49,983 bases of DNA. Origin: Candidatus Peregrinibacteria bacterium GW2011_GWF2_43_17 (lineage in GTDB: Bacteria; Patescibacteriota; Gracilibacteria; UBA1369; UBA12470). Positions 1 to 49,983 of the stretch are shown here, piece after piece (the stretch's first letter is position 1; the number at the start of each line of letters is the position of its first letter). Both the position numbers and the translations under genes were made by a program. The notes under the pieces were generated by a model that was given only the letters and a program-made list of their open reading frames with translations, was not told where the DNA came from and ran no database searches. The stretch covers positions 1-49,983 of the forward strand of contig LCFW01000009.1 in NCBI GenBank assembly GCA_000999315.1, given 5' to 3'.

Positions 1-1
1 C

Positions 2-160
2 ATAACCCCGTTATGCAAGGCGCATCACGACCTCTGCCATCTCGGCCTCATCGCAAACGAAGAGAAGCAACCTTACGAGTGGCAACTCCTCGCTTTTCCG
101 GATACAACAAACCCCAAATACGAAGTGGACCAGCTCGTGCAGGCATACAAGACGGGGTGA
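2..160 (+). CDS. 3' end of a gene, possibly an HNH-type nuclease (partial)
   Basis: An open frame enters from the left edge and stops at TGA after 52 codons. It contains a Cys-x2-His-His group followed by a leucine-rich helix (TPLCKAHHDLCHLGLI), which resembles the last metal-binding half of HNH nuclease folds. A Glu-Trp-Gln strand and a helical end follow. The family call is only a resemblance, because most of the protein lies outside the window. The gene converges on the PrsW-like gene, about 86 nt away. Overlapping frames here look less protein-like. Confidence 0.45.
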   Translation: MTPLCKAHHDLCHLGLIANEEKQPYEWQLLAFPDTTNPKYEVDQLVQAYKTG

Positions 161-246
161 AACCGCCCTTTGCGAAAATTCGCCGTAGCTCAATTTGCGC
201 TGGTTGCGAATCCACCAACCTTTGTGCAACTCGTGCAGGCGCCGCC

Positions 247-1167
247 CTACCGTTCGACATCCTCCGCTCCGCGAATGCTCGCCAGGCCCTCGCTCATTCC
301 GCCGCGAACCCTCCCGTATTTCACATGATTCCTTTTTTGCGTAATCAGGTAAGTTAATGCCGAGTATCCGAGAATCAAGAACGGAATCATCAAGAATGTC
401 ATATCCATTTCGAGCATCACGTTGAAAAATGCGTGGAGCACAATCGCATAGAATAATCCTTGTGTTCTTTTTTCTTGAGCGAAAATCGTGGACGACCTTA
501 AATTTAATATATTATGCAGAAGTTTTATAAATGGGTGCCTTTGCGTCCTGATTTCTTCTTGATAAACGGGCTCCGCGAAATATGCCAAACCGTAATAATA
601 GCCGTAGATGCCGGAGAATAAGATATGAGCAAATGTCGAGAAAACCGATCTGAAAACAAACGACAGATAAAGCGTATCTATCCCCTGATAATGCCATATG
701 TAGAAAAAATACATCGTGTTCTCTATAAACGAAAAACCCAGCGCGGCAACAATCGCGTATTCGATCGAGTCGTCTATGCTTTTAAACCTGCCGTTATCCA
801 CGGTTTTAACGGCCAAATGTTTCATATATTCCTCTATCATTCCAACCAGGAAGAAACTAAGAAGAGTGCTTAACGGCAAATACAAAAGCCCGGTAAATCC
901 AAGCACGTTACCGCTATATTCGTCGAAGTAATTAAACAGATTCAACTCGGGAAAATATTGCCAGCTCAATTTGTATAAAATAATCGGTGCCACCGACACC
1001 ATGCCCGCAATAAATGTAAGTATCACGGTCCCTACCGGCTCACCGCTTCGCTTCAAAAAGATATATCCCCACATGATTACAGGTATAATAGCGAGGAAGG
1101 CGCAAATAATGATTTTGACGAGATGAGAATCCATGGGGGATAGGACGTTAGGGCTTTCAGATGCCAT
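247..1167 (-). CDS. PrsW-family intramembrane metalloprotease
   Basis: The 306-residue protein is almost entirely membrane helices. It carries the motifs of the PrsW/CPBP-like glutamic protease family: an E-E-x-x-K-type motif (IEEYMKH) around residue 112, a helix with F-x-x-x-E-N around 146, an F-x-x-x-x-H helix (VFSTFAHILFSG), and a final H-A-x-x-N helix (LHAFFNVMLE). Known members cut membrane-bound anti-sigma factors, but no such partner is visible here. It starts 24 nt after the end of recF on the same strand, so the two are probably cotranscribed. Length is normal for the family. Confidence 0.8.
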   Translation of the reverse strand: MASESPNVLSPMDSHLVKIIICAFLAIIPVIMWGYIFLKRSGEPVGTVILTFIAGMVSVAPIILYKLSWQYFPELNLFNYFDEYSGNVLGFTGLLYLPLSTLLSFFLVGMIEEYMKHLAVKTVDNGRFKSIDDSIEYAIVAALGFSFIENTMYFFYIWHYQGIDTLYLSFVFRSVFSTFAHILFSGIYGYYYGLAYFAEPVYQEEIRTQRHPFIKLLHNILNLRSSTIFAQEKRTQGLFYAIVLHAFFNVMLEMDMTFLMIPFLILGYSALTYLITQKRNHVKYGRVRGGMSEGLASIRGAEDVER

Positions 1168-1190
1168 ACTGCCCTGTTATTATAACATCT

Positions 1191-2264
1191 TTACGCCTCT
1201 TTGGCAATTACTCCGTTCGAGGCTGTCAGAATTTGGACATCTTTACCGAAAAGGCCGATATGTTCCCTGCAGGTGGTTGTGATGAAAGATTGATGATCCA
1301 GTATCGCCGATATCAAATGCTCCTGATGAGCATGGTCGAGCTCCGAAAAAACATCGTCGAGAAGCAGTACCGGTTGTTGGCCCGTGAATTCGCGTATAAG
1401 TTCGAGTTCAACAAGTTTCATCGCCAATACCGCGGTACGAAGTTCTCCCCGGGAGCTGAATTTCTTCATGTCTTCGCCGTTCAAGAGAACTTTGAAAGAG
1501 TCTCTGTGAGGACCCAAATGCGTAACACCCTTTTCGAGATCTTTTGCATAAGACTCTTTTAGGCGCAGGAGGTACTCTTCGATGGTTTGCGGGTGTTCTT
1601 GGTATTCGATTCCGATTTTATCGTTAGAGGTAGAAAGTTTTTGATATTTTTCGTTTATTTTTTTTGAAAAATACGCAATGATTTCGGCTCTTTTCTCCCA
1701 AATTTGGAGCCCGAACTCGGCAAGTTTCTCGTTCCAGACTTCCAAGTGGGCGCCTCCGGAGAGGAGGGCTTTATTCCTGTTGTATAAGGCTTTTTTGTAG
1801 GTCAGAAAAACGTCGAGGAAATCTTTGTAGGTTTGAATTGCGATCATGTTGAGATACTTTCTTTTATCGTCGGGCTCGCCTTTTATTATCTTGATATCTT
1901 CGGGGGTAAAAAGAACAACGTTCAAATTGTTCAGATATTTTTTTATGTCGGTTACCGCTTTGTCTTTTTTATATTTTTTCTGTTTAAAAGGCACCAGACC
2001 GAAAGCTATTTCCAGTTCTTTTTCTTCTTCGTCGTTTATCATGCCCTTAATTCTGCCGTGCTCTCTATCTTTCATTATCACTTCTTCGAAATTTTGCGTT
2101 TTGAAAGATTTTGTCAGGGCCAAGAAATAGACGCTCTCAAGTAAGTTTGTTTTGCCTTGAGCATTTTCACCTATGATAACCGTAACTTTTTTTCTCGGGT
2201 CGAAAGAGATGTCGAGAGAACTTATGTTGCGGAAGTTTTCGAGTTGGAGGGATTTTAGGAACAT
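1191..2264 (-). CDS. recF: DNA replication/repair ATPase RecF
   Basis: RecF is an SMC-like ATPase that loads RecA at gapped DNA. The Walker A motif GENAQGKT lies at residues 32-39, the ABC signature SSRGEL at about 270, and Walker B with D-loop (LLLDDVFSELD) at about 303. I start the gene at the ATG giving MFLKSLQLENFRN, which matches the family N-terminus and gives 357 residues. Longer in-frame starts (ATG 2294, GTG 2303) would run into the thrS promoter that faces the other way. There is no clear Shine-Dalgarno site. The usual neighbours dnaA, dnaN and gyrB are absent; instead prsW follows in the same direction. Confidence 0.93.
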   Translation of the reverse strand: MFLKSLQLENFRNISSLDISFDPRKKVTVIIGENAQGKTNLLESVYFLALTKSFKTQNFEEVIMKDREHGRIKGMINDEEEKELEIAFGLVPFKQKKYKKDKAVTDIKKYLNNLNVVLFTPEDIKIIKGEPDDKRKYLNMIAIQTYKDFLDVFLTYKKALYNRNKALLSGGAHLEVWNEKLAEFGLQIWEKRAEIIAYFSKKINEKYQKLSTSNDKIGIEYQEHPQTIEEYLLRLKESYAKDLEKGVTHLGPHRDSFKVLLNGEDMKKFSSRGELRTAVLAMKLVELELIREFTGQQPVLLLDDVFSELDHAHQEHLISAILDHQSFITTTCREHIGLFGKDVQILTASNGVIAKEA

Positions 2265-2285
2265 ATGCGAAACCATTTTAGCAGA

Positions 2286-2314
2286 TTGACACATCCTCGA
2301 CACCGGAATAAGAT
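2286..2314 (+). promoter_or_regulatory. Sigma70-type promoter of thrS
   Basis: TTGACA at 2286-2291, a 17-nt spacer and TAAGAT at 2309-2314. The predicted start near 2321 would give a 5' leader of about 208 nt, enough for the T-box that follows. Confidence 0.75.
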
Positions 2315-2320
2315 TCTTTT

Positions 2321-2509
2321 GCTTAAGGACATGCTTTTGAGAAGCTGTTTCGTAGGGAATGAAGGCCTCGGACTGAAAGCCTTCTGAAACAGGTCTTAAA
2401 AAGTACTCCCTTGGGAAGTAAAAAATTCGTTATAAAGTGCCCCGCTAAGCGTGGGAAACAAGGTGGAACCGTCCCGCTAAGCGGGACCCTTGTAGATAAT
2501 TTCTACGAG
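2321..2509 (+). promoter_or_regulatory. T-box riboswitch leader of thrS
   Basis: The core T-box sequence AAGGTGGAACCG is at 2460-2471. It sits in a textbook antiterminator: ACAAGG (2458-2463) pairs with CCTTGT (2488-2493), the seven-base bulge TGGAACC follows, and GTCCCGC (471-477) pairs with GCGGGAC (481-487). Upstream there is a Stem I-like region (CTGTTTC paired with GAAACAG, with an AATGA distal element) and a Stem III-like hairpin (TACTCCC/GGGAAGTA). A candidate threonine specifier is ACA at 2389-2391; this is tentative. The competing hairpin CTTGTAGA/TCTACGAG (2489-2509) shares bases with the antiterminator but lacks a U tract, so the mode (transcriptional or translational) is unclear. 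Confidence 0.8.
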
Positions 2510-2528
2510 ATATTTAACAATAAACAAC

Positions 2529-4301
2529 ATGTCAAAAGAGAAAAAGACATTCCCGGTCGAAACCATGCGTCACTCGTGTTCGCATATACTTGCGCAAGCT
2601 GTCGTGCAGATGTTCCCCGAGGCCAAGTTAGCTATCGGTCCCGACGTTGAAAACGGGTTTTATTATGATTTCGATTTGCCGAGAACCCTTATCCCGGAAG
2701 ATTTGGCGCTACTGGAGAAAAAAATGAGGCAGATTTTTAAACAAACTCAAAAATTCGCGCAAAAATCTCTCCCTGTAGATGAGGCGATTTCGATTCTTCA
2801 TCAATCCGGTCAGACTTACAAAGTCGAGATGGCAGAAGAGCTCAAAAAACAAGGCGAAAATCAGATCAGTTTCTATGAAAATATCGCGCAAAACGGAGAG
2901 GTCGTATTTATAGACATGTGTAAAGGTCCTCACGTTGAGCACTCCGGGCAAGTCGGAGCTTTCAAGCTCACTTCAATCGCCGGCGCGTATTGGCGCGGGG
3001 ACGAAAAGAACAAGATGCTTCAAAGAATTTACGGTGTTTGTTTCGCAACTCAAGCCGAACTCGATGAACACATAAAAATGGTCGAAGAAGCTAAGAAACG
3101 CGATCACCGAAAACTCGGCAAGGAGCTCCAGCTTTTCGCGTTTGATGAAGATGTCGGACCGGGTTTGCCACTTTGGATGCCAAAGGGCGGTGCGCTGATT
3201 GAGATTTTGGAAAATTTGGCAAAAAAAACGGAAGACCGATACGGATATGTCAGAGTTAAAACGCCTCATCTTGCGAAAGAGTCCATGTACAAAAAAAGCG
3301 GTCATCTCCCCTATTATCAAGAGTCTATGTTCCCGCCGATGGATGTTGATGGAGTTAAGTATTATTTAAAAGCGATGAACTGCCCGCATCATCACAAAAT
3401 TTTTGCGGCCGTGCCGAGAAGTTATCGTGAGTTGCCTCTGAGATTAGCGGAGTATGGAACTTGTTATCGCTATGAACAAACCGGCGAGCTGTTCGGGCTT
3501 ATGAGGGTCAGGTCTTTGCAAATGAATGATGCGCATATTTATTGCACCGAGGAGCAGTTTGAGAAAGAGTTCCAGTCCGTAAATGAGATGTATTTGGAGT
3601 ATTTTAAAATTTTCGGCATAGAAAAATACGTGATGAGATTTTCGACTCATGATCCCAAGAAACTCGGCGAGAAATTCGTGGATGAACCCGCGCTGTGGAA
3701 GAAAACCGAGGACATGGTCAGAAATGTCTTGATTAAGACAAAAACTCCGTTTATCGAAGTGCCGAACGAGGCGGCGTTTTACGGACCGAAGATAGACGTG
3801 CAGGTTTGGAGCGCTATCGGCAAAGAGTTCACTCTCGCAACCAATCAGGTGGATTTCGCAGTGCCGAGAAGATTCGATTTAACTTTCATAAATGAGGAAG
3901 GGAAATCAACGACTCCGCTTTGCATACACAGAGCTCCGCTCGGGACTCACGAGAGATTTATCGGATTCTTGATTGAACATTATGCGGGGGCTTTCCCTGC
4001 TTGGCTTGCGCCGATACAAGCGAGGATTTTGCCGGTAAGCGAGAAGTTTTATCCTTACGCTAAAGAAGTTTTTGACGATTATAAACGAGCCGGATTCAGA
4101 GTTGAAATTGATGATTCCGACGAAAGTTTGGGCAAAAAAATTCGCGATGCGGAAATGCAAAAGATTCCTTACATGCTCGTAGTTGGCGAAAAAGAGGTCG
4201 AAGGGAAAACTGTCGCGGTAAGAGATTACGCGACGAAGAAACAGGATGTTATGAAGACAAGCGAGTTTGCGAAGGTTTTGGGCGCCGGGAAGAAGATTTA
4301 G
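2529..4301 (+). CDS. thrS: Threonyl-tRNA synthetase, lacking the TGS domain
   Basis: Charges tRNA-Thr. The 590-residue protein begins directly with the editing domain: the H-x3-H pair in RHSCSHILAQ, then the CKGPHVEHSG strand that completes the editing site. The class II catalytic core follows, with motif 2 (CYRYEQTGELFGLMRVR), then DDAHI-like MNDAHIYC and motif 3 near GTHERF. The C-terminal anticodon-binding domain covers roughly the last 100 residues. About 60 N-terminal residues that form the TGS domain in most bacterial ThrRS are missing. No good Shine-Dalgarno site precedes the ATG. The stop overlaps that of the convergent downstream gene by 4 nt. Confidence 0.96.
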   Translation: MSKEKKTFPVETMRHSCSHILAQAVVQMFPEAKLAIGPDVENGFYYDFDLPRTLIPEDLALLEKKMRQIFKQTQKFAQKSLPVDEAISILHQSGQTYKVEMAEELKKQGENQISFYENIAQNGEVVFIDMCKGPHVEHSGQVGAFKLTSIAGAYWRGDEKNKMLQRIYGVCFATQAELDEHIKMVEEAKKRDHRKLGKELQLFAFDEDVGPGLPLWMPKGGALIEILENLAKKTEDRYGYVRVKTPHLAKESMYKKSGHLPYYQESMFPPMDVDGVKYYLKAMNCPHHHKIFAAVPRSYRELPLRLAEYGTCYRYEQTGELFGLMRVRSLQMNDAHIYCTEEQFEKEFQSVNEMYLEYFKIFGIEKYVMRFSTHDPKKLGEKFVDEPALWKKTEDMVRNVLIKTKTPFIEVPNEAAFYGPKIDVQVWSAIGKEFTLATNQVDFAVPRRFDLTFINEEGKSTTPLCIHRAPLGTHERFIGFLIEHYAGAFPAWLAPIQARILPVSEKFYPYAKEVFDDYKRAGFRVEIDDSDESLGKKIRDAEMQKIPYMLVVGEKEVEGKTVAVRDYATKKQDVMKTSEFAKVLGAGKKI

Positions 4302-7300
4302 GGTTTCGGAGCCGCCGCTACGGGAGCCGCCGGAGCCACGTGCGCTTTTCCGGCGATTTCGTCTTCTATCTTTTTGCCGTGTTCGCCGCGAAGCCTTTCC
4401 AGCCTTGTGCGAACACCGCCGATTCCGGCTTTTTTTATCAGTGCGGCATGATCTTCTTTTATTCTGGCTCTCATGTGATTGAAGTTGGCTCTGCCGATTC
4501 CCGTTTTCATGGCATTCTTTATAAATATCTCGGTTGACTCGTGCAGTTCATCTACGGTTCTCGGCGGCTTGTTGCCGAAAACATTATCTCCGTACTTTTT
4601 CTGCATTGCGGCTACCATTTCCGGAAGCTTTTCTTTCGGTTCCACATCCGATTTATATACATAATCGAAGAATTCTTCATCAAACATTCCAATATATTCT
4701 TTTATCGTGTTCACATAGTCTATAGTTCTCTTGCCGGATGTGAATCCCGCATCCGTTTTCCCTCCGTCTTTCGCCAAATTCGTTGCATCCATCCCTCGTC
4801 CATACGAACCTCCGTATATGTACGTGGAGCGCGGTTCTCTTTCTTCCATCCCTCTCCATCTGAAATATCTTCGATCGTCGGCATATACCCTGTTGTTGGT
4901 GATGCCGTCAAACACCATGAACGCTCCGACAAATCTTGCGAATTGTTGATACATACCGGCTTCGCCCTCCGTCCCGAGTTCGTCGCCAAATTCAATCATG
5001 TTGTCCAGATATTGCAAGAAACCTACCGTGCCGTTTTGCAAACCGGTAGGAGGCATTCTCGCACCTTGCGCGTTTTCTTGAAGAATAGATTTCATTGTGT
5101 TCATATCGCCCGCGCCGAACCAGCCCGTCGCATCATCATGATCTTGTCCGACACCTTGTTGTAAGGCTTTGCCTACGCGCTGATAAACTTTCGGGATATG
5201 CAATATGTCCGTATACCACCATTTGTGGAATGCGGCGCCGGGTTCGTTTAAGTCCCAGTCCATTTTCGCCCATTCTTTGATGTCTCCTTTGGTGGGCCTT
5301 TCTCCTCTTTTCGTGTCGGAGCCGAAAAGATCTATGATCGGATATTCGTTGATATGTTGCGAGCTGAATTTCGACAAAGTACCCCATGGCAACAGCCCGC
5401 AAGCCACACCTTGTATGAGGTAGTATATTTTTGATTCAGGACTACCTTTGCCTTTATCAATGCCGTAATGAATGAGTTTTTCGAATTTGTGCGGGTCTAT
5501 TTTCGGTGTATGTCCGTGGCTTTTTTCTTCTTTGTATGTTTTCAACATCGTTTTCATGGCACCGTCTATACCGCCGGCAGATTCGGCCGTTTGGTCGCAG
5601 TAACTGTTATATTTTTCGCGCGCGCTGGTCGCGTTCGTACCGTTTTCCTGTACCCATGTTTCGTAAGTGTCGAAATCCCACAAATAACCGATCGCTTTCG
5701 AGAGTTTCTCTTCGAACATGTGCTTGTTTATGGTTTCACCTTCGGGATTATCAATGTTGAATTGCACCGAGCCGTGAGTGAAGTACATTAATTGCTGCCA
5801 GAATTTCGTATTTTCCCACCCCATCCTGCCGTGATGACAAAGAAGCTTGATGCAAGCTTTGAATTCGTCTTTGTTTCTGGTTGTTTCCATTATTTCTTTT
5901 ATCATCCATGCGTCTTTGTTTTTATATGCGTTTTCGTATTGTTCGACTTCTTCGATTTCGGAATGCTCTTTTATTCTTGAAAACTCATTCGAGGCGGTTT
6001 TAAGCGGACCCGGCAAATCTTTCAATAGTTTTGCGCCGAAATCACCCATGTTTTCATCCGTTCTTCTTGTATATTTTCTTTTTGCCCATTCCACGAGTTT
6101 TTCACCCATGTGTTTAAAGTCTTGGAATGAGAGGAAATAAATTTGAAACTTTTGCGTCGGGCGCATTTTGTTATTAAGATTCGAGATGTAGCCGTCGATC
6201 ATCTTGTCATATTCGGGGAGTCTTTCAGTCAATGCTTTTTCCGGCTCTTCCATATTTTTCGTCATCTCGTCTATCATGTCTTGGGCCGTGAGCATTGCGG
6301 CTTTTCTCGAAATATCGTTGGCTTGCGGATGTTCTATAATCTTTATGTAATCGGCGATTCCGAGTTTCACCTCTCGTTTGTTGCCTTCTTCGTCCACCAG
6401 GTTGGCAAAATTAATATTTCCGTCTTTTAGCAATGCGTCCAAATCATCATCGCTTATCCCCGATGACAAAGATTTTTCGAATATATCGGAGATGTTCGTC
6501 CAGTCTTTTAAGGTTTTTTCCGCCTCTTCCACTTGTTTGAAATGCGCCTCTTTCAAATCTTTTCTGCCGGACGATCCCAAACTCTTCTCTATCGCGGGTC
6601 TCACTTCGCCGGTTATTCTGCCGAGAAGTCTGTTCGCTTGAGCCGCAAGCTTTTCCGCTATCGAGTCAACTTTTTCTTTTTTATCCTTCCTGAGTTTTTC
6701 GAGTTGTTCTTTCAAAGAACTTACGTCGAGAGTTTCCGCTTTTTTATCGTCATCGGCGACTTCACCCGCGGATCCTCCGAGCGCTTTTATCGAGCTCATC
6801 AGTTTGGATCTCATGCCAAGCTCATCGGTGAAATCGTTTTCCACTTTTATGCCGTCCAATTCCGCAGACGACATGGGAATCCCATATTTTTCGGGAGATA
6901 TCAGGTACCAATGTCCCACTATGAAAAGTCCGACGTCTGAGGTCGAATCATCAAGCGATTCAAGTTCGTTTCTCGCTTTCTCCAAGACCCCTCTTTTACG
7001 ACCGTTCTTTTCCGCTTGTATGTGCTTTCTTAATATTTTGGCGACTATTTTTTTCAAAATCTCCGGGTCGCCGGATTTTATGCCGTGAGCAAGCAAGTAA
7101 GCTTTCAATGCGGATAGCGCCGTTTCCAAATCGGATGCTCCTTCGCATTGACGTTGGAGTTCGACGATTTCTTCCGAAGGCTCGTACAATCTGTCGTAAT
7201 CTTCGGCGTTGTCAGGGTTGTGTTCTCGCAATATTCGCGCCTTTTCGGGTTTCGATTTACTGGCTATACGTTCGAGGATTTCCAACGTTTTTCTCATCCC

Positions 7301-7972
7301 GGCGATTTTCTTTTTCAAATCTTCTCCTTTGTGAGTGTCTTTTGCCGGCGACTCTTCGAGTTTTTTCAACTTCGCTTCGATTGTCGCGTCTATTTTTGCA
7401 AAAACTTCTTGTTCCGCTTTTCTTTTCCGTTTTTTCGTTTCCTCCAGCATGGCTTTTACTATTTGAGTGGCGTCTCCTTTGATCGCCTCCTCGTCTGTAA
7501 CTCTTTGCATATCGTCGTTTAGTCCGAGGACTTTTCTGGCGGAATTCAATTTTTGTTTAAATTCTTCAAATTTCCTTAAGGCTTCCGGATCGGTACCGGG
7601 CACGAACCATGCGTGTTCTTTTGTGATCATCATTCTAAGCATCCACTCAAGAAATTTCGCGTGGTAACTGTATGCGTTCATCTCTTTTATATCGTTATCC
7701 ATGTCGCTCAATAACCGCCCGTCTTCTTTTTCGACGTAAGCTCCAAGTTCTCCTCTGAGTCTTTTTAAGTTTTCAAATTCGCTGTCGTAATTCTCTTGCG
7801 CCTCTCTTGCCAAGCTGGCGTCATCCGGAAAATCAATCGAGTCATCCACGGTTGGCGGTGGCGTTATCGGCGTCCCACCCGGAGGAGGAGTCGTGTTGGC
7901 ATAAATCAATCTGCCTTCTTTGAAAGGATTTTTTTCGGGGTTAAGCAAGTTGTGAAGATTTATTTGGAACAT
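4298..7972 (-). CDS. Large soluble protein of unknown function, last gene of the VirB6-like operon
   Basis: I do not recognise this 1224-residue protein. It has no signal peptide or membrane segment. The N-terminus is short and basic, followed by a Pro/Thr-rich stretch (about residues 28-42), then long charged helical segments likely to form coiled coils (about 160-260 and 400-480). The middle and C-terminal half is rich in Trp, Tyr and Gly and looks globular. It ends in an Ala/Pro tail. The start lies 5 nt after the VirB6-like gene, so the protein probably works with that membrane complex on the cytoplasmic side. Its stop overlaps that of thrS. Long antisense frames over it are shadows. Confidence 0.85.
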   Translation of the reverse strand: MFQINLHNLLNPEKNPFKEGRLIYANTTPPPGGTPITPPPTVDDSIDFPDDASLAREAQENYDSEFENLKRLRGELGAYVEKEDGRLLSDMDNDIKEMNAYSYHAKFLEWMLRMMITKEHAWFVPGTDPEALRKFEEFKQKLNSARKVLGLNDDMQRVTDEEAIKGDATQIVKAMLEETKKRKRKAEQEVFAKIDATIEAKLKKLEESPAKDTHKGEDLKKKIAGMRKTLEILERIASKSKPEKARILREHNPDNAEDYDRLYEPSEEIVELQRQCEGASDLETALSALKAYLLAHGIKSGDPEILKKIVAKILRKHIQAEKNGRKRGVLEKARNELESLDDSTSDVGLFIVGHWYLISPEKYGIPMSSAELDGIKVENDFTDELGMRSKLMSSIKALGGSAGEVADDDKKAETLDVSSLKEQLEKLRKDKKEKVDSIAEKLAAQANRLLGRITGEVRPAIEKSLGSSGRKDLKEAHFKQVEEAEKTLKDWTNISDIFEKSLSSGISDDDLDALLKDGNINFANLVDEEGNKREVKLGIADYIKIIEHPQANDISRKAAMLTAQDMIDEMTKNMEEPEKALTERLPEYDKMIDGYISNLNNKMRPTQKFQIYFLSFQDFKHMGEKLVEWAKRKYTRRTDENMGDFGAKLLKDLPGPLKTASNEFSRIKEHSEIEEVEQYENAYKNKDAWMIKEIMETTRNKDEFKACIKLLCHHGRMGWENTKFWQQLMYFTHGSVQFNIDNPEGETINKHMFEEKLSKAIGYLWDFDTYETWVQENGTNATSAREKYNSYCDQTAESAGGIDGAMKTMLKTYKEEKSHGHTPKIDPHKFEKLIHYGIDKGKGSPESKIYYLIQGVACGLLPWGTLSKFSSQHINEYPIIDLFGSDTKRGERPTKGDIKEWAKMDWDLNEPGAAFHKWWYTDILHIPKVYQRVGKALQQGVGQDHDDATGWFGAGDMNTMKSILQENAQGARMPPTGLQNGTVGFLQYLDNMIEFGDELGTEGEAGMYQQFARFVGAFMVFDGITNNRVYADDRRYFRWRGMEEREPRSTYIYGGSYGRGMDATNLAKDGGKTDAGFTSGKRTIDYVNTIKEYIGMFDEEFFDYVYKSDVEPKEKLPEMVAAMQKKYGDNVFGNKPPRTVDELHESTEIFIKNAMKTGIGRANFNHMRARIKEDHAALIKKAGIGGVRTRLERLRGEHGKKIEDEIAGKAHVAPAAPVAAAPKP

Positions 7973-7977
7973 TTAAT

Positions 7978-10323
7978 TTATGAGTTTGGGGTTACCGGTG
8001 GTTCCGCCGGTGGCGTAGCTCCGGGGGCAAGTGCAGGTGCGGGTGTCGCCGGAGTTGTATATAAAGTAGAATTTGTAACTTTTACTTTGCCGCCCCCCAT
8101 GTCTGCAAACTCTGTTTGTAACGGTTTTTTGCCTAATACGATTTTGATTTGTTCGTCTGTTAACATTGTTGTGCCATCTTTTTGGAACATCTTCCCTCTT
8201 AAGCCGCTAATGTCGGCTCCCTGCTGATATGTCGTTCCGCCACTGGCTATCACCTTATCCACGGTCACAGCCGTTCCGCCTGTAGCGGCCGCGGCATCTC
8301 CGGCTCTCGCCCTGTCGGTACTCGTACCCGATTCGGGCTCCGTTGTTGCGTCTGCGGTTCCTTTTGCAAATTCAACATCTTCGAAACTGACACCGGGGAA
8401 TGCGTCTTGTACATTTTTCTTATGTGTTTTGTACCAAGCTTCGAATTGGTGAAGTCCACCGATGCCGTCAAGTTCTTTAACCCCCGCCGCTTTAAGAGCT
8501 TCGATGGCTTTATTCGCCTGCTGATCATCGGAAAGTCCTCCTTGTATCCATTGTTTCACTATTTCCCCTTTCTCCGGCGTAGTCCCGCTATTGAATTTGG
8601 TCATCAAATTATCAAATCCCGCGCTTTGATCGCCATAAAATTTGGGCATCCATTCGGCCGCGTATGTGCCGACTTTTTTACTGCTCAACATCTCCGGAAG
8701 CGCATATACTTTGTTAAGCATTCCACTGATATCCGCGAAGCTGAATTGCTCGGCCTCTTTGCCTCTCGTCATAACCGGCACAATAGGTACGTATTTGAGC
8801 AATGAGGCTGTGAATTTCACCGCTCTGGTACCGGCGTCTTTGATGCCGTTGGTTATAGAATTTGCGATTGTTTTGTCGGCCGCGCCGAATACGCCCAGCC
8901 ATACAACCGCGACCGCGATACTCGCTATCATCAATTGTTGGATGTCGCTAATATTTGTTGAGAGCAGTGCGCCCGTAGCGTCTCCCGATGTCAGATCGCA
9001 CATTTTCAAGTTGCCGAGTCCTCCGACTTCTATACCGCCGCTTCCGCTGGATTTTACCTGGCTTGTCATCAAATAACCTACGGACATCGCCAAGCCGATG
9101 GCTATCGGCGCCATTACGTGCTGTAAGAATTTTTCTCCGATTTTCAACTCCGAGACGTATTGGCCTATTTGCGGCACGACGTAAGTCAGCGCCATGATCG
9201 GCGACATGGCTATTACGAGCCATAAAACGACCAGCCTTGCCAGCAAGACTATAAGTAACGCAACATAGGCGAAACCGAAAACTATATACATTATTATCGA
9301 GAACAGAGTGTTTATCGTGAGATCTTTGAGTGTTACCGTAGATCCCGACGACGATACTTCGGTAAGCCTGTTAAGACTCCCCAAATTCACCGCCATTACC
9401 AAGCCGATATTGTTTTGGTCCATCTTGGAGAAGAAATTTTCACCCCAAGAGTTTAATTTGGGTCCTATTTGGGCGGTACCAGTACCGGTAGACGTCCATT
9501 CCATGTCACCACATGCCATATCGTCAGATGTAAAGTTCCCATCCGTTCTTTTTGTGCCTTTACAGCAAAAAGCTTTGGCTATTAACCCGGCTTTTTCATA
9601 ATCCCAATATTCGCTTTCGTTACATTCGTCGATGCTCGCTGAAGATGATGTGGTTGATGCTGTATTAACCGTTGATCCCGTCTCGTCGCATCCCGCACTC
9701 GCCTCCGCCGCGCTTTCACAATTAAGTAGCGCCGGATTTGTACATATATATTTCTCCATATCCGCTTGCATATCCGCCGACTTATCTTGCGTCACCGAAT
9801 CAGCAATATCGTAAACTGCGATGGTTACCACGTTCGCGGCATCCAATATCACTTTGCACGCGAAGAACGAGAAGTTTACGGCAACCAACGCTATAACGAA
9901 TTTCGGAAGTATCGTTTTGAGAGCCATGTTGCCTTCTCCGCCCAGGCCCGTAACGTTATAAAACGCTATGACGAGCAATATGAATACGAAAATTATATTC
10001 ACCAAATTCCTGATAACCACCCATATTTCTCTAAGCCTGTCTCCCGCACCGACTCCGAAAATCAGATCGTTGTCCATCAAACTGCCCACCAACATAAGTA
10101 CCGGCCAAAATACCGCATGTATCAGTCCGAATCCCATGTTTACTTTTTGCTGGATTTGCATCATTGCGTCGTCAAGAGCGCTTGATATCGTGGATGTCGC
10201 CTCTACGGTGTCCGAATATATCAAGCATGAAGCTACGAATATGATCGCCGCAACCGGCATTATCAGATGAGGCTTCAACGCTTTTCTTAGGATTTTTCCG
10301 ATTTTGAGAAGTATATTTTTCAT
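7978..10323 (-). CDS. VirB6/TrbL-like polytopic membrane protein
   Basis: The 781-residue protein has an N-terminal hydrophobic segment (about 21-37) and further membrane helices near 65-85, 100-122, 137-160, 345-385, 410-432 and 470-492. A Cys-rich, Ser/Thr-rich extracytoplasmic loop lies at about 190-300. The paired helices ending in LARLVVLWLVIAMSP resemble the conserved core of VirB6/TrbL channel subunits of type IV secretion systems. The C-terminal 250 residues are soluble and end in an Ala/Pro-rich tail. It is the only operon member with a family resemblance. No VirB4-type ATPase is encoded nearby, so whether it moves DNA or protein is open. Spacing is 4-5 nt on each side. Confidence 0.75.
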   Translation of the reverse strand: MKNILLKIGKILRKALKPHLIMPVAAIIFVASCLIYSDTVEATSTISSALDDAMMQIQQKVNMGFGLIHAVFWPVLMLVGSLMDNDLIFGVGAGDRLREIWVVIRNLVNIIFVFILLVIAFYNVTGLGGEGNMALKTILPKFVIALVAVNFSFFACKVILDAANVVTIAVYDIADSVTQDKSADMQADMEKYICTNPALLNCESAAEASAGCDETGSTVNTASTTSSSASIDECNESEYWDYEKAGLIAKAFCCKGTKRTDGNFTSDDMACGDMEWTSTGTGTAQIGPKLNSWGENFFSKMDQNNIGLVMAVNLGSLNRLTEVSSSGSTVTLKDLTINTLFSIIMYIVFGFAYVALLIVLLARLVVLWLVIAMSPIMALTYVVPQIGQYVSELKIGEKFLQHVMAPIAIGLAMSVGYLMTSQVKSSGSGGIEVGGLGNLKMCDLTSGDATGALLSTNISDIQQLMIASIAVAVVWLGVFGAADKTIANSITNGIKDAGTRAVKFTASLLKYVPIVPVMTRGKEAEQFSFADISGMLNKVYALPEMLSSKKVGTYAAEWMPKFYGDQSAGFDNLMTKFNSGTTPEKGEIVKQWIQGGLSDDQQANKAIEALKAAGVKELDGIGGLHQFEAWYKTHKKNVQDAFPGVSFEDVEFAKGTADATTEPESGTSTDRARAGDAAAATGGTAVTVDKVIASGGTTYQQGADISGLRGKMFQKDGTTMLTDEQIKIVLGKKPLQTEFADMGGGKVKVTNSTLYTTPATPAPALAPGATPPAEPPVTPNS

Positions 10324-10327
10324 GTTT

Positions 10328-11224
10328 TTAAGTTGTTCCGCCGGATAACATCGATCCGATTATCGCGGTTATTCCCATCCCGCCTCCGACCACCGCCGTC
10401 GCGATACCTTTCCCGCTCGTCGCTTTGGCCAGAAATGATTTTTTGCCTTGCGTGGCGACGCTCTGTTGTCTTGCCTCCATATCCGCGATTTCTTGCGCTT
10501 TTTGCGCCATGTCTTGCGCCAGTTCGTCATTGTAAGCCTCCATGTTTTGCTTTTCCGCTTGCGCTTGTCTCATTTCGGCAACCGTTTCCGCGGGTTCCTT
10601 TTTAACGGTTTCTTTTATCTCGGTTTTTTGCGGTTGTATCGGTTGCCTTGTCGTAATTTCCTCCTGAATTACGTCTTTTCTCGTCCTCTTTTTCGGAGAT
10701 CTTAACCTTTGAGGCATGTCCATTCCGCCCGCGGTCGTTTCAAATTCGAATTTGTAACTTTCGTCTTTTTTCCCGCCAAAAATTCGCGGCAATAAAGATT
10801 TTTGTCGCTGAAACGCATCTTGTCGCCTTGAGTCTTGCAATGCCATATTCGCACCGAAAGCCGCGTTCATGAATTCGTTTTGATTGTGCATTTGCGCGAT
10901 TTCCGAAACCGTATCTTTCAAAAACTCGTTCGGATCAAAATCATCACCGAGAGATATCTCTCCGGAAAGGAATTTCGCGAGTGAATTCATCTTTCGCGGT
11001 TCATCTTTTATTTTTTCGACTTTATCCAAAATCCTTTTTTGGACATCTTCCATCTTGGGGAAATAACGCTCGAGATATTTTTTCATAATTTCCCTTATCG
11101 CAGAACCCGGATCGGTGGAACCCCACGCATCCGCAAGCTCATCTCTGTTGAGCATGAGGTCGCGCATGGCCGGTATAAGCCTTTCGTCGAGTATCCTTTG
11201 AGTTTTGGGATTAAGTTCGTTCAT
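10328..11224 (-). CDS. Membrane-anchored coiled-coil protein of unknown function
   Basis: No family is recognised for this 298-residue protein. Residues 1-160 are helical and charged. A basic Pro/Thr/Gln-rich linker follows (about 170-205), then a Gln/Glu/Ala-rich coiled coil (about 210-260), and one glycine-rich C-terminal membrane helix (GIATAVVGGGMGITAIIGSM, about 272-292). This suggests a tail-anchored cytoplasmic protein that docks on the membrane. It is the third gene of the operon, 3 nt after the preceding gene and 4 nt before the VirB6-like gene. Confidence 0.8.
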   Translation of the reverse strand: MNELNPKTQRILDERLIPAMRDLMLNRDELADAWGSTDPGSAIREIMKKYLERYFPKMEDVQKRILDKVEKIKDEPRKMNSLAKFLSGEISLGDDFDPNEFLKDTVSEIAQMHNQNEFMNAAFGANMALQDSRRQDAFQRQKSLLPRIFGGKKDESYKFEFETTAGGMDMPQRLRSPKKRTRKDVIQEEITTRQPIQPQKTEIKETVKKEPAETVAEMRQAQAEKQNMEAYNDELAQDMAQKAQEIADMEARQQSVATQGKKSFLAKATSGKGIATAVVGGGMGITAIIGSMLSGGTT

Positions 11225-11227
11225 TTT

Positions 11228-12766
11228 TTACACGGTTACAAATTGACTTTTTTCGATTTCTTCAAGATAAGCTTTCTGATCGGGAACTCTGATTTTTTTC
11301 ATATCCGAGTAGATTGATTCGTACCACCCCGATATCGTTTCGAGCATTAATTTTTCTTCCGTCACTCCATCCATTTCCGATGGAGGATTTTCAATCCCCA
11401 GTCCCGCAAAAGTTGTCGCCTTGAATCCGCCTTTTTCGTGTTTCTCGTTTATTTTTTCAAAACCGTCGTTAATCGTCGGCAAATTGTCCTTGAACCATTT
11501 CCCGAGTTCCGGACGATTCAGGTAACTTTTCTTAAATTTTGTTTCTTTTTCCGCTTGAACTTCGCGAGCTTTTTCTTCATCCGTTTTCGACGCACCTGCG
11601 GCCAGCCTTCTAAGTCCGCCTTCCGTAACCACCTCGTACAAAGCCGCTCCGGTCGCCAAACCGCCCCACATCGGGACGTTTAGCAGCACTCCTTCCACAT
11701 CTTTGTTTTTCGCGTTTATCACCAAGTTCAAAACCGCGATCGCTATAGCCGCTCTTCCGACTATTTCATATCCGAGAATATTCATGTATGACATGTAATG
11801 TTTAGCGATATTCGAGTGGAACATTTTATCGAAATTTTTACTCGCGTCTTTTTGCATTTCCACCATCTCTTCTTGTCCTTTTTGATAAGTGCCTTCGCTT
11901 TTCGCTTTGCCGTGCATCGCCAAAACATCCGACGACAACCCTTCGGCCGATCCGATCAGTTGATCGGTTTGCATAACCGTGAAATACCCGATTTTCGTCA
12001 TTTCATGTATTACGCGAGCTCCGTCGTCGCCATATTTTTCAATAAGCGCCTTCCCCACTTCGTGCCTTTGAGCTGACGTCAAAAGCATCGCCGCCGACAA
12101 AACCGCCGTCTTGCCGATCGCCGCAATTTCATCTTCCATTTTGCCTTTCCCCGATAAATCTATCGTGAAAGCGGATGTATCCGATTTTGAAAGATTCACC
12201 ATTCTTTCGGCGACATCTTCGTAATCCGTTTTTTCAAGTTGTTTTCCTTCTTCAACTTTGCTTATCACGTCAAACATTTTTTTATCTTTTTTGTCCGCTT
12301 TTTCGTAAACCGTTCCGTCGTTGACCGTATTGACAAGTTCGCGCAAATCCATGTTTTTCAAGATTGCGAACCCGTATTTTACGAAATCTATCATTTCCGT
12401 TTTCGTATCTATCAATTTCGACTTGCCTTCGCGACTGCCGTAAGCTTTGAGCGTATCGGTATATCTCTCGTGCAATTTCGCCAGTTCGTCTTTGTGTTTG
12501 GTTTTGATTTCCGTTTTCGCTTTTTGGTACGCTACGTCGGTTGAACTTTTTTCCGCGGCCTGTTTTTGTTCTATATCTTTTGCCGCAGTTAATCTGACCG
12601 AATCTTCCCTGAATTCTTGCAAAACGTTATCTCTGATAAAATCTCCTTTCGCTTTCGCCCGCAGTCCCATATCCATCACGTCATCCAATCTTTTTTCGAA
12701 TTGATCGGATGCTTTTTGGGACTCTTCTGCGAGATCCTTATCGATCTTTGTGTCTTTTGGAGTCAT
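11228..12766 (-). CDS. Helical membrane-associated protein of unknown function
   Basis: I do not recognise this 512-residue protein. The first 330 residues are charged and helical with many Lys and Asp. Two hydrophobic segments near 343-365 (IVGRAAIAIAVLNLVI) and 372-392 (VPMWGGLATGAALYEVV) could cross the membrane as a hairpin. The C-terminal 120 residues are soluble. There is no signal peptide, so both ends are probably cytoplasmic. It starts 2 nt after the 150-residue gene. Its place between two membrane proteins suggests a part in the same assembly. Confidence 0.8.
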   Translation of the reverse strand: MTPKDTKIDKDLAEESQKASDQFEKRLDDVMDMGLRAKAKGDFIRDNVLQEFREDSVRLTAAKDIEQKQAAEKSSTDVAYQKAKTEIKTKHKDELAKLHERYTDTLKAYGSREGKSKLIDTKTEMIDFVKYGFAILKNMDLRELVNTVNDGTVYEKADKKDKKMFDVISKVEEGKQLEKTDYEDVAERMVNLSKSDTSAFTIDLSGKGKMEDEIAAIGKTAVLSAAMLLTSAQRHEVGKALIEKYGDDGARVIHEMTKIGYFTVMQTDQLIGSAEGLSSDVLAMHGKAKSEGTYQKGQEEMVEMQKDASKNFDKMFHSNIAKHYMSYMNILGYEIVGRAAIAIAVLNLVINAKNKDVEGVLLNVPMWGGLATGAALYEVVTEGGLRRLAAGASKTDEEKAREVQAEKETKFKKSYLNRPELGKWFKDNLPTINDGFEKINEKHEKGGFKATTFAGLGIENPPSEMDGVTEEKLMLETISGWYESIYSDMKKIRVPDQKAYLEEIEKSQFVTV

Positions 12767-12768
12767 TT

Positions 12769-13221
12769 TTATAATTTAAAAGCCCTGACCAGCATATCGA
12801 GAAAATTTTCTTCTTTGCCCTCCCATTCGGGAAGTTGCGTAAGAAGTGTTTTTCTAACTTCCACGGGGTCGTAATCCGCAAGTTGTATAATCAAATCCGC
12901 CATATGTTTTTTTGCGAATCTGACATGTAAAGTTTTTACAAACGGAGGCTCATATATGATCCAGAAAGCCCTCATGTGGCTAAACGGATATGTTTTATCC
13001 GCAACTCTGATCCCGAATTCCGAGATCTCGATTTCTATATCTTTCGGGTCTTGTCTGTATTCGAGATAATAAACTATCGCCAATACCGAAAATGCCACCG
13101 CCATAGTCCAGGAACTCGTAAGTATCGCGTAAGCTATCAAGGCCGCCGTCAAAGATATTGCAACCGTCGCCCACACGGGTCCTTTTTTATGTTTCACGTA
13201 TTCCGGAGCTATCCATTTCAT
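12769..13221 (-). CDS. Small two-helix membrane protein, first gene of the VirB6-like operon
   Basis: The 150-residue protein has two membrane helices (about 18-36 and 39-54) and then a roughly 90-residue beta-rich domain (IEIEISEFGIRVADKTYPF...). The domain resembles the bacterial PH-like domains that follow two-helix hairpins in small envelope proteins; that likeness is weak. In size and topology it also recalls PrgI-type proteins found beside VirB6-like genes. The ATG lies about 16 nt after the predicted transcription start, with no Shine-Dalgarno site. Confidence 0.8.
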   Translation of the reverse strand: MKWIAPEYVKHKKGPVWATVAISLTAALIAYAILTSSWTMAVAFSVLAIVYYLEYRQDPKDIEIEISEFGIRVADKTYPFSHMRAFWIIYEPPFVKTLHVRFAKKHMADLIIQLADYDPVEVRKTLLTQLPEWEGKEENFLDMLVRAFKL

Positions 13222-13243
13222 TTTTGTTTTTTTAAATCTTTAT

Positions 13244-13272
13244 AGTTTATCATAAAATAACGGGAGAATCAA
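13244..13272 (-). promoter_or_regulatory. Promoter of the VirB6-like operon
   Basis: On the minus strand TTGATT (13267-13272), a 17-nt spacer and TAAACT (13244-13249). With the rpsR terminator just upstream, this gives the five-gene operon its own transcript. Confidence 0.5.
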
Positions 13273-13294
13273 CCCCCGTGAGCGGGCACATACG

Positions 13295-13336
13295 AAAAAA
13301 GCGCCTCGGTAAGCCGTTTTGGACTATCCGGGCGCC
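13295..13336 (-). terminator. Rho-independent terminator after rpsR
   Basis: On the minus strand GCGCC pairs with GGCGC and CGG with CCG inside, followed by six T. It closes the rpsF-ssb-rpsR transcript. A smaller hairpin (CCGTCC/GGACGG) lies directly after the rpsR stop. Confidence 0.7.
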
Positions 13337-13358
13337 CTCTTGCCGTCCTGCGGACGGT

Positions 13359-13559
13359 CTACGGAACGAATGGCAACAAAGCCATCATTCTTGCGTTTTT
13401 GACCGCTTTTGCAACTTGTTTTTGATGAGCCAGGCACAATTTTGAGTACCTTCTGGCTTGTATCTTGTTGAACCCCGTTACATGCGGACGAAGAACGTTC
13501 AACTTTTTGTAATCGATGTACGTTGCTCCCATTTTGCAGAATCTACATTTTCCAGACAT
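13359..13559 (-). CDS. rpsR: Small ribosomal subunit protein bS18
   Basis: The 66-residue protein has the S18 core: a C-x2-C start (CRFCK), YIDYKKLNVLRPHVT and the basic helix TGFNKIQARRYSKLC. S18 binds 16S rRNA next to S6 in the platform of the small subunit. It ends the conserved rpsF-ssb-rpsR operon, 21 nt after ssb, and a strong terminator follows. Length is normal, and the Cys set suggests a zinc-binding variant. Confidence 0.95.
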   Translation of the reverse strand: MSGKCRFCKMGATYIDYKKLNVLRPHVTGFNKIQARRYSKLCLAHQKQVAKAVKNARMMALLPFVP

Positions 13560-13580
13560 ATGTTTTTATGGGTTTAATTA

Positions 13581-14021
13581 TTAGCCTTCAAACGATAAAT
13601 CGGCATCTATTGACGGTTCCATAACGCTACCCTCTTCTTTAACCGGTAGGGCTTCTTCTGCGGAAACACCTTCTTGCGCTTCACCATTTTTCTTCTTTTC
13701 AAGGATAATCATATCTTCAACGACAACTTCCGTCCTGTGTTTTCTTGTTCCGTCCGGCAAATCCCAAACTCTTGTTTTAAGATAACCTTCGACGTAAACA
13801 AGATTCCCTTTTTTAAGAAGCGTTGAGCATATTTCGGCCAGCTTGGACCAAGCTACACACTCCGTAAATTCGGCGGATTCGTGTTTTTCGCCGCCGGCTG
13901 TAACCCACGCTCTATTTGTCGCAACACCGAATGTGGCAACTTTTTGGCCGTTTTGGGTCTCTTTTAGTTCGGGCGCCCTTGTGAGGTTTCCGACCAGAAT
14001 GACTTTGTTGACTGTTCTCAT
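13581..14021 (-). CDS. ssb: Single-stranded DNA-binding protein
   Basis: SSB coats single-stranded DNA during replication and repair. The OB-fold (about residues 1-105) starts with VNKVILVGNLTRAPELKET and includes the WSKLAEICSTLLKKGNLVYVEG strand pair. The tail is short and acidic but ends DADLSFEG rather than the usual DDIPF-type tip, so the C-terminal hydrophobic Phe-end that binds partner proteins is altered. Total length is 146 residues. It sits between rpsF and rpsR, the standard order in bacteria. Confidence 0.95.
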   Translation of the reverse strand: MRTVNKVILVGNLTRAPELKETQNGQKVATFGVATNRAWVTAGGEKHESAEFTECVAWSKLAEICSTLLKKGNLVYVEGYLKTRVWDLPDGTRKHRTEVVVEDMIILEKKKNGEAQEGVSAEEALPVKEEGSVMEPSIDADLSFEG

Positions 14022-14043
14022 TCTTTTTTTGGTTAAATGTTTT

Positions 14044-14658
14044 CTATAAGCTTATATCGAGATCGGTATCGTCTATGATCGCTTTTAATTTTTCATCCAG
14101 GTCGCTCAACTTTTTCTTGCTATCTTTTTCTTCTTTTTTGGCAGGTTTTTTCTCTTCGACGACTTCTTCTACGACTTCCGTAATTTCCGGCTTTTTATCA
14201 ATAACTTCTTCTTTTACGACTTTTTTCTTCAAAACTTTTTTCTCCTTTTTTACCTCTTTTGCTTCTTCTTTTTTCGCGGCTTCTTTTTTCTTGTCTTCCT
14301 TCGGTTTCTTTTTGAAATCCAAATCCTCTTCCGTGATTTTTCTTGGCGTGTAATCGTCAGGAGTGATTATCAAAAGACATCTCAAAACCCCTAGATTGAT
14401 TCTTAGCGCATCCTGTATCTCTTTCAGCTTGGATGGTTCCAAATTGAAATTTAGAACGACGTAATATCCCACTTCCTCTTTTTTAATACCGTACTTCAAA
14501 TCTCTTCTGCCCCATACGTCCTCGTGAAAAATATCGCCATTCGCATCGGAAATAATCTTCTTTACGGCTTCCAACTCCTTGGCGATAAGGTCGTCGGTTT
14601 TGTCAGCCTTGAAGATGATCATCAGCTCGTACTTGCGAGCTTCTTTGTTGTGTGCCAT
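14044..14658 (-). CDS. rpsF: Small ribosomal subunit protein bS6 with a long charged tail
   Basis: Residues 1-105 are a normal S6 fold (YELMIIFKADKTDDLIAKEL; GRRDLKYGIKKEEVGYYVVLNF; LRCLLI). Residues 106-204 add a Lys/Glu-rich low-complexity tail, making the protein nearly twice the usual length. The tail ends with an acidic stretch (AIIDDTDLDISL). S6 binds S18 and 16S rRNA. An AGGAAG Shine-Dalgarno-like run lies a few bases before the ATG, which is rare in this window. It is the first gene of the rpsF-ssb-rpsR operon. Confidence 0.93.
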   Translation of the reverse strand: MAHNKEARKYELMIIFKADKTDDLIAKELEAVKKIISDANGDIFHEDVWGRRDLKYGIKKEEVGYYVVLNFNLEPSKLKEIQDALRINLGVLRCLLIITPDDYTPRKITEEDLDFKKKPKEDKKKEAAKKEEAKEVKKEKKVLKKKVVKEEVIDKKPEITEVVEEVVEEKKPAKKEEKDSKKKLSDLDEKLKAIIDDTDLDISL

Positions 14659-14745
14659 TTCTTCCTGTGGTTAAAGCCTTCAAATGCCTTTTCGAAAGCA
14701 GAAAGTATTTTTTTAAAAGCGGGGAGAAGATACCAGAGCAATCCC

Positions 14746-15600
14746 TTATTTGCAAATCTTTTTTAACAAGTAAAGTGTTCCTTTCGGTCCTTTTAAAATA
14801 TCCCCCTTCTCATCAATGACAGGGGATGGCCATTTCTTATCTGTTATTTCGCCAACCGTGAACGGGGTCCCGTATTTGCCGCTCAAGAAAGCATCGTCGT
14901 TTCTGCCTTTTCCGGGCTGATCCCCTACGACCAGTATTTTTCTTGCCGATTTACCCGCATCCAAGCCATATATTCCTTTCAAATATTTGGCGAATCTGAT
15001 GATGCCTTGGTCTTTATTGGCATTTTTGGGGCTTATATGGATTGCCAAGCCCGACTCCAAAGTTTCGAATTTATGTCCGTTTTTGAATTTATCAAGAATT
15101 TTTTCGCAGATTTTTGCGATCTTCTTAACCCGTTGGAATCTCGCTTGTTGGCTCTTAAGGTCTTTTTTATACAATCTGATTAAAAATTGTGTTTTTCTTG
15201 TCTCATCTACGGATTCAAGTATTTTACCCAATGTTTTTCGTATCTCTTCGCCCAGTTCTTTTCTGTCTAAAAGTTTCGAGTCCCATCTTATCCGATAAAA
15301 TTCTTTGTAGCTCTTCGAGCTTTCATCAAAAAAATACCCGAGGGCGCCGTTCTCGCAGATCATATACCAGTTTTTACGTGCCAGTTTTTTATCTTTCGCA
15401 TGTATTAAAATTTGCTCGTTAAATGTCTTTTCCGCATGTTTCATGTCTCTGCCCGTGGCAAACGCGAGTGGCATTTTTTCGCTCAAACAAGCCAGTTTTT
15501 TAGCTAAAGGTATAGGCATGTTGGTATGCTCGAGTTCAGTCAAAGTACCATCTATGTCGAACATCGCCGCGATAAAATGAGAATTTTTAGTGAAGATCAT
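14746..15600 (-). CDS. HAD-superfamily phosphatase (Cof/phosphomannomutase-like type)
   Basis: The 284-residue protein shows the four HAD motifs: I, MFDIDGTLT (about 12-20), with the nucleophile Asp; II, FATGRD (about 50); III, a Lys in the cap-following region (NKDQGIIRF); and IV, GDQPGKGRNDDAFL (about 224). The 140-residue cap between motifs II and III places it in the HAD-IIB group, whose members act on sugar phosphates or phosphomannose. Substrate cannot be told from the sequence. A weak promoter precedes it. Confidence 0.85.
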   Translation of the reverse strand: MIFTKNSHFIAAMFDIDGTLTELEHTNMPIPLAKKLACLSEKMPLAFATGRDMKHAEKTFNEQILIHAKDKKLARKNWYMICENGALGYFFDESSKSYKEFYRIRWDSKLLDRKELGEEIRKTLGKILESVDETRKTQFLIRLYKKDLKSQQARFQRVKKIAKICEKILDKFKNGHKFETLESGLAIHISPKNANKDQGIIRFAKYLKGIYGLDAGKSARKILVVGDQPGKGRNDDAFLSGKYGTPFTVGEITDKKWPSPVIDEKGDILKGPKGTLYLLKKICK

Positions 15601-15650
15601 TTGTTTTAGGGCCTGTGCACACTATTGGTTTCGATTGGAATATCGCAGAT

Positions 15651-15679
15651 ATTATAGCAGTTCAAGGAACGACGACGAA
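15651..15679 (-). promoter_or_regulatory. Possible promoter of the HAD gene
   Basis: A perfect TATAAT (15651-15656 on the minus strand) with a 17-nt spacer to a weak -35 box, TTCGTC (15674-15679). The leader would be about 40 nt. Confidence 0.4.
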
Positions 15680-15822
15680 GTGATACTGGAAACAGACCGT
15701 CCGAGAATGAACTTTTTTAAGAAAACGCATTGTTTTTAAATTTGCTTAATGATTCGCAATGCTTTTTGCTATCTGTTGCACAGAATAACATTTTACGGCT
15801 TGTTTAGGACCGTCCTCAAATT

Positions 15823-18447
15823 TCATTTTCGGACGGCTTGCCTTTTAAGTTCATCCAGTTTTTTTAGAGCTTCGAGCGGAGTTATACTATTTATATCAAT
15901 CTTTTTCAAAGCTTCAAGCGCAGGATGCGTGATTTTTCCATGCTCTCTGGATGCCATTGTGGTCGACTGTATACCGAAAAGGTTCATTTGGTCCTGCGGA
16001 ACTCTGGTTTTACCTTTTTTAAGGTGTTCTTGGATACTTTTTTCCAAAATCCCTTCTTCGAGATCTTCTAGAATTTGTTTCGATTTATTTATGATTTCAA
16101 TGGGTAAGCCGGCAAGCTTGCCGACTTCGATGCCATAACTTTTATCTATACCGCCTTCAAGAATTTTATATAAGAAAATTATTCCTTTTTCAGCATCTTC
16201 TTTTGCGGTCACGTGATAATTAACACCCCTTTCCAGCCTCTCGACAACAGATATAAGCTCGTGATAATGGGTCGCAAATAATGTCTTGGCTTTTATTTTA
16301 TCGTGGATGTATTCGCAAATCGCCCAAGCAATGCTCATCCCATCATAAGTGCTCGTTCCTCGACCGATTTCATCCAGAATTATCAAGCTTTTTTCAGTCG
16401 CGTTGTTGATAATATTCGCCGCTTCCTGCATCTCCACCATAAATGTGCTTTGCCCTTTTGTCAGGTTGTCTGACGCGCCGACTCTGGTAAAAATCCTATC
16501 CGTCATACAAATGTCAGCAGATTCCGCCGGCACATATGACCCTATATGCGCAAGGAGCGTTATCAGTGCGACTTGTCTCAAATAAGTTGATTTACCGCTC
16601 ATGTTCGGACCTGTTATCAGCATGAATTGGCGTTTGGCGCAATTCAAGTCGGTATCATTTGGAACGAATGATCGCGAAAATGTCATTTGTTCAACGACCG
16701 GGTGCCTGCCGCCTTTGATTTCTATCGAGAATCTATTATTGATTTTTGGCTTGGCGTAGCGGTTTTTGATAGCTGTGTTCGCATATGATTGCAATACATC
16801 CAATGTTGCGATGATTGAGGCGTTTTTTTGAATATCTTCGATGTAAGTGAGGATTTGCGATTTAACTTCGAGGAAAATTTTGTATTCCAAATCCATGATT
16901 TTTTCTTCCGCCGTTAAAACTTTTTCCTCATATTCTTGCAGTTCCGGCGTTATGAATCTTTCCGCATTAGCCAAGGTTTGCTTTCTTATGTAATCCGGTG
17001 GGACAAAACTCAAATTCGATTTGCTGATTTCGATGTAGTAGCCGAAAACCCTGTTGTAGCGTACTTTCAGTGAATTTATACCTGTTCTTTTCGCTTCGCG
17101 TTCTTGCAGATTCTGAATAAAAGTTTTTCCTTCGCTTGAGATTTTTTTAAGGTCGTCGAGTTCTTTGTAAAATCCTTCTTTTATAATTCCGCCTTCTTTG
17201 AGGGCCAGCTTGGGTTCGTCCAAAATCGCCGATTCTATCAGGTCGACAAGGCTCTTATTTTCAATCAAATCGTTTCGCGCATATTCGAGCATTTCCGCCA
17301 CGGAACCTTCGAGAAGTCTTTTCAATTTCGGTACGGCATTCATGGAGTTTTTTACCGCAATCAAGTCTCTCGCGTTCCCACTTTCGCAACTCAATCTGGC
17401 AACCAACCTTTCCATGTCCAATATCCGCGACAAAATTTGTTCCAGCTCAATTCTTCTTTCGGGTCTTTTTATAAGTTCTTCCACGACATCCAACCTTGCT
17501 TCTATCTCTTCTTTTTGTATCAAAGGTCGAAGTAGCCACTTCTTCATAAGTCGGCCGCCCATCGAGGTAATCGTTTTGTCTATCACCCCGAGCAGAGACC
17601 CCTCTTTTTTGGCTTCCCTAAGCGTAACAATAAGCTCAAGGTTTTGAATCGTGGACTCATCGAGCAACATCGCCTCGCCCGTACTGTAAGAACCTATTTT
17701 GGTGATATGTTTCAAGTCGTTTTTTTGCGTGTTTTTCAGATAATTTAAAAGTATTCCCGCCGCGCGTATCCCAAACGGCCATCTTTCTATCCCATAGCCA
17801 TCCATGCTTTTCACTTTAAAATGGGCAAGTAAACTTTTATAAGGGTCTTCAAAATCTTCAAATTCAAACAGGTACATTTCTTCGAACTCTTTTAAGAAGT
17901 TTTTCAAATTTCCGTTTTCCGCAATCAAATCTTTTCTTATCACGCATTCCGATGGCTTCAATCTGATAATTTCGGTTTTCAGATTTTTCAATCCGTTCAA
18001 TTCCGTGACTTTGAACTCCCCTGTCGTCAAATCCGCTATCGCAAGCCCGAAATAATCCCCTTTCGGGAAAATGCTTATTAAGAAATTGTTTGTTTTGTTG
18101 TCGAGAATATTTTCGTTAAAAGTTGTGCCCGGCGTAATCGTGCGGACCACATCGCGATCCACTATACCCGGCAAATTGGGATCGCTCAATTGCTCGCAAA
18201 TCGTAACTTTTCTACCTGCGCGCGTAAGCTTGGCTATGTAAGTTTCAGCGGCATGATAAGGTATGCCGCACATCGGTATTTTATTTTCCCCTTTATTTCG
18301 TGCGGTTAAAGTTATGCCGAGAATTTTTGAAGCCTCTATCGCGTCTTGTCCAAACATTTCATAAAAATCTCCCAACCTGAAAAACAGTATCGCGTCCACG
18401 TTGAGCTCTTTTATCTTCCGATATTGTTGCATCATTGGGGTGGACAT
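15823..18447 (-). CDS. mutS: DNA mismatch repair protein MutS
   Basis: The 874-residue protein recognises mismatches. The N-terminal mismatch-binding domain keeps the wedge-type motif in GDFYEMFG (about 26-33). The lever and clamp domains follow, then the ATPase with Walker A GPNMSGKST (about 611), Walker B IILDEIGRGTSTYDG and the FATHYHEL switch. The length matches family I MutS. It ends with TGA, which argues for the standard code. No mutL is in the window. The start ATG (MSTPMMQQY) matches the family. Confidence 0.97.
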   Translation of the reverse strand: MSTPMMQQYRKIKELNVDAILFFRLGDFYEMFGQDAIEASKILGITLTARNKGENKIPMCGIPYHAAETYIAKLTRAGRKVTICEQLSDPNLPGIVDRDVVRTITPGTTFNENILDNKTNNFLISIFPKGDYFGLAIADLTTGEFKVTELNGLKNLKTEIIRLKPSECVIRKDLIAENGNLKNFLKEFEEMYLFEFEDFEDPYKSLLAHFKVKSMDGYGIERWPFGIRAAGILLNYLKNTQKNDLKHITKIGSYSTGEAMLLDESTIQNLELIVTLREAKKEGSLLGVIDKTITSMGGRLMKKWLLRPLIQKEEIEARLDVVEELIKRPERRIELEQILSRILDMERLVARLSCESGNARDLIAVKNSMNAVPKLKRLLEGSVAEMLEYARNDLIENKSLVDLIESAILDEPKLALKEGGIIKEGFYKELDDLKKISSEGKTFIQNLQEREAKRTGINSLKVRYNRVFGYYIEISKSNLSFVPPDYIRKQTLANAERFITPELQEYEEKVLTAEEKIMDLEYKIFLEVKSQILTYIEDIQKNASIIATLDVLQSYANTAIKNRYAKPKINNRFSIEIKGGRHPVVEQMTFSRSFVPNDTDLNCAKRQFMLITGPNMSGKSTYLRQVALITLLAHIGSYVPAESADICMTDRIFTRVGASDNLTKGQSTFMVEMQEAANIINNATEKSLIILDEIGRGTSTYDGMSIAWAICEYIHDKIKAKTLFATHYHELISVVERLERGVNYHVTAKEDAEKGIIFLYKILEGGIDKSYGIEVGKLAGLPIEIINKSKQILEDLEEGILEKSIQEHLKKGKTRVPQDQMNLFGIQSTTMASREHGKITHPALEALKKIDINSITPLEALKKLDELKRQAVRK

Positions 18448-18531
18448 GGAGGAGACAATAGATTGTAGATAGTAGAGGGGATTGATTATAGTTAAAAAGC
18501 CCGGTTGTCGCCACTTTTTTACTTCGTATGC

Positions 18532-18849
18532 CTAAATTTCCAAAAGAGGATAGACGTCTATTGCGGGTTCTTCGTATGGATGAACTTTTTTGATTTCCGC
18601 GATTATTTGAACGACTTTTTCTTGAGGACAGATGGTTTCAATTCGCTCTTCCGGGACCTCTTCCACCTTCCCCGCTTCTCCTATAAACGGCTTTGCGCCT
18701 TTTAGAGGTTGAAATCTACCGACACCTTTTACCGAAAAAGAACAAGAATCGTAATTGCCGATATGGCCCGCGCCGGCTTGCGCAAGCGCTTGGCGAATCT
18801 TGTCGGCGTGAGAAGTCGGAGTGTAGATAACGATTTTAACGAGTGGCAT
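18532..18849 (-). CDS. NIF3/YqfO insertion-domain-like protein
   Basis: The 105-residue protein resembles the PII/CutA-like domain inserted in YqfO-type NIF3 proteins: VKIVIYTPTSHADKIRQALA at the start, an AGAGHIGNYDSCSFSVKGVGRF core, and the HPYEEPAIDVYPL end. Here it stands alone without the metal-binding NIF3 halves. The role is unknown; a small trimeric sensor or binding protein is possible. It runs divergent from the secreted protein next to it, with overlapping AT-rich promoter DNA. Confidence 0.8.
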   Translation of the reverse strand: MPLVKIVIYTPTSHADKIRQALAQAGAGHIGNYDSCSFSVKGVGRFQPLKGAKPFIGEAGKVEEVPEERIETICPQEKVVQIIAEIKKVHPYEEPAIDVYPLLEI

Positions 18850-18881
18850 AAGTATTTTTATGTATTATACTGGTATAAGAA

Positions 18882-18887
18882 TATAAT
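18882..18887 (+). promoter_or_regulatory. -10 box directly before the secreted deacetylase-like gene
   Basis: TATAAT ends 13 nt before the ATG at 18901. The transcript would start about 7 nt before the gene, so the mRNA is close to leaderless. The -35 box is poor. AT-rich DNA here may also serve the divergent gene. Confidence 0.45.
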
Positions 18888-18900
18888 TTAATTCAAAAAC

Positions 18901-19962
18901 ATGAAAAGCAAATTAATAATTATCTTGTCGGTATTGGTTGGTTTGTTAATCGCCGTAATCGCCGTTATGTATGTCATGAAGACTCCTGATCCTGTTGTAA
19001 CTGTTGTAGAGGATATAACGGTATCTGAAGCCGCGAAACCTTTGTATCTCACAACTATGACCCATCTTGAAGATGCCTGGAGTGTGGCCGCCACGGATGA
19101 ATCTTTTTTTGATAAGATCGCCGCAGAATTACGCTACGGTATGGATTTCGCCGAAAAGTATGATGCCGTTTTAACTTTCGAGAGCGGATTGCCGTTTTCG
19201 CAAGGATGCGTGAATTTTGATGATAATGTTTTGATGGAAGCGATAGAACGAGGTCAGGGCGTTGGCACCCATGTTGATTTACCGGCGAAAAAAGAAATGT
19301 CTATTGATGACGCTGTTGCTTTTATAAGCGAACGCAAAGATGTAGTTGATAGCTTGGTTGGCGAAGAAAACAGTTTAGGATGTTCGGGGTTGGGCGGGAA
19401 AACAGATTGGTATGCCGTCGCTAAAGGTGCGGGATGTTCATATATCGACGGAACCGTTTCTGCACATTATCTGACAATGCCACTCGGAAATAGACCCGAG
19501 GGTTGGACAGATGAAGCCATTATGAATGAGTTTTGGCATTATCCCGCACCGGTTGGAGATGACAGATTTTATCCGTTTTGGATAAGCGGTTCCGATGATT
19601 TTGTCGAGGATGCTGATGGCGATATATTGCTTAGTTCGGGAGAGACTTTTGATATAGCGATGTGGGAAGAGACCGGAGGTAGAAATAATGATAGAGTCGA
19701 CTGCGGAGCCGACGATTGCGCATTCACGGATAGCGATATTGAAGCGCTCGTGAAAGACATTACCGAATTTGCCACTTCTCGCGATACCTCGAAGATTGCA
19801 AAATATAACATATACATACCGGCTAAATTATTCGTGCCCGAAAATGAAGAGGTTTTAAATTTATTCTTTTCCGAAATGCAAAAACTTCAGGATGCCGGCA
19901 TATTGGAATGGGCAAGTCAAAAGAGTGTTTACGAAGCTGTTCTTGCAGAGAAAACCTCTTAA
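18901..19962 (+). CDS. Membrane-anchored, secreted polysaccharide deacetylase-like protein
   Basis: The 353-residue protein starts with a Lys-rich signal anchor (about 5-26) and is otherwise extracytoplasmic. The order of parts recalls the NodB/polysaccharide deacetylase fold: a THLED strand (about 54), a G-x-G-T-H-V segment (about 119-124) where the metal His would sit, a Cys-containing GLGGKTDWYAVAKGAG loop, and a YIPAKLF strand near the end. The full catalytic Asp-Asp/His-x3-His set is not obvious, so activity is uncertain. Acidic composition is typical of exported proteins here. It precedes tRNA-Thr. Confidence 0.6.
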   Translation: MKSKLIIILSVLVGLLIAVIAVMYVMKTPDPVVTVVEDITVSEAAKPLYLTTMTHLEDAWSVAATDESFFDKIAAELRYGMDFAEKYDAVLTFESGLPFSQGCVNFDDNVLMEAIERGQGVGTHVDLPAKKEMSIDDAVAFISERKDVVDSLVGEENSLGCSGLGGKTDWYAVAKGAGCSYIDGTVSAHYLTMPLGNRPEGWTDEAIMNEFWHYPAPVGDDRFYPFWISGSDDFVEDADGDILLSSGETFDIAMWEETGGRNNDRVDCGADDCAFTDSDIEALVKDITEFATSRDTSKIAKYNIYIPAKLFVPENEEVLNLFFSEMQKLQDAGILEWASQKSVYEAVLAEKTS

Positions 19963-19984
19963 TGGTTAAATGGCGTGTGCCTAT

Positions 19985-20059
19985 GCCGGGATAGCTCAGT
20001 GGTAGAGCAACGCACTCGTAACGCGTAGGTCGTGGGTTCAACTCCCATTCCCGGCTCCA
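19985..20059 (+). tRNA. tRNA-Thr (anticodon CGT)
   Basis: Cloverleaf read by eye: acceptor GCCGGGA/TCCCGGC, D arm GCTC/GAGC, anticodon loop CTCGTAA (reads ACG), T arm TGGGTTCAACTCCCA, discriminator T and an encoded CCA. The last anticodon-stem pair is A-C. It is not adjacent to thrS but serves the same amino acid. Confidence 0.93.
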
Positions 20060-20061
20060 GG

Positions 20062-20129
20062 ATTTTTGTATTGGCTTTCACTGAAGTTGAACGGGATCGC
20101 TGCAGAATCGTTCAAGCCAATACAAAAAT
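20062..20129. repeat. Long inverted repeat between tRNA-Thr and lexA
   Basis: ATTTTTGTATTGGC (20062-20075) and its exact complement GCCAATACAAAAAT (20116-20129), with a nested TTGAACG/CGTTCAA pair inside. It lies between the convergent ends of the tRNA and lexA and may end both transcripts, although there is no U tract after either side. Confidence 0.7.
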
Positions 20130-20154
20130 TCTTGTCATGGTAAGGGTTTTCCTA

Positions 20155-20829
20155 CTAGTAATTTCTTATCAACCCCGTCACCACCCCTTGCACCTCCAAA
20201 GATTCAACCGGATAAATGTCTTCGTAATCCGGGTTTTCGGCTTTCAGGTATGCGCGCCCTTTTTCTCTGATGAATCTTTTCAATGTATTTCCGCCGTCTA
20301 TCAATGCGACTACAACGTCGCCGTTTCTAGGTTCGATTTCGGTTGAAACTATGACGAGGTCGCCGTCCAATATGCCGGCACCTTCCATGCTTCTTCCCGA
20401 GACTTTCAAGATGAAGGACGAGTTGGGTTTCCTGACCATTGTGCTTTTAATCTCTATTCGATCTATAACCGTCTCTTCCGAGATAACGGGACCTCCCGCC
20501 GGGATCGTGCTTAAAACGGGAATGCTGACTATGTTGGAGGCCGCTTCGAATCTTTCTTTCACACTGCTTAAAAGTTTGATACTGCGAGGAGTATCGCCCT
20601 TGCTGATCATGCCTTTTTCTTCGAGATGGTTAAGGTGCTTTAAGATACTGTTGTCCGAACTCAGACCGAAGTATTCTTTCATTTCTCTTATGGTTGGAGA
20701 ACCGCCGTTTTTGAACTGATACTTCTCGATGAATTTGAGAATTTTCGCTTGTTTTTCAGTGAGCATATTTATTTGGTTACGAATAAAGTTTTCTGGGTCG
20801 AGCGTGATTTGTTTATTTTCGATCTCCAT
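20155..20829 (-). CDS. lexA: LexA SOS repressor
   Basis: The N-terminal winged helix (ILKFIEKYQFKNGGSPTIREMKEYF region, about 30-80) binds operators. The C-terminal S24 peptidase domain holds the Ala-Gly cleavage site (A111-G112 in STIPAGGP), Ser147 (GRSMEG) and Lys184 (NTLKRF), so self-cleavage is intact. I keep the ATG at 20829; an internal ATG (20766, MLTEKQ) would give the usual LexA start and remove a 21-residue extension. A strong AAGGAGGG run sits 25 nt before the first ATG, too far for a normal ribosome site. No clear LexA box could be assigned. Confidence 0.93.
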   Translation of the reverse strand: MEIENKQITLDPENFIRNQINMLTEKQAKILKFIEKYQFKNGGSPTIREMKEYFGLSSDNSILKHLNHLEEKGMISKGDTPRSIKLLSSVKERFEAASNIVSIPVLSTIPAGGPVISEETVIDRIEIKSTMVRKPNSSFILKVSGRSMEGAGILDGDLVIVSTEIEPRNGDVVVALIDGGNTLKRFIREKGRAYLKAENPDYEDIYPVESLEVQGVVTGLIRNY

Positions 20830-21089
20830 ATTTGTACGCGACTTTTTCGAAGTTCCCTCCTTTTATAATCTTTATATAAAGGTATGAGCATTAAAGCCAG
20901 CGCGATTTTTGCAACATATAGTGCTATAAATGTGTTCATAAATGAGGTTGGTTGTTATGGACCAAATGAGCGCTAGCGTTTCCTTTGGTCCGGTACGCTC
21001 ACATGCTAGGTGAGTAGGAACTTACCGTCAAGCATCGCTTGCGCGATTTGGATTGACTTGGCTTCGAAAAGATTGCGGAAGAATCTCTT
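20830..21089. other. lexA upstream region with hairpins
   Basis: No gene seen. An AT-rich block (about 20865-20885) could hold the lexA promoter. An imperfect inverted repeat GGACCAAA/TTTGGTCC spans 20959-20991. GCAACATATAGTGC near 20911 is partly palindromic and could be an operator; this is a guess. Confidence 0.4.
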
Positions 21090-21130
21090 TTACGGAGGGG
21101 CTTGCGTTTTTCCGGCAAGCCCCTCCGTAA
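21090..21130 (-). terminator. 16-bp perfect hairpin after the radical SAM gene
   Basis: TTACGGAGGGGCTTGC pairs perfectly with GCAAGCCCCTCCGTAA across a 9-nt loop, starting 3 nt after the TAG of the radical SAM gene. Its position fits a terminator or 3'-end protector, but the bases after it are AAAAGAG on the minus strand rather than a T run. Confidence 0.5.
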
Positions 21131-21132
21131 TT

Positions 21133-22536
21133 CTATCTGTCGAAACGCCCTTGATTGACTCGCTCGACAGTGGTTCCGTCCCGTGCCATTTCTTCTCTAA
21201 ACAATGGCGTGTCCGGATACACATACTTTGTCGCCCTGTCCGACATTGCGCACATGGCTTGGTAATACTTATTCGTCCATTTTCTAAGTTCGGCGTCCGG
21301 GTGGCTTATTTCGGAAGCCAAGGCCGCATAATCAAGAGCTTGGAAATATTCCGGATTCTCGATCAGTTGACTAACGATATCTTGGTTTTCCTTGGCCCTC
21401 CATGCGTCGGCTCCGGGTATGATGTGTTTTGCAACGTGCGGTCTCGGTACGGCTCCATATCTGTTTGCCATATCTTGTACGAAATCCAATGCCGTTTCCA
21501 GAGACTCTTGCGTATCTGTCGGGTGTCCGAAAACCATAAGTATTTCAGGAGTAATCCCATTTTCGGCGCATATTGAAATCGCATCAATACTTTTTTGCAA
21601 ACCCTCCTTATCCTTATCCCCTATATTGTGACTTTTTCCGATAGCTCTCCACACTTCCGGCGTTGCTCCGTCTATACCAAATCCAACGGATGTAAACCCC
21701 GCATTGCGCAATGTTGGCAAGATGCCTTCGTGATTTTTTACCGCTCTCAAGAAGAATTCCAGCGTTGCAAGACATCTGAATTCGATTTTTATACCAAACT
21801 TGCGTTTTACCGATTCAACTATTTTCGCAAATTCGAGAAGTTTTTCCGGCGTTTGGAACCCGTCCAGGTTCGACATATAAAAGCTCAATTTCTCGATACC
21901 GAATGAAACGGCTTTGCCGGCAAGATATTCGAGTTCTTCTTGTACCACGTTCAGGTCTCTGTATTTTTCTTTTTTGCCTTTTTCCGCTTGGCAAAATTTA
22001 CAATTAAATGTGCATCCTTGGCTCACATAGTAAGAGAATTCTCTGTTTAAATACTTTTTCATTTTTGCGTCATTGATTTTTTCCCAAACCGGTACTTGCG
22101 AAACCATTTCCTTTGGAGACATTGGACCCTGTAGCCAGAATGTTTTTTCCAAGACCAAGTCATCATTACCGTTTACCACCTCGACGTCATCCCTGATTCC
22201 CGAGAATAAACGAGCGAATTCTTCTTTCGATAATGCGTTAACGATCTGTCCGCCGAGAACCACTCCCGCCCCACTCCTGACTCTATCCCTAATCATAGAG
22301 ATTGCTTTCGGAATATAAGGAGCGCCCACAAGATTTATTCCAATTATATCCGCATCTATTTCTCCCGTCTTTTCCGGTCCGAAATTTTCATCTTCCATGG
22401 CAAAGTCCAAACCCGGCTTTGCGGAAAGAATTCTTGCTACGGCTACCATAAGAGGACTGCTCAGATGGATGTGCCCATCTTCGTTTGGCACGGCGTAATT
22501 GTGACGCGGTTGAATGAATAGTGTTAGTTTTTCCAT
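21133..22536 (-). CDS. Radical SAM protein with N-terminal B12-binding-type domain
   Basis: The 467-residue protein has a Rossmann-like N-terminal domain (about 1-140, with LGGQIVNAL) typical of cobalamin-binding radical SAM proteins, though the His ligand motif DxHxxG is not seen. The radical SAM core follows, with the cluster motif CTFNCKFC (about 175-182) and the GFGIDGATPEVW and MVFGHPTDTQE strands. The reaction is unknown; B12 radical SAM enzymes often methylate or cyclise. A consensus promoter gives a 20-nt leader. It stands alone between the TrmB gene (divergent) and a strong hairpin. Confidence 0.85.
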   Translation of the reverse strand: MEKLTLFIQPRHNYAVPNEDGHIHLSSPLMVAVARILSAKPGLDFAMEDENFGPEKTGEIDADIIGINLVGAPYIPKAISMIRDRVRSGAGVVLGGQIVNALSKEEFARLFSGIRDDVEVVNGNDDLVLEKTFWLQGPMSPKEMVSQVPVWEKINDAKMKKYLNREFSYYVSQGCTFNCKFCQAEKGKKEKYRDLNVVQEELEYLAGKAVSFGIEKLSFYMSNLDGFQTPEKLLEFAKIVESVKRKFGIKIEFRCLATLEFFLRAVKNHEGILPTLRNAGFTSVGFGIDGATPEVWRAIGKSHNIGDKDKEGLQKSIDAISICAENGITPEILMVFGHPTDTQESLETALDFVQDMANRYGAVPRPHVAKHIIPGADAWRAKENQDIVSQLIENPEYFQALDYAALASEISHPDAELRKWTNKYYQAMCAMSDRATKYVYPDTPLFREEMARDGTTVERVNQGRFDR

Positions 22537-22562
22537 AAGTTGACAAATTAAGAATGAGTTTT

Positions 22563-22591
22563 ATCGTATACGGTATTCGTGGAAGTGTCAA
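22563..22591 (-). promoter_or_regulatory. Promoter of the radical SAM gene
   Basis: Minus strand TTGACA (22586-22591), 17-nt spacer, TACGAT (22563-22568). Predicted start near 22556, 20 nt before the ATG. Confidence 0.7.
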
Positions 22592-22629
22592 CCTTCTACC
22601 GACATGTCGTAATCAGGCAATATAACCTG

Positions 22630-22659
22630 TTGACTTACGGGTTTGAATCGTGCTAAAAT
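22630..22659 (+). promoter_or_regulatory. Promoter of the TrmB-like gene
   Basis: TTGACT (22630-22635), 18-nt spacer, TAAAAT (22654-22659). Transcription would start near 22666, which rules out the in-frame TTG at 22643 and supports the ATG at 22691. It is back to back with the radical SAM promoter, 39 bp apart. Confidence 0.65.
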
Positions 22660-22690
22660 ACAAACTGTCGAATATTTTTCCACAACACCA

Positions 22691-23461
22691 ATGATCACGG
22701 ACAAACTCAAAAAAATAGGCTTTTCGGACAAAGAAGCGCAAGTTTACATACACCTGATACAGCTTGGCGCCCAGCCTGTTTCCGTAATAGCGAGCCGTGC
22801 CAGCATTAATCGAACAACCGCTTACGACATCATAGAAAGCCTCATTAAGAAAGGACTTGTAAGTTCGACAAAAAAATCCGGAGCGACTTATTTCAAAGCT
22901 ATGGACCCGAAACAATTAATCAGTTACCTGGAACGCGAAAAGGTCGAACATTTTAAAAGGCTCGAGAAACAACAAAAAGAGATCGAAGATGTTCTCCCGG
23001 AACTCGTATCCCTGGAAAACCCTCAAAGCACCAAGCCCAAGGTCTCTTTTTACGAAGGAGAGAAAGGTATGAGACAAGCTTACGAAGACACCCTGACCTC
23101 TACCGAAGATATTCTTGCTTACGCGAATGTCGAAGAAATGCATAAGGCTTTGCCCGATTTTTTCCCTGAATATTATTATCGTCGCGCTATAGAAAAGAAC
23201 ATACATATCAAGGCGATCATGCCGAATAATAAGATGTCTGCCGAGCGCGCAAAAAAAGACAAAGATGAGAATCGCGAATCTGTTCTCATACCAAAGAAAG
23301 AGTACGAATTCACTCCTGAAATTAATATTTATGACGACAAGGTTTTAATAGTTTCCTGGACCGAGAAAATGGCGATTTTGATTAAGTCGAAAGAGCTCGC
23401 CGATTTCCACAAGAAAATGTACAAACTGTGCTGGAAGGCGGCAAAGAAGGGGCGAGGTTAA
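22691..23461 (+). CDS. TrmB-family transcriptional regulator
   Basis: The 256-residue protein has an N-terminal winged helix (MITDKLKKIGFSDKEAQVYI..., about 1-70), a coiled linker (about 80-110) and a C-terminal effector-type domain (about 115-250) as in TrmB-like regulators, which are mainly archaeal and usually sense sugars. It is divergent from the radical SAM gene with paired promoters, so it may control that gene or itself. The stop overlaps that of the convergent coiled-coil gene by 4 nt. Confidence 0.82.
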   Translation: MITDKLKKIGFSDKEAQVYIHLIQLGAQPVSVIASRASINRTTAYDIIESLIKKGLVSSTKKSGATYFKAMDPKQLISYLEREKVEHFKRLEKQQKEIEDVLPELVSLENPQSTKPKVSFYEGEKGMRQAYEDTLTSTEDILAYANVEEMHKALPDFFPEYYYRRAIEKNIHIKAIMPNNKMSAERAKKDKDENRESVLIPKKEYEFTPEINIYDDKVLIVSWTEKMAILIKSKELADFHKKMYKLCWKAAKKGRG

Positions 23462-23847
23462 GCCATTCCGAGCCTGGGCTTCATCTGCCGTATAGCGTCA
23501 TCGTGTTCTTCAACTTTGCTATCCAATCGCTCTATAATTCTTGCCATCATTGCGTTTTCTTGAGAATTCCTCGTGCCAATTTCAACAACCTTGTCCAATG
23601 TTTCGTAAATCCTAACCAAGTCATGCTTGGTTGCCATATTTTCTTCAATTCTATCCAGTCTTATTTCATGGTTATCCAATCTATCATAGATACGCGTCAA
23701 ATCCTGTTTGGTTGCCATATGTTTTTCAATACCATCCAGCCTGATTCTATGGTCTGTCAATTCTTCGCTAATCGGTTTCAAGTCCCTTTTAGTTGCGACA
23801 TTTTTTTTGAGCCATTTTGTATTCGTATCGTCTTTTTTTGTAGCCAT
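23458..23847 (-). CDS. Coiled-coil protein with MATK repeats
   Basis: The 129-residue protein consists of about three repeats of roughly 30 residues with the pattern M-A-T-K-x-D-L followed by a heptad stretch (RIYDRLDNHEIRLDRIEE-type). Such proteins form long helical rods; no function is known. I start at the ATG giving MATKKDD, in register with the repeats; a GTG 15 nt upstream also exists. Trp is nearly absent and there is no membrane segment. Its stop overlaps the TrmB-like gene. Confidence 0.7.
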   Translation of the reverse strand: MATKKDDTNTKWLKKNVATKRDLKPISEELTDHRIRLDGIEKHMATKQDLTRIYDRLDNHEIRLDRIEENMATKHDLVRIYETLDKVVEIGTRNSQENAMMARIIERLDSKVEEHDDAIRQMKPRLGMA

Positions 23848-23897
23848 GTTGGGTTTAATCACGTTGGATTGCCAAAATACTACTCATTTGCAATTTT

Positions 23898-23940
23898 GGT
23901 CAATGAACTTGGGCTGGAAGTTTTGAGGAATTGTTGAGTG
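23898..23940 (+). repeat. Dispersed repeat B, copy 1
   Basis: The stretch GGTCAATGAACTT...CTGGAAGTTTTGAGG, then GAATTGTTGA, matches 26257-26300 closely. It lies just before hairpin element copy 1. Confidence 0.65.
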
Positions 23941-23950
23941 GTTTGTTTTT

Positions 23951-24031
23951 TAAGGAGATTGCATTCGCAATCGCTTAATAATAAGGTGCGAGGATCGGTC
24001 GCCCCGCTGAGCGGGGCTCCCTTCCTTGCGC
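23951..24031 (+). repeat. Two-hairpin repeat element, copy 1
   Basis: Hairpin 1 is GATTGC-ATTC-GCAATC (23957-23972), preceded by AAGGA. A TTAATAATAAGG link follows. Hairpin 2 has GTGCGAGGA (23986-23994) paired with TCCTTGCGC (24023-24031), enclosing the palindrome GCCCCGCTGAGCGGGGC (24001-24017). See copies at 26461, 26781 and 27561. Confidence 0.7.
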
Positions 24032-24032
24032 T

Positions 24033-24075
24033 GAAAACCATCCTGATGGATTCGAAGTATCTCGATGAAATATGG
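24033..24075 (+). repeat. Dispersed repeat C, copy 1
   Basis: The run GAAAACCATCCTGATGG, then ATTCGAAGTATCTCGATG, recurs with changes at 24896-24940 and more weakly at about 26603-26640. Confidence 0.5.
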
Positions 24076-24139
24076 GAGAAAAGGCTTGCCGGGTTTGGGG
24101 AAAAACCTGGATTTCTTCATGAAGGACATATGTGGTTTT

Positions 24140-24784
24140 TCAGGGCTTGTTTCTATATAATTCCGCATCTTCTCTTGTAATCATATTATCTCCGTTTACA
24201 TCGTCTGCCGCACTGACAAACCCATCACCATTAATATCGTTAGGGATGAAGGAGTCCTCTGTAAGCCTCCTAATAACGATTCCTTGAACAGCGGCTTGCA
24301 TACATTGTATTAACATGTCTTGTCGCCCAATAAGCGTATCGAGTGGAGGTCGTATTTCGTCACCCCAAGACTGTGGTACCTCACCTCTTGCTACAGACGC
24401 ATCAATCCTTGCTAAATCAGCAGTTGTGCAAATAGCGACTTGCCAAGGACGATTTACGTAACCGATAGGAATTGAGAATTCATCAGCCGATATGCGGCTA
24501 TCTGAATCTTCAGGGCCACGTACTCGATCTAATCCACCATTGTAATGATTTACAATTCCCGTACCCGCAGGAACATTATTGGTGATAAAAGAAAGACCAT
24601 CATACTCCCTAATCCAGTTTGAAACATCGCTAATACATGTTTTTCCATTAGGGATTTGCGTATTGCATTCAGCAACAGTTGCGAGTTGATCTATATTGCC
24701 AGTAGTAGGGTTGGCACTACTTGCCAATGCTACATTGGCTACAAGCGATAAGGACCCACCTAATTTTACTAAACGACTAATCAT
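24140..24784 (-). CDS. Secreted protein with a C-terminal dockerin-like EF-hand pair
   Basis: The 214-residue protein has a short signal peptide (about 1-24, ending ALASSA). The middle part (25-180) contains several Cys and is not recognised. The end carries two calcium-loop motifs, DINGDGFVSAAD and DVNGDNMITRED, arranged as in type I dockerin repeats. Dockerins bind cohesins, but no cohesin is seen here, so calcium-dependent folding or attachment is the safer reading. It has the best consensus promoter of the window and flanking repeats, as in acquired DNA. Confidence 0.75.
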   Translation of the reverse strand: MISRLVKLGGSLSLVANVALASSANPTTGNIDQLATVAECNTQIPNGKTCISDVSNWIREYDGLSFITNNVPAGTGIVNHYNGGLDRVRGPEDSDSRISADEFSIPIGYVNRPWQVAICTTADLARIDASVARGEVPQSWGDEIRPPLDTLIGRQDMLIQCMQAAVQGIVIRRLTEDSFIPNDINGDGFVSAADDVNGDNMITREDAELYRNKP

Positions 24785-24817
24785 ATAAATAGATTACGGG
24801 GTATATGTCTGCGTGGA

Positions 24818-24846
24818 ACAGTACCATGTTGTCACGAACTTGTCAA
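24818..24846 (-). promoter_or_regulatory. Promoter of the dockerin-like gene
   Basis: Minus strand TTGACA (24841-24846), exact 17-nt spacer, TACTGT (24818-24823). Predicted start near 24811, 27 nt before the ATG. Confidence 0.7.
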
Positions 24847-24895
24847 TAGGTTGTATCTAAAAAGGCACCAGTTTCCCCAATGCGCGTTTTGTTTT

Positions 24896-24940
24896 TTAAA
24901 ACTATCCTCGTAGATTCGAGGTATCTGGATGGAACGAAAA
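24896..24940 (+). repeat. Dispersed repeat C, copy 2
   Basis: AAAACTATCCTCGTAG, then ATTCGAGGTATCTGGATGGAA, parallels 24033-24075. It lies just after the 3' end of the Fic gene. Confidence 0.5.
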
Positions 24941-24963
24941 TTTTCGACCTGCAATTTTGCATC

Positions 24964-26007
24964 TTAAGCCCAGATATATTTCGCAGTCTTGTAATCGCCC
25001 TCCTTTTTCATAATCCCTAACTCGATATATTTCTGAAACCTCAAGCGTACGGCTTCTGATGTCAGCTTCTTGGAAGTTAACTTAAGCGCTTTTTTCATAG
25101 TCAGCTCGTTGTTTTTCGCGAGATAATTGAGGATTTTTTTATCAAATTTATTCATAATCTTCCATTGCGGCAATGCATGTAATTTCATCAACCTTTCAAT
25201 TAACACCTTGCTATCAAAAACTTTTTGTTGAGATTCCGTAATCCCTTTCAAGTAGAATTCCACAAACTCCGTTAAATCTTTTTGATCTCTTCCCCTGTTT
25301 AGAGCGAAATGATAGCGTTTTACATTTGCGTAATAATATTCAGATAAATTATAGAGTTTTTGCAGGTTATATCCCGCTTTTTTTAGCAACATATCTTCAA
25401 TGACTCTTACAGTCCTGCCATTCCCGTTAATGAACGGGTGAATAGCTATAAAAACGAAATGGAATATGCCCGGAATTATAATTTTGTCCAAAGCATCGTT
25501 ATTGTTTGTAAAATAGTTCAGCTTTTTCATCAATTTGGGTACCTCTTTCGGTTCCGGAAAAGTATAACTAATCTGATCCGTAAAAGGATCTCCAAGATAA
25601 TTTTTTATATTTCTATATCGACCGGCTCTATAATCCGGTTCCGTTAAAGAACCTTTCAGCCCTTCGCTTATTTGACTATGGACATCGATAATCAAGTCAT
25701 CCGAAAGCCTTTTTTTCAGATATTTCGAGATAGCCATGTGGGCATTTGCAACATTCAAAATTTCGCGCTCTTCTTCATTTTTAGCCTTTTTGGAATAAAG
25801 AACTTTTTGCGCCGAGTTGTAATCTATCAAGCTGTATTCGATTTTTGTCGAACTATAAGCTTGCCTTAAATAATTATGTTTAAAGATTTCTTGAAATAAC
25901 TCGTGCGTTATGGATAAGGCATTGAGTTGCTTTTCTTGCTTTTTAATTTGCGAAAGCAATGCTTTTATTTTCGGCGTTTCCGTTAATTCGTAATTTAGTA
26001 TAATCAT
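24964..26007 (-). CDS. Fic-domain protein (class II, self-inhibited type)
   Basis: The Fic core motif HPFINGNGR is at residues 190-198, intact for AMP transfer to target hydroxyls. An N-terminal inhibitory helix motif S-x-x-x-E (SSTKIE, 52-57) marks a class II Fic protein. The C-terminal 60 residues form a winged helix (LTMKKALKLTSKKLTSEAVR), common in this group and perhaps DNA-binding. I use the ATG at 26007 because the predicted transcription start (about 26028) lies downstream of the GTG at 26034. The 347 residues match the family. No antitoxin gene is adjacent. Confidence 0.9.
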   Translation of the reverse strand: MIILNYELTETPKIKALLSQIKKQEKQLNALSITHELFQEIFKHNYLRQAYSSTKIEYSLIDYNSAQKVLYSKKAKNEEEREILNVANAHMAISKYLKKRLSDDLIIDVHSQISEGLKGSLTEPDYRAGRYRNIKNYLGDPFTDQISYTFPEPKEVPKLMKKLNYFTNNNDALDKIIIPGIFHFVFIAIHPFINGNGRTVRVIEDMLLKKAGYNLQKLYNLSEYYYANVKRYHFALNRGRDQKDLTEFVEFYLKGITESQQKVFDSKVLIERLMKLHALPQWKIMNKFDKKILNYLAKNNELTMKKALKLTSKKLTSEAVRLRFQKYIELGIMKKEGDYKTAKYIWA

Positions 26008-26034
26008 TGTCAGGACCTTAAGCCTTACATACAC

Positions 26035-26062
26035 ATAATATCAGATTCCCAGATAAAAACAA
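26035..26062 (-). promoter_or_regulatory. Promoter of the fic gene
   Basis: Minus strand TTGTTT (26057-26062), 16-nt spacer, TATTAT (26035-26040), giving a leader of about 21 nt. Confidence 0.55.
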
Positions 26063-26256
26063 GTAGCTTTACTCCAAATTTACTCCAAGTTTTATTCCAA
26101 GCTTACGGTTATCTGTATTTTGCACCGATACGGTTTATTTCTAACAATGTCCGATTTGTCCTTATGGCGATTTCGTTATTTTATCCATGATTTTATTTCG
26201 TAATAGAGGTCGCTTCGCGACTACGGGTTGTCAAAATAATGCCTTTCTTTAAGTTC

Positions 26257-26300
26257 GGTCAATCCACTTTGACTGGAAGTTTCGTGGAATTGTTGAAATG
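26257..26300 (+). repeat. Dispersed repeat B, copy 2
   Basis: GGTCAATCCACTTTGACTGG, then AAGTTTCGTGGAATTGTTGA, is the counterpart of 23898-23940. Confidence 0.65.
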
Positions 26301-26435
26301 TGTAGGATTCGTTATAGTCCCAGATACAACCCTCCCACCAGCAGAATACAAAGGTCCTTGGGAGATGGGAGCTAAATGTAACACAAATCTTTACTAATTT
26401 TTGCTATTAGTTGTCTCGAATTAACGGAGCACTTT

Positions 26436-26457
26436 GTTGACTTTGTCGACTTTTTTT
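26436..26457 (+). terminator. Terminator-like hairpin without a known gene
   Basis: GTTGAC-TTT-GTCGAC followed by seven T. No plus-strand gene lies upstream for more than 2.9 kb. Confidence 0.5.
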
Positions 26458-26460
26458 CTG

Positions 26461-26505
26461 TAAGGAGTTTCGCATTCGCGAAACAATTTAATAATAAAGG
26501 CCGTC
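26461..26505 (+). repeat. Two-hairpin repeat element, copy 2
   Basis: TAAGGAG, then GTTTCGC-ATTC-GCGAAAC (26467-26484) and a TTTAATAATAAAGG link. The first stem differs from copy 1 by paired changes; the second hairpin is not conserved here. Confidence 0.6.
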
Positions 26506-26681
26506 CAGTCGCCTTCGGCTCACTACCGGCTTCAGGTAGGGGTCGGTTTGATTTTCTACGAAATAAGTCACCTGTCGCTTACGCGAAGGATTCCTTATTT
26601 CTTGAAAATCATCCTTCGCTCTCGGAAGGCTCGATGGAACTCGCCTTCCTACCGCTTCGGAACGCCGCCCTCGCAACAGTC

Positions 26682-26757
26682 TGGTGCCCCCGACAGGAAT
26701 TGAACCTGTAATTACTCCTTAGGAGAGAGTCGTTATATCCATTTTAACTACGGGGAC
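26682..26757 (-). tRNA. tRNA-Arg (anticodon CCT)
   Basis: Minus-strand cloverleaf: acceptor GTCCCCG/CGGGGGC (one T-G pair), anticodon loop CTCCTAA (reads AGG), T arm ACAGGTTCAATTCCTGT, discriminator A and encoded CCA. It lies among repeat elements. Confidence 0.92.
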
Positions 26758-26780
26758 TGGATGTTCTTGAGTTTTTTACA

Positions 26781-26854
26781 TGGAGATCGCCTTCGGCGAA
26801 TCGCTTAATATGTTGCGCGTGGAGCGTCCCGCTAAGCGGGGCTTCCTATAGCGC
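26781..26854 (+). repeat. Two-hairpin repeat element, copy 3
   Basis: TGGAG, then a GATCGCC/GGCGAATC stem (26785-26802), a CTTAATATG link, then GCGC (26815-26818) with GCGC (26851-26854) and GGA/TCC closing CCCGCTAAGCGGG (26828-26840). Its 3' arm overlaps the stop codon of the neighbouring minus-strand gene. Confidence 0.6.
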
Positions 26855-27517
26855 CGTTATCCCCAACATCGGCTTCAAAATTATGTAATCCGTCCTGTCG
26901 ATCGGTAGTTCTTCTTTCTTTTTCACCTCGAATGATTCTAGTGGCTCAACCGTCGTTTTACCAACAGCTTTCAAGAATTCATCGAGCCCTCCTATATCCA
27001 ACTTGGAACCTGGAATTTTGTAATACATCGGGATGACGATTTTTGGCTCGATTTGTTCGATAACTTCGATAGCTTTTTTATAATCTATGACCAAATTCCC
27101 TCCTATCGGGACCAAAAGAATGTCGACATCCCCTATCGACTCGGTCAATTCACTTGTAAGCCTATGTCCGAGTCCGCTCAAGTGGCAAATTTTATACCCG
27201 TTAAAGAAGAAATTGTAAATAACGATTTTGCAGTTTGCGTTTTTTTCATCTTCGGCGCTTTTTGCGAAATGGAAGGCGTTATAACCTTCGATTCCTATAC
27301 CTTTTACCTCATATTCTCCGGGCCAAGAGAAAATTTTCGGTTCTCCTTCAACCTTGGCGACATTGCCTTCGCTGAATACAAGTTCGTCGGACAACGTGAC
27401 AACATCGGCTTTGAGCGCCGGAAGTTTGGTGCCCAGATTGGTGTAAGGATCGGTTACTATAGTCACCCCTTTGTCCTTGATTGTGAAACACGAGTGACCG
27501 TGCCAGATGATTTCCAT
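26846..27517 (-). CDS. Metallo-beta-lactamase-fold protein lacking metal ligands
   Basis: The 223-residue protein follows the UPF0173/UlaG-like fold: HGHSCFTIKDKGVTIVTDPY at the start, WPGEYEVKG, HLSGLGH, VDILLVPIGG and PKIVIPMYYKIPG at the right spacing. The zinc motif H-x-H-x-D-H, expected after DVVTLS at about residues 42-48, is replaced by SDELVFS, and the late His of IPMHY is Tyr. It therefore probably lacks hydrolase activity and may bind or scaffold. It is divergent from eno, with element copy 4 between them. Confidence 0.82.
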   Translation of the reverse strand: MEIIWHGHSCFTIKDKGVTIVTDPYTNLGTKLPALKADVVTLSDELVFSEGNVAKVEGEPKIFSWPGEYEVKGIGIEGYNAFHFAKSAEDEKNANCKIVIYNFFFNGYKICHLSGLGHRLTSELTESIGDVDILLVPIGGNLVIDYKKAIEVIEQIEPKIVIPMYYKIPGSKLDIGGLDEFLKAVGKTTVEPLESFEVKKKEELPIDRTDYIILKPMLGITAL

Positions 27518-27560
27518 ATAACTTTGAGATTAGAGTTTAGAGTAAAGCGGGGATATTTTA

Positions 27561-27624
27561 ACGGAGATTGCATTCGCAATCAAACTTGATAATATGGCGC
27601 AAGGAATACTTCATATCCTTGCGC
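27561..27624 (+). repeat. Two-hairpin repeat element, copy 4, abutting the eno start
   Basis: ACGGAG, then GATTGC-ATTC-GCAATC (27566-27581), a link ending ATAATATG, then GCGCAAGGA (27597-27605) paired with TCCTTGCGC (27616-27624) over a 10-nt loop. The second stem ends 2 nt before the enolase ATG and could affect its translation. Confidence 0.65.
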
Positions 27625-27626
27625 TT

Positions 27627-28901
27627 ATGAATAAAATTACAAAAATTCTTGCCCGTGAGATATTGGATTCGCGTGGAAATCCTACGGTTGAGGTGGATGT
27701 TTACTGCGGAGATGTTTTTGGGCGCGCGGCTATCCCGAGCGGCGCTTCTACAGGTGTACACGAGGCTTGCGAGCTTAGAGATGGTGACGAAAAAAGATTC
27801 CTCGGGAAAGGCGTCTTGAATGCGTGTAAAAATGTCGAAGGTGAGATTTTTAAACGAGTAAAAGGGATGGATGTTTCGAAGCAAGAGGATCTGGATTTCG
27901 CTCTTATCGAACTTGATAGCACCCCTAATAAAGGGCGACTTGGGGCAAATGCGATTTTGGGAGTTTCAATTGCAGCTGCCAAATGCGCGGCCAATCTGAA
28001 AGAAGTTTCTTTATATAAATATTTCGGTGCTCATGCGCATATTTTGCCCGTGCCGATGATGAATATTTTGAACGGCGGGAAACATGCCGATAGCGGGCTC
28101 GATATTCAGGAGTTTATGATTATGCCTGTTGGCGCGAAAACTTTCGTCGAAGCTGTAAGAATAGGAGCCGAGGTTTTTCATAATTTAAAAAAATTATTGG
28201 CGGATGATAAATATTCAACTTCCGTTGGAGATGAAGGCGGTTTTGCACCGACTTTGGCAAAAAACGAAGATGCTTTTGAGTATATTTTAAAAGCCATAAA
28301 AAGTGCAGGTTATAAGGAAGGAACCGACGTCGTATTGGCGATAGATGCGGCGGCCAGCAGTTTTTACGAAGAAACAAAAGGGTACAAGATGAAAATCAAC
28401 GGTAAAGAGGAAGTTTTATCGAGTGCCGATATGGTCGCTTATTATAAAAATTTAGTAAAAAAATATCCCATTGTTTCGATAGAAGACGGACTTGCGGAGG
28501 ATGACTGGAGCGGATTTAGATCGCTAACAGAATCTATCGGAGACAAGGTTCAAATTGTCGGAGACGATCTTTTCGCAACAAATGTAAAAAGATTACAAAG
28601 AGGCATAAATGAAAGCACCGCGAACTCGATTTTGATAAAATTAAATCAGGTCGGAACGATAACCGAGACCATGAATGCGATTCACATGGCGCATGCCGCG
28701 AACTGGACTGCAATCGTATCTCATAGAAGCGGTGAAACGGAAGACACAACGATCGCGGATTTCGTCGTAGGAATGGAAACCGGACAGATTAAAACAGGGT
28801 CTTTGTGCAGGACGGAAAGGGTTGCGAAATACAATCAGCTTATTAGGGTAGAGCAGGAGTTGGGAGACAGGGCGAAGTATATCGGGAAGGATTGGAGATG
28901 A
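27627..28901 (+). CDS. eno: Enolase
   Basis: Converts 2-phosphoglycerate to phosphoenolpyruvate in glycolysis. The 424-residue protein has the N-terminal [23 protein letters not shown] and [11 protein letters not shown] motifs, metal-binding Asp/Glu in VLAIDAAAS and [12 protein letters not shown], the catalytic Lys in [10 protein letters not shown], and the C-terminal SHRSGETED loop. I use the ATG at 27627 since it gives the family N-terminus; an upstream frame start (27594) lies in the hairpin. The only Shine-Dalgarno-like AAGGA (27601-27605) is 22 nt away and base-paired. The gene ends with TGA. Confidence 0.97.
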
Positions 28902-28992
28902 ACGTGGCTATCCCTGAAAATCCTAGACACGCAAAAACCTGAGGGCACTAACATTAGTGAAGAAGTAGCCTCTGAAACAAAAAATTCAATTT

Positions 28993-29451
28993 ATGCGTCA
29001 AAAATTCATTTTATCTATACTAAACATTTTAACACTTTGCGTAATTATCGCCGCGGTTAGCGTCTTTTTTGTTAACAATACTCATTGGACTGGCTTCATT
29101 TTAATCATTCTCTCCGTACTTTGCGTAGCTTCTCTCGTACCATTCAAAATAAAACTAAGATCTATTCAGCCCGACATTATTTTTGGTTTGATAGATAATG
29201 GGATTTTAGCCATCTTAGCCATTTTGGGTGGTCATTTTGCTGGTGTAGCTGGCGCTATTTTAGGTGGTGTTGTCGGCAATGCTATAACAGACGGAATCGC
29301 CGGAATATTTGAAGGACATTACGCTGAAAAATTAAGATTACAGTTAGTTCCAGAAGAAAGGACGATGCTCAAATCGGCTGTTGGGAAAATGGCTGGTTGT
29401 CTTTTAGGCGCAGGCGTTGTTTTGGTTATTGCCAACCTCATAAATTTTTAA
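28993..29451 (+). CDS. Small glycine-rich membrane protein of unknown function
   Basis: The 152-residue protein has about four membrane helices (near 8-28, 31-47, 60-100 and 126-150). The central part is Gly/Ala-rich (GGHFAGVAGAILGGVVGNAI) and ends in D-G-I-A-G-I-F-E, which recalls helix-packing segments of VIT1-like or transporter proteins, without a firm match. It follows eno by 91 nt on the same strand and could be cotranscribed. Confidence 0.7.
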   Translation: MRQKFILSILNILTLCVIIAAVSVFFVNNTHWTGFILIILSVLCVASLVPFKIKLRSIQPDIIFGLIDNGILAILAILGGHFAGVAGAILGGVVGNAITDGIAGIFEGHYAEKLRLQLVPEERTMLKSAVGKMAGCLLGAGVVLVIANLINF

Positions 29452-29458
29452 AAATAGT

Positions 29459-29512
29459 GTCCGACTATTGTCGGAAAAAAGAAAAGCATACATCGCCTAA
29501 TAGCGTGTATGC
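29459..29512. terminator. Two hairpins after the small membrane protein gene
   Basis: TCCGAC-TATT-GTCGGA (29459-29474) and GCATACA...TGTATGC with an inner CGC/GCG (29487-29512). No U tract follows on the plus strand, so factor-independent termination is doubtful. Confidence 0.35.
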
Positions 29513-29604
29513 GGCTCGGCTGAAAGCCTCGCCCATATCACTTTGTCGTCATGTTGACCGTGGGTTTATTTTCGTATACCATTTGTCACCTTTAAAAGTA
29601 ATCT

Positions 29605-31719
29605 ATGGCTCCACGACTTCTACAATCTCCGATCAACGAAGAAACTATTGAGACGTATACGCGATATTCCGAGCTTCTCGAACAAGCATCCAACCCTGAA
29701 ACGGCAAGTCGCATAATTAGAGATGAAGTTTGTTCCGTTTTTAGGAACGGGGAAACTCATAATCGTATCGTTCTTGGTCTAAGAAGATATTTGGCCGTAA
29801 TAAGATCCAGAGTGGAACAACTTATGTCGGTGAATCCCGAACCCCTCAAGAGGGAAAATGGCACTTTCAAAAGTTCTCCGCGCACAAGAATCAAACTACT
29901 CCAAGAACTTTGTTCGAGACCCGTAATGCGACAAAATTTCGCACGAAATGATTTAGCACAACACGGCGAAGAATGGTGTGTAGACCAATGTATTATTGAC
30001 CCCGACTTGATTGATGACCATCTGCTCGAATGTTTGGGGCTTGATGAATTTATGCCGAAAAATGTCGAGGCTTGTTTTCCTCCCTCGAGAAAATCCATAC
30101 CGAGACAAGATCAGATTGCGGTCAGGGCGGAAGCTGTCCCGAGTGTAAAAGATATGTTTGCCACAGGGCTTGAACCTTTGCTTTTACAAGATGAGGAGTT
30201 GCAACTCGATGACAATGTACGCTATTTCCGATTTTTCAGAATCACGAAAGGTAAAAATCGCGGCAAGATTTTAGGAACATATAATACCCCCGATCATAAA
30301 AAGGATGTTTTCCTGGTTGATGATATAAATTCCGCTTATCGAAGAGTGGACCATATTTTACAAGGTTACGATGAAGAGATTCGTATTTTGCAAACCATAG
30401 ATCGAAATATAAGACCTGTACGAGACAGGTATAATAAAGACTGGAAAAGTGTAAAAGAGAATAAGGAACTGCCTGCTTTGACAGCTAAAATCACGAGTAT
30501 CGCCGATACGTTAAGTCCGCATGTAAAAAACGAGCATAAGAAAAATATCAGGAGGCAGGTCGCTGAATGTTTGACCGTTTTAGACAGCCGCGGGCGCGTC
30601 AATCCAAATGCGAAAGCGGCCAGATTAAGTACGGTACTTGATCGTATAGGCCGCAGGATAAGTGAGATTTCCGGCATTTCACAACATCTCGCGGGTGATC
30701 GTGTTCATTTGGGCAGATATCTCGAAGAAGAGCGCGGATTGGTTGTTGAGTTTTGCGATAAGGTCGAAGATGGCGCAAAACGGCACGATGGTAACTTGGC
30801 GGTGCTCGATACGGAACACGAAATCGAAGATAAATATCGCGCGAGAATATTGGCTAATTTAAGAGAAGCCAAAAGAACTTTTGAAAGATTTAAATTTCAA
30901 CCTTATTTGGCTCTTTCCGCCGATATGATAAGGGATCTCGACATCGTTATTGATTCCGTTGAAAACCGAAAAGAAAATCCCGAAGATCGAGTGGCTCGAC
31001 AACAAGCCTTTTTGAGGGTTTACGCGATCGCAAAAATGATCAAGTTGGAACACATGGTGGTTATGTCGAGAGATCGGTTCTTTAAGCCCGGTCGGAATCT
31101 GGAGGATTTAAACCCGGGATCTTTATTTGGAGAGATCAAAAAGCTTCAAGCATACTTTTCGCCAAAAAAACGCGCCGTGAGAAAAGATGTAAAGGTCCGA
31201 CCTGTCACTGGAGCCGATGTCGTTATCCCAAATTCTTATCCGTTATATGTCGCAATACATGCGAAAATAAGAGAACTCTTACAACTTGCCAGGAGGGCTT
31301 GCAGTCGCGAATTACGAACAGCCGACAAAGCGGAAGAACGCGTGAAGCTGCTCCTTGAAATCGACCGGCGACTAAAAGTTTTCAGCATATCGAAATTGAT
31401 GGAAGATATGCCTCCTGCGATACCCGAAACCGGTATCGCCAGGAATATCGAAGGGTATCGGAACGACCAATTTGCAAAAGCGGCGTTTAAAGAATTGAAC
31501 GATTTATTTACTCCGGTTTATCAAGATCCATGGTTTGATCATGCAGCTCAATTAGAGGCTGTTCTTGAAAAAGCATCGGAATTAATAGATTCGATGATTG
31601 AGCCACTCGGAATACTCGAGGGCGATGATGCACTTAGGCGAAAATTCGTATCCGATGTTACAATGTGCGGAGATCATGCTAGAAAGATCGTGACTGGGAA
31701 ATTTGGGATACGGAAGTAA
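29605..31719 (+). CDS. Large helical protein of unknown function
   Basis: I do not recognise this 704-residue protein. It has no signal peptide or membrane segment and is rich in Arg, Glu and Asp, with long amphipathic helices. A segment at about 207-240 (VRYFRFFRITKGKNRGKILGTYN) looks like a small beta domain. Two Cys clusters (WCVDQC near 124 and HLLECLG near 140) are notable. The overall look is of a soluble nucleic-acid-associated or structural protein, which is a guess. It is bounded by hairpins on both sides, so it is probably monocistronic. Confidence 0.8.
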   Translation: MAPRLLQSPINEETIETYTRYSELLEQASNPETASRIIRDEVCSVFRNGETHNRIVLGLRRYLAVIRSRVEQLMSVNPEPLKRENGTFKSSPRTRIKLLQELCSRPVMRQNFARNDLAQHGEEWCVDQCIIDPDLIDDHLLECLGLDEFMPKNVEACFPPSRKSIPRQDQIAVRAEAVPSVKDMFATGLEPLLLQDEELQLDDNVRYFRFFRITKGKNRGKILGTYNTPDHKKDVFLVDDINSAYRRVDHILQGYDEEIRILQTIDRNIRPVRDRYNKDWKSVKENKELPALTAKITSIADTLSPHVKNEHKKNIRRQVAECLTVLDSRGRVNPNAKAARLSTVLDRIGRRISEISGISQHLAGDRVHLGRYLEEERGLVVEFCDKVEDGAKRHDGNLAVLDTEHEIEDKYRARILANLREAKRTFERFKFQPYLALSADMIRDLDIVIDSVENRKENPEDRVARQQAFLRVYAIAKMIKLEHMVVMSRDRFFKPGRNLEDLNPGSLFGEIKKLQAYFSPKKRAVRKDVKVRPVTGADVVIPNSYPLYVAIHAKIRELLQLARRACSRELRTADKAEERVKLLLEIDRRLKVFSISKLMEDMPPAIPETGIARNIEGYRNDQFAKAAFKELNDLFTPVYQDPWFDHAAQLEAVLEKASELIDSMIEPLGILEGDDALRRKFVSDVTMCGDHARKIVTGKFGIRK

Positions 31720-31749
31720 CCTGCCTGTTGGCAGACAGGGCGAATTTTA

Positions 31750-31768
31750 AAAACCGTGAGACGGTTTT
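31750..31768 (+). terminator. Hairpin after the 704-residue gene
   Basis: AAAACCGT-GAG-ACGGTTTT, an 8-bp perfect stem starting 31 nt after the stop and ending in TTTTCTC. It is likely the terminator. Confidence 0.6.
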
Positions 31769-31779
31769 CTCGCACTTAC

Positions 31780-32362
31780 AAAAAACAGCCACTAGTTCCG
31801 AAATCCTATCAATGACATTTATAGTACACTGAGGACAATGTCCAGAATAAGTGGCTGACGGGTAGGTGACCAAACCTCCTCTATATGATGCTTTGTTCCG
31901 GTCTAGTTTATGGCCTGACCACGGCCGCCCCTTTATGTATCTTAGTGGCTGCGTAAAGCTGCACTTTGGAGAGACTAAAATACGAAGCTAAATTTTCGTG
32001 CGAGCCTTTAATCTCGCGCGCGATCTCCAGGGTCTCTTCCACATGGGAAGATGGGGATCAGTTACAAAGCAATCCTGAGAACCAAGAATCTTGGTTTTTC
32101 CGAATTTGGATTCGGGGGTAGCGTTGGCTTTTCTCGTCCCGCTTAGCGGGAGAGAATTTAGCGGCTTTCCCTTACCTGTTGGAGATTCGGATTGGCCTCT
32201 GTTTGAAGGTGAGCCCGATAAATATAATTTTTAGGCTGCAAACCTTACGTTTTAGAGGTGAAGTCCCTTAGCTCTACAGGATGGCTTTCTTTTGTTTTGG
32301 TTTTAAGCGCTTGTCGCGCCAGATGTGAAAGAACTTTTTTGAACATTTGAAAATCAAGTGTT
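31780..32362 (-). ncRNA. Candidate structured minus-strand RNA of about 580 nt
   Basis: A 700-nt gene-free gap holds a minus-strand unit with a promoter (32369-32396) at one end and a terminator at the other: CAGCCACT pairs with AGTGGCTG (31786-31857), then TTTTTT (31780-31785). Between them are many inverted repeats: AGAGAC/GTCTCT (about 31965-32035), GCGAG/CTCGC, CCAAGAATCTTGG (about 32080), CCGAATTTGGATTCGG (about 32100) and TCCCGC/GCGGGA (32137-32151). I could not match it to RNase P RNA, tmRNA, 6S or SRP RNA by their conserved cores. A 41-codon frame (MTRTLDFQMFKKVL...) lies near the 5' end. Confidence 0.45.
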
Positions 32363-32368
32363 CGTGTC

Positions 32369-32396
32369 ATTGTATCCAAATTAAGACAAAAGTCAA
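32369..32396 (-). promoter_or_regulatory. Promoter of the candidate minus-strand RNA
   Basis: Minus strand TTGACT (32391-32396), 16-nt spacer, TACAAT (32369-32374). Predicted start near 32362. The region also lies just upstream of purN on the other strand. Confidence 0.55.
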
Positions 32397-32455
32397 ATAT
32401 TTGCGCATTGATGAAATGTCGTGATGTTTCATGGTTCGATTTTTTCAGGTTAGGA

Positions 32456-32483
32456 TTGGCTTTGTTTTTTTTTGTGATAAAAT
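32456..32483 (+). promoter_or_regulatory. Promoter of purN
   Basis: TTGGCT (32456-32461), 16-nt T-rich spacer ending TGTGA, TAAAAT (32478-32483). The -10 box ends 13 nt before the ATG, so the mRNA would be nearly leaderless. Confidence 0.55.
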
Positions 32484-32496
32484 TCTTTTCGCATTT

Positions 32497-33096
32497 ATGA
32501 ACCAATCAAAACCATTCAGAATAGCTGTTTTAGCCTCCACCAAAGGTACCGACCTTCAGGCTATTATAGACGAAGTCAAGGCTGGGACGCTACCTGTCGA
32601 TCTTGCATGCGTGATTTCCAATAAGGAGTGTTATGCGATCCAGAGGGCGAAAGAACAGGGATATGAAACTTTTTATATCAATCCAAAGGGCAAAACGCGC
32701 GAAGAGTTTGATCGCGAAATGGCAAAGATACTGGATGACCACGGAGTACAACTGATTGTGCTCGTAGGATATATGAAGATTTTGAGCAATTGGTTTGTAA
32801 AACATTTTTGGAGAAAAATAATAAACGTACATCCTGCTCTCATACCTAAGTATTGCGGGCCCAATTTCTATGGTGCAAATGTCCATGAGGCGGTTTTGGC
32901 CAATCATGAAAAAGAGACCGGGATGACAATTCATTATGTTGATGAGATATGCGATCACGGTGAGATAATTTTACAAAAGAAATGCGAAGTTAAACCTGAC
33001 GATACGCCTGATACTCTCAAGGCAAGAGTTCAGGGATTGGAGAAAAAATGGTATCCGGAAGTGATTAGGAAGATAGTAGATAGTAGAAAAATTTAA
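32497..33096 (+). CDS. purN: Phosphoribosylglycinamide formyltransferase
   Basis: Transfers a formyl group from 10-formyl-tetrahydrofolate to GAR, the third step of purine synthesis. The 199-residue protein keeps the Asn-x-His and Asp catalytic set (INVHPALIPKY, about 107-117; TGMTIHYVDEICDHG, about 137-151) and the LASTKGTDLQAII phosphate-binding start. The ATG at 32497 fits both the family N-terminus and the promoter; the longer frame would start upstream of the -10 box. It is the only purine gene in this part; purH and two purP genes lie 8-14 kb away. Confidence 0.93.
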   Translation: MNQSKPFRIAVLASTKGTDLQAIIDEVKAGTLPVDLACVISNKECYAIQRAKEQGYETFYINPKGKTREEFDREMAKILDDHGVQLIVLVGYMKILSNWFVKHFWRKIINVHPALIPKYCGPNFYGANVHEAVLANHEKETGMTIHYVDEICDHGEIILQKKCEVKPDDTPDTLKARVQGLEKKWYPEVIRKIVDSRKI

Positions 33097-33125
33097 TATA
33101 TATAAAAAATAACCAAACACAAATC

Positions 33126-34232
33126 ATGAAAAAGACAAAAGTAATCTTGTCGGTACTGCTAGTCGTCGTGGTCGTCGCTTTGGCGGTAGTAACCGTTTCA
33201 AGCGAAACCCTTATGGGCAGAATGAGACTAATAACACCCACTCCCGCCAGCAACCTTATTGTTACTACGGATGGAAGTGGTGATGGCATAAGTATGGCCG
33301 GCTTACCGAGCGGTTACGATACGGAGTTGCTAATTGGTGATGGCGTCGAGGTCTATCGTTTTACAGTAACCAACAATCAGCCGAGCGACATTGAACTTTA
33401 TAAAGTTACCGCGGAATATAGCGTGTATGCCGCCGGAGATTTTGCAATCGGCACTATGGCCGCCGATATTACCGGGACTAATGCTTGGACACTTTATAAC
33501 GCGGACGATCTTTCTACTCCGTTGGCTCATGGGACAATAGGAGATTATGGCTTAATCCCTTTCGTGTTAACAACTCCCAGTTCTATAGGGAGGGGGACTT
33601 CGAGCACTTTTGTTGTAGCTACAGAATTCTGGACTTATTCAACTACAACGGTCGATGCCGAGTTAAATGTATGGCTACAAGAAGATGCCGTTAGCGATAA
33701 GGCAAGAACTTATATTGACGTTAATTCATCAAATTTCATTTGGGCTAGCACCTCGTATGGCTTTTACAATGGTTATTATGTTGATGATTTACCATCTTAC
33801 GGGCAAAGACATTCGGACGAATATGTAACAAGGGGTATGTTATGCAAAATGTTGGTTGAAGATACAGGAGCTACTATAGACACAACCGGTGGTCCGACTT
33901 TCCCTGATGTAGATACCACAAACGAGTATTACGATTATATTGAAACGGCTGTAAGCAATGGATGGATTGACAGTTATGACGATGGGACTTTTGCCCCTGA
34001 CGATAATGTTAATCGGGCCGAAGCTGCGAAAATAGCGTATGTCGCATATGAATTAACTTCCGGATCAACAAGCGCAAGTGCATTCCCTGATGTCGATGCT
34101 GATGCATGGTATTTTGATTACGTTTCCGTTTTGTTCGACGAAGTACCGTATGCCGGATATGTGGATGGCGGATTTGGACCGGGCGAAACACTTTTGAGAT
34201 CTTCATTTTACAATTGGTTATCGTTCCTTTAG
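33126..34232 (+). CDS. Surface protein with two SLH domains
   Basis: The 368-residue protein begins with a signal peptide (about 1-27). Residues 40-225 are beta-rich, Thr/Ser/Asp-rich and not recognised. Two S-layer homology domains follow: FPDVDTTNEYYDYIETAVSN...VNRAEAAKI (about 260-305) and FPDVDADAWYFDYVSVLFDE...LLRSSF (about 318-365). SLH domains usually come in threes and bind pyruvylated wall polymers; a weak third one may lie at about 230-255 (YVTRGMLCKML). It starts 30 nt after purN and ends at a strong terminator. Confidence 0.9.
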   Translation: MKKTKVILSVLLVVVVVALAVVTVSSETLMGRMRLITPTPASNLIVTTDGSGDGISMAGLPSGYDTELLIGDGVEVYRFTVTNNQPSDIELYKVTAEYSVYAAGDFAIGTMAADITGTNAWTLYNADDLSTPLAHGTIGDYGLIPFVLTTPSSIGRGTSSTFVVATEFWTYSTTTVDAELNVWLQEDAVSDKARTYIDVNSSNFIWASTSYGFYNGYYVDDLPSYGQRHSDEYVTRGMLCKMLVEDTGATIDTTGGPTFPDVDTTNEYYDYIETAVSNGWIDSYDDGTFAPDDNVNRAEAAKIAYVAYELTSGSTSASAFPDVDADAWYFDYVSVLFDEVPYAGYVDGGFGPGETLLRSSFYNWLSFL

Positions 34233-34242
34233 ACCGTAGATT

Positions 34243-34286
34243 GAGAAACAGCTCCGTGAAATAACGGGGCTGTTTTTTTGTTTCTC
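34243..34286 (+). terminator. Rho-independent terminator after the SLH gene
   Basis: CAGCTCCGT pairs with ACGGGGCTG (one G-U pair) over a 6-nt loop, followed by TTTTTTT. The flanking GAGAAA/TTTCTC bases extend the stem. Confidence 0.88.
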
Positions 34287-34328
34287 AGCATGTATAATTG
34301 CGCCCGTAAATATTTTTAATAAAAACAT

Positions 34329-34538
34329 ATGGCGCATACTGTTAAACATGATCGCGACAATTGTATAGGTTGCGGAGCTTGCGTGATGGTTTGCCCGAAG
34401 TTTTGGGAGATGGGAGATGACGGAAAGTCGGTTTTGAAAGGCAACAAAGACAACCAACTTGAGATAAGCGATGAAGATGTCGCCATAAACAAAGAGGCGG
34501 AAAGTTCATGTCCGGTAAATGTAATACATGTCGATTAA
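34329..34538 (+). CDS. Ferredoxin, single 4Fe-4S type
   Basis: The 69-residue protein has CIGCGACVMVCP (12-23) and a distant CP (61-62), the set for one 4Fe-4S cluster; the second cluster's motif is lost, as in Thermotoga-type ferredoxins. It starts the three-gene operon with korA and korB and most likely accepts their electrons. A TATAAT (34293-34298) lies 30 nt before the ATG. The last 11 nt overlap korA. Confidence 0.92.
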   Translation: MAHTVKHDRDNCIGCGACVMVCPKFWEMGDDGKSVLKGNKDNQLEISDEDVAINKEAESSCPVNVIHVD

Positions 34539-36210
34539 AACAGATTTTAGCTGGAAAGTTGCCGGAGAGGCCGGATATGGAATAATGGTAACCGGAGATA
34601 TGTTTTCACGCGCCTGTATGAGATCGGGGGCTTATACTTTTGATTATCCGGAATATCCGTCGCTTATAAGGGGCGGGCACAATACTTATCAAACAAGGAT
34701 TTCCGATCGGGAAGTTTTTTCTCAGGTTCGGGAAGTAAATATATTGATTGCACTGAATCAGGACGGAGTGGATTTGCATAAGGACGAGTTGGCGGAGGAT
34801 GCTATTTTGATTTTCGATCCTGAAAATACAAAAACGGATTTCGCAAATAGCATTCCGTTACCGATGGCCGAAATAGTTGCGAAGTTCAATGGCGACAAAA
34901 TAATGAGAAATACTGTCGCACTCGGAGCTTCTTTGGCCTTTGTGTGCGTTGATTTTGAAATACTGAAGGAGCTGATACGAGAAGCTTTTTCTAAAAAAGG
35001 AGAAGATGTCGTTAAGCATAATTTGGATATAGCAAAAGCCGGGTATGATTTCGTCGGAAAGAAAAAATGTGCATTTAAGGTACCTGCAAAAGCCGTGAAG
35101 AAGAAAATGCTCATGTCGGGGAATGATGCGATATCTCTTGGAGCGATCAAGGCGGGATGCAAATTCATGTCTACGTATCCGATGACGCCTGCAACTGCGA
35201 TCATGCATTATTTCGCGAAACACGAGGAGGATATGGGGCTTATCATGAAGCATACTGAAGACGAAATTGCCGGAATTTTGATGGCTATCGGGGCCGGACA
35301 TGCCGGAGCGAGAGCGATGGCTGCAACTTCGGGTGGCGGGTTCGCCTTGATGGTTGAGGCGCTTGGGATGGCTGCGATGACGGAAACGCCGGTTGTCGTT
35401 GTTGTGGCTCAGCGCCCCGGACCGAGTACCGGGCTTCCGACTTGGACAGAGCAAGGAGATTTGAGGTTTGTGTTACATGCTTCGCAAGGAGATTTTTTCA
35501 GGGTTGTTTTGACGCCGGGCGATCATGAAGAGTGTTTTGAGGCCGGGGTACAAGCTTTCAATTATGCGGAAAGATATCAGACTCCCGTAATAATTTTGAC
35601 GGATAAATATCTTGGCGAAAGTTTCAGAAGCGTTGAGCCGTTCTCGTTTTCGGCAACGGTGAACCGAGGAAAACTGATTCTAAGTCCTGCTGCGGATTAC
35701 AAAAGATATGAATTTTCGGATGATGGTATATCTCCAAGAGCTTTGCCCGGATCTGTCGTGTTCGGCGTTTTTTCAAACGAGCATAATAAAGATGGAGATT
35801 TCACCGAAGATCCCGAGATGAGAAACAGGATGAACGAGAAAAGGTGGGCGAAAATCGAAACCGCATCTAAGGAAATTGGTGATAAAGTCAGATATTACGG
35901 CGATAAAAATCCTGATGTTACCGTTTTTTCATGGGGCTCGACGAAAGGGCCGGTTTTGGAAGCGATGAAGCTGGCTAAGGGATTAAAAATAGGGCTTGTC
36001 CATACTTTCTGCATGATGCCATTCCCTACCGAAGAAATTTCCGAATATTTGAAATCCGCAAAGAGAGCTGTTCTGATTGAAGGGAATATTGGAGCTCAGT
36101 TCGGCGGTCTGATACGTGAATACACCGGAGTTGAAATAAAAGATAAACTTCTTAAATACAATGGTAGGCCTTTTTATCCCGAGGAAATTTTAAAATTCTT
36201 AAAAAAATGA
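34528..36210 (+). CDS. korA: 2-oxoacid:ferredoxin oxidoreductase, fused gamma-alpha subunit
   Basis: Residues 1-190 form the gamma domain (KVAGEAGYGIMVTGDMFSRA; YPSLIRGGHNTYQ) and 195-560 the alpha domain with GNDAISLGAIKAGCKFMSTYPMTP, the HTEDEIAGI segment, SGGGFALMVEALGMA and RPGPSTGLPTWTEQGDL. The enzyme oxidises a 2-oxoacid (pyruvate or 2-oxoglutarate) to an acyl-CoA, reducing ferredoxin. The fused form is common in the 2-oxoglutarate/2-oxoacid (Kor) type; the substrate is not certain. It overlaps the ferredoxin by 11 nt and korB by the ATGA junction. Confidence 0.93.
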   Translation: MSIKTDFSWKVAGEAGYGIMVTGDMFSRACMRSGAYTFDYPEYPSLIRGGHNTYQTRISDREVFSQVREVNILIALNQDGVDLHKDELAEDAILIFDPENTKTDFANSIPLPMAEIVAKFNGDKIMRNTVALGASLAFVCVDFEILKELIREAFSKKGEDVVKHNLDIAKAGYDFVGKKKCAFKVPAKAVKKKMLMSGNDAISLGAIKAGCKFMSTYPMTPATAIMHYFAKHEEDMGLIMKHTEDEIAGILMAIGAGHAGARAMAATSGGGFALMVEALGMAAMTETPVVVVVAQRPGPSTGLPTWTEQGDLRFVLHASQGDFFRVVLTPGDHEECFEAGVQAFNYAERYQTPVIILTDKYLGESFRSVEPFSFSATVNRGKLILSPAADYKRYEFSDDGISPRALPGSVVFGVFSNEHNKDGDFTEDPEMRNRMNEKRWAKIETASKEIGDKVRYYGDKNPDVTVFSWGSTKGPVLEAMKLAKGLKIGLVHTFCMMPFPTEEISEYLKSAKRAVLIEGNIGAQFGGLIREYTGVEIKDKLLKYNGRPFYPEEILKFLKK

Positions 36211-37064
36211 TTTTAGATACTATACAAAAAGGACGAAAACCCGATTGGTGCCCCGGATGCGGGAATTTCGGGATTCTGATGGCCTTAAAACAGGCTGTAA
36301 CCGAGCTCAAATTGAATCCTGCAGAAACCGTTTTGGTTTCGGGGATAGGATGTGGGCCGAAAATGCCTCTTTGGATCGATGTTAGCGGATTTCAATCAAT
36401 ACATGGGCGGACTTTGCCGGTTGCAACCGGGATAAAACTTGCTAATCACAGGCTGAATGTATTCACCACGGCCGGAGATGGGGATTGTTACGGAATCGGG
36501 ATGGGACATTTTATACATGCGATGAGAAGAAATATGGATATGGTTTGTATTGTTCATAACAACCAGGTTTACGGTCTTACTAAGGGTCAGACCTCTCCGA
36601 CAAGCGATCAAGGCGCCAAGAGCCTATCTACTCCTGCCGGCGTTATAGAGGTACCAACAAGGCCTTTGTCTTTGGCAATTGTAAGCGGTGCGACTTTTGT
36701 GGCAAGAGGTTTCGCGGGGGACGCGCCTCATTTGAAAAATCTGATCATTGAAGCACATAAACATCGAGGATTTGCCTTGGTTGATGTTTTACAACCGTGC
36801 GTAACTTTTAATAAAACAAATACGTACGAATGGTTTCGGGAAAGAGTTTACAAATTGGAAGATGAAAAATCTTACGATCCCAAGAATAAAATGCTTGCGC
36901 TTAAGACTGCCGACAAGTGGAATACGAAAATCCCGATAGGCGTTTATTACAGAGAAGATCGCGAGTTGTACAGCGATAAGGTTGCGGCTATAAAAGATAT
37001 GCCCTTGGTCGAACAAAATATTGATAATGTCAATATCGAAGAGTTGTATAAGGATTTCTATTGA
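36207..37064 (+). CDS. korB: 2-oxoacid:ferredoxin oxidoreductase, beta subunit
   Basis: The 285-residue protein binds thiamine diphosphate through GDGDCYGIGMGHFIHAMRRN...NNQVYGLTKGQ (about 91-130). Four Cys for a 4Fe-4S cluster are in WCPGCGNFG (14-20), GIGCGPK and LQPCVTFNK. Length and motifs are those of Kor/Por beta chains. The start overlaps korA by ATGA, showing translational coupling. The last 7 nt overlap the convergent lipoprotein gene. Confidence 0.94.
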   Translation: MILDTIQKGRKPDWCPGCGNFGILMALKQAVTELKLNPAETVLVSGIGCGPKMPLWIDVSGFQSIHGRTLPVATGIKLANHRLNVFTTAGDGDCYGIGMGHFIHAMRRNMDMVCIVHNNQVYGLTKGQTSPTSDQGAKSLSTPAGVIEVPTRPLSLAIVSGATFVARGFAGDAPHLKNLIIEAHKHRGFALVDVLQPCVTFNKTNTYEWFRERVYKLEDEKSYDPKNKMLALKTADKWNTKIPIGVYYREDRELYSDKVAAIKDMPLVEQNIDNVNIEELYKDFY

Positions 37065-38083
37065 TTTTCTTCGTCAAAAACATCGTAGCCGCTCGTGGCG
37101 CCGATTTCTTCTTCGTAAGTTCTGAAGCTTTGAACCACTGATTCGAAATTCGAGGTGCAGATATCCTTGTTGTCGGCCGTGATGTTATGCAATTCGAAAT
37201 TGTATGTTGCTCCGTTATATTCAACCGAAACGACTTCCATGTACGCTATGCCCGTATCGTTATAAAGCGTGTATTTTTTTGCCATAGTGTTGTTATCTAA
37301 CACCAGGACGTCTTCTTCGTAACTTGCCGCTTCACTTAAATCTCGCAATGCGACACCTCCGTAAACCGAGCAACTATTTTCGGTATCCGTAATCATATTT
37401 TTTTCCAAATTTTCAACCGTCCATGTCGGAGGGTAATCCACTACGAATTTCGTTTCCTGGGTTTCGAGTAACGGGAGCGCTATTTTGGCCCACTTTGGCT
37501 GAAAAATCTCTTCTGCTATATATGTATCTTCGAGCTTGGTATTGAGCGTTTTGAAAGTCGCAATCATGTTGGAAACATCCGCGTTGCAAGTTTCCCAATT
37601 TTCTTCGGGATATTGCGCTTCCAAAATGTAATAATTTCCATCTTCGTCGGTAAACGTAGCGGTTCTGAAAACCGGCCTCCTTATCCCATCAACCGTTTCG
37701 TAGAAATACCAGTCGTCCGCCGTCCCCCATTCCGTCAAGGTTGACCATTGTTCTTTTTCCAAATCGGCGCTTACCCCGTATCCGACGGTACCCGGAAGAA
37801 TTACGCATGAGTCGTCGTTATATTCACTGGAAGAGAGATATATATCTGTGTTGTATTCATCGTCTTTGTCGAGTTTCACTTCCCAATAATCGGGCATCAA
37901 CATTTCGAATGCCGCGTCTTTGCTCCAAACCGTCGTGGCTCTAAGTATGTTCCTGCCGTTCGGATCTCCGATCAATTTTGCTATGTAATATGATTGGTTT
38001 TGGGTTTCTATGACACCTTGTTGTTGGCATCCGATCCCGAACATAATCAAGGTTGCAAACAATAATGCCGTGATTTTTTTCAT
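37058..38083 (-). CDS. Lipoprotein with two similar domains
   Basis: The 341-residue protein has a lipobox signal (MKKITALLFATLIMFGIGC, Cys19). Two halves look alike: about 60-175 (CVILPGTVGYGV...MIATFKTL) and 200-325 (FVVDYPPTWTVEN...FESVVQSFRTY), each ending in an S-F-R/T-F-K pattern, as in PsbP-like domains. This suggests an internal duplication. The function is unknown. It is leftward, converging on korB with a 7-nt overlap. Confidence 0.8.
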   Translation of the reverse strand: MKKITALLFATLIMFGIGCQQQGVIETQNQSYYIAKLIGDPNGRNILRATTVWSKDAAFEMLMPDYWEVKLDKDDEYNTDIYLSSSEYNDDSCVILPGTVGYGVSADLEKEQWSTLTEWGTADDWYFYETVDGIRRPVFRTATFTDEDGNYYILEAQYPEENWETCNADVSNMIATFKTLNTKLEDTYIAEEIFQPKWAKIALPLLETQETKFVVDYPPTWTVENLEKNMITDTENSCSVYGGVALRDLSEAASYEEDVLVLDNNTMAKKYTLYNDTGIAYMEVVSVEYNGATYNFELHNITADNKDICTSNFESVVQSFRTYEEEIGATSGYDVFDEENQ

Positions 38084-38123
38084 CTTACGAATAGGTTAAA
38101 AAATATGCGGGAGGGATTTTACA

Positions 38124-38915
38124 CTAGGGACGTCTCCATTTCCAGAAGTATTTGAGGGAACTTAATACATGAATCCAAAAGATCCCTTTTGTCAACTGGC
38201 CGAATATCGAGCCTTCGCTCAAACGTTTGTGATAATGCACCGCTTCCACTTCCGGATAATAGATTATTTTGTATCCGTGTTTTTTCACTTTTCTGCAAAG
38301 GTCGAAATCTTCCAAAAACAGGAAAAATCTTTCATCAAATCCGTCAACTTCATCGAAAACTTTTTTTGACATTAACAGAAACGCGCCGACCAAAAGATCC
38401 ACTTCTTGAGTTTTATTATGATCAAAATCTTTCATCAGATAATTCTCGTAGCGCTTTTTGAAAGGTTGCACGTAGCGCAATGGAGTCCTTTTTACGACGA
38501 GATCCCAAAATGTCATAAACCTCCTGCAAGATTCTTGAGTGTGCCCACTGTGATAAATAAGTTTCGGGGCGAGAATCCCGATATCTTTATGTCTATCCAT
38601 GAAATCCACCATCTTTTGCAAGGTGTCTTTTTCGACCGTTATGTCTTCATTCATTATCAAAATGTATTCGCCTTTCGCGTTTTTTGCCGCAAGATTGTTT
38701 GCGCGACCGTAGCCAAGATTTTTTTGCGATTTTATGAGGGTTATCGTGCCTTCGTTATGAGCTTTTTCAAGATAATGAAGGCTTTCGTCGCTCGAGTTGT
38801 TATCCACAACTATTATTTCGTAGTCGAAATCAGTTTCGCTTTTGCGCAATGATTCCACGCACATGCGCGGGAAATACTTCTGGTTGAAATTAACCAACGT
38901 TATAGAAAGCTTCAT
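38124..38915 (-). CDS. Glycosyltransferase family 2 (rhamnosyltransferase-like)
   Basis: The 263-residue protein has the GT-A start (SITLVNFNQKYFPRMCVESL), VVDNNSSDES, the NLGYGRANN strand, and NED (about 88-90) in place of the usual DxD. FLFLEDFDLCRKVKKHG and a C-terminal hydrophobic patch follow. It resembles WbbL-type rhamnosyltransferases that build surface polysaccharides. Its start overlaps the nucleotidylyltransferase by ATGA, so the two probably make and use the same activated sugar. Confidence 0.9.
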   Translation of the reverse strand: MKLSITLVNFNQKYFPRMCVESLRKSETDFDYEIIVVDNNSSDESLHYLEKAHNEGTITLIKSQKNLGYGRANNLAAKNAKGEYILIMNEDITVEKDTLQKMVDFMDRHKDIGILAPKLIYHSGHTQESCRRFMTFWDLVVKRTPLRYVQPFKKRYENYLMKDFDHNKTQEVDLLVGAFLLMSKKVFDEVDGFDERFFLFLEDFDLCRKVKKHGYKIIYYPEVEAVHYHKRLSEGSIFGQLTKGIFWIHVLSSLKYFWKWRRP

Positions 38916-40198
38916 AGCGATCTTTTTAGTTTTGAACCGTCCAGTTTGTTTTCTTTTATTTCGAGTGTTACCTTGCCTTTTACAAAACTGTTATCGGGAA
39001 TGTCTTGATTGATTATCAAGCCGCCGGTGATAAATGCGTTTTCACCGATTTTCACTCCGGGCATTATGCTGACGTTTATGCCGATTCTGCAATCTTTGCC
39101 TATGACGGAACCGAATTTATTTGAGTTAGAGCCGGTTTTTTCGCCTTGGATATCCATGCGGATTTCCCCTTCGTCCAGCCTCAAATTGCCCGTAACCGAG
39201 CCTGCGCCGAGAGCGGTGTTTTCGGAAACAATCGAGTCGCCGATATAATTGGTATGGAGCCAAACATGATCCGCCAAATTGCTTCTTGCGACTTCGGAAT
39301 TGAAGCCTATTACACAGCTATCCCCTATCATTGACTCCCTAACGAGAGAGTTGTTCGCGATTATCGAGTTTTTGCCGATGTAGATCGGACCGACGACCGT
39401 AGCGTGGTCGAATATTTTCACGTTATCTTCGATGATAACCGAACCTTTGATTTGCGCCGATTTCGATATTTTTGCGGTTTTGGAAATTTTTGATTTCCTG
39501 ATTGTGCTTAAAAAATATTTTTGAAGTTCGAGAATATGCCATGGATATTTGAGCGCTTGCCAAAGACCGGTATATGGTACCGCTTCCGCATGCGTGTCTT
39601 CTTTTATCAGTTTGGCTATCGCCATTTCGTATTTGTCGTCTTTGGCGGTTTTGATTTTCTTGATTGTTTCTATCAATTTTTTCGGATTTTTGTGGATGTG
39701 CAAAACTATGTTGATCATATCGCTCGGTTCTTTGCCTTCGCCGGGCTTCTCGATTATGTCGGTTATGCGATTTTTATTCGCGACTTCCAGATATCCGCCC
39801 GGGAAATAAGATTTTACTTTTTTTGCCAGCATTAAAATCTCCGCCGGGCTTTTTTCGGAAGCTTTTTTCATTAAATTGAAAGCCGATTCGTCCAAGAAAT
39901 CGTTGGCGCTGAGAATCAAGATCGCTTCATCTTTCAGGTATGGATGCAGGCTGTCCATTGCACCCGCCATCCCTTCGTCGAGATTTTTCTGTTTTATCAC
40001 TTCCAATTTCGGGAAAGTTTTTTTGATTTTCGCGATGTTGTGCTCGCCCGCAATAATCGTGATGTTTTTGAAGCCCGCTTTTTTGACAATATCAACCTGG
40101 CATTCGAGTAGAGTTTTACCCAGGAATTTCAAGAAGTTTTTATCCTCTATCGGTTTCATCCTTTTTGATCTGCCGGCGGCAAGAATTATTGCGCGCAT
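38912..40198 (-). CDS. Bifunctional sugar-1-phosphate nucleotidylyltransferase/acyltransferase-like protein
   Basis: Residues 1-235 form a nucleotidyltransferase domain (ILAAGRSKRMKPIEDKNFLKFLGKTLLE; DEGMAGAMDSL; SANDFLDE). Residues 245-420 are a left-handed beta-helix of hexapeptide repeats (IIEDNVKIFDHATVVGPIYI...). The build is that of GlmU or Sta0417-like enzymes that make UDP- or dTDP-sugars. The metal Asp is in NDF rather than ADN, so the substrate is not clear. It is first of the pair with the glycosyltransferase. Confidence 0.87.
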   Translation of the reverse strand: MRAIILAAGRSKRMKPIEDKNFLKFLGKTLLECQVDIVKKAGFKNITIIAGEHNIAKIKKTFPKLEVIKQKNLDEGMAGAMDSLHPYLKDEAILILSANDFLDESAFNLMKKASEKSPAEILMLAKKVKSYFPGGYLEVANKNRITDIIEKPGEGKEPSDMINIVLHIHKNPKKLIETIKKIKTAKDDKYEMAIAKLIKEDTHAEAVPYTGLWQALKYPWHILELQKYFLSTIRKSKISKTAKISKSAQIKGSVIIEDNVKIFDHATVVGPIYIGKNSIIANNSLVRESMIGDSCVIGFNSEVARSNLADHVWLHTNYIGDSIVSENTALGAGSVTGNLRLDEGEIRMDIQGEKTGSNSNKFGSVIGKDCRIGINVSIMPGVKIGENAFITGGLIINQDIPDNSFVKGKVTLEIKENKLDGSKLKRSL

Positions 40199-40253
40199 AT
40201 TTGATATGTTAAAACCATAGTATAATAGGCTTATAGTCTAATAGGCTCATAGT

Positions 40254-40505
40254 ATGGATGCAAATCAATCACAAAATCAGATAAGCGAAGGTGTTTTTGA
40301 TCAAGACGATAAAAAGAGAAAATTGATAGGTGAGATTAAAGATGCACTTGCCGTAAAAAACCTGGGCGGTGAGGATAAAAAAGAGCTTTTGCGAAAATTG
40401 AATTTACATACCGCGGTTTAGCTGGAAAAAACCAAAGCAGAAATACAAAAAGAAGGGTTGGCAGTCAGGAAAGATCAGGTGAGACAGGAAAAGAGAGTGG
40501 TTTAA
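40254..40505 (+). pseudogene. Small gene interrupted by an in-frame TAG
   Basis: An ATG opens a 55-codon frame (MDANQSQNQISEGVFDQD...) ending at TAG (40419-40421). The same frame runs on for 27 more charged codons (LEKTKAEIQKEG...KRVV) to TAA, where it overlaps the stop of the convergent purP by 3 nt. The second part has the same Lys/Glu composition, so this looks like one 83-codon gene with a nonsense change; a 55-residue protein may still be made. TATAAT at 40221-40226 lies 27 nt before the ATG. Other genes here use TAG as a stop, which argues against recoding. Confidence 0.55.
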
Positions 40506-41689
40506 GTGAGTATTTTGGCAAGTTTTTTCGACTTAATCGCGTCTTTGATTTCCATCGCGATTCTTTCACCATAACTCATCGAATCTGCGTATAAATAGCC
40601 CGAATATGGTGTAAACGCCGTTCCCGGGGATCCCGGTATTCTCATGCTTACGTCGAATATTACGAACTCCTCTTTGCCTTCGAATGCCGCTACCGCGCCT
40701 TGCAATGCGAATGGACCAAAAAGTCCCGGGGGTACCTCTTTCTTCATCGTTGCTACGAATTTTTCGCCGAGATCATAAGCTTTTTCGACCAATGACTCTT
40801 TCATCGTGACGGCGTAGTGGCCCGTTTCAATCATTGAAGGTTTATAACCTTGGTTCAAAAGGTCCGTTTGCGTTTTTGCGTCAAGCCTTAGGAAACCGTC
40901 CATGCTGGTTTGTCGTCTTGAATCCGTCCCAAGAAGTTCAAGTTCATCGTTTATAGCCGAATAAAAGAAGTTCAAATTAACTTGCGCGCCTATGATGAAC
41001 TCTTCAATTACGGCGTTGTCGACGTTGGCTTGTGTCGTTTCCCCTCCCTTAATCATTTCCGCAGATTTTGTAAAATAATCATCCGTTTTTGTAATCACGA
41101 AAAATGCTCTTTCATATGATCTTATGGCCTCGTTCGCTTTCACGAGAAGTGGCAAGCGTTTCATTTGATCGAAATGATGATCCAAGCGTCTTCTCAACTC
41201 GGTTTCGCTCAATTTTTCCCCACCTTTTCTTATTATTCGTGGCATACGGATGCCGGCTTTCTCAAGGATCATATATTGATTAAGAGGCTGGTCGCGCTCT
41301 TCGAGTTTTACGCCTTGTCTAAGCCCGAAAATCGGTACGCGAAAGTTGTTTTCGATATCGGAGTAGTCTTTAAAATAAACCCAAAAATATCGATTATGTA
41401 TAAAAATCGTGTTTAATTTGCGCAACTTTTCTTGGACCTCTTTTTTCGTGATGTCTAAAAATTTATCCACCAAAATAACTTCATCCACACAACCTTTTTC
41501 GCCACGAGTTTTATAATATTTGGCGTAAGTTTTTTCGCGACCGCGCTGGCAAATCGCGACCGTTTTGAACCCGTATTTTTTGGCGCCACGACAGACATCA
41601 AGCGCGCTATGACCACCAAGGACTCCTATTGAGATTTTTTTAAGGTCGTAATCTTTCAGGATGACCAGAATGTCTTTTGCGTTAATCAT
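40502..41689 (-). CDS. purP: PurP-family FAICAR synthetase paralog 1
   Basis: PurP is an ATP-grasp ligase that joins formate to AICAR, the archaeal way to FAICAR. The 395-residue protein has VLGGHSALDVCRGAKKYGF at the start, FIHNRYFWVYF, a central ATP-grasp (LPLLVKANEA...NAVIEEFIIGAQVNLNFFYS) and the family C-terminus SMRIPGSPGTAFTPYSGYL. I choose the ATG at 41689; a TTG at 41725 is also open. It follows paralog 2 by 49 nt on the same strand. Its more complete motif set makes it the likelier active copy. Confidence 0.88.
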   Translation of the reverse strand: MINAKDILVILKDYDLKKISIGVLGGHSALDVCRGAKKYGFKTVAICQRGREKTYAKYYKTRGEKGCVDEVILVDKFLDITKKEVQEKLRKLNTIFIHNRYFWVYFKDYSDIENNFRVPIFGLRQGVKLEERDQPLNQYMILEKAGIRMPRIIRKGGEKLSETELRRRLDHHFDQMKRLPLLVKANEAIRSYERAFFVITKTDDYFTKSAEMIKGGETTQANVDNAVIEEFIIGAQVNLNFFYSAINDELELLGTDSRRQTSMDGFLRLDAKTQTDLLNQGYKPSMIETGHYAVTMKESLVEKAYDLGEKFVATMKKEVPPGLFGPFALQGAVAAFEGKEEFVIFDVSMRIPGSPGTAFTPYSGYLYADSMSYGERIAMEIKDAIKSKKLAKILT

Positions 41690-41738
41690 ATATTTATTTT
41701 TTAACAAAATATTTAACTTTTTCAAATCGTTTTCGCGA

Positions 41739-42761
41739 TTAGCCCAGTATGTCTTTTAGGCGTCCCACCTCTATCGCATTTTTTATTTCGCGTGCAATTC
41801 TTCTGCCGGTACTCATCGGTTCATTATATTTCAACCATGTGTAAGGCGAACCGTTTGTATACGGGTTGGTGCCGGCAACTATTCTGGCAGAGATTTCGAA
41901 CGTATAGAAGCTCAATTTCGGATCCAAAATCGACTCCAGGCAGAATGGTCCATACAAGCCTTTATTCACGAGTTTTTTTGATTTTTCGACGACGTTTTTG
42001 CCCATTTCGAAAAGTTGAGGCAACAAAGATTCTCTTACAACTAACGGGATATTGCCCGTAATCGTATAACTTGTTTCGAGCCCTACGTCGAGCTGATCTT
42101 TGGCGGCGATTCTGCCTATCGAGTCGGCGTTTGATTCGTATCTTTTATCGAAACTCATGATCTCCAATTCGTCGGCGAGATTTGAATAAAAATAATGGGT
42201 GTAAATCGGCACTCCGACGATGTACTCTTGGATTACATATCCTTCGTGATCTTTGTATCTTTTTATTCTTTCATGAAACTCTTTGGCGTTGTTTGCGATG
42301 AAGTATCCGAAGCCGCCTTTCGCTCCGTGGAATTTGATAATTACGGGACGATCTATTTCTTCCGGTGATTTGAAAATTTTCGGCATTTTAAGACCGGCGT
42401 CGAGAAGCCATGTCCGCTCTTTTGTCCTGTCGGACTCCCATTCAAGTATCCCTTTGTCTCCATAATGCATGACTTTTATTTTTTTCACCTCTTCCGGACC
42501 GATGTAGCTGATGAACGAGCCATGTGGAATTACTATCGCGTTTTTCTTGATTAGCTCATTTTCGAGTTTGAAAAAACTGTCGGCCGAGAATTTTTCGACT
42601 TCCATTATTTCGTCTGCAACGCCGTAGCTCTTATACGGCTCCGATTTACCTTTTTCGCAAATGCACAAAGTCCTAAACCCTTCGTCTTTCGCGCCCTTCA
42701 GTATCTGTAAAGCCGTATGACTTCCGAGAGTTGCTATGATGTAGTTTTTTGTATTTGCCAT
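41739..42761 (-). CDS. purP: PurP-family FAICAR synthetase paralog 2
   Basis: The 340-residue protein parallels paralog 1 (TLGSHTALQILKGAKDEGF; IVIPHGSFISYIG; IQEYIVGVPIYTHYFYS; SARIVAGTNPYTNGSPYTW). Archaea such as Thermococcus also carry diverged purP pairs, one of unsure function. The ATG at 42761 gives MANTKNYIIATLGSH, fitting the family. It is placed between htpX and paralog 1 in a leftward run that also includes purH, so the gene set is linked by function. Confidence 0.87.
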   Translation of the reverse strand: MANTKNYIIATLGSHTALQILKGAKDEGFRTLCICEKGKSEPYKSYGVADEIMEVEKFSADSFFKLENELIKKNAIVIPHGSFISYIGPEEVKKIKVMHYGDKGILEWESDRTKERTWLLDAGLKMPKIFKSPEEIDRPVIIKFHGAKGGFGYFIANNAKEFHERIKRYKDHEGYVIQEYIVGVPIYTHYFYSNLADELEIMSFDKRYESNADSIGRIAAKDQLDVGLETSYTITGNIPLVVRESLLPQLFEMGKNVVEKSKKLVNKGLYGPFCLESILDPKLSFYTFEISARIVAGTNPYTNGSPYTWLKYNEPMSTGRRIAREIKNAIEVGRLKDILG

Positions 42762-42818
42762 AAAACGCAAATTAATTTTTTGCGATTGTAGCAAGATAAA
42801 CACAGATTGTCCAGTTTT

Positions 42819-43703
42819 TTACAACATTCCTCTTAATATCTTTATCCTCTCTTCGATTGGAGGATGTGTGGAAAAAAGTCCCGAGAAAAATCCTTTTTTA
42901 AGCGGATTCGAAATGCACAAATGCGCACTGCTTTTCGGCATGGACATTAAAACCGAATTGCCGGAAATTTTTTCAAGCGCGTCGGCAAGCGCTCCCGGAT
43001 TTCTGATGAGCAAAGCTCCCGAGGCGTCAGCCAGATATTCGCGTTTTCTCGATATGGCAAGCTGTATCATCATCGCGACAAGCGGACCGAATATCGAAAG
43101 CGCTATCGCAATCACAATCATGATAAGTTGAGCCTGCCCGCTCTTTTTGCCGCCTTTAAAATGGAAAGCGAATCTCAGGAAAATATCCGCCATTATCGAA
43201 ATCGCCCCAACAAGCGCTATAACAAGCATCCCGAATCTGATATCGTAATTGCCCACATGGGAAAGCTCGTGAGCGATAACGGCTTCCAATTCTTGTTTTT
43301 CGAGTTTTTCTATGATTCCTCTGGTAAGCGCGATGGCGGAATGTTTCGGGTCCCTGCCTGTCGCAAACGCGTTGAGTGCGGGATCGTCCATAACGTAAAT
43401 TTCGGGAGTGGGTAGCCCTCCGGCGATACAAAGATTTTCAACCATGTTGTAAATTTGCGGGAGGTTTTGACGATCTATTTTTTTCGCGCCTGCGGATGCG
43501 AGAGCGATTTTACTCCCGGCAAAATACATCACGAACCCGTAAATTATTGCGATGACTCCGGCAAGCGTTAGGCCACCGACTCCGCCTCCGCTTGCGGATG
43601 CCTCGCCGATTATGAAGCCGAAAATCATGAAAAACATCAAGAATCCCGCAAATAACAGGCTCGATTTAACTTTGTTTTTTGTAATTTCGTGGTAGACGAA
43701 CAT
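42819..43703 (-). CDS. htpX: HtpX-type M48 membrane metalloprotease
   Basis: The 294-residue protein has two N-terminal membrane helices (about 14-35, 44-65), the zinc motif HELSH (about 145-149), two more helices (about 160-180 and 195-215) and the third-ligand region REYLADASGALL. It ends with THPPIEERI, the family signature. HtpX degrades misfolded membrane proteins at the cytoplasmic face. It follows lemA by 11 nt, a common pairing. Confidence 0.95.
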   Translation of the reverse strand: MFVYHEITKNKVKSSLLFAGFLMFFMIFGFIIGEASASGGGVGGLTLAGVIAIIYGFVMYFAGSKIALASAGAKKIDRQNLPQIYNMVENLCIAGGLPTPEIYVMDDPALNAFATGRDPKHSAIALTRGIIEKLEKQELEAVIAHELSHVGNYDIRFGMLVIALVGAISIMADIFLRFAFHFKGGKKSGQAQLIMIVIAIALSIFGPLVAMMIQLAISRKREYLADASGALLIRNPGALADALEKISGNSVLMSMPKSSAHLCISNPLKKGFFSGLFSTHPPIEERIKILRGML

Positions 43704-43714
43704 GGGGGAGAGAT

Positions 43715-44272
43715 TTAGAACGAAACTTTGACATTTTCGCGTTCGGCCGCATCCCCTATCTCGAAAAACTCTTTTTTCTGGAAACCAAAGATGCTTGCAA
43801 TGATGCTCGTCGGAAATACCTGAACGGCCGTATTGAAATCTTTAACCGTACCGTTAAAGAAGCGTCTTGACGCTTGGATTTTGTCTTCCGTATCCGCAAG
43901 TTGAGATTGAAGATCCAAGAAGTTTTGGTTGGCTTTCAAATCGGGATAACTTTCGGCAACGGCGAAAAGGGATTTCAAAGCATCTTTCAGTTGGTTCTCG
44001 GAAACCGCATGTTCGGCCGGGGTACCATGATTCCCCATGGCGGCGTTCCTGGCTTTTGTTACATTTTCCAAAACATCTTGTTCGTGTTTGGCGTAACCTT
44101 TTACGGATTCAACCAGGTTTGGAATCAAGTCGTATCGTCTTTTCAATTGGACATCTATATCCGACCATCCTTCTTCACATCTGACTCGTTTTTTAACAAG
44201 TCCGTTGTAAACGACTATCAAGTATACGAGCACGATAACCGCAAACAGCAGAATGATTATACCTGGTTCCAT
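43715..44272 (-). CDS. lemA: LemA-family protein
   Basis: The 185-residue protein has one N-terminal membrane helix (about 4-23), then the LemA helical domain ([69 protein letters not shown]). The exact role is unknown; it is regularly paired with htpX, as here. Length is standard. Confidence 0.95.
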
Positions 44273-44282
44273 ATTTTTTTGG

Positions 44283-45053
44283 TTAAAAAGGCGTAAAATA
44301 TTTTATATCAATAAATAGTGCGATTGCAATCATCCCTATTAAAAACAGGTAATATGCAAACGGTTTTAATGTGTTGTTTTTGTAGAATTTCATCAGGAAT
44401 CCTATTACGAAATAACTGGTGACGGCAGATACCAATGCGCCCACGACCGAAACGCTCACGGCCGGCAATTCGCCAATATCTTTTACCTGTAAAATTCCCG
44501 CTCCCGTAATCGCGATTGAGCCCAGTAAGAAAGAAAATTCCGCCGCTTTGGTCCTTTCAATGCCTGTCAATAATCCCGTCGCAAGCGTTGAGCCCGATCT
44601 TGAAATGCCGGGAATTAGGGCGCACATTTGGGCTAGACCGATAATGAAGCTGTTTTTCGCGTTAATGTTTTTATCTTTTAATTTAAATCTTTCCGCAATC
44701 AAATAAAATACACCCGTTGCCATCATCGCAATGCCTATTGGCAGAACTCCTCTGAATACGCTATCTATCGTGTCTTCAAGAGTAAATCCGGCTATGACTG
44801 CGGGAATGGTGCCGACTATCAAGTATCCGATATGTTTTCTGTCTTTTAATAAAATTTCCAGAATTCTTTTTCTAAAAAATACGATTATGCCGATCAAAGA
44901 ACCGACATGAAGAAGAACGTCGAAACTTTTTAACGATTCGACTTTCAGATTAAATGCCGCTTCCGCGAGAACAAGATGCCCGGAAGAAGATATCGGCAGG
45001 AATTCAGTAATGCCTTGTAGAAGACCTAATATGAGAGATTGGAGAATTGACAT
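44283..45053 (-). CDS. uppP: Undecaprenyl-diphosphatase (BacA/UppP)
   Basis: Removes one phosphate from undecaprenyl diphosphate to recycle the lipid carrier for wall and polysaccharide synthesis. The 256-residue protein is polytopic with the two active motifs: [14 protein letters not shown] (about 14-27) and [18 protein letters not shown] (about 148-165). The ATG at 45053 (MSILQS) fits the family; the upstream frame adds 15 unlikely residues. It lies between purH and lemA, all leftward. Confidence 0.95.
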
Positions 45054-45118
45054 AATGTATCCCTTCGGGATGTTTTTAATGTATGGCGCCGGGATCACTT
45101 CGTTTCCCTGCGCTGGCG

Positions 45119-46720
45119 CTAATGCTTAAACGATCTAATTCCCGTTACAACCATCACGATTCCCAGCTCATCCGCTCTTTTGAACACTTCCGCGTCTCTT
45201 ACCGAACCGCCGGGTTGGATTATAGCGGAAACTCCGGCTTTGTGAGCCTCTTCGACTCCGTCCGAAAACGGGAAAAATGCGTCGGAAGCCAAGATGGAAC
45301 CTTTTATACGTTTTCCTCCTTTGTGCGTCGCTATATGGACCGCGTCAACACGAGACATTTGCCCCGCCCCTATGCCTGTTGTCACCTCGACTCCGTCTTC
45401 GATTGTCGCGAAAACAACCGAGTTGGATTTCACATGTTTGACGACGTTGCGAGCGAATAACATGGCGCGGATTTGCTCTTCGGTGGGCTTGAGTTTGGTT
45501 ACCACTTTTAAGTCTTTTTCGGTCACTATATATTGGTCGGCCGTTTGCACAAGCATGCCGCCGGAAACCGTTTTTATGTCTCTCTCAACGGGATTGATCC
45601 TAAGTTCGCCGGTTTCGAGAAGGCGCAAGTTTTGTTTTTGCTTGAGGATTGAAAGAGCTGATTTTTCAAATTCGGGAGCTATTATTATTTCGACGAAAAG
45701 TTTGTTATCTCTTATATATTCGGCGATTTCCTTGGTACATTTTCGGTTTAATCCGATAACGCAACCAAATGCCGACATCGGATCAACTTGGTGCGCTTTG
45801 ATAAGCGCCGTTGTGATGGTATCTGCCGAGGCTACACCGCACGGATTAGTGTGCTTGATGACAGTCGCAGTCGGTCGCGCGAAATCTTTTACAAGTTCGA
45901 TTGCCGCATTTGCATCCACTATATTGTTGAATGAAAGCTCTTTGCCTTGGAGCTGTTTCGCGTTCGTCACATTCGGGTAGTGATTGCGAGGGTCTCTGAA
46001 GAAAACGGCTTTCTGATGCGGATTTTCGCCATATCGTAGTTGTTGCGCTTTTTCGTAGTGGAGGTTGAGAAGTTCGACTTCTCCTCCTTTTGTTTTTAAG
46101 TATTCCGTGATTTTTTGATCGTAGTAAGAAGTTTTTTCGAAAACTTTTACAGCGAGACTGCGCCTCATCTCGAGCGGTATGCCGCCATGCGTTTTCAACG
46201 CATCAATAACGCTTGGATAATCTTTTATTGCCGTTACAACCGTTACGTATTTGAAATTTTTTGCCGCGCTACGAAGCATCGCCGGCCCTCCGATATCGAT
46301 TTGTTCTATTGCCTCTTCCTCTGTGACGCCTTCTTTTTGAATGGTTTTCTGGAAAGGGTAAAGGTTGATGACCACCATATCTATCATTTCAATATCGTTT
46401 TTTTTCGCAGAATCCATGTGTTTTTTATCGTCCCGAACCGCAAGAAGACCGCCGTGAATTTTCGGGTGAAGTGTTTTTACGCGGCCGTCCATGATTTCCG
46501 GGAAACCGGTGTAGTCGGATACTTCTTTAACTTTTATTTTCGCATCTTGTAAAACTTTCGCCGTGCCTCCGGTCGAGAGAATTTCCACTCCCATTTTTTC
46601 AAGTTCTTTCGCGAGATCAACGATACCCGTTTTATCGGATACGCTGATCAAGGCTCTTTTTATCGGAATAATGTAAGGCGCACAGGTCTCTTCCGGCGAC
46701 CGAAGCACTTTATTGGTCAT
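45119..46720 (-). CDS. purH: Bifunctional AICAR transformylase/IMP cyclohydrolase
   Basis: Carries out the last two steps of IMP synthesis. Residues 20-210 form the MGS-like cyclohydrolase domain (RALISVSDKTGIVDLAKELEK; STGGTAKVL; MDGRVKTLHPKIHGG). Residues 220-533 form the transformylase, with LRYGENPHQKA, the catalytic KHTNPCGVA and SDAFFPFSDGVE. All key residues are present, so the host can make IMP from AICAR with folate. This makes the two PurP ligases seem redundant. It follows yidD by 46 nt. Confidence 0.96.
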   Translation of the reverse strand: MTNKVLRSPEETCAPYIIPIKRALISVSDKTGIVDLAKELEKMGVEILSTGGTAKVLQDAKIKVKEVSDYTGFPEIMDGRVKTLHPKIHGGLLAVRDDKKHMDSAKKNDIEMIDMVVINLYPFQKTIQKEGVTEEEAIEQIDIGGPAMLRSAAKNFKYVTVVTAIKDYPSVIDALKTHGGIPLEMRRSLAVKVFEKTSYYDQKITEYLKTKGGEVELLNLHYEKAQQLRYGENPHQKAVFFRDPRNHYPNVTNAKQLQGKELSFNNIVDANAAIELVKDFARPTATVIKHTNPCGVASADTITTALIKAHQVDPMSAFGCVIGLNRKCTKEIAEYIRDNKLFVEIIIAPEFEKSALSILKQKQNLRLLETGELRINPVERDIKTVSGGMLVQTADQYIVTEKDLKVVTKLKPTEEQIRAMLFARNVVKHVKSNSVVFATIEDGVEVTTGIGAGQMSRVDAVHIATHKGGKRIKGSILASDAFFPFSDGVEEAHKAGVSAIIQPGGSVRDAEVFKRADELGIVMVVTGIRSFKH

Positions 46721-46766
46721 ATATGTTAGGGTTACTGATTGATTTGTTTAAACCGCTATGCGCCTA

Positions 46767-47021
46767 TCATGGTAAATCCAAGCCGCCTTTGCTCCAAGGA
46801 TTGCATCTCAAAATTCTCCAAATCGATTTTATGCTCCCTTTGATTACGCCATATCTTTCCAGTGCCATTTTCGAATATTGCGAACACGATGGCGTATATC
46901 TGCAAAATCCTCCTTTGAAAACATGCTTTAGCGGACCATGATCCGGCGATAAAGTTTGCTGATATAAGCTTATTGCCGCCACCATCAAATCGCGCGGAAT
47001 GTTTATGATTTTGCGCAACAT
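46767..47021 (-). CDS. yidD: Membrane protein insertion efficiency factor YidD
   Basis: The 84-residue protein holds the YidD signature: YQQTLSPDHG, FCRYTPSCSQYS and RILRCNPWSKGG, with three Cys. An amphipathic N-terminal helix probably lies on the inner membrane. It is thought to help YidC insert proteins. It is normally near rnpA and yidC; here it stands alone in front of purH. Confidence 0.95.
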   Translation of the reverse strand: MLRKIINIPRDLMVAAISLYQQTLSPDHGPLKHVFKGGFCRYTPSCSQYSKMALERYGVIKGSIKSIWRILRCNPWSKGGLDLP

Positions 47022-47281
47022 GAAACGGGTTAAGAGGATTGGACCGCGGGTATTTTAGTCTAAGTTTGTTTTATTGCAAAGACGAACGGTTGTGGAGACT
47101 GTAGAAGTGGGTAGTTCGATGGACGGATAGACTGGGTAGAGATTTTACTTACGAGGGGGCTGGCGGCAAGAGAGTGTCAGGCGAATCCTAACACACGGTT
47201 TTTGGCGATGGGTTTTGGGAGATGGAAAGGAAGTAGTCCGATAGGCGAATAGTCGTATAGTCTAATCCGGTGGGGATTTTA
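47022..47281. other. Gene-free stretch between yidD and the pilin-like gene
   Basis: No coding frame supported. It contains a small hairpin (GTGTCAGG/CCTAACAC near 47175) and otherwise no recognised signals. Confidence 0.45.
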
Positions 47282-47309
47282 TTTACTATCCTCCTTTTCG
47301 TGCTAAAAT
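47282..47309 (+). promoter_or_regulatory. Promoter of the pilin-like gene
   Basis: TTTACT (47282-47287), 16-nt spacer, TAAAAT (47304-47309). The -10 context GTGCTAAAAT is the same as at the trmB-like gene. The leader would be about 150 nt. Confidence 0.5.
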
Positions 47310-47356
47310 TCTCATGTGAGACCAATACAAAAAGACCACGGGGTTATAGATAAGAT

Positions 47357-47438
47357 AGCGAGGGCGAGTCCCGTCAGGGACGAGCCCGAGCGTAGCGAGG
47401 GCGAGTCCCGTCAGGGACGAGCCCGAGCGTAGCGAGGG
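47357..47438. repeat. Tandem 37-bp repeat in the pilin leader
   Basis: Two exact copies (47357-47393 and 47394-47430) plus 8 bases of a third. Each unit holds a palindrome GTCCC-GTCA-GGGAC flanked by GGGC/GCCC, so each would fold into a hairpin in the 5' leader. Confidence 0.9.
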
Positions 47439-47469
47439 ATGCGGTACGTCCACCTTCCGCGGGTTTGGT

Positions 47470-48621
47470 TTGTTCGGCAAGAAAGCCGGCGTTTCCCTCA
47501 TCTTCGCGATCATCATCGTAACGGCATTGATGCTTGTGGCATCGCAAAGCGCAGACCTTACGGTCAGAAATCTCAAAAGAGTTGATGACCTTTGGGCAAG
47601 CGGACAAGCGCATTCAATGGCCGATTCCGCTTTCGGAGCCGCATCGGGATACATTAAACAAAACTGCGCCGACGCGGGTTGCGACTACTTGGGCGAGTAT
47701 GCGATTGAGGAAGATGTCATTTATGGCGATTATGAAATCACGGGTCTCTCCGCCGAAAACGTTTCTGCGGGTGATGGATATTTCTACGTTCCCATCCCGG
47801 GCCGCGGCGATGCCGCGGGACGTTATGAATACGATGATGATTACGTTTGCGATCCGGAGGTTCCGGGAGATATTGATGACGAATGCAACTGGAACAAAAT
47901 CTATTTCGGAGATTCGGTAACCGTACCTTTATACATAAGCGGGGATGATGAGTTTACGGGAAATGAATTGTATATAAGGGTAAGGACACCACTATGCGAC
48001 GATGACGACTGGGACTGTGAAAACGACAGGAAGGTTATCGCATGCAAAGATGAGGCGAAAACCGCCACGGATACCCTCAACGGTTGCGACCTCGAAGATG
48101 ACAAAGTAATCCTCTTCTGGCAGATAAGGGGGGACAGAGAGGATGGGACGGATTATGTGGAGGCGAGAGAGTATATAATTGGATTTCCAGTCGAAAAAAG
48201 GGATGACAATAATGACGCTGGCGAAGATTCGGAAATCTATACAACCCTCATCAACAACTCACTGTCCCACGATTATTCAGGCTGGGATTTCGGTTACAAT
48301 GAAAATTATGTTGTCGTGAATATATACGACAAAGCCAATCCCGACGGAGGAGACAAAACCATCCTTGAAATCCTCACGGACGACGACCCGATGCTCTACC
48401 CGACACTGGTACTCGCGTACATCGAGACCATAAGGAACAACGACGGAGCTATACCTTACCTCGAATACCAAGTCGTCTCGGACGTGCAAATCTCCAACGA
48501 TCGCAGTTTCATAACGGCAAGAGGGTTCGTGAAAAGCAAAGGAGACTCCTACTTTTGGATAGAAGAAGGTTGGTTTTCTCAATACACAAGTTCGATAATT
48601 AACTTCGCGTTCCAAAACTAG
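47470..48621 (+). CDS. Type IV pilin-like (PilX-type) protein
   Basis: The N-terminus (LFGKKAGVSLIFAIIIVTAL) looks like a prepilin leader and the hydrophobic pilin helix: a short basic leader, cleavage expected after Gly, then about 22 hydrophobic residues. The +5 Glu of major pilins is missing, as in PilX-like minor pilins. The remaining 350 residues are Asp/Asn/Cys-rich and extracytoplasmic. The only start codon in this frame is TTG at 47470, so the true start may differ. It lies behind a leader with tandem hairpins and precedes the MopE-type gene. Confidence 0.72.
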   Translation: MFGKKAGVSLIFAIIIVTALMLVASQSADLTVRNLKRVDDLWASGQAHSMADSAFGAASGYIKQNCADAGCDYLGEYAIEEDVIYGDYEITGLSAENVSAGDGYFYVPIPGRGDAAGRYEYDDDYVCDPEVPGDIDDECNWNKIYFGDSVTVPLYISGDDEFTGNELYIRVRTPLCDDDDWDCENDRKVIACKDEAKTATDTLNGCDLEDDKVILFWQIRGDREDGTDYVEAREYIIGFPVEKRDDNNDAGEDSEIYTTLINNSLSHDYSGWDFGYNENYVVVNIYDKANPDGGDKTILEILTDDDPMLYPTLVLAYIETIRNNDGAIPYLEYQVVSDVQISNDRSFITARGFVKSKGDSYFWIEEGWFSQYTSSIINFAFQN

Positions 48622-48622
48622 C

Positions 48623-48650
48623 TTGACTTATTCGTAAAATTTAATATAAT
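48623..48650 (+). promoter_or_regulatory. Promoter of the MopE-type gene
   Basis: TTGACT (48623-48628), 16-nt spacer, perfect TATAAT (48645-48650), starting right after the pilin-like stop. Predicted start near 48657. Confidence 0.7.
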
Positions 48651-48814
48651 TCTCTCTATCGGAAAGACCATCTGACAATCCATACCACTTCTTGAAATGG
48701 TTGCACGGCGAAGAGGTTGCCAAATCTCAATAACGCTGTCTCCATGGAACCAAACAATTTGGACCGAAATCCGGAGAAGTTCTTGGTTCGAAACCGAATA
48801 ATCTTGCCGTAAGG

Positions 48815-49983
48815 TTGGGAACGACTGTCGCGGCGCTTTCGGCGTTGGCGGTACTGGGAGGAACTCCGAACAGGGCGGAAGCGGATATACCGACTTGCGA
48901 TGTAGATACGATTGATACCGCTCTAACACCGGCGGCTTTGGCGGCATTGGATGCAATAGATATACCAATGTGGATATCGGAAAATGACACGGATGGAGTA
49001 AATACATATACCTGTACCGGGATAGATACGGATGGAGATTGGGTAGCAAATGAATACAAGTGTTGGGATGGGACATCTTGGTTGGATATGGATTTCTCGG
49101 GAACTTCTATGGATAGAGAAACAGATTTTATGGCATCAAGAATAGTAGATGGCTCTTTATTCGTAGGCAATGGTAGTGCCCTACAATTAGATGGCTCGGG
49201 GCTGAGCTGGAATACGGAAACAAATCTCAGAACCAGCTTAGGAATTCATGGTTATGAATTCACTTATGACCCATATACAGATGATTATTATTACCGCGAA
49301 ACAGATCCGCGCACAGGGGAAGCGGCAATTTTCCAAAATTCTGACGACACTTATGCATTAATCAGTGACCTTACAGGAACTTACAGTTATCTAGATCCGG
49401 CAAGTTGTGGTGACGGCAACCTATACGTAACAGTTACCGATTATAGTTCTCTTTATCAGCTCTACGCATACGACATAGACAGCGGAGATTTCGAACCGAT
49501 TGCCGAGATACCAAGAAGCGTTTACGCAACCTGCTCAACCGATGGAACCACCACCACTCTCTATTATACCGAACCATCTTCTGATTGGTCCTCCGGCACC
49601 CCCTACCAAATCACCTGCACACACGGTGGCGGCACGACTTATACTTATTACCTCGATGCCGATCTCGACTCTTACGGAGACTCTTCCGCAACAGCTGAAA
49701 CCGGACCTTCCGTTCCAACAGGGTATTCCGAAAACAACACCGACTGCGATGATGCTGATGCGAGCGTAAATCCCAGAGCAACTGAATCTTGTAACGGCAC
49801 AGACGACGATTGTGACGGTGACACCGACGAAGATGTTCTCAATACTTATTACCTCGATTCCGATAATGATGGTCATGGCGACCCTTCCTCCCCTGTCGAA
49901 GATTGCGCGGCTCCGAGCGGATATGTTTCGGAAGGAGATGATTGCGACAATGCCGATCCAACAACCTATCCCGATGCTCCCGA
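48815..49983 (+). CDS. Secreted protein with MopE-type metal-binding repeats (partial, start unclear)
   Basis: This frame is open from 48734 to the window edge. A signal peptide (LGTTVAALSALAVLGG...) is followed by a beta-rich Thr/Tyr/Asp domain, then repeats of the MopE/putative metal-binding type: YYLDADLDSYGD, DCDDADASVNP, then ESCNGTDDDCDGDTDED, and a second YYLDSDNDGHGD. No ATG or GTG exists in frame before the signal peptide; the only start is TTG at 48815. An ATG at 48744 in the next frame gives MEPNNLDRNPEKFL and stops at 48812, so a frameshift near 48780-48800 is possible. The C-terminus lies outside. Confidence 0.75.
   Translation, partial: MGTTVAALSALAVLGGTPNRAEADIPTCDVDTIDTALTPAALAALDAIDIPMWISENDTDGVNTYTCTGIDTDGDWVANEYKCWDGTSWLDMDFSGTSMDRETDFMASRIVDGSLFVGNGSALQLDGSGLSWNTETNLRTSLGIHGYEFTYDPYTDDYYYRETDPRTGEAAIFQNSDDTYALISDLTGTYSYLDPASCGDGNLYVTVTDYSSLYQLYAYDIDSGDFEPIAEIPRSVYATCSTDGTTTTLYYTEPSSDWSSGTPYQITCTHGGGTTYTYYLDADLDSYGDSSATAETGPSVPTGYSENNTDCDDADASVNPRATESCNGTDDDCDGDTDEDVLNTYYLDSDNDGHGDPSSPVEDCAAPSGYVSEGDDCDNADPTTYPDAP

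Follow-up and report, generated by a model that had tools for sequence, protein, structure and literature searches.

The window, by which we mean the whole stretch of 49,983 nucleotides that was analysed (contig C9), belongs to a 1.20-Mb genome and contains exactly four copies of a short element built from two hairpins, all of them on the + strand (Table 1). A metallo-hydrolase gene on the - strand (26846-27517) takes its final two codons and its TAG stop (26846-26848) from the 3' arm of hairpin 2 in copy 3, and copy 4 fills the 5' leader of the enolase gene, whose ORF extends from 27594 with a likely ATG start at 27627. Upstream of copies 1 and 2 there is also a separate 72-nt repeat, 75% identical between its two occurrences (23866-23937 and 26225-26296).

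Table 1. Positions of the element copies, their parts and the neighbouring tRNA gene in the window
Feature	Position	Strand	Foot	Hairpin 1	End of link	Hairpin 2	R2 match (bits)	Remarks
Copy 1	23954-24032	+	GGAG	23957-23972	23984	23985-24032	38.6	
Copy 2	26464-26532	+	GGAG	26467-26484	26497	26498-26532	55.9	Hairpin 2 weak
Copy 3	26782-26854	+		26785-26802	26814	26815-26854	31.1	Hairpin 1 with one bulge
Copy 4	27563-27625	+		27566-27581	27595	27596-27625	46.1	
tRNA-Arg(CCT)	26682-26757	-						Flanked by copies 2 and 3; CCA end empty in the window

These copies had been noticed in a preliminary description of the sequence, at 23951, 26461, 26781 and 27561, and all four are present there. The stems of hairpin 1 are as originally read, GATTGC/GCAATC in copies 1 and 4 and GTTTCGC/GCGAAAC in copy 2, to which we add GATCGCC/GGCG-A-ATC in copy 3. 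An ATTC loop, thought at first to be common to all, is found in three of the copies and is TTC in the fourth. Likewise, the second hairpin that had been assigned to three copies is indeed strong in three, but copy 2 also has a weak one (AA-g-GCCG/CGGCTT). The GGAG start is a weaker feature than it looked, as the corresponding tetranucleotide in a sister genome is often TGAG, AGAG or GGTG. The apex of hairpin 2 in copy 1 contains an additional palindrome, GCCCCGCTGAGCGGGGC. When folded against dinucleotide shuffles, the four copies had z values of -5.1, -2.7, -1.8 and -4.8.

A covariance model (R1) was built from the four copies and enlarged to a second model (R2) with 19 copies, which spans hairpin 1 and the link but takes in no more than the first bases of hairpin 2. 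At E ≤ 0.01, R2 matched 22 sites in the window's 1.2-Mb genome (G000), copy 2 being the best match, and, in the two other genomes of the same family that were compared, 65 sites in Candidatus Peregrinibacteria RIFOXYA2_FULL_41_18 (G002), which belongs to another genus, and one in G001. The search of the genome and its relatives suggested in the preliminary description thus found further copies, and neither of the outcomes that were to count against the element, a lack of such copies or the loss of their pairing, occurred. The distribution of the element is narrow: at E ≤ 1e-4 only four of 89 genomes of the order had matches, namely G000, G002 and two members of a single other genus, and the 84 remaining genomes that lie outside the family had none. 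When 84,980 species were scanned for an exact pattern, in a set that may omit the window's own genome, the matches were 20 stretches in RIFOXYA2_FULL_41_18 and one stray match in a Fibrobacteres genome. Carriage by phages or plasmids was rejected because no element match was found in the viral contigs, phages and plasmids searched. No recent transposition was seen, since even the two most similar copies share just 92% identity. At one place the element is carried inside a larger repeat, as two copies (L050 and L006, at 129 and 135 kb of contig C2) have long similar flanks, with TTTGTCGACTTTTTCTG upstream and CTGTGGTAACACGC...GGGTTTTTGCGCTGAGGGAAGCGG downstream. A region of another genome (G066, L149, approximately 1440-1640) has several GC-rich hairpins with TTTATAT-type links and resembles a tandem array of element-like units.

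Across the family the element is approximately 62-80 nt long and consists of (G)GAG, hairpin 1 (usually 6-7 bp with a loop of 3-4 nt), an AT-rich link of 10-13 nt (CTTGATAATAT), hairpin 2 (approximately 5-14 bp, often with additional palindromes in its loop) and TG; the consensus read from the aligned G002 copies is approximately ATATGGAGTTTTGCATTCGCAAAACRRCTTGATAATATTGCGCAAGGAATGCTTCGCGTCCTTGCGCTG. The order of these parts is fixed, while their stem sequences diverge and pairing is kept through many two-sided changes, as had been proposed from the four window copies. For hairpin 1 (19 copies), 96.7% of the cells were paired, two-sided changes occurred in five of the seven pairs and the covariation score was 0.491 compared with 0.150 for shuffles, a value reached by none of 500 shuffles, although these counts lean towards the model structure because the alignment was fitted to it. 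Hairpin 2 lies almost wholly outside R2 and is supported by folding instead: the median z was -1.89, and z was below -2 in 31 of 64 regions versus two of 64 for flanking control DNA. Its stem bases vary widely among copies (GCGC, GGCC, GAGC, GTGC, GACC and others), and its outer six positions were 87% paired with their own 3' arm versus 42% when arms were exchanged between copies, a comparison in which the arms had been picked as best pairing, so that the folding control is the cleaner test.

Judged by ORF context, most copies are intergenic. Several, however, lie in frame inside conserved genes, in both orientations, namely those for transketolase, CoaBC, endonuclease IV, DprA and PabB, and element-encoded stretches are also present in TrpG/PabA and a glycosyltransferase. 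Four + orientation copies in G002 encode nearly identical stretches of 22 residues of NGVSHSRN type (NGVSHSRNNLYYGARTASLSCA, NGVSHSRNGLNDGAKNASRPCV, NGVSHSRNDLSDGARNASRPSA and GGVSHPRNGLGYGARNASRPSA) in a GmhB-like/cytidylyltransferase protein, a transketolase, a FemAB-like protein and a radical SAM protein. The link TTATAATAT is altered in all four, as it is in the PabB copy of the window's genome, and its in-frame TAA is gone. The solved transketolase structure 6yak aligns on both sides of the insert, with query residues 45-70 (26 residues) facing two residues; the CoaBC alignment requires a 17-residue gap; in endonuclease IV the insert splits the GAHMS motif from the rest of the protein and the alignment begins only after it; and TrpG/PabA has a shortened copy and a gap of eight residues. 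The copies in DprA, endonuclease IV and the glycosyltransferase are in the opposite orientation. In-frame insertions would be tolerated because several of the six frames of the element are often open (mean of approximately three); as this is also the case outside genes, an open frame does not by itself indicate that coding is under selection. One element was found nested within the hairpin-2 loop of another (L068/L083).

The most precise placement of the element is at tRNA genes. Among the R2 matches, 13 distinct copies have hairpin 2 turned towards a tRNA 3' end no more than 80 nt away, and a single opposite-facing match is located at 82 nt (two further entries in the same tRNA-proximity list represent distant second tRNAs or copies). 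Reading by eye the 3' flanks of all 86 tRNAs of the window's genome and G002 (43 each), we found hairpin 2 and the link directly after CCA at 11 of 43 tRNAs in the former and eight of 43 in the latter. The junction is nearly always CCA-NA-stem, that is, two nucleotides separate CCA from hairpin 2, and nearly always in one orientation. Remnants follow the CCA of three more tRNAs in the window's genome (Pro(tgg), Cys and Val), and there are two variants in G002. Occupancy differs between the genera: Met and Gly(gcc) alone carry the element in both (three tRNAs if the Cys remnant is counted), approximately the two expected under independence, and at no fewer than nine loci one genus has the element where the other has an empty site. 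At tRNA-Arg, for example, CCA-[element]-GTTGCGAGGGCGG in G002 corresponds to CCA-GACTGTTGCGAGGGCGG in the window, and as such comparisons are between genera, exact junctions and small deletions are not separable in them.

Other repeats also trail tRNAs in these genomes. A long inverted repeat of TTTTTTGTGTTGTCTCTC...GAGACAACACAAAAAA type, a second such family, follows the CCA of several tRNAs; it is present at 19985-20130 of the window (tRNA-Thr), and the tRNAs of the genome that carry it are Ala(cgc), Ala(ggc), Arg(tcg), Thr(cgt), Trp and the Met and Phe variants. Directly behind tRNA-Arg(CCT) of the window is GTTGCGAGGGCGGCGTTCCGAAGCGGTAGGAAGGCGAG (26632-26681), nearly identical in the other genus (L235). 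Related stretches occur behind Arg(tct), Ser(tga) and Leu(gag) in G002, representing a third tRNA-trailing family.

We consider it likely that the element is a miniature, non-autonomous family of mobile DNA specific to Peregrinibacteria, analogous to REP sequences and Rickettsia palindromic elements (RPEs) and with a strong preference for tRNA 3' ends. This assignment draws on the dispersal of the copies, their insertion in frame and inside one another, the pairing that they keep, their differing occupancy and precision at tRNA ends and the lack of a target-site duplication. The preliminary description had raised two possibilities. That of a REP-like mobile element is well supported by the dispersed copies, the in-frame insertions in both orientations, the nested copy and the genus-dependent tRNA occupancy; that of an RNA motif fared poorly, in view of the symmetry of the stems between strands, the intragenic copies in both orientations and the absence of any Rfam family matching the copies in the window, where only the tRNAs match.

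The main rival is nevertheless a role in RNA, in which the element would be a cis-acting structure at gene 3' ends (a terminator, a tRNA trailer or an mRNA-stabilizing double hairpin) that is read on the opposite strand as gene end, NA, hairpin 2, AUAUUAUCAAG and hairpin 1, and whose copies are kept by selection. Such a role fits the oriented placement, above all the strict orientation and 2-nt spacing at tRNA CCA, and a match from another family (L148) also abuts a tRNA CCA. It is also consistent with the bias towards 3' ends at codirectional genes (17 '-/-' versus six '+/+'). At right-hand flanking genes other than tRNAs the orientation is 26:14, compared with 13:1 at tRNAs, and part of this bias could reflect function at 3' ends. 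Targeting of stop codons was rejected, as the distances to convergent stop codons are spread from -29 to more than 25 nt, and the placement at gene 3' ends is ordinary 3'-end proximity, unlike the sharp spacing at tRNAs.

Several observations argue against an RNA role as the primary cause of this distribution, foremost the intragenic copies in both orientations and the shifting tRNA occupancy, with the occupied tRNAs mostly differing between the genera. A universal need for a hairpin at tRNA CCA was rejected because most unoccupied tRNAs lack one: considering all tRNAs, a stem was found at CCA in nine of 43 and seven of 43, versus four of 43 and seven of 43 in control DNA 70 nt further on. In the gene-sense orientation hairpin 2 is followed by ATATTATCAAG and hairpin 1 by CTCC, with no U-tract after either, so that the pattern of an intrinsic terminator, a GC-rich hairpin with a U-tract behind it, was not found. 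Selection at the RNA level, seen as wobble asymmetry, was also rejected, since the stem mismatches (11 G-T/T-G versus eight A-C/C-A, a small sample of 19 pairs) indicate no G-U excess on either strand. We regard selection for an RNA function as an unlikely explanation for the copies; a secondary role as a 3'-end hairpin or terminator is possible, and any functional 3'-hairpin role is probably secondary.

About equally improbable, in our estimation, is that the element is a classical RAYT-mobilized REP or an IS200/IS605 derivative whose Y1 transposase has been lost or has diverged too far for detection. The GGAG-like foot followed by a hairpin resembles the guide-tag layout of REPs, but the sequence at the tag position varies (GGAG, TGAG, AGAG and GGTG). 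The lack of a target-site duplication is as expected for this class: among 55 copies no flank-repeat length or offset recurred above shuffled pairing, the top scores rest on one to three copies, and a TGTG repeat at one transketolase flank, considered as a candidate duplication, did not generalize. Searches with PF01797 and NF047646 (Y1/RAYT) found nothing in G000 or G002, the genomes richest in copies, whereas the same searches detected RAYTs in G065/G066; a Y1 transposase was rejected as the mobilizer on this basis. A genus with single element-like matches (g47) does encode RAYTs, but those examined (G064/G065) are flanked by different palindromes, GGGGACGGAGGT and ACCTCCGTCCCC. In these flanks the two palindromes are separated by 25 nt (GGGGACGGAGGT...25 nt...ACCTCCGTCCCC; L160, 1351-1407 and 199-245; L161, 1926-1982 and 3087-3135), and they probably constitute a REP family of their own.

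That the copies do not move at all, and are local palindromes of independent origin that template switching has created and perfected, is very improbable, because although nested short palindromes (CCTGCCTGCCGGCAGGCAGG, TCCCGCTAAGCGGGA) fill several loops and the process leaves perfect stems without wobble pairs, it is unable to transfer a 64-nt sequence between loci and is contradicted by the AT link, GAG foot and order of parts common to dozens of unlinked copies and by the 22-codon insertions with one shared peptide in unrelated genes; template switching may still contribute to the perfection of the stems.

It weighs against a mobile DNA family that no mobilizing enzyme was found and no recent transposition was seen. 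We infer that the element would move as a folded single strand recognized by its two hairpins, mobilized in trans by an enzyme that either is not a detectable Y1/RAYT transposase or has since been lost. Gene 3' ends, and most of all the position immediately behind tRNA CCA, would be favoured for insertion or survival. On this view the covariation would arise from the need for DNA hairpins, or from the correction of palindromes via template switching, and not from a conserved RNA function. More speculatively, and with a low probability in our view, the element may represent a new class of mobile DNA hairpins that are inserted by machinery recognizing tRNA 3' CCA ends, candidates being an enzyme acting on structured single strands at the exposed 3' ends of tRNA genes or a step coupled to the 3' terminus of the tRNA itself. 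Such machinery would account for the spacing of 2 nt, for the single orientation and for the absence of a known transposase.

Rickettsia provides the best-known cases of palindromic elements inserted in frame in essential genes, and the Peregrinibacteria element places them in an unrelated ultra-small lineage under strong genome reduction. Its new feature is the nucleotide-precise and orientation-specific occupancy of tRNA 3' ends, for which no bacterial palindromic-repeat precedent was found in the literature searched; that search, mostly of open-access journals, also found no such repeats in Peregrinibacteria and no REPs at tRNA CCA ends. The element also explains, in terms of mobile DNA, why Peregrinibacteria proteins may have unexpected inserts of 22 residues. 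It makes two questions testable: by what route palindromic repeats without a transposase spread, and whether the peptides that they insert are tolerated by host proteins or put to use.

Among known systems, insertion beside tRNA genes is familiar from the retrotransposons of Dictyostelium and yeast, for which it provides a safe site in a gene-dense genome (PMC5006619). Those are autonomous retroelements, however, whereas the Peregrinibacteria element is approximately 64 nt long, has no coding capacity and is placed exactly at CCA. It shares with MITEs and non-autonomous IS200/IS605 derivatives its short, non-coding, dispersed and nested nature, and with IS200/IS605 the lack of a target-site duplication, but it has no terminal inverted repeats joining its ends and no Y1 transposase was detected; the MITEs of DDE transposons differ in their target-site duplications, which were not found for the 55 copies. 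REPs are short palindromes that are mostly extragenic, near gene 3' ends, with some intragenic, and their CGTC class lacks an associated transposase (PMC3733652). The element is similarly a short palindrome in many copies (22 and 65), largely outside genes. It differs in that its foot is (G)GAG-like and not GTAG or CGTC, in that two different hairpins are fixed head-to-tail in place of single units or inverted dimers, and, relative to RAYT-mobilized REPs, in that no RAYT was detected in either carrier genome. The RPEs are small palindromic elements of a small-genome bacterium that encode a recurrent peptide and occur in frame in many metabolic genes unrelated to one another (PMC10969869, citing Ogata et al. 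2000, 2002). They belong to a different phylum, are approximately 150 bp long compared with approximately 64 nt, and differ from the element in its two separate hairpins, fixed AT link and strong tRNA 3'-end preference. The likeness is that the Peregrinibacteria element is also found in frame in genes for unrelated proteins, where it too encodes a recurrent peptide.

Follow-up and report, generated by a model that had tools for sequence, protein, structure and literature searches.

A new family of large structured RNAs in an order of Peregrinibacteria, with a conserved core seen by comparison

Large structured RNAs that persist as standalone genes tend to have a basic or an unusual role; to our knowledge, few such RNAs are known. 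Bacterial RNase P RNA and tmRNA are large housekeeping RNAs with pseudoknots. 6S RNA is about 200 nt long and forms one long open bubble; some bacteria have two 6S paralogues. In manner, the RNAs which appear nearest to the one described here are OLE, ROOL and GOLLD, with which no homology was found. According to excerpts of the published work, these three form homo-oligomers in which kissing loops and A-minor contacts are among the stabilising interactions (PMC12286853), and OLE has a length of about 600 nt (PMC9723947). Candidate structured RNAs from comparative genomics (PMC2864571 and PMC8040213, in the excerpts available) are backed by the same kind of evidence as is used below, namely intergenic covariation; the present RNA is set apart from them via Rfam only.

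The window is a stretch of 49,983 nucleotides, a contig of the 1.2-Mb genome (G000) of Candidatus Peregrinibacteria bacterium GW2011_GWF2_43_17, which is in 16 contigs and is rated 100% complete. The RNA, of about 580 nt, is placed on the minus strand at 31780..32362; its putative 5' end is set by a -10 box and its putative 3' end by a U-tract. It is flanked by a 704-aa open frame and a gene for a formyltransferase, each of which lies on the plus strand. Like OLE, ROOL and GOLLD, this Peregrinibacteria RNA is large, standalone and structured, with complementary hairpin loops. It differs from them in its host group and in the lack of an Rfam match in the stretch and in 56 loci of relatives, and it is known from sequence alone.

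The preliminary description saw no real gene in the stretch, and this is borne out by three genomes of family f1, to which the window belongs. In their aligned stretches (about 640 bases), each of the six frames contains between 5 and 17 stops, no open run exceeds 113 codons, and many of the indels have lengths that three does not divide. A role as the mRNA of a small protein, or a dual function, is favoured by a purine-rich GGAGG stretch which is conserved in the three genomes. However, the GGAGG lies inside a predicted hairpin and, by eye, has no counterpart at the same position in the remaining 16 genomes of the alignment; with the stops and frame-breaking indels, this leaves a coding role exceedingly unlikely. 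The preliminary proposal that size and structure fit a large non-coding RNA agrees with the conserved putative promoter and terminal arm (see below), which match the proposed extent and size.

None of the 4227 Rfam families reaches its gathering score in the stretch, and none is over threshold in the 56 loci of relatives (16 + 20 + 20); the Rfam scans left out loci L061-L100, bar three in a permissive scan, and L141-L155, bar L145. OLE, ROOL and GOLLD were presumably covered, as we take Rfam to hold these families, and their models gave no match in the stretch or the 56 loci. There are four sub-threshold matches in the stretch up to E = 10, the best at E = 1.7. A match to CbSR12 in the window (16.2 bits; gathering score 195) was taken as chance. 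The permissive scan took in six loci, two of which (L107 and L120) are already among the 56, and gave a neighbouring tRNA and one match at E = 0.27. The latter is to anti-hemB at L107:2247-2324 (22.2 bits; gathering score 49.5), which lies in the 3' portion of the L107 copy, and was also taken as chance; tRNA-like sub-threshold matches in L080 are the adjacent tRNA-Ile gene. Being below threshold for all of the Rfam families, the RNA family is considered new; it is 'categorically new' at the RNA-family level only. If a 'large ornate RNA' kind is accepted, it is a new family within that kind. No such RNA is described in the literature searched on Peregrinibacteria, Patescibacteria, Gracilibacteria and the candidate phyla radiation, a search from which most subscription journals were missing.

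By its size and standalone layout, the RNA could be a divergent copy of a housekeeping RNA, i.e. RNase P RNA, tmRNA, SRP RNA or 6S RNA. However, the genome encodes RNase P RNA (RF00010) at G000:C1:45076-45466 (178.5 bits) and tmRNA (RF00023) at G000:C7:46977-47381 (108.3 bits). Up to E = 10, the stretch has no match to either of these or to SRP RNA (RF00169) or 6S RNA (RF00013), and none of its four matches is to these families; their cores could not be placed in the preliminary description either. RNase P RNA and tmRNA are large and pseudoknotted like the Peregrinibacteria RNA, but they are encoded elsewhere and do not match the stretch. 6S RNA comes in paralogue pairs in some bacteria, as does the present RNA in 30 of 66 genomes, but 6S RNA is shorter and has no Rfam match in the stretch. 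A point in favour of a divergent SRP RNA is that SRP RNA (RF00169) was detected in none of the 89 genomes of the order (controls 11/14). The SRP54 M domain (PF02978; Ffh) is found in 0/89 order genomes as against 14/14 controls, so no Ffh was seen to bind an SRP RNA, and the RNA as a replacement for SRP RNA was rejected because the M domain is also missing from the order. The absence of SRP subunits from many CPR bacteria has already been published, as stated in an excerpt of PMC8080830. A divergent housekeeping RNA is on these grounds extremely improbable.

Plain DNA similarity searching reported 6 of the 89 order genomes, of which three are false (22-40-base matches) and three are real: G000, G066 and G065, all of family f1. 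The wider family was missed by DNA similarity and is revealed by covariance models only. Model R1, made from the 3' 210 nt of three genomes, found the RNA in 19/89 order genomes at E up to 0.1. Model R2 was made by aligning the Pa domain (see below) of 19 genomes and writing the structure by hand; it found 66/89. In an even sample of the phylum, which includes class members, R2 (weaker than R3) matched 11 of 379 genomes, all 11 within the order; 16 order members were sampled, which leaves 0/363 others. Model R3 was built from 92 copies, four copies with long inserts (L135, L150, L134 and L137) having been dropped beforehand. It found the RNA in 90 of 353 class genomes: 73/89 within the order and 17/264 outside it. 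Thirteen of these 17 genomes are from one family, and the weakest of the 17 is at E = 0.008. G016 has a match to R2 (1.0e-5) and none to R3. Neither R2 nor R3 finds the RNA in family f12 (0/8 genomes); given this absence from all eight, either the RNA is dispensable in the order or its f12 form is too divergent to be recognised. The exact 19-mer GGAGGTTTGGTCACCTACC occurs in the named genomes Candidatus Peregrinibacteria RIFOXYA2_FULL_41_18 and CG2_30_44_17, which are the two other f1 genomes and carry the nearest relatives of the stretch, and in two Nocardia contigs; the Nocardia matches were taken as chance. An exact-pattern search of IMG/VR, phage records and plasmid records gave no match. 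The RNA is thus kept across most of an order in small genomes (1.2 Mb in the present case).

The nested inverted repeats noted in the preliminary description are present in the stretch, and both of its strands fold more stably than shuffled sequence (z = -4.1 for the minus strand and -4.5 for the plus strand; 0/20 shuffles are as stable on either). Folding energy alone therefore cannot pick the strand. A consensus fold of the three f1 genomes has 129 pairs, 20 of which have changes on both sides. In a MAFFT alignment of 19 sequences (A3), which is not fitted to a model, 89.3% of cells are paired as against 36.7-40.4% when the structure is slid. Four of five measures in A3 are above all 500 shuffles; further pair types come to 40 as against 38.7 shuffled, a value which 164/500 shuffles reach. 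Some rows of f1 and f2 in A3 have Pb shifted by one to three columns, and pseudoknot helix a is misaligned there in G051.

The largest alignment holds 96 copies (95 distinct) from 66 genomes and is fitted to R2; identical copies were counted once, here and in the strand, loop-loop and P0 counts below, and L082, a further locus for a G004 copy that L101 already contains, was dropped beforehand. Here 92.4% of cells are paired, as against 74.7% shuffled and 27.5-48.5% slid, and 26/29 pairs have changes on both sides. The covariation score is 0.537 (shuffled 0.230; slid at most 0.112), and all five measures are above all 500 shuffles. It should be noted that alignments A4 and A5 were fitted to a model and that these sequences also supplied the structure, which works in its favour. 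There are 322 G-U cells as against 74 A-C cells, an excess that places the RNA on the window's minus strand, as first proposed. Sequence and folding are both conserved and covariation is strong across the copies, so that by covariation the stretch belongs to a structured RNA family; that this family is real and new is almost certain. Comparison shows what is, from sequence, a putative independent RNA gene on the minus strand with a conserved predicted structure.

The core of the RNA as shown by comparison has four predicted parts: the closing helix Pa, the arms Pb and Pd, and an H-type pseudoknot. All coordinates that follow are on the minus strand. Pa is a long-range helix that closes the core; its 5' strand is at 32064..32071 and its 3' strand at 31889..31896, where it is marked by an inverted repeat (I25) and by covariation. 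As helix 1 of the alignment, it is 91.4% paired, with changes on both sides in 7/8 pairs. The Pb hairpin (32022..32059; helix 2, 84.5% paired over all copies) pairs GAUC at 32059-32056 with 32025-32022. Its loop GACC is at 32034-32031, and a nested stem is found in f1; the hairpin was placed in the window by eye. Pd (31927..31988) is a two-part arm in which 31988-31979 pairs with 31941-31937 and 31931-31927; its two parts, helices 3 and 4, are 97.8% and 94.1% paired. The pseudoknot lies at 31900..31926, with helix a formed by 31926-31923 and 31915-31912 and helix b by 31920-31917 and 31903-31900. Helix a is absent from R2 and R3; it is 94.9% paired (slid 5.3-49.7%; shuffled 89.1%) and all four of its pairs have changes on both sides. 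Helix b is 94.1% paired. The A-rich loop of the pseudoknot is UAAAAA in many copies and AUAAACUA in the window copy. Many families have, by eye, a terminal arm in which CUCAG is opposite UUGAUAG.

After the core, many families also have a hairpin whose loop reads, for example, UUGGUC, beside a CAAAAACAAAAACA linker (by eye). In the window this hairpin is at 31864..31877 on the minus strand, with the loop UUGGUC at 31873-31868, and it is the proposed partner of the Pb loop GACC. The two loops change together: the pairs found are GACCAA/UUGGUC, GACUAA/UUAGUC, UAACC/GGUUA, UGAUU/AAUCA and UUACCA/UGGUAA. The longest complementarity between them averages 5.08 as against 4.74 permuted in 95 copies, and 3.69 as against 3.16 in the 86/95 copies whose hairpin is defined by structure; 0/1000 permutations reach the value in either case, in tests which do not remove relatedness. 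Five or more pairs are available in only 19/86 copies (permuted mean 9.0, maximum 18), and four, by eye, in the window copy. Pairing of the UUGGUC loop with the GACC(AA) loop of Pb is therefore rated as probable and no higher, since permutation keeps relatedness and so few copies reach five pairs.

Complementary hairpin loops, together with the size of the RNA, its pseudoknot and its A-rich linkers, are also what would be looked for in an RNA-only oligomer of the OLE, ROOL and GOLLD sort, the homo-oligomers of which use kissing loops according to an excerpt of PMC12286853. By analogy, the loop-loop contact would join separate molecules, and paralogues would form separate or mixed assemblies. 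However, the same contact is possible within one molecule, and there is no match to an Rfam family; such an oligomer is considered unlikely.

A further helix, P0, may compete with the closing helix of the core. Its 5' strand is at 32277..32288 (minus strand) and is predicted to pair with 32077-32066 (inverted repeat I9, 92% complementary), a segment that shares six bases with the Pa 5' strand (32071-32064). When 200 nt are searched, P0 is above all 20 shuffles in 45/94 copies, where about 4.5 would be expected; the P0 strand of the window sits at the edge of this reach. With 300 nt, P0 is above all 20 shuffles in 46/94 copies, including the window copy and that of G065. The other 48/94 have no P0 beyond shuffles; among them is G066, of the same family as the window, for which 2/20 shuffles are as good. 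With its anchor placed outside Pa, P0 extends into Pa by a mean of 1.87 bases in 94 copies; with shuffled Pa letters the figure is 0.58. The anchor without Pa is above all shuffles in only 20/94 copies, and the overlap of P0 with Pa is often a few bases only. The finding that P0 can pair with the Pa 5' strand, so that two folds compete at least in part, is supported but is weaker than that of the core. From sequence, a full switch between the P0 and Pa folds is possible; a fold switch is a tentative proposal, and rather a doubtful one.

A putative promoter is found upstream of the RNA at 32369..32396 on the minus strand, the strand on which the preliminary description reported one. It has a -35 box TTGACT (32396-32391), a 16-nt spacer and a -10 box TACAAT (32374-32369). 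By scanning alone it is near chance (3 sites at 31500-32700 as against 2.0 expected), yet its sequences TTGACTTT and GATACAAT are invariant in 3/3 family-f1 genomes. Promoter scores of at least 10 are found upstream of 59/95 copies, as against 66/285 shuffles. At the other end is the 72-nt terminal arm (31786..31857, minus strand; inverted repeat I8), which carries the CUCAG/UUGAUAG element and is kept in f1. Six U follow it at 31780..31785, and five or six are kept in the three f1 genomes. Of the U-tract terminator reported earlier, the U-tract after a long arm holds and is conserved in f1; a simple hairpin terminator does not, as neither a terminator scan nor a second search found one in the window copy. 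Across the family, a terminator-like site is found downstream of the core on the RNA strand in 76/94 copies, as against 15/94 antisense and 3/94 shuffled. The 18/94 copies which do not have a simple terminator include all three f1 copies, in which the U-tract follows the long terminal arm. Copies with short flanks were left out of the terminator, promoter, loop-loop and P0 counts, and n is given with each count.

Competing helices are typical of switches, and the RNA could be a cis-acting leader (a riboswitch or an attenuator) of a gene beside it. Each paralogue keeps its neighbours in part, and the nearest downstream frame is on the sense strand in 28/94 copies. However, the nearest upstream open frame is divergent, on the opposite strand, in 84/94 copies, and the nearest downstream frame is convergent in 66/94 (neighbour frames of at least 90 aa, chosen mechanically); a conserved sense gene directly downstream was not found. 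The terminator-like sites after the core also count against a leader, as do the unrelated kinds of neighbour: serine dehydratase, F420 ligase, formyltransferase, exonuclease and MscS channel. A cis-acting leader is very unlikely.

The same neighbours suggest two distinct loci. Locus A is beside serine dehydratase beta, F420 ligase or formyltransferase, often with an MscS channel gene; locus B is beside a DnaQ-like exonuclease and often CarA, which was named from sequence by eye. In 18 of the 30 genomes with two copies, an A neighbour lies next to one copy and the B exonuclease next to the other. The window genome has a single copy, which is grouped with A by its neighbour. A quick tree of the copies has a poorly supported root and does not fix the age of the duplication. 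Some genomes have tandem or near-tandem copies (G004:C13:22393 and 22910; G003:C7:64391 and 66850; G033:C2:49489 and 52210), in contrast with the two-locus layout of other genomes.

Among the roles considered, a trans-acting scaffold is the most probable, because the RNA is standalone and large, its core is compact, it has a putative promoter and a terminal U-tract to itself, its neighbours are unrelated, and no viral, phage or plasmid relative was found; the chance of this is put at about even. In the proposed mechanism, P0 would form first during transcription and would be displaced by Pa once all of the core has been made. The finished core, locked by the pseudoknot and by the contact between the loops, may then be the scaffold of a complex, either of RNA with protein or of RNA only. 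Each of the two paralogues might have a condition or a complex of its own to serve; their presence and that of competing helices suggest regulation. Taken as a whole, the explanation which best fits the findings (a standalone large non-coding RNA gene that acts in trans as a scaffold, with P0-to-Pa switching and two paralogue roles) is reasonably probable. A bolder form of it is improbable: that this is an undescribed core RNA machine of a clade without a detected SRP, which toggles between P0 and Pa, is locked by the pseudoknot and by GACCAA/UUGGUC, forms an RNA-based complex, and has two ancient paralogues with separate jobs. In these uncultured bacteria, the RNA may have a part in the working of the cell that has so far gone unrecognised. 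The alignment and structure make it directly testable, as they indicate which ends to look for and which pairs to break and restore.

Several smaller features were seen in and around the RNA. The 704-aa open frame (window 29605-31719, plus strand) is an orphan with no Pfam match; in G066 it is replaced by shorter frames (L028:3336-4013), one of which is, by eye, like its C-terminus. Just 3' of the 704-aa frame, at window 31720-31750, is an inverted repeat, CCTGCCTGTTGGCAGACAGG, which recurs twice more on contig C2 and is possibly a repeated terminator. Within the variable 5' domain of the RNA, at window 32134-32151, there is a palindrome, CCCGCTTAGCGGG. The stretch of 16-20 bases around the palindrome is also found at nine further places in G000 (E up to 1) and looks like a small dispersed repeat.
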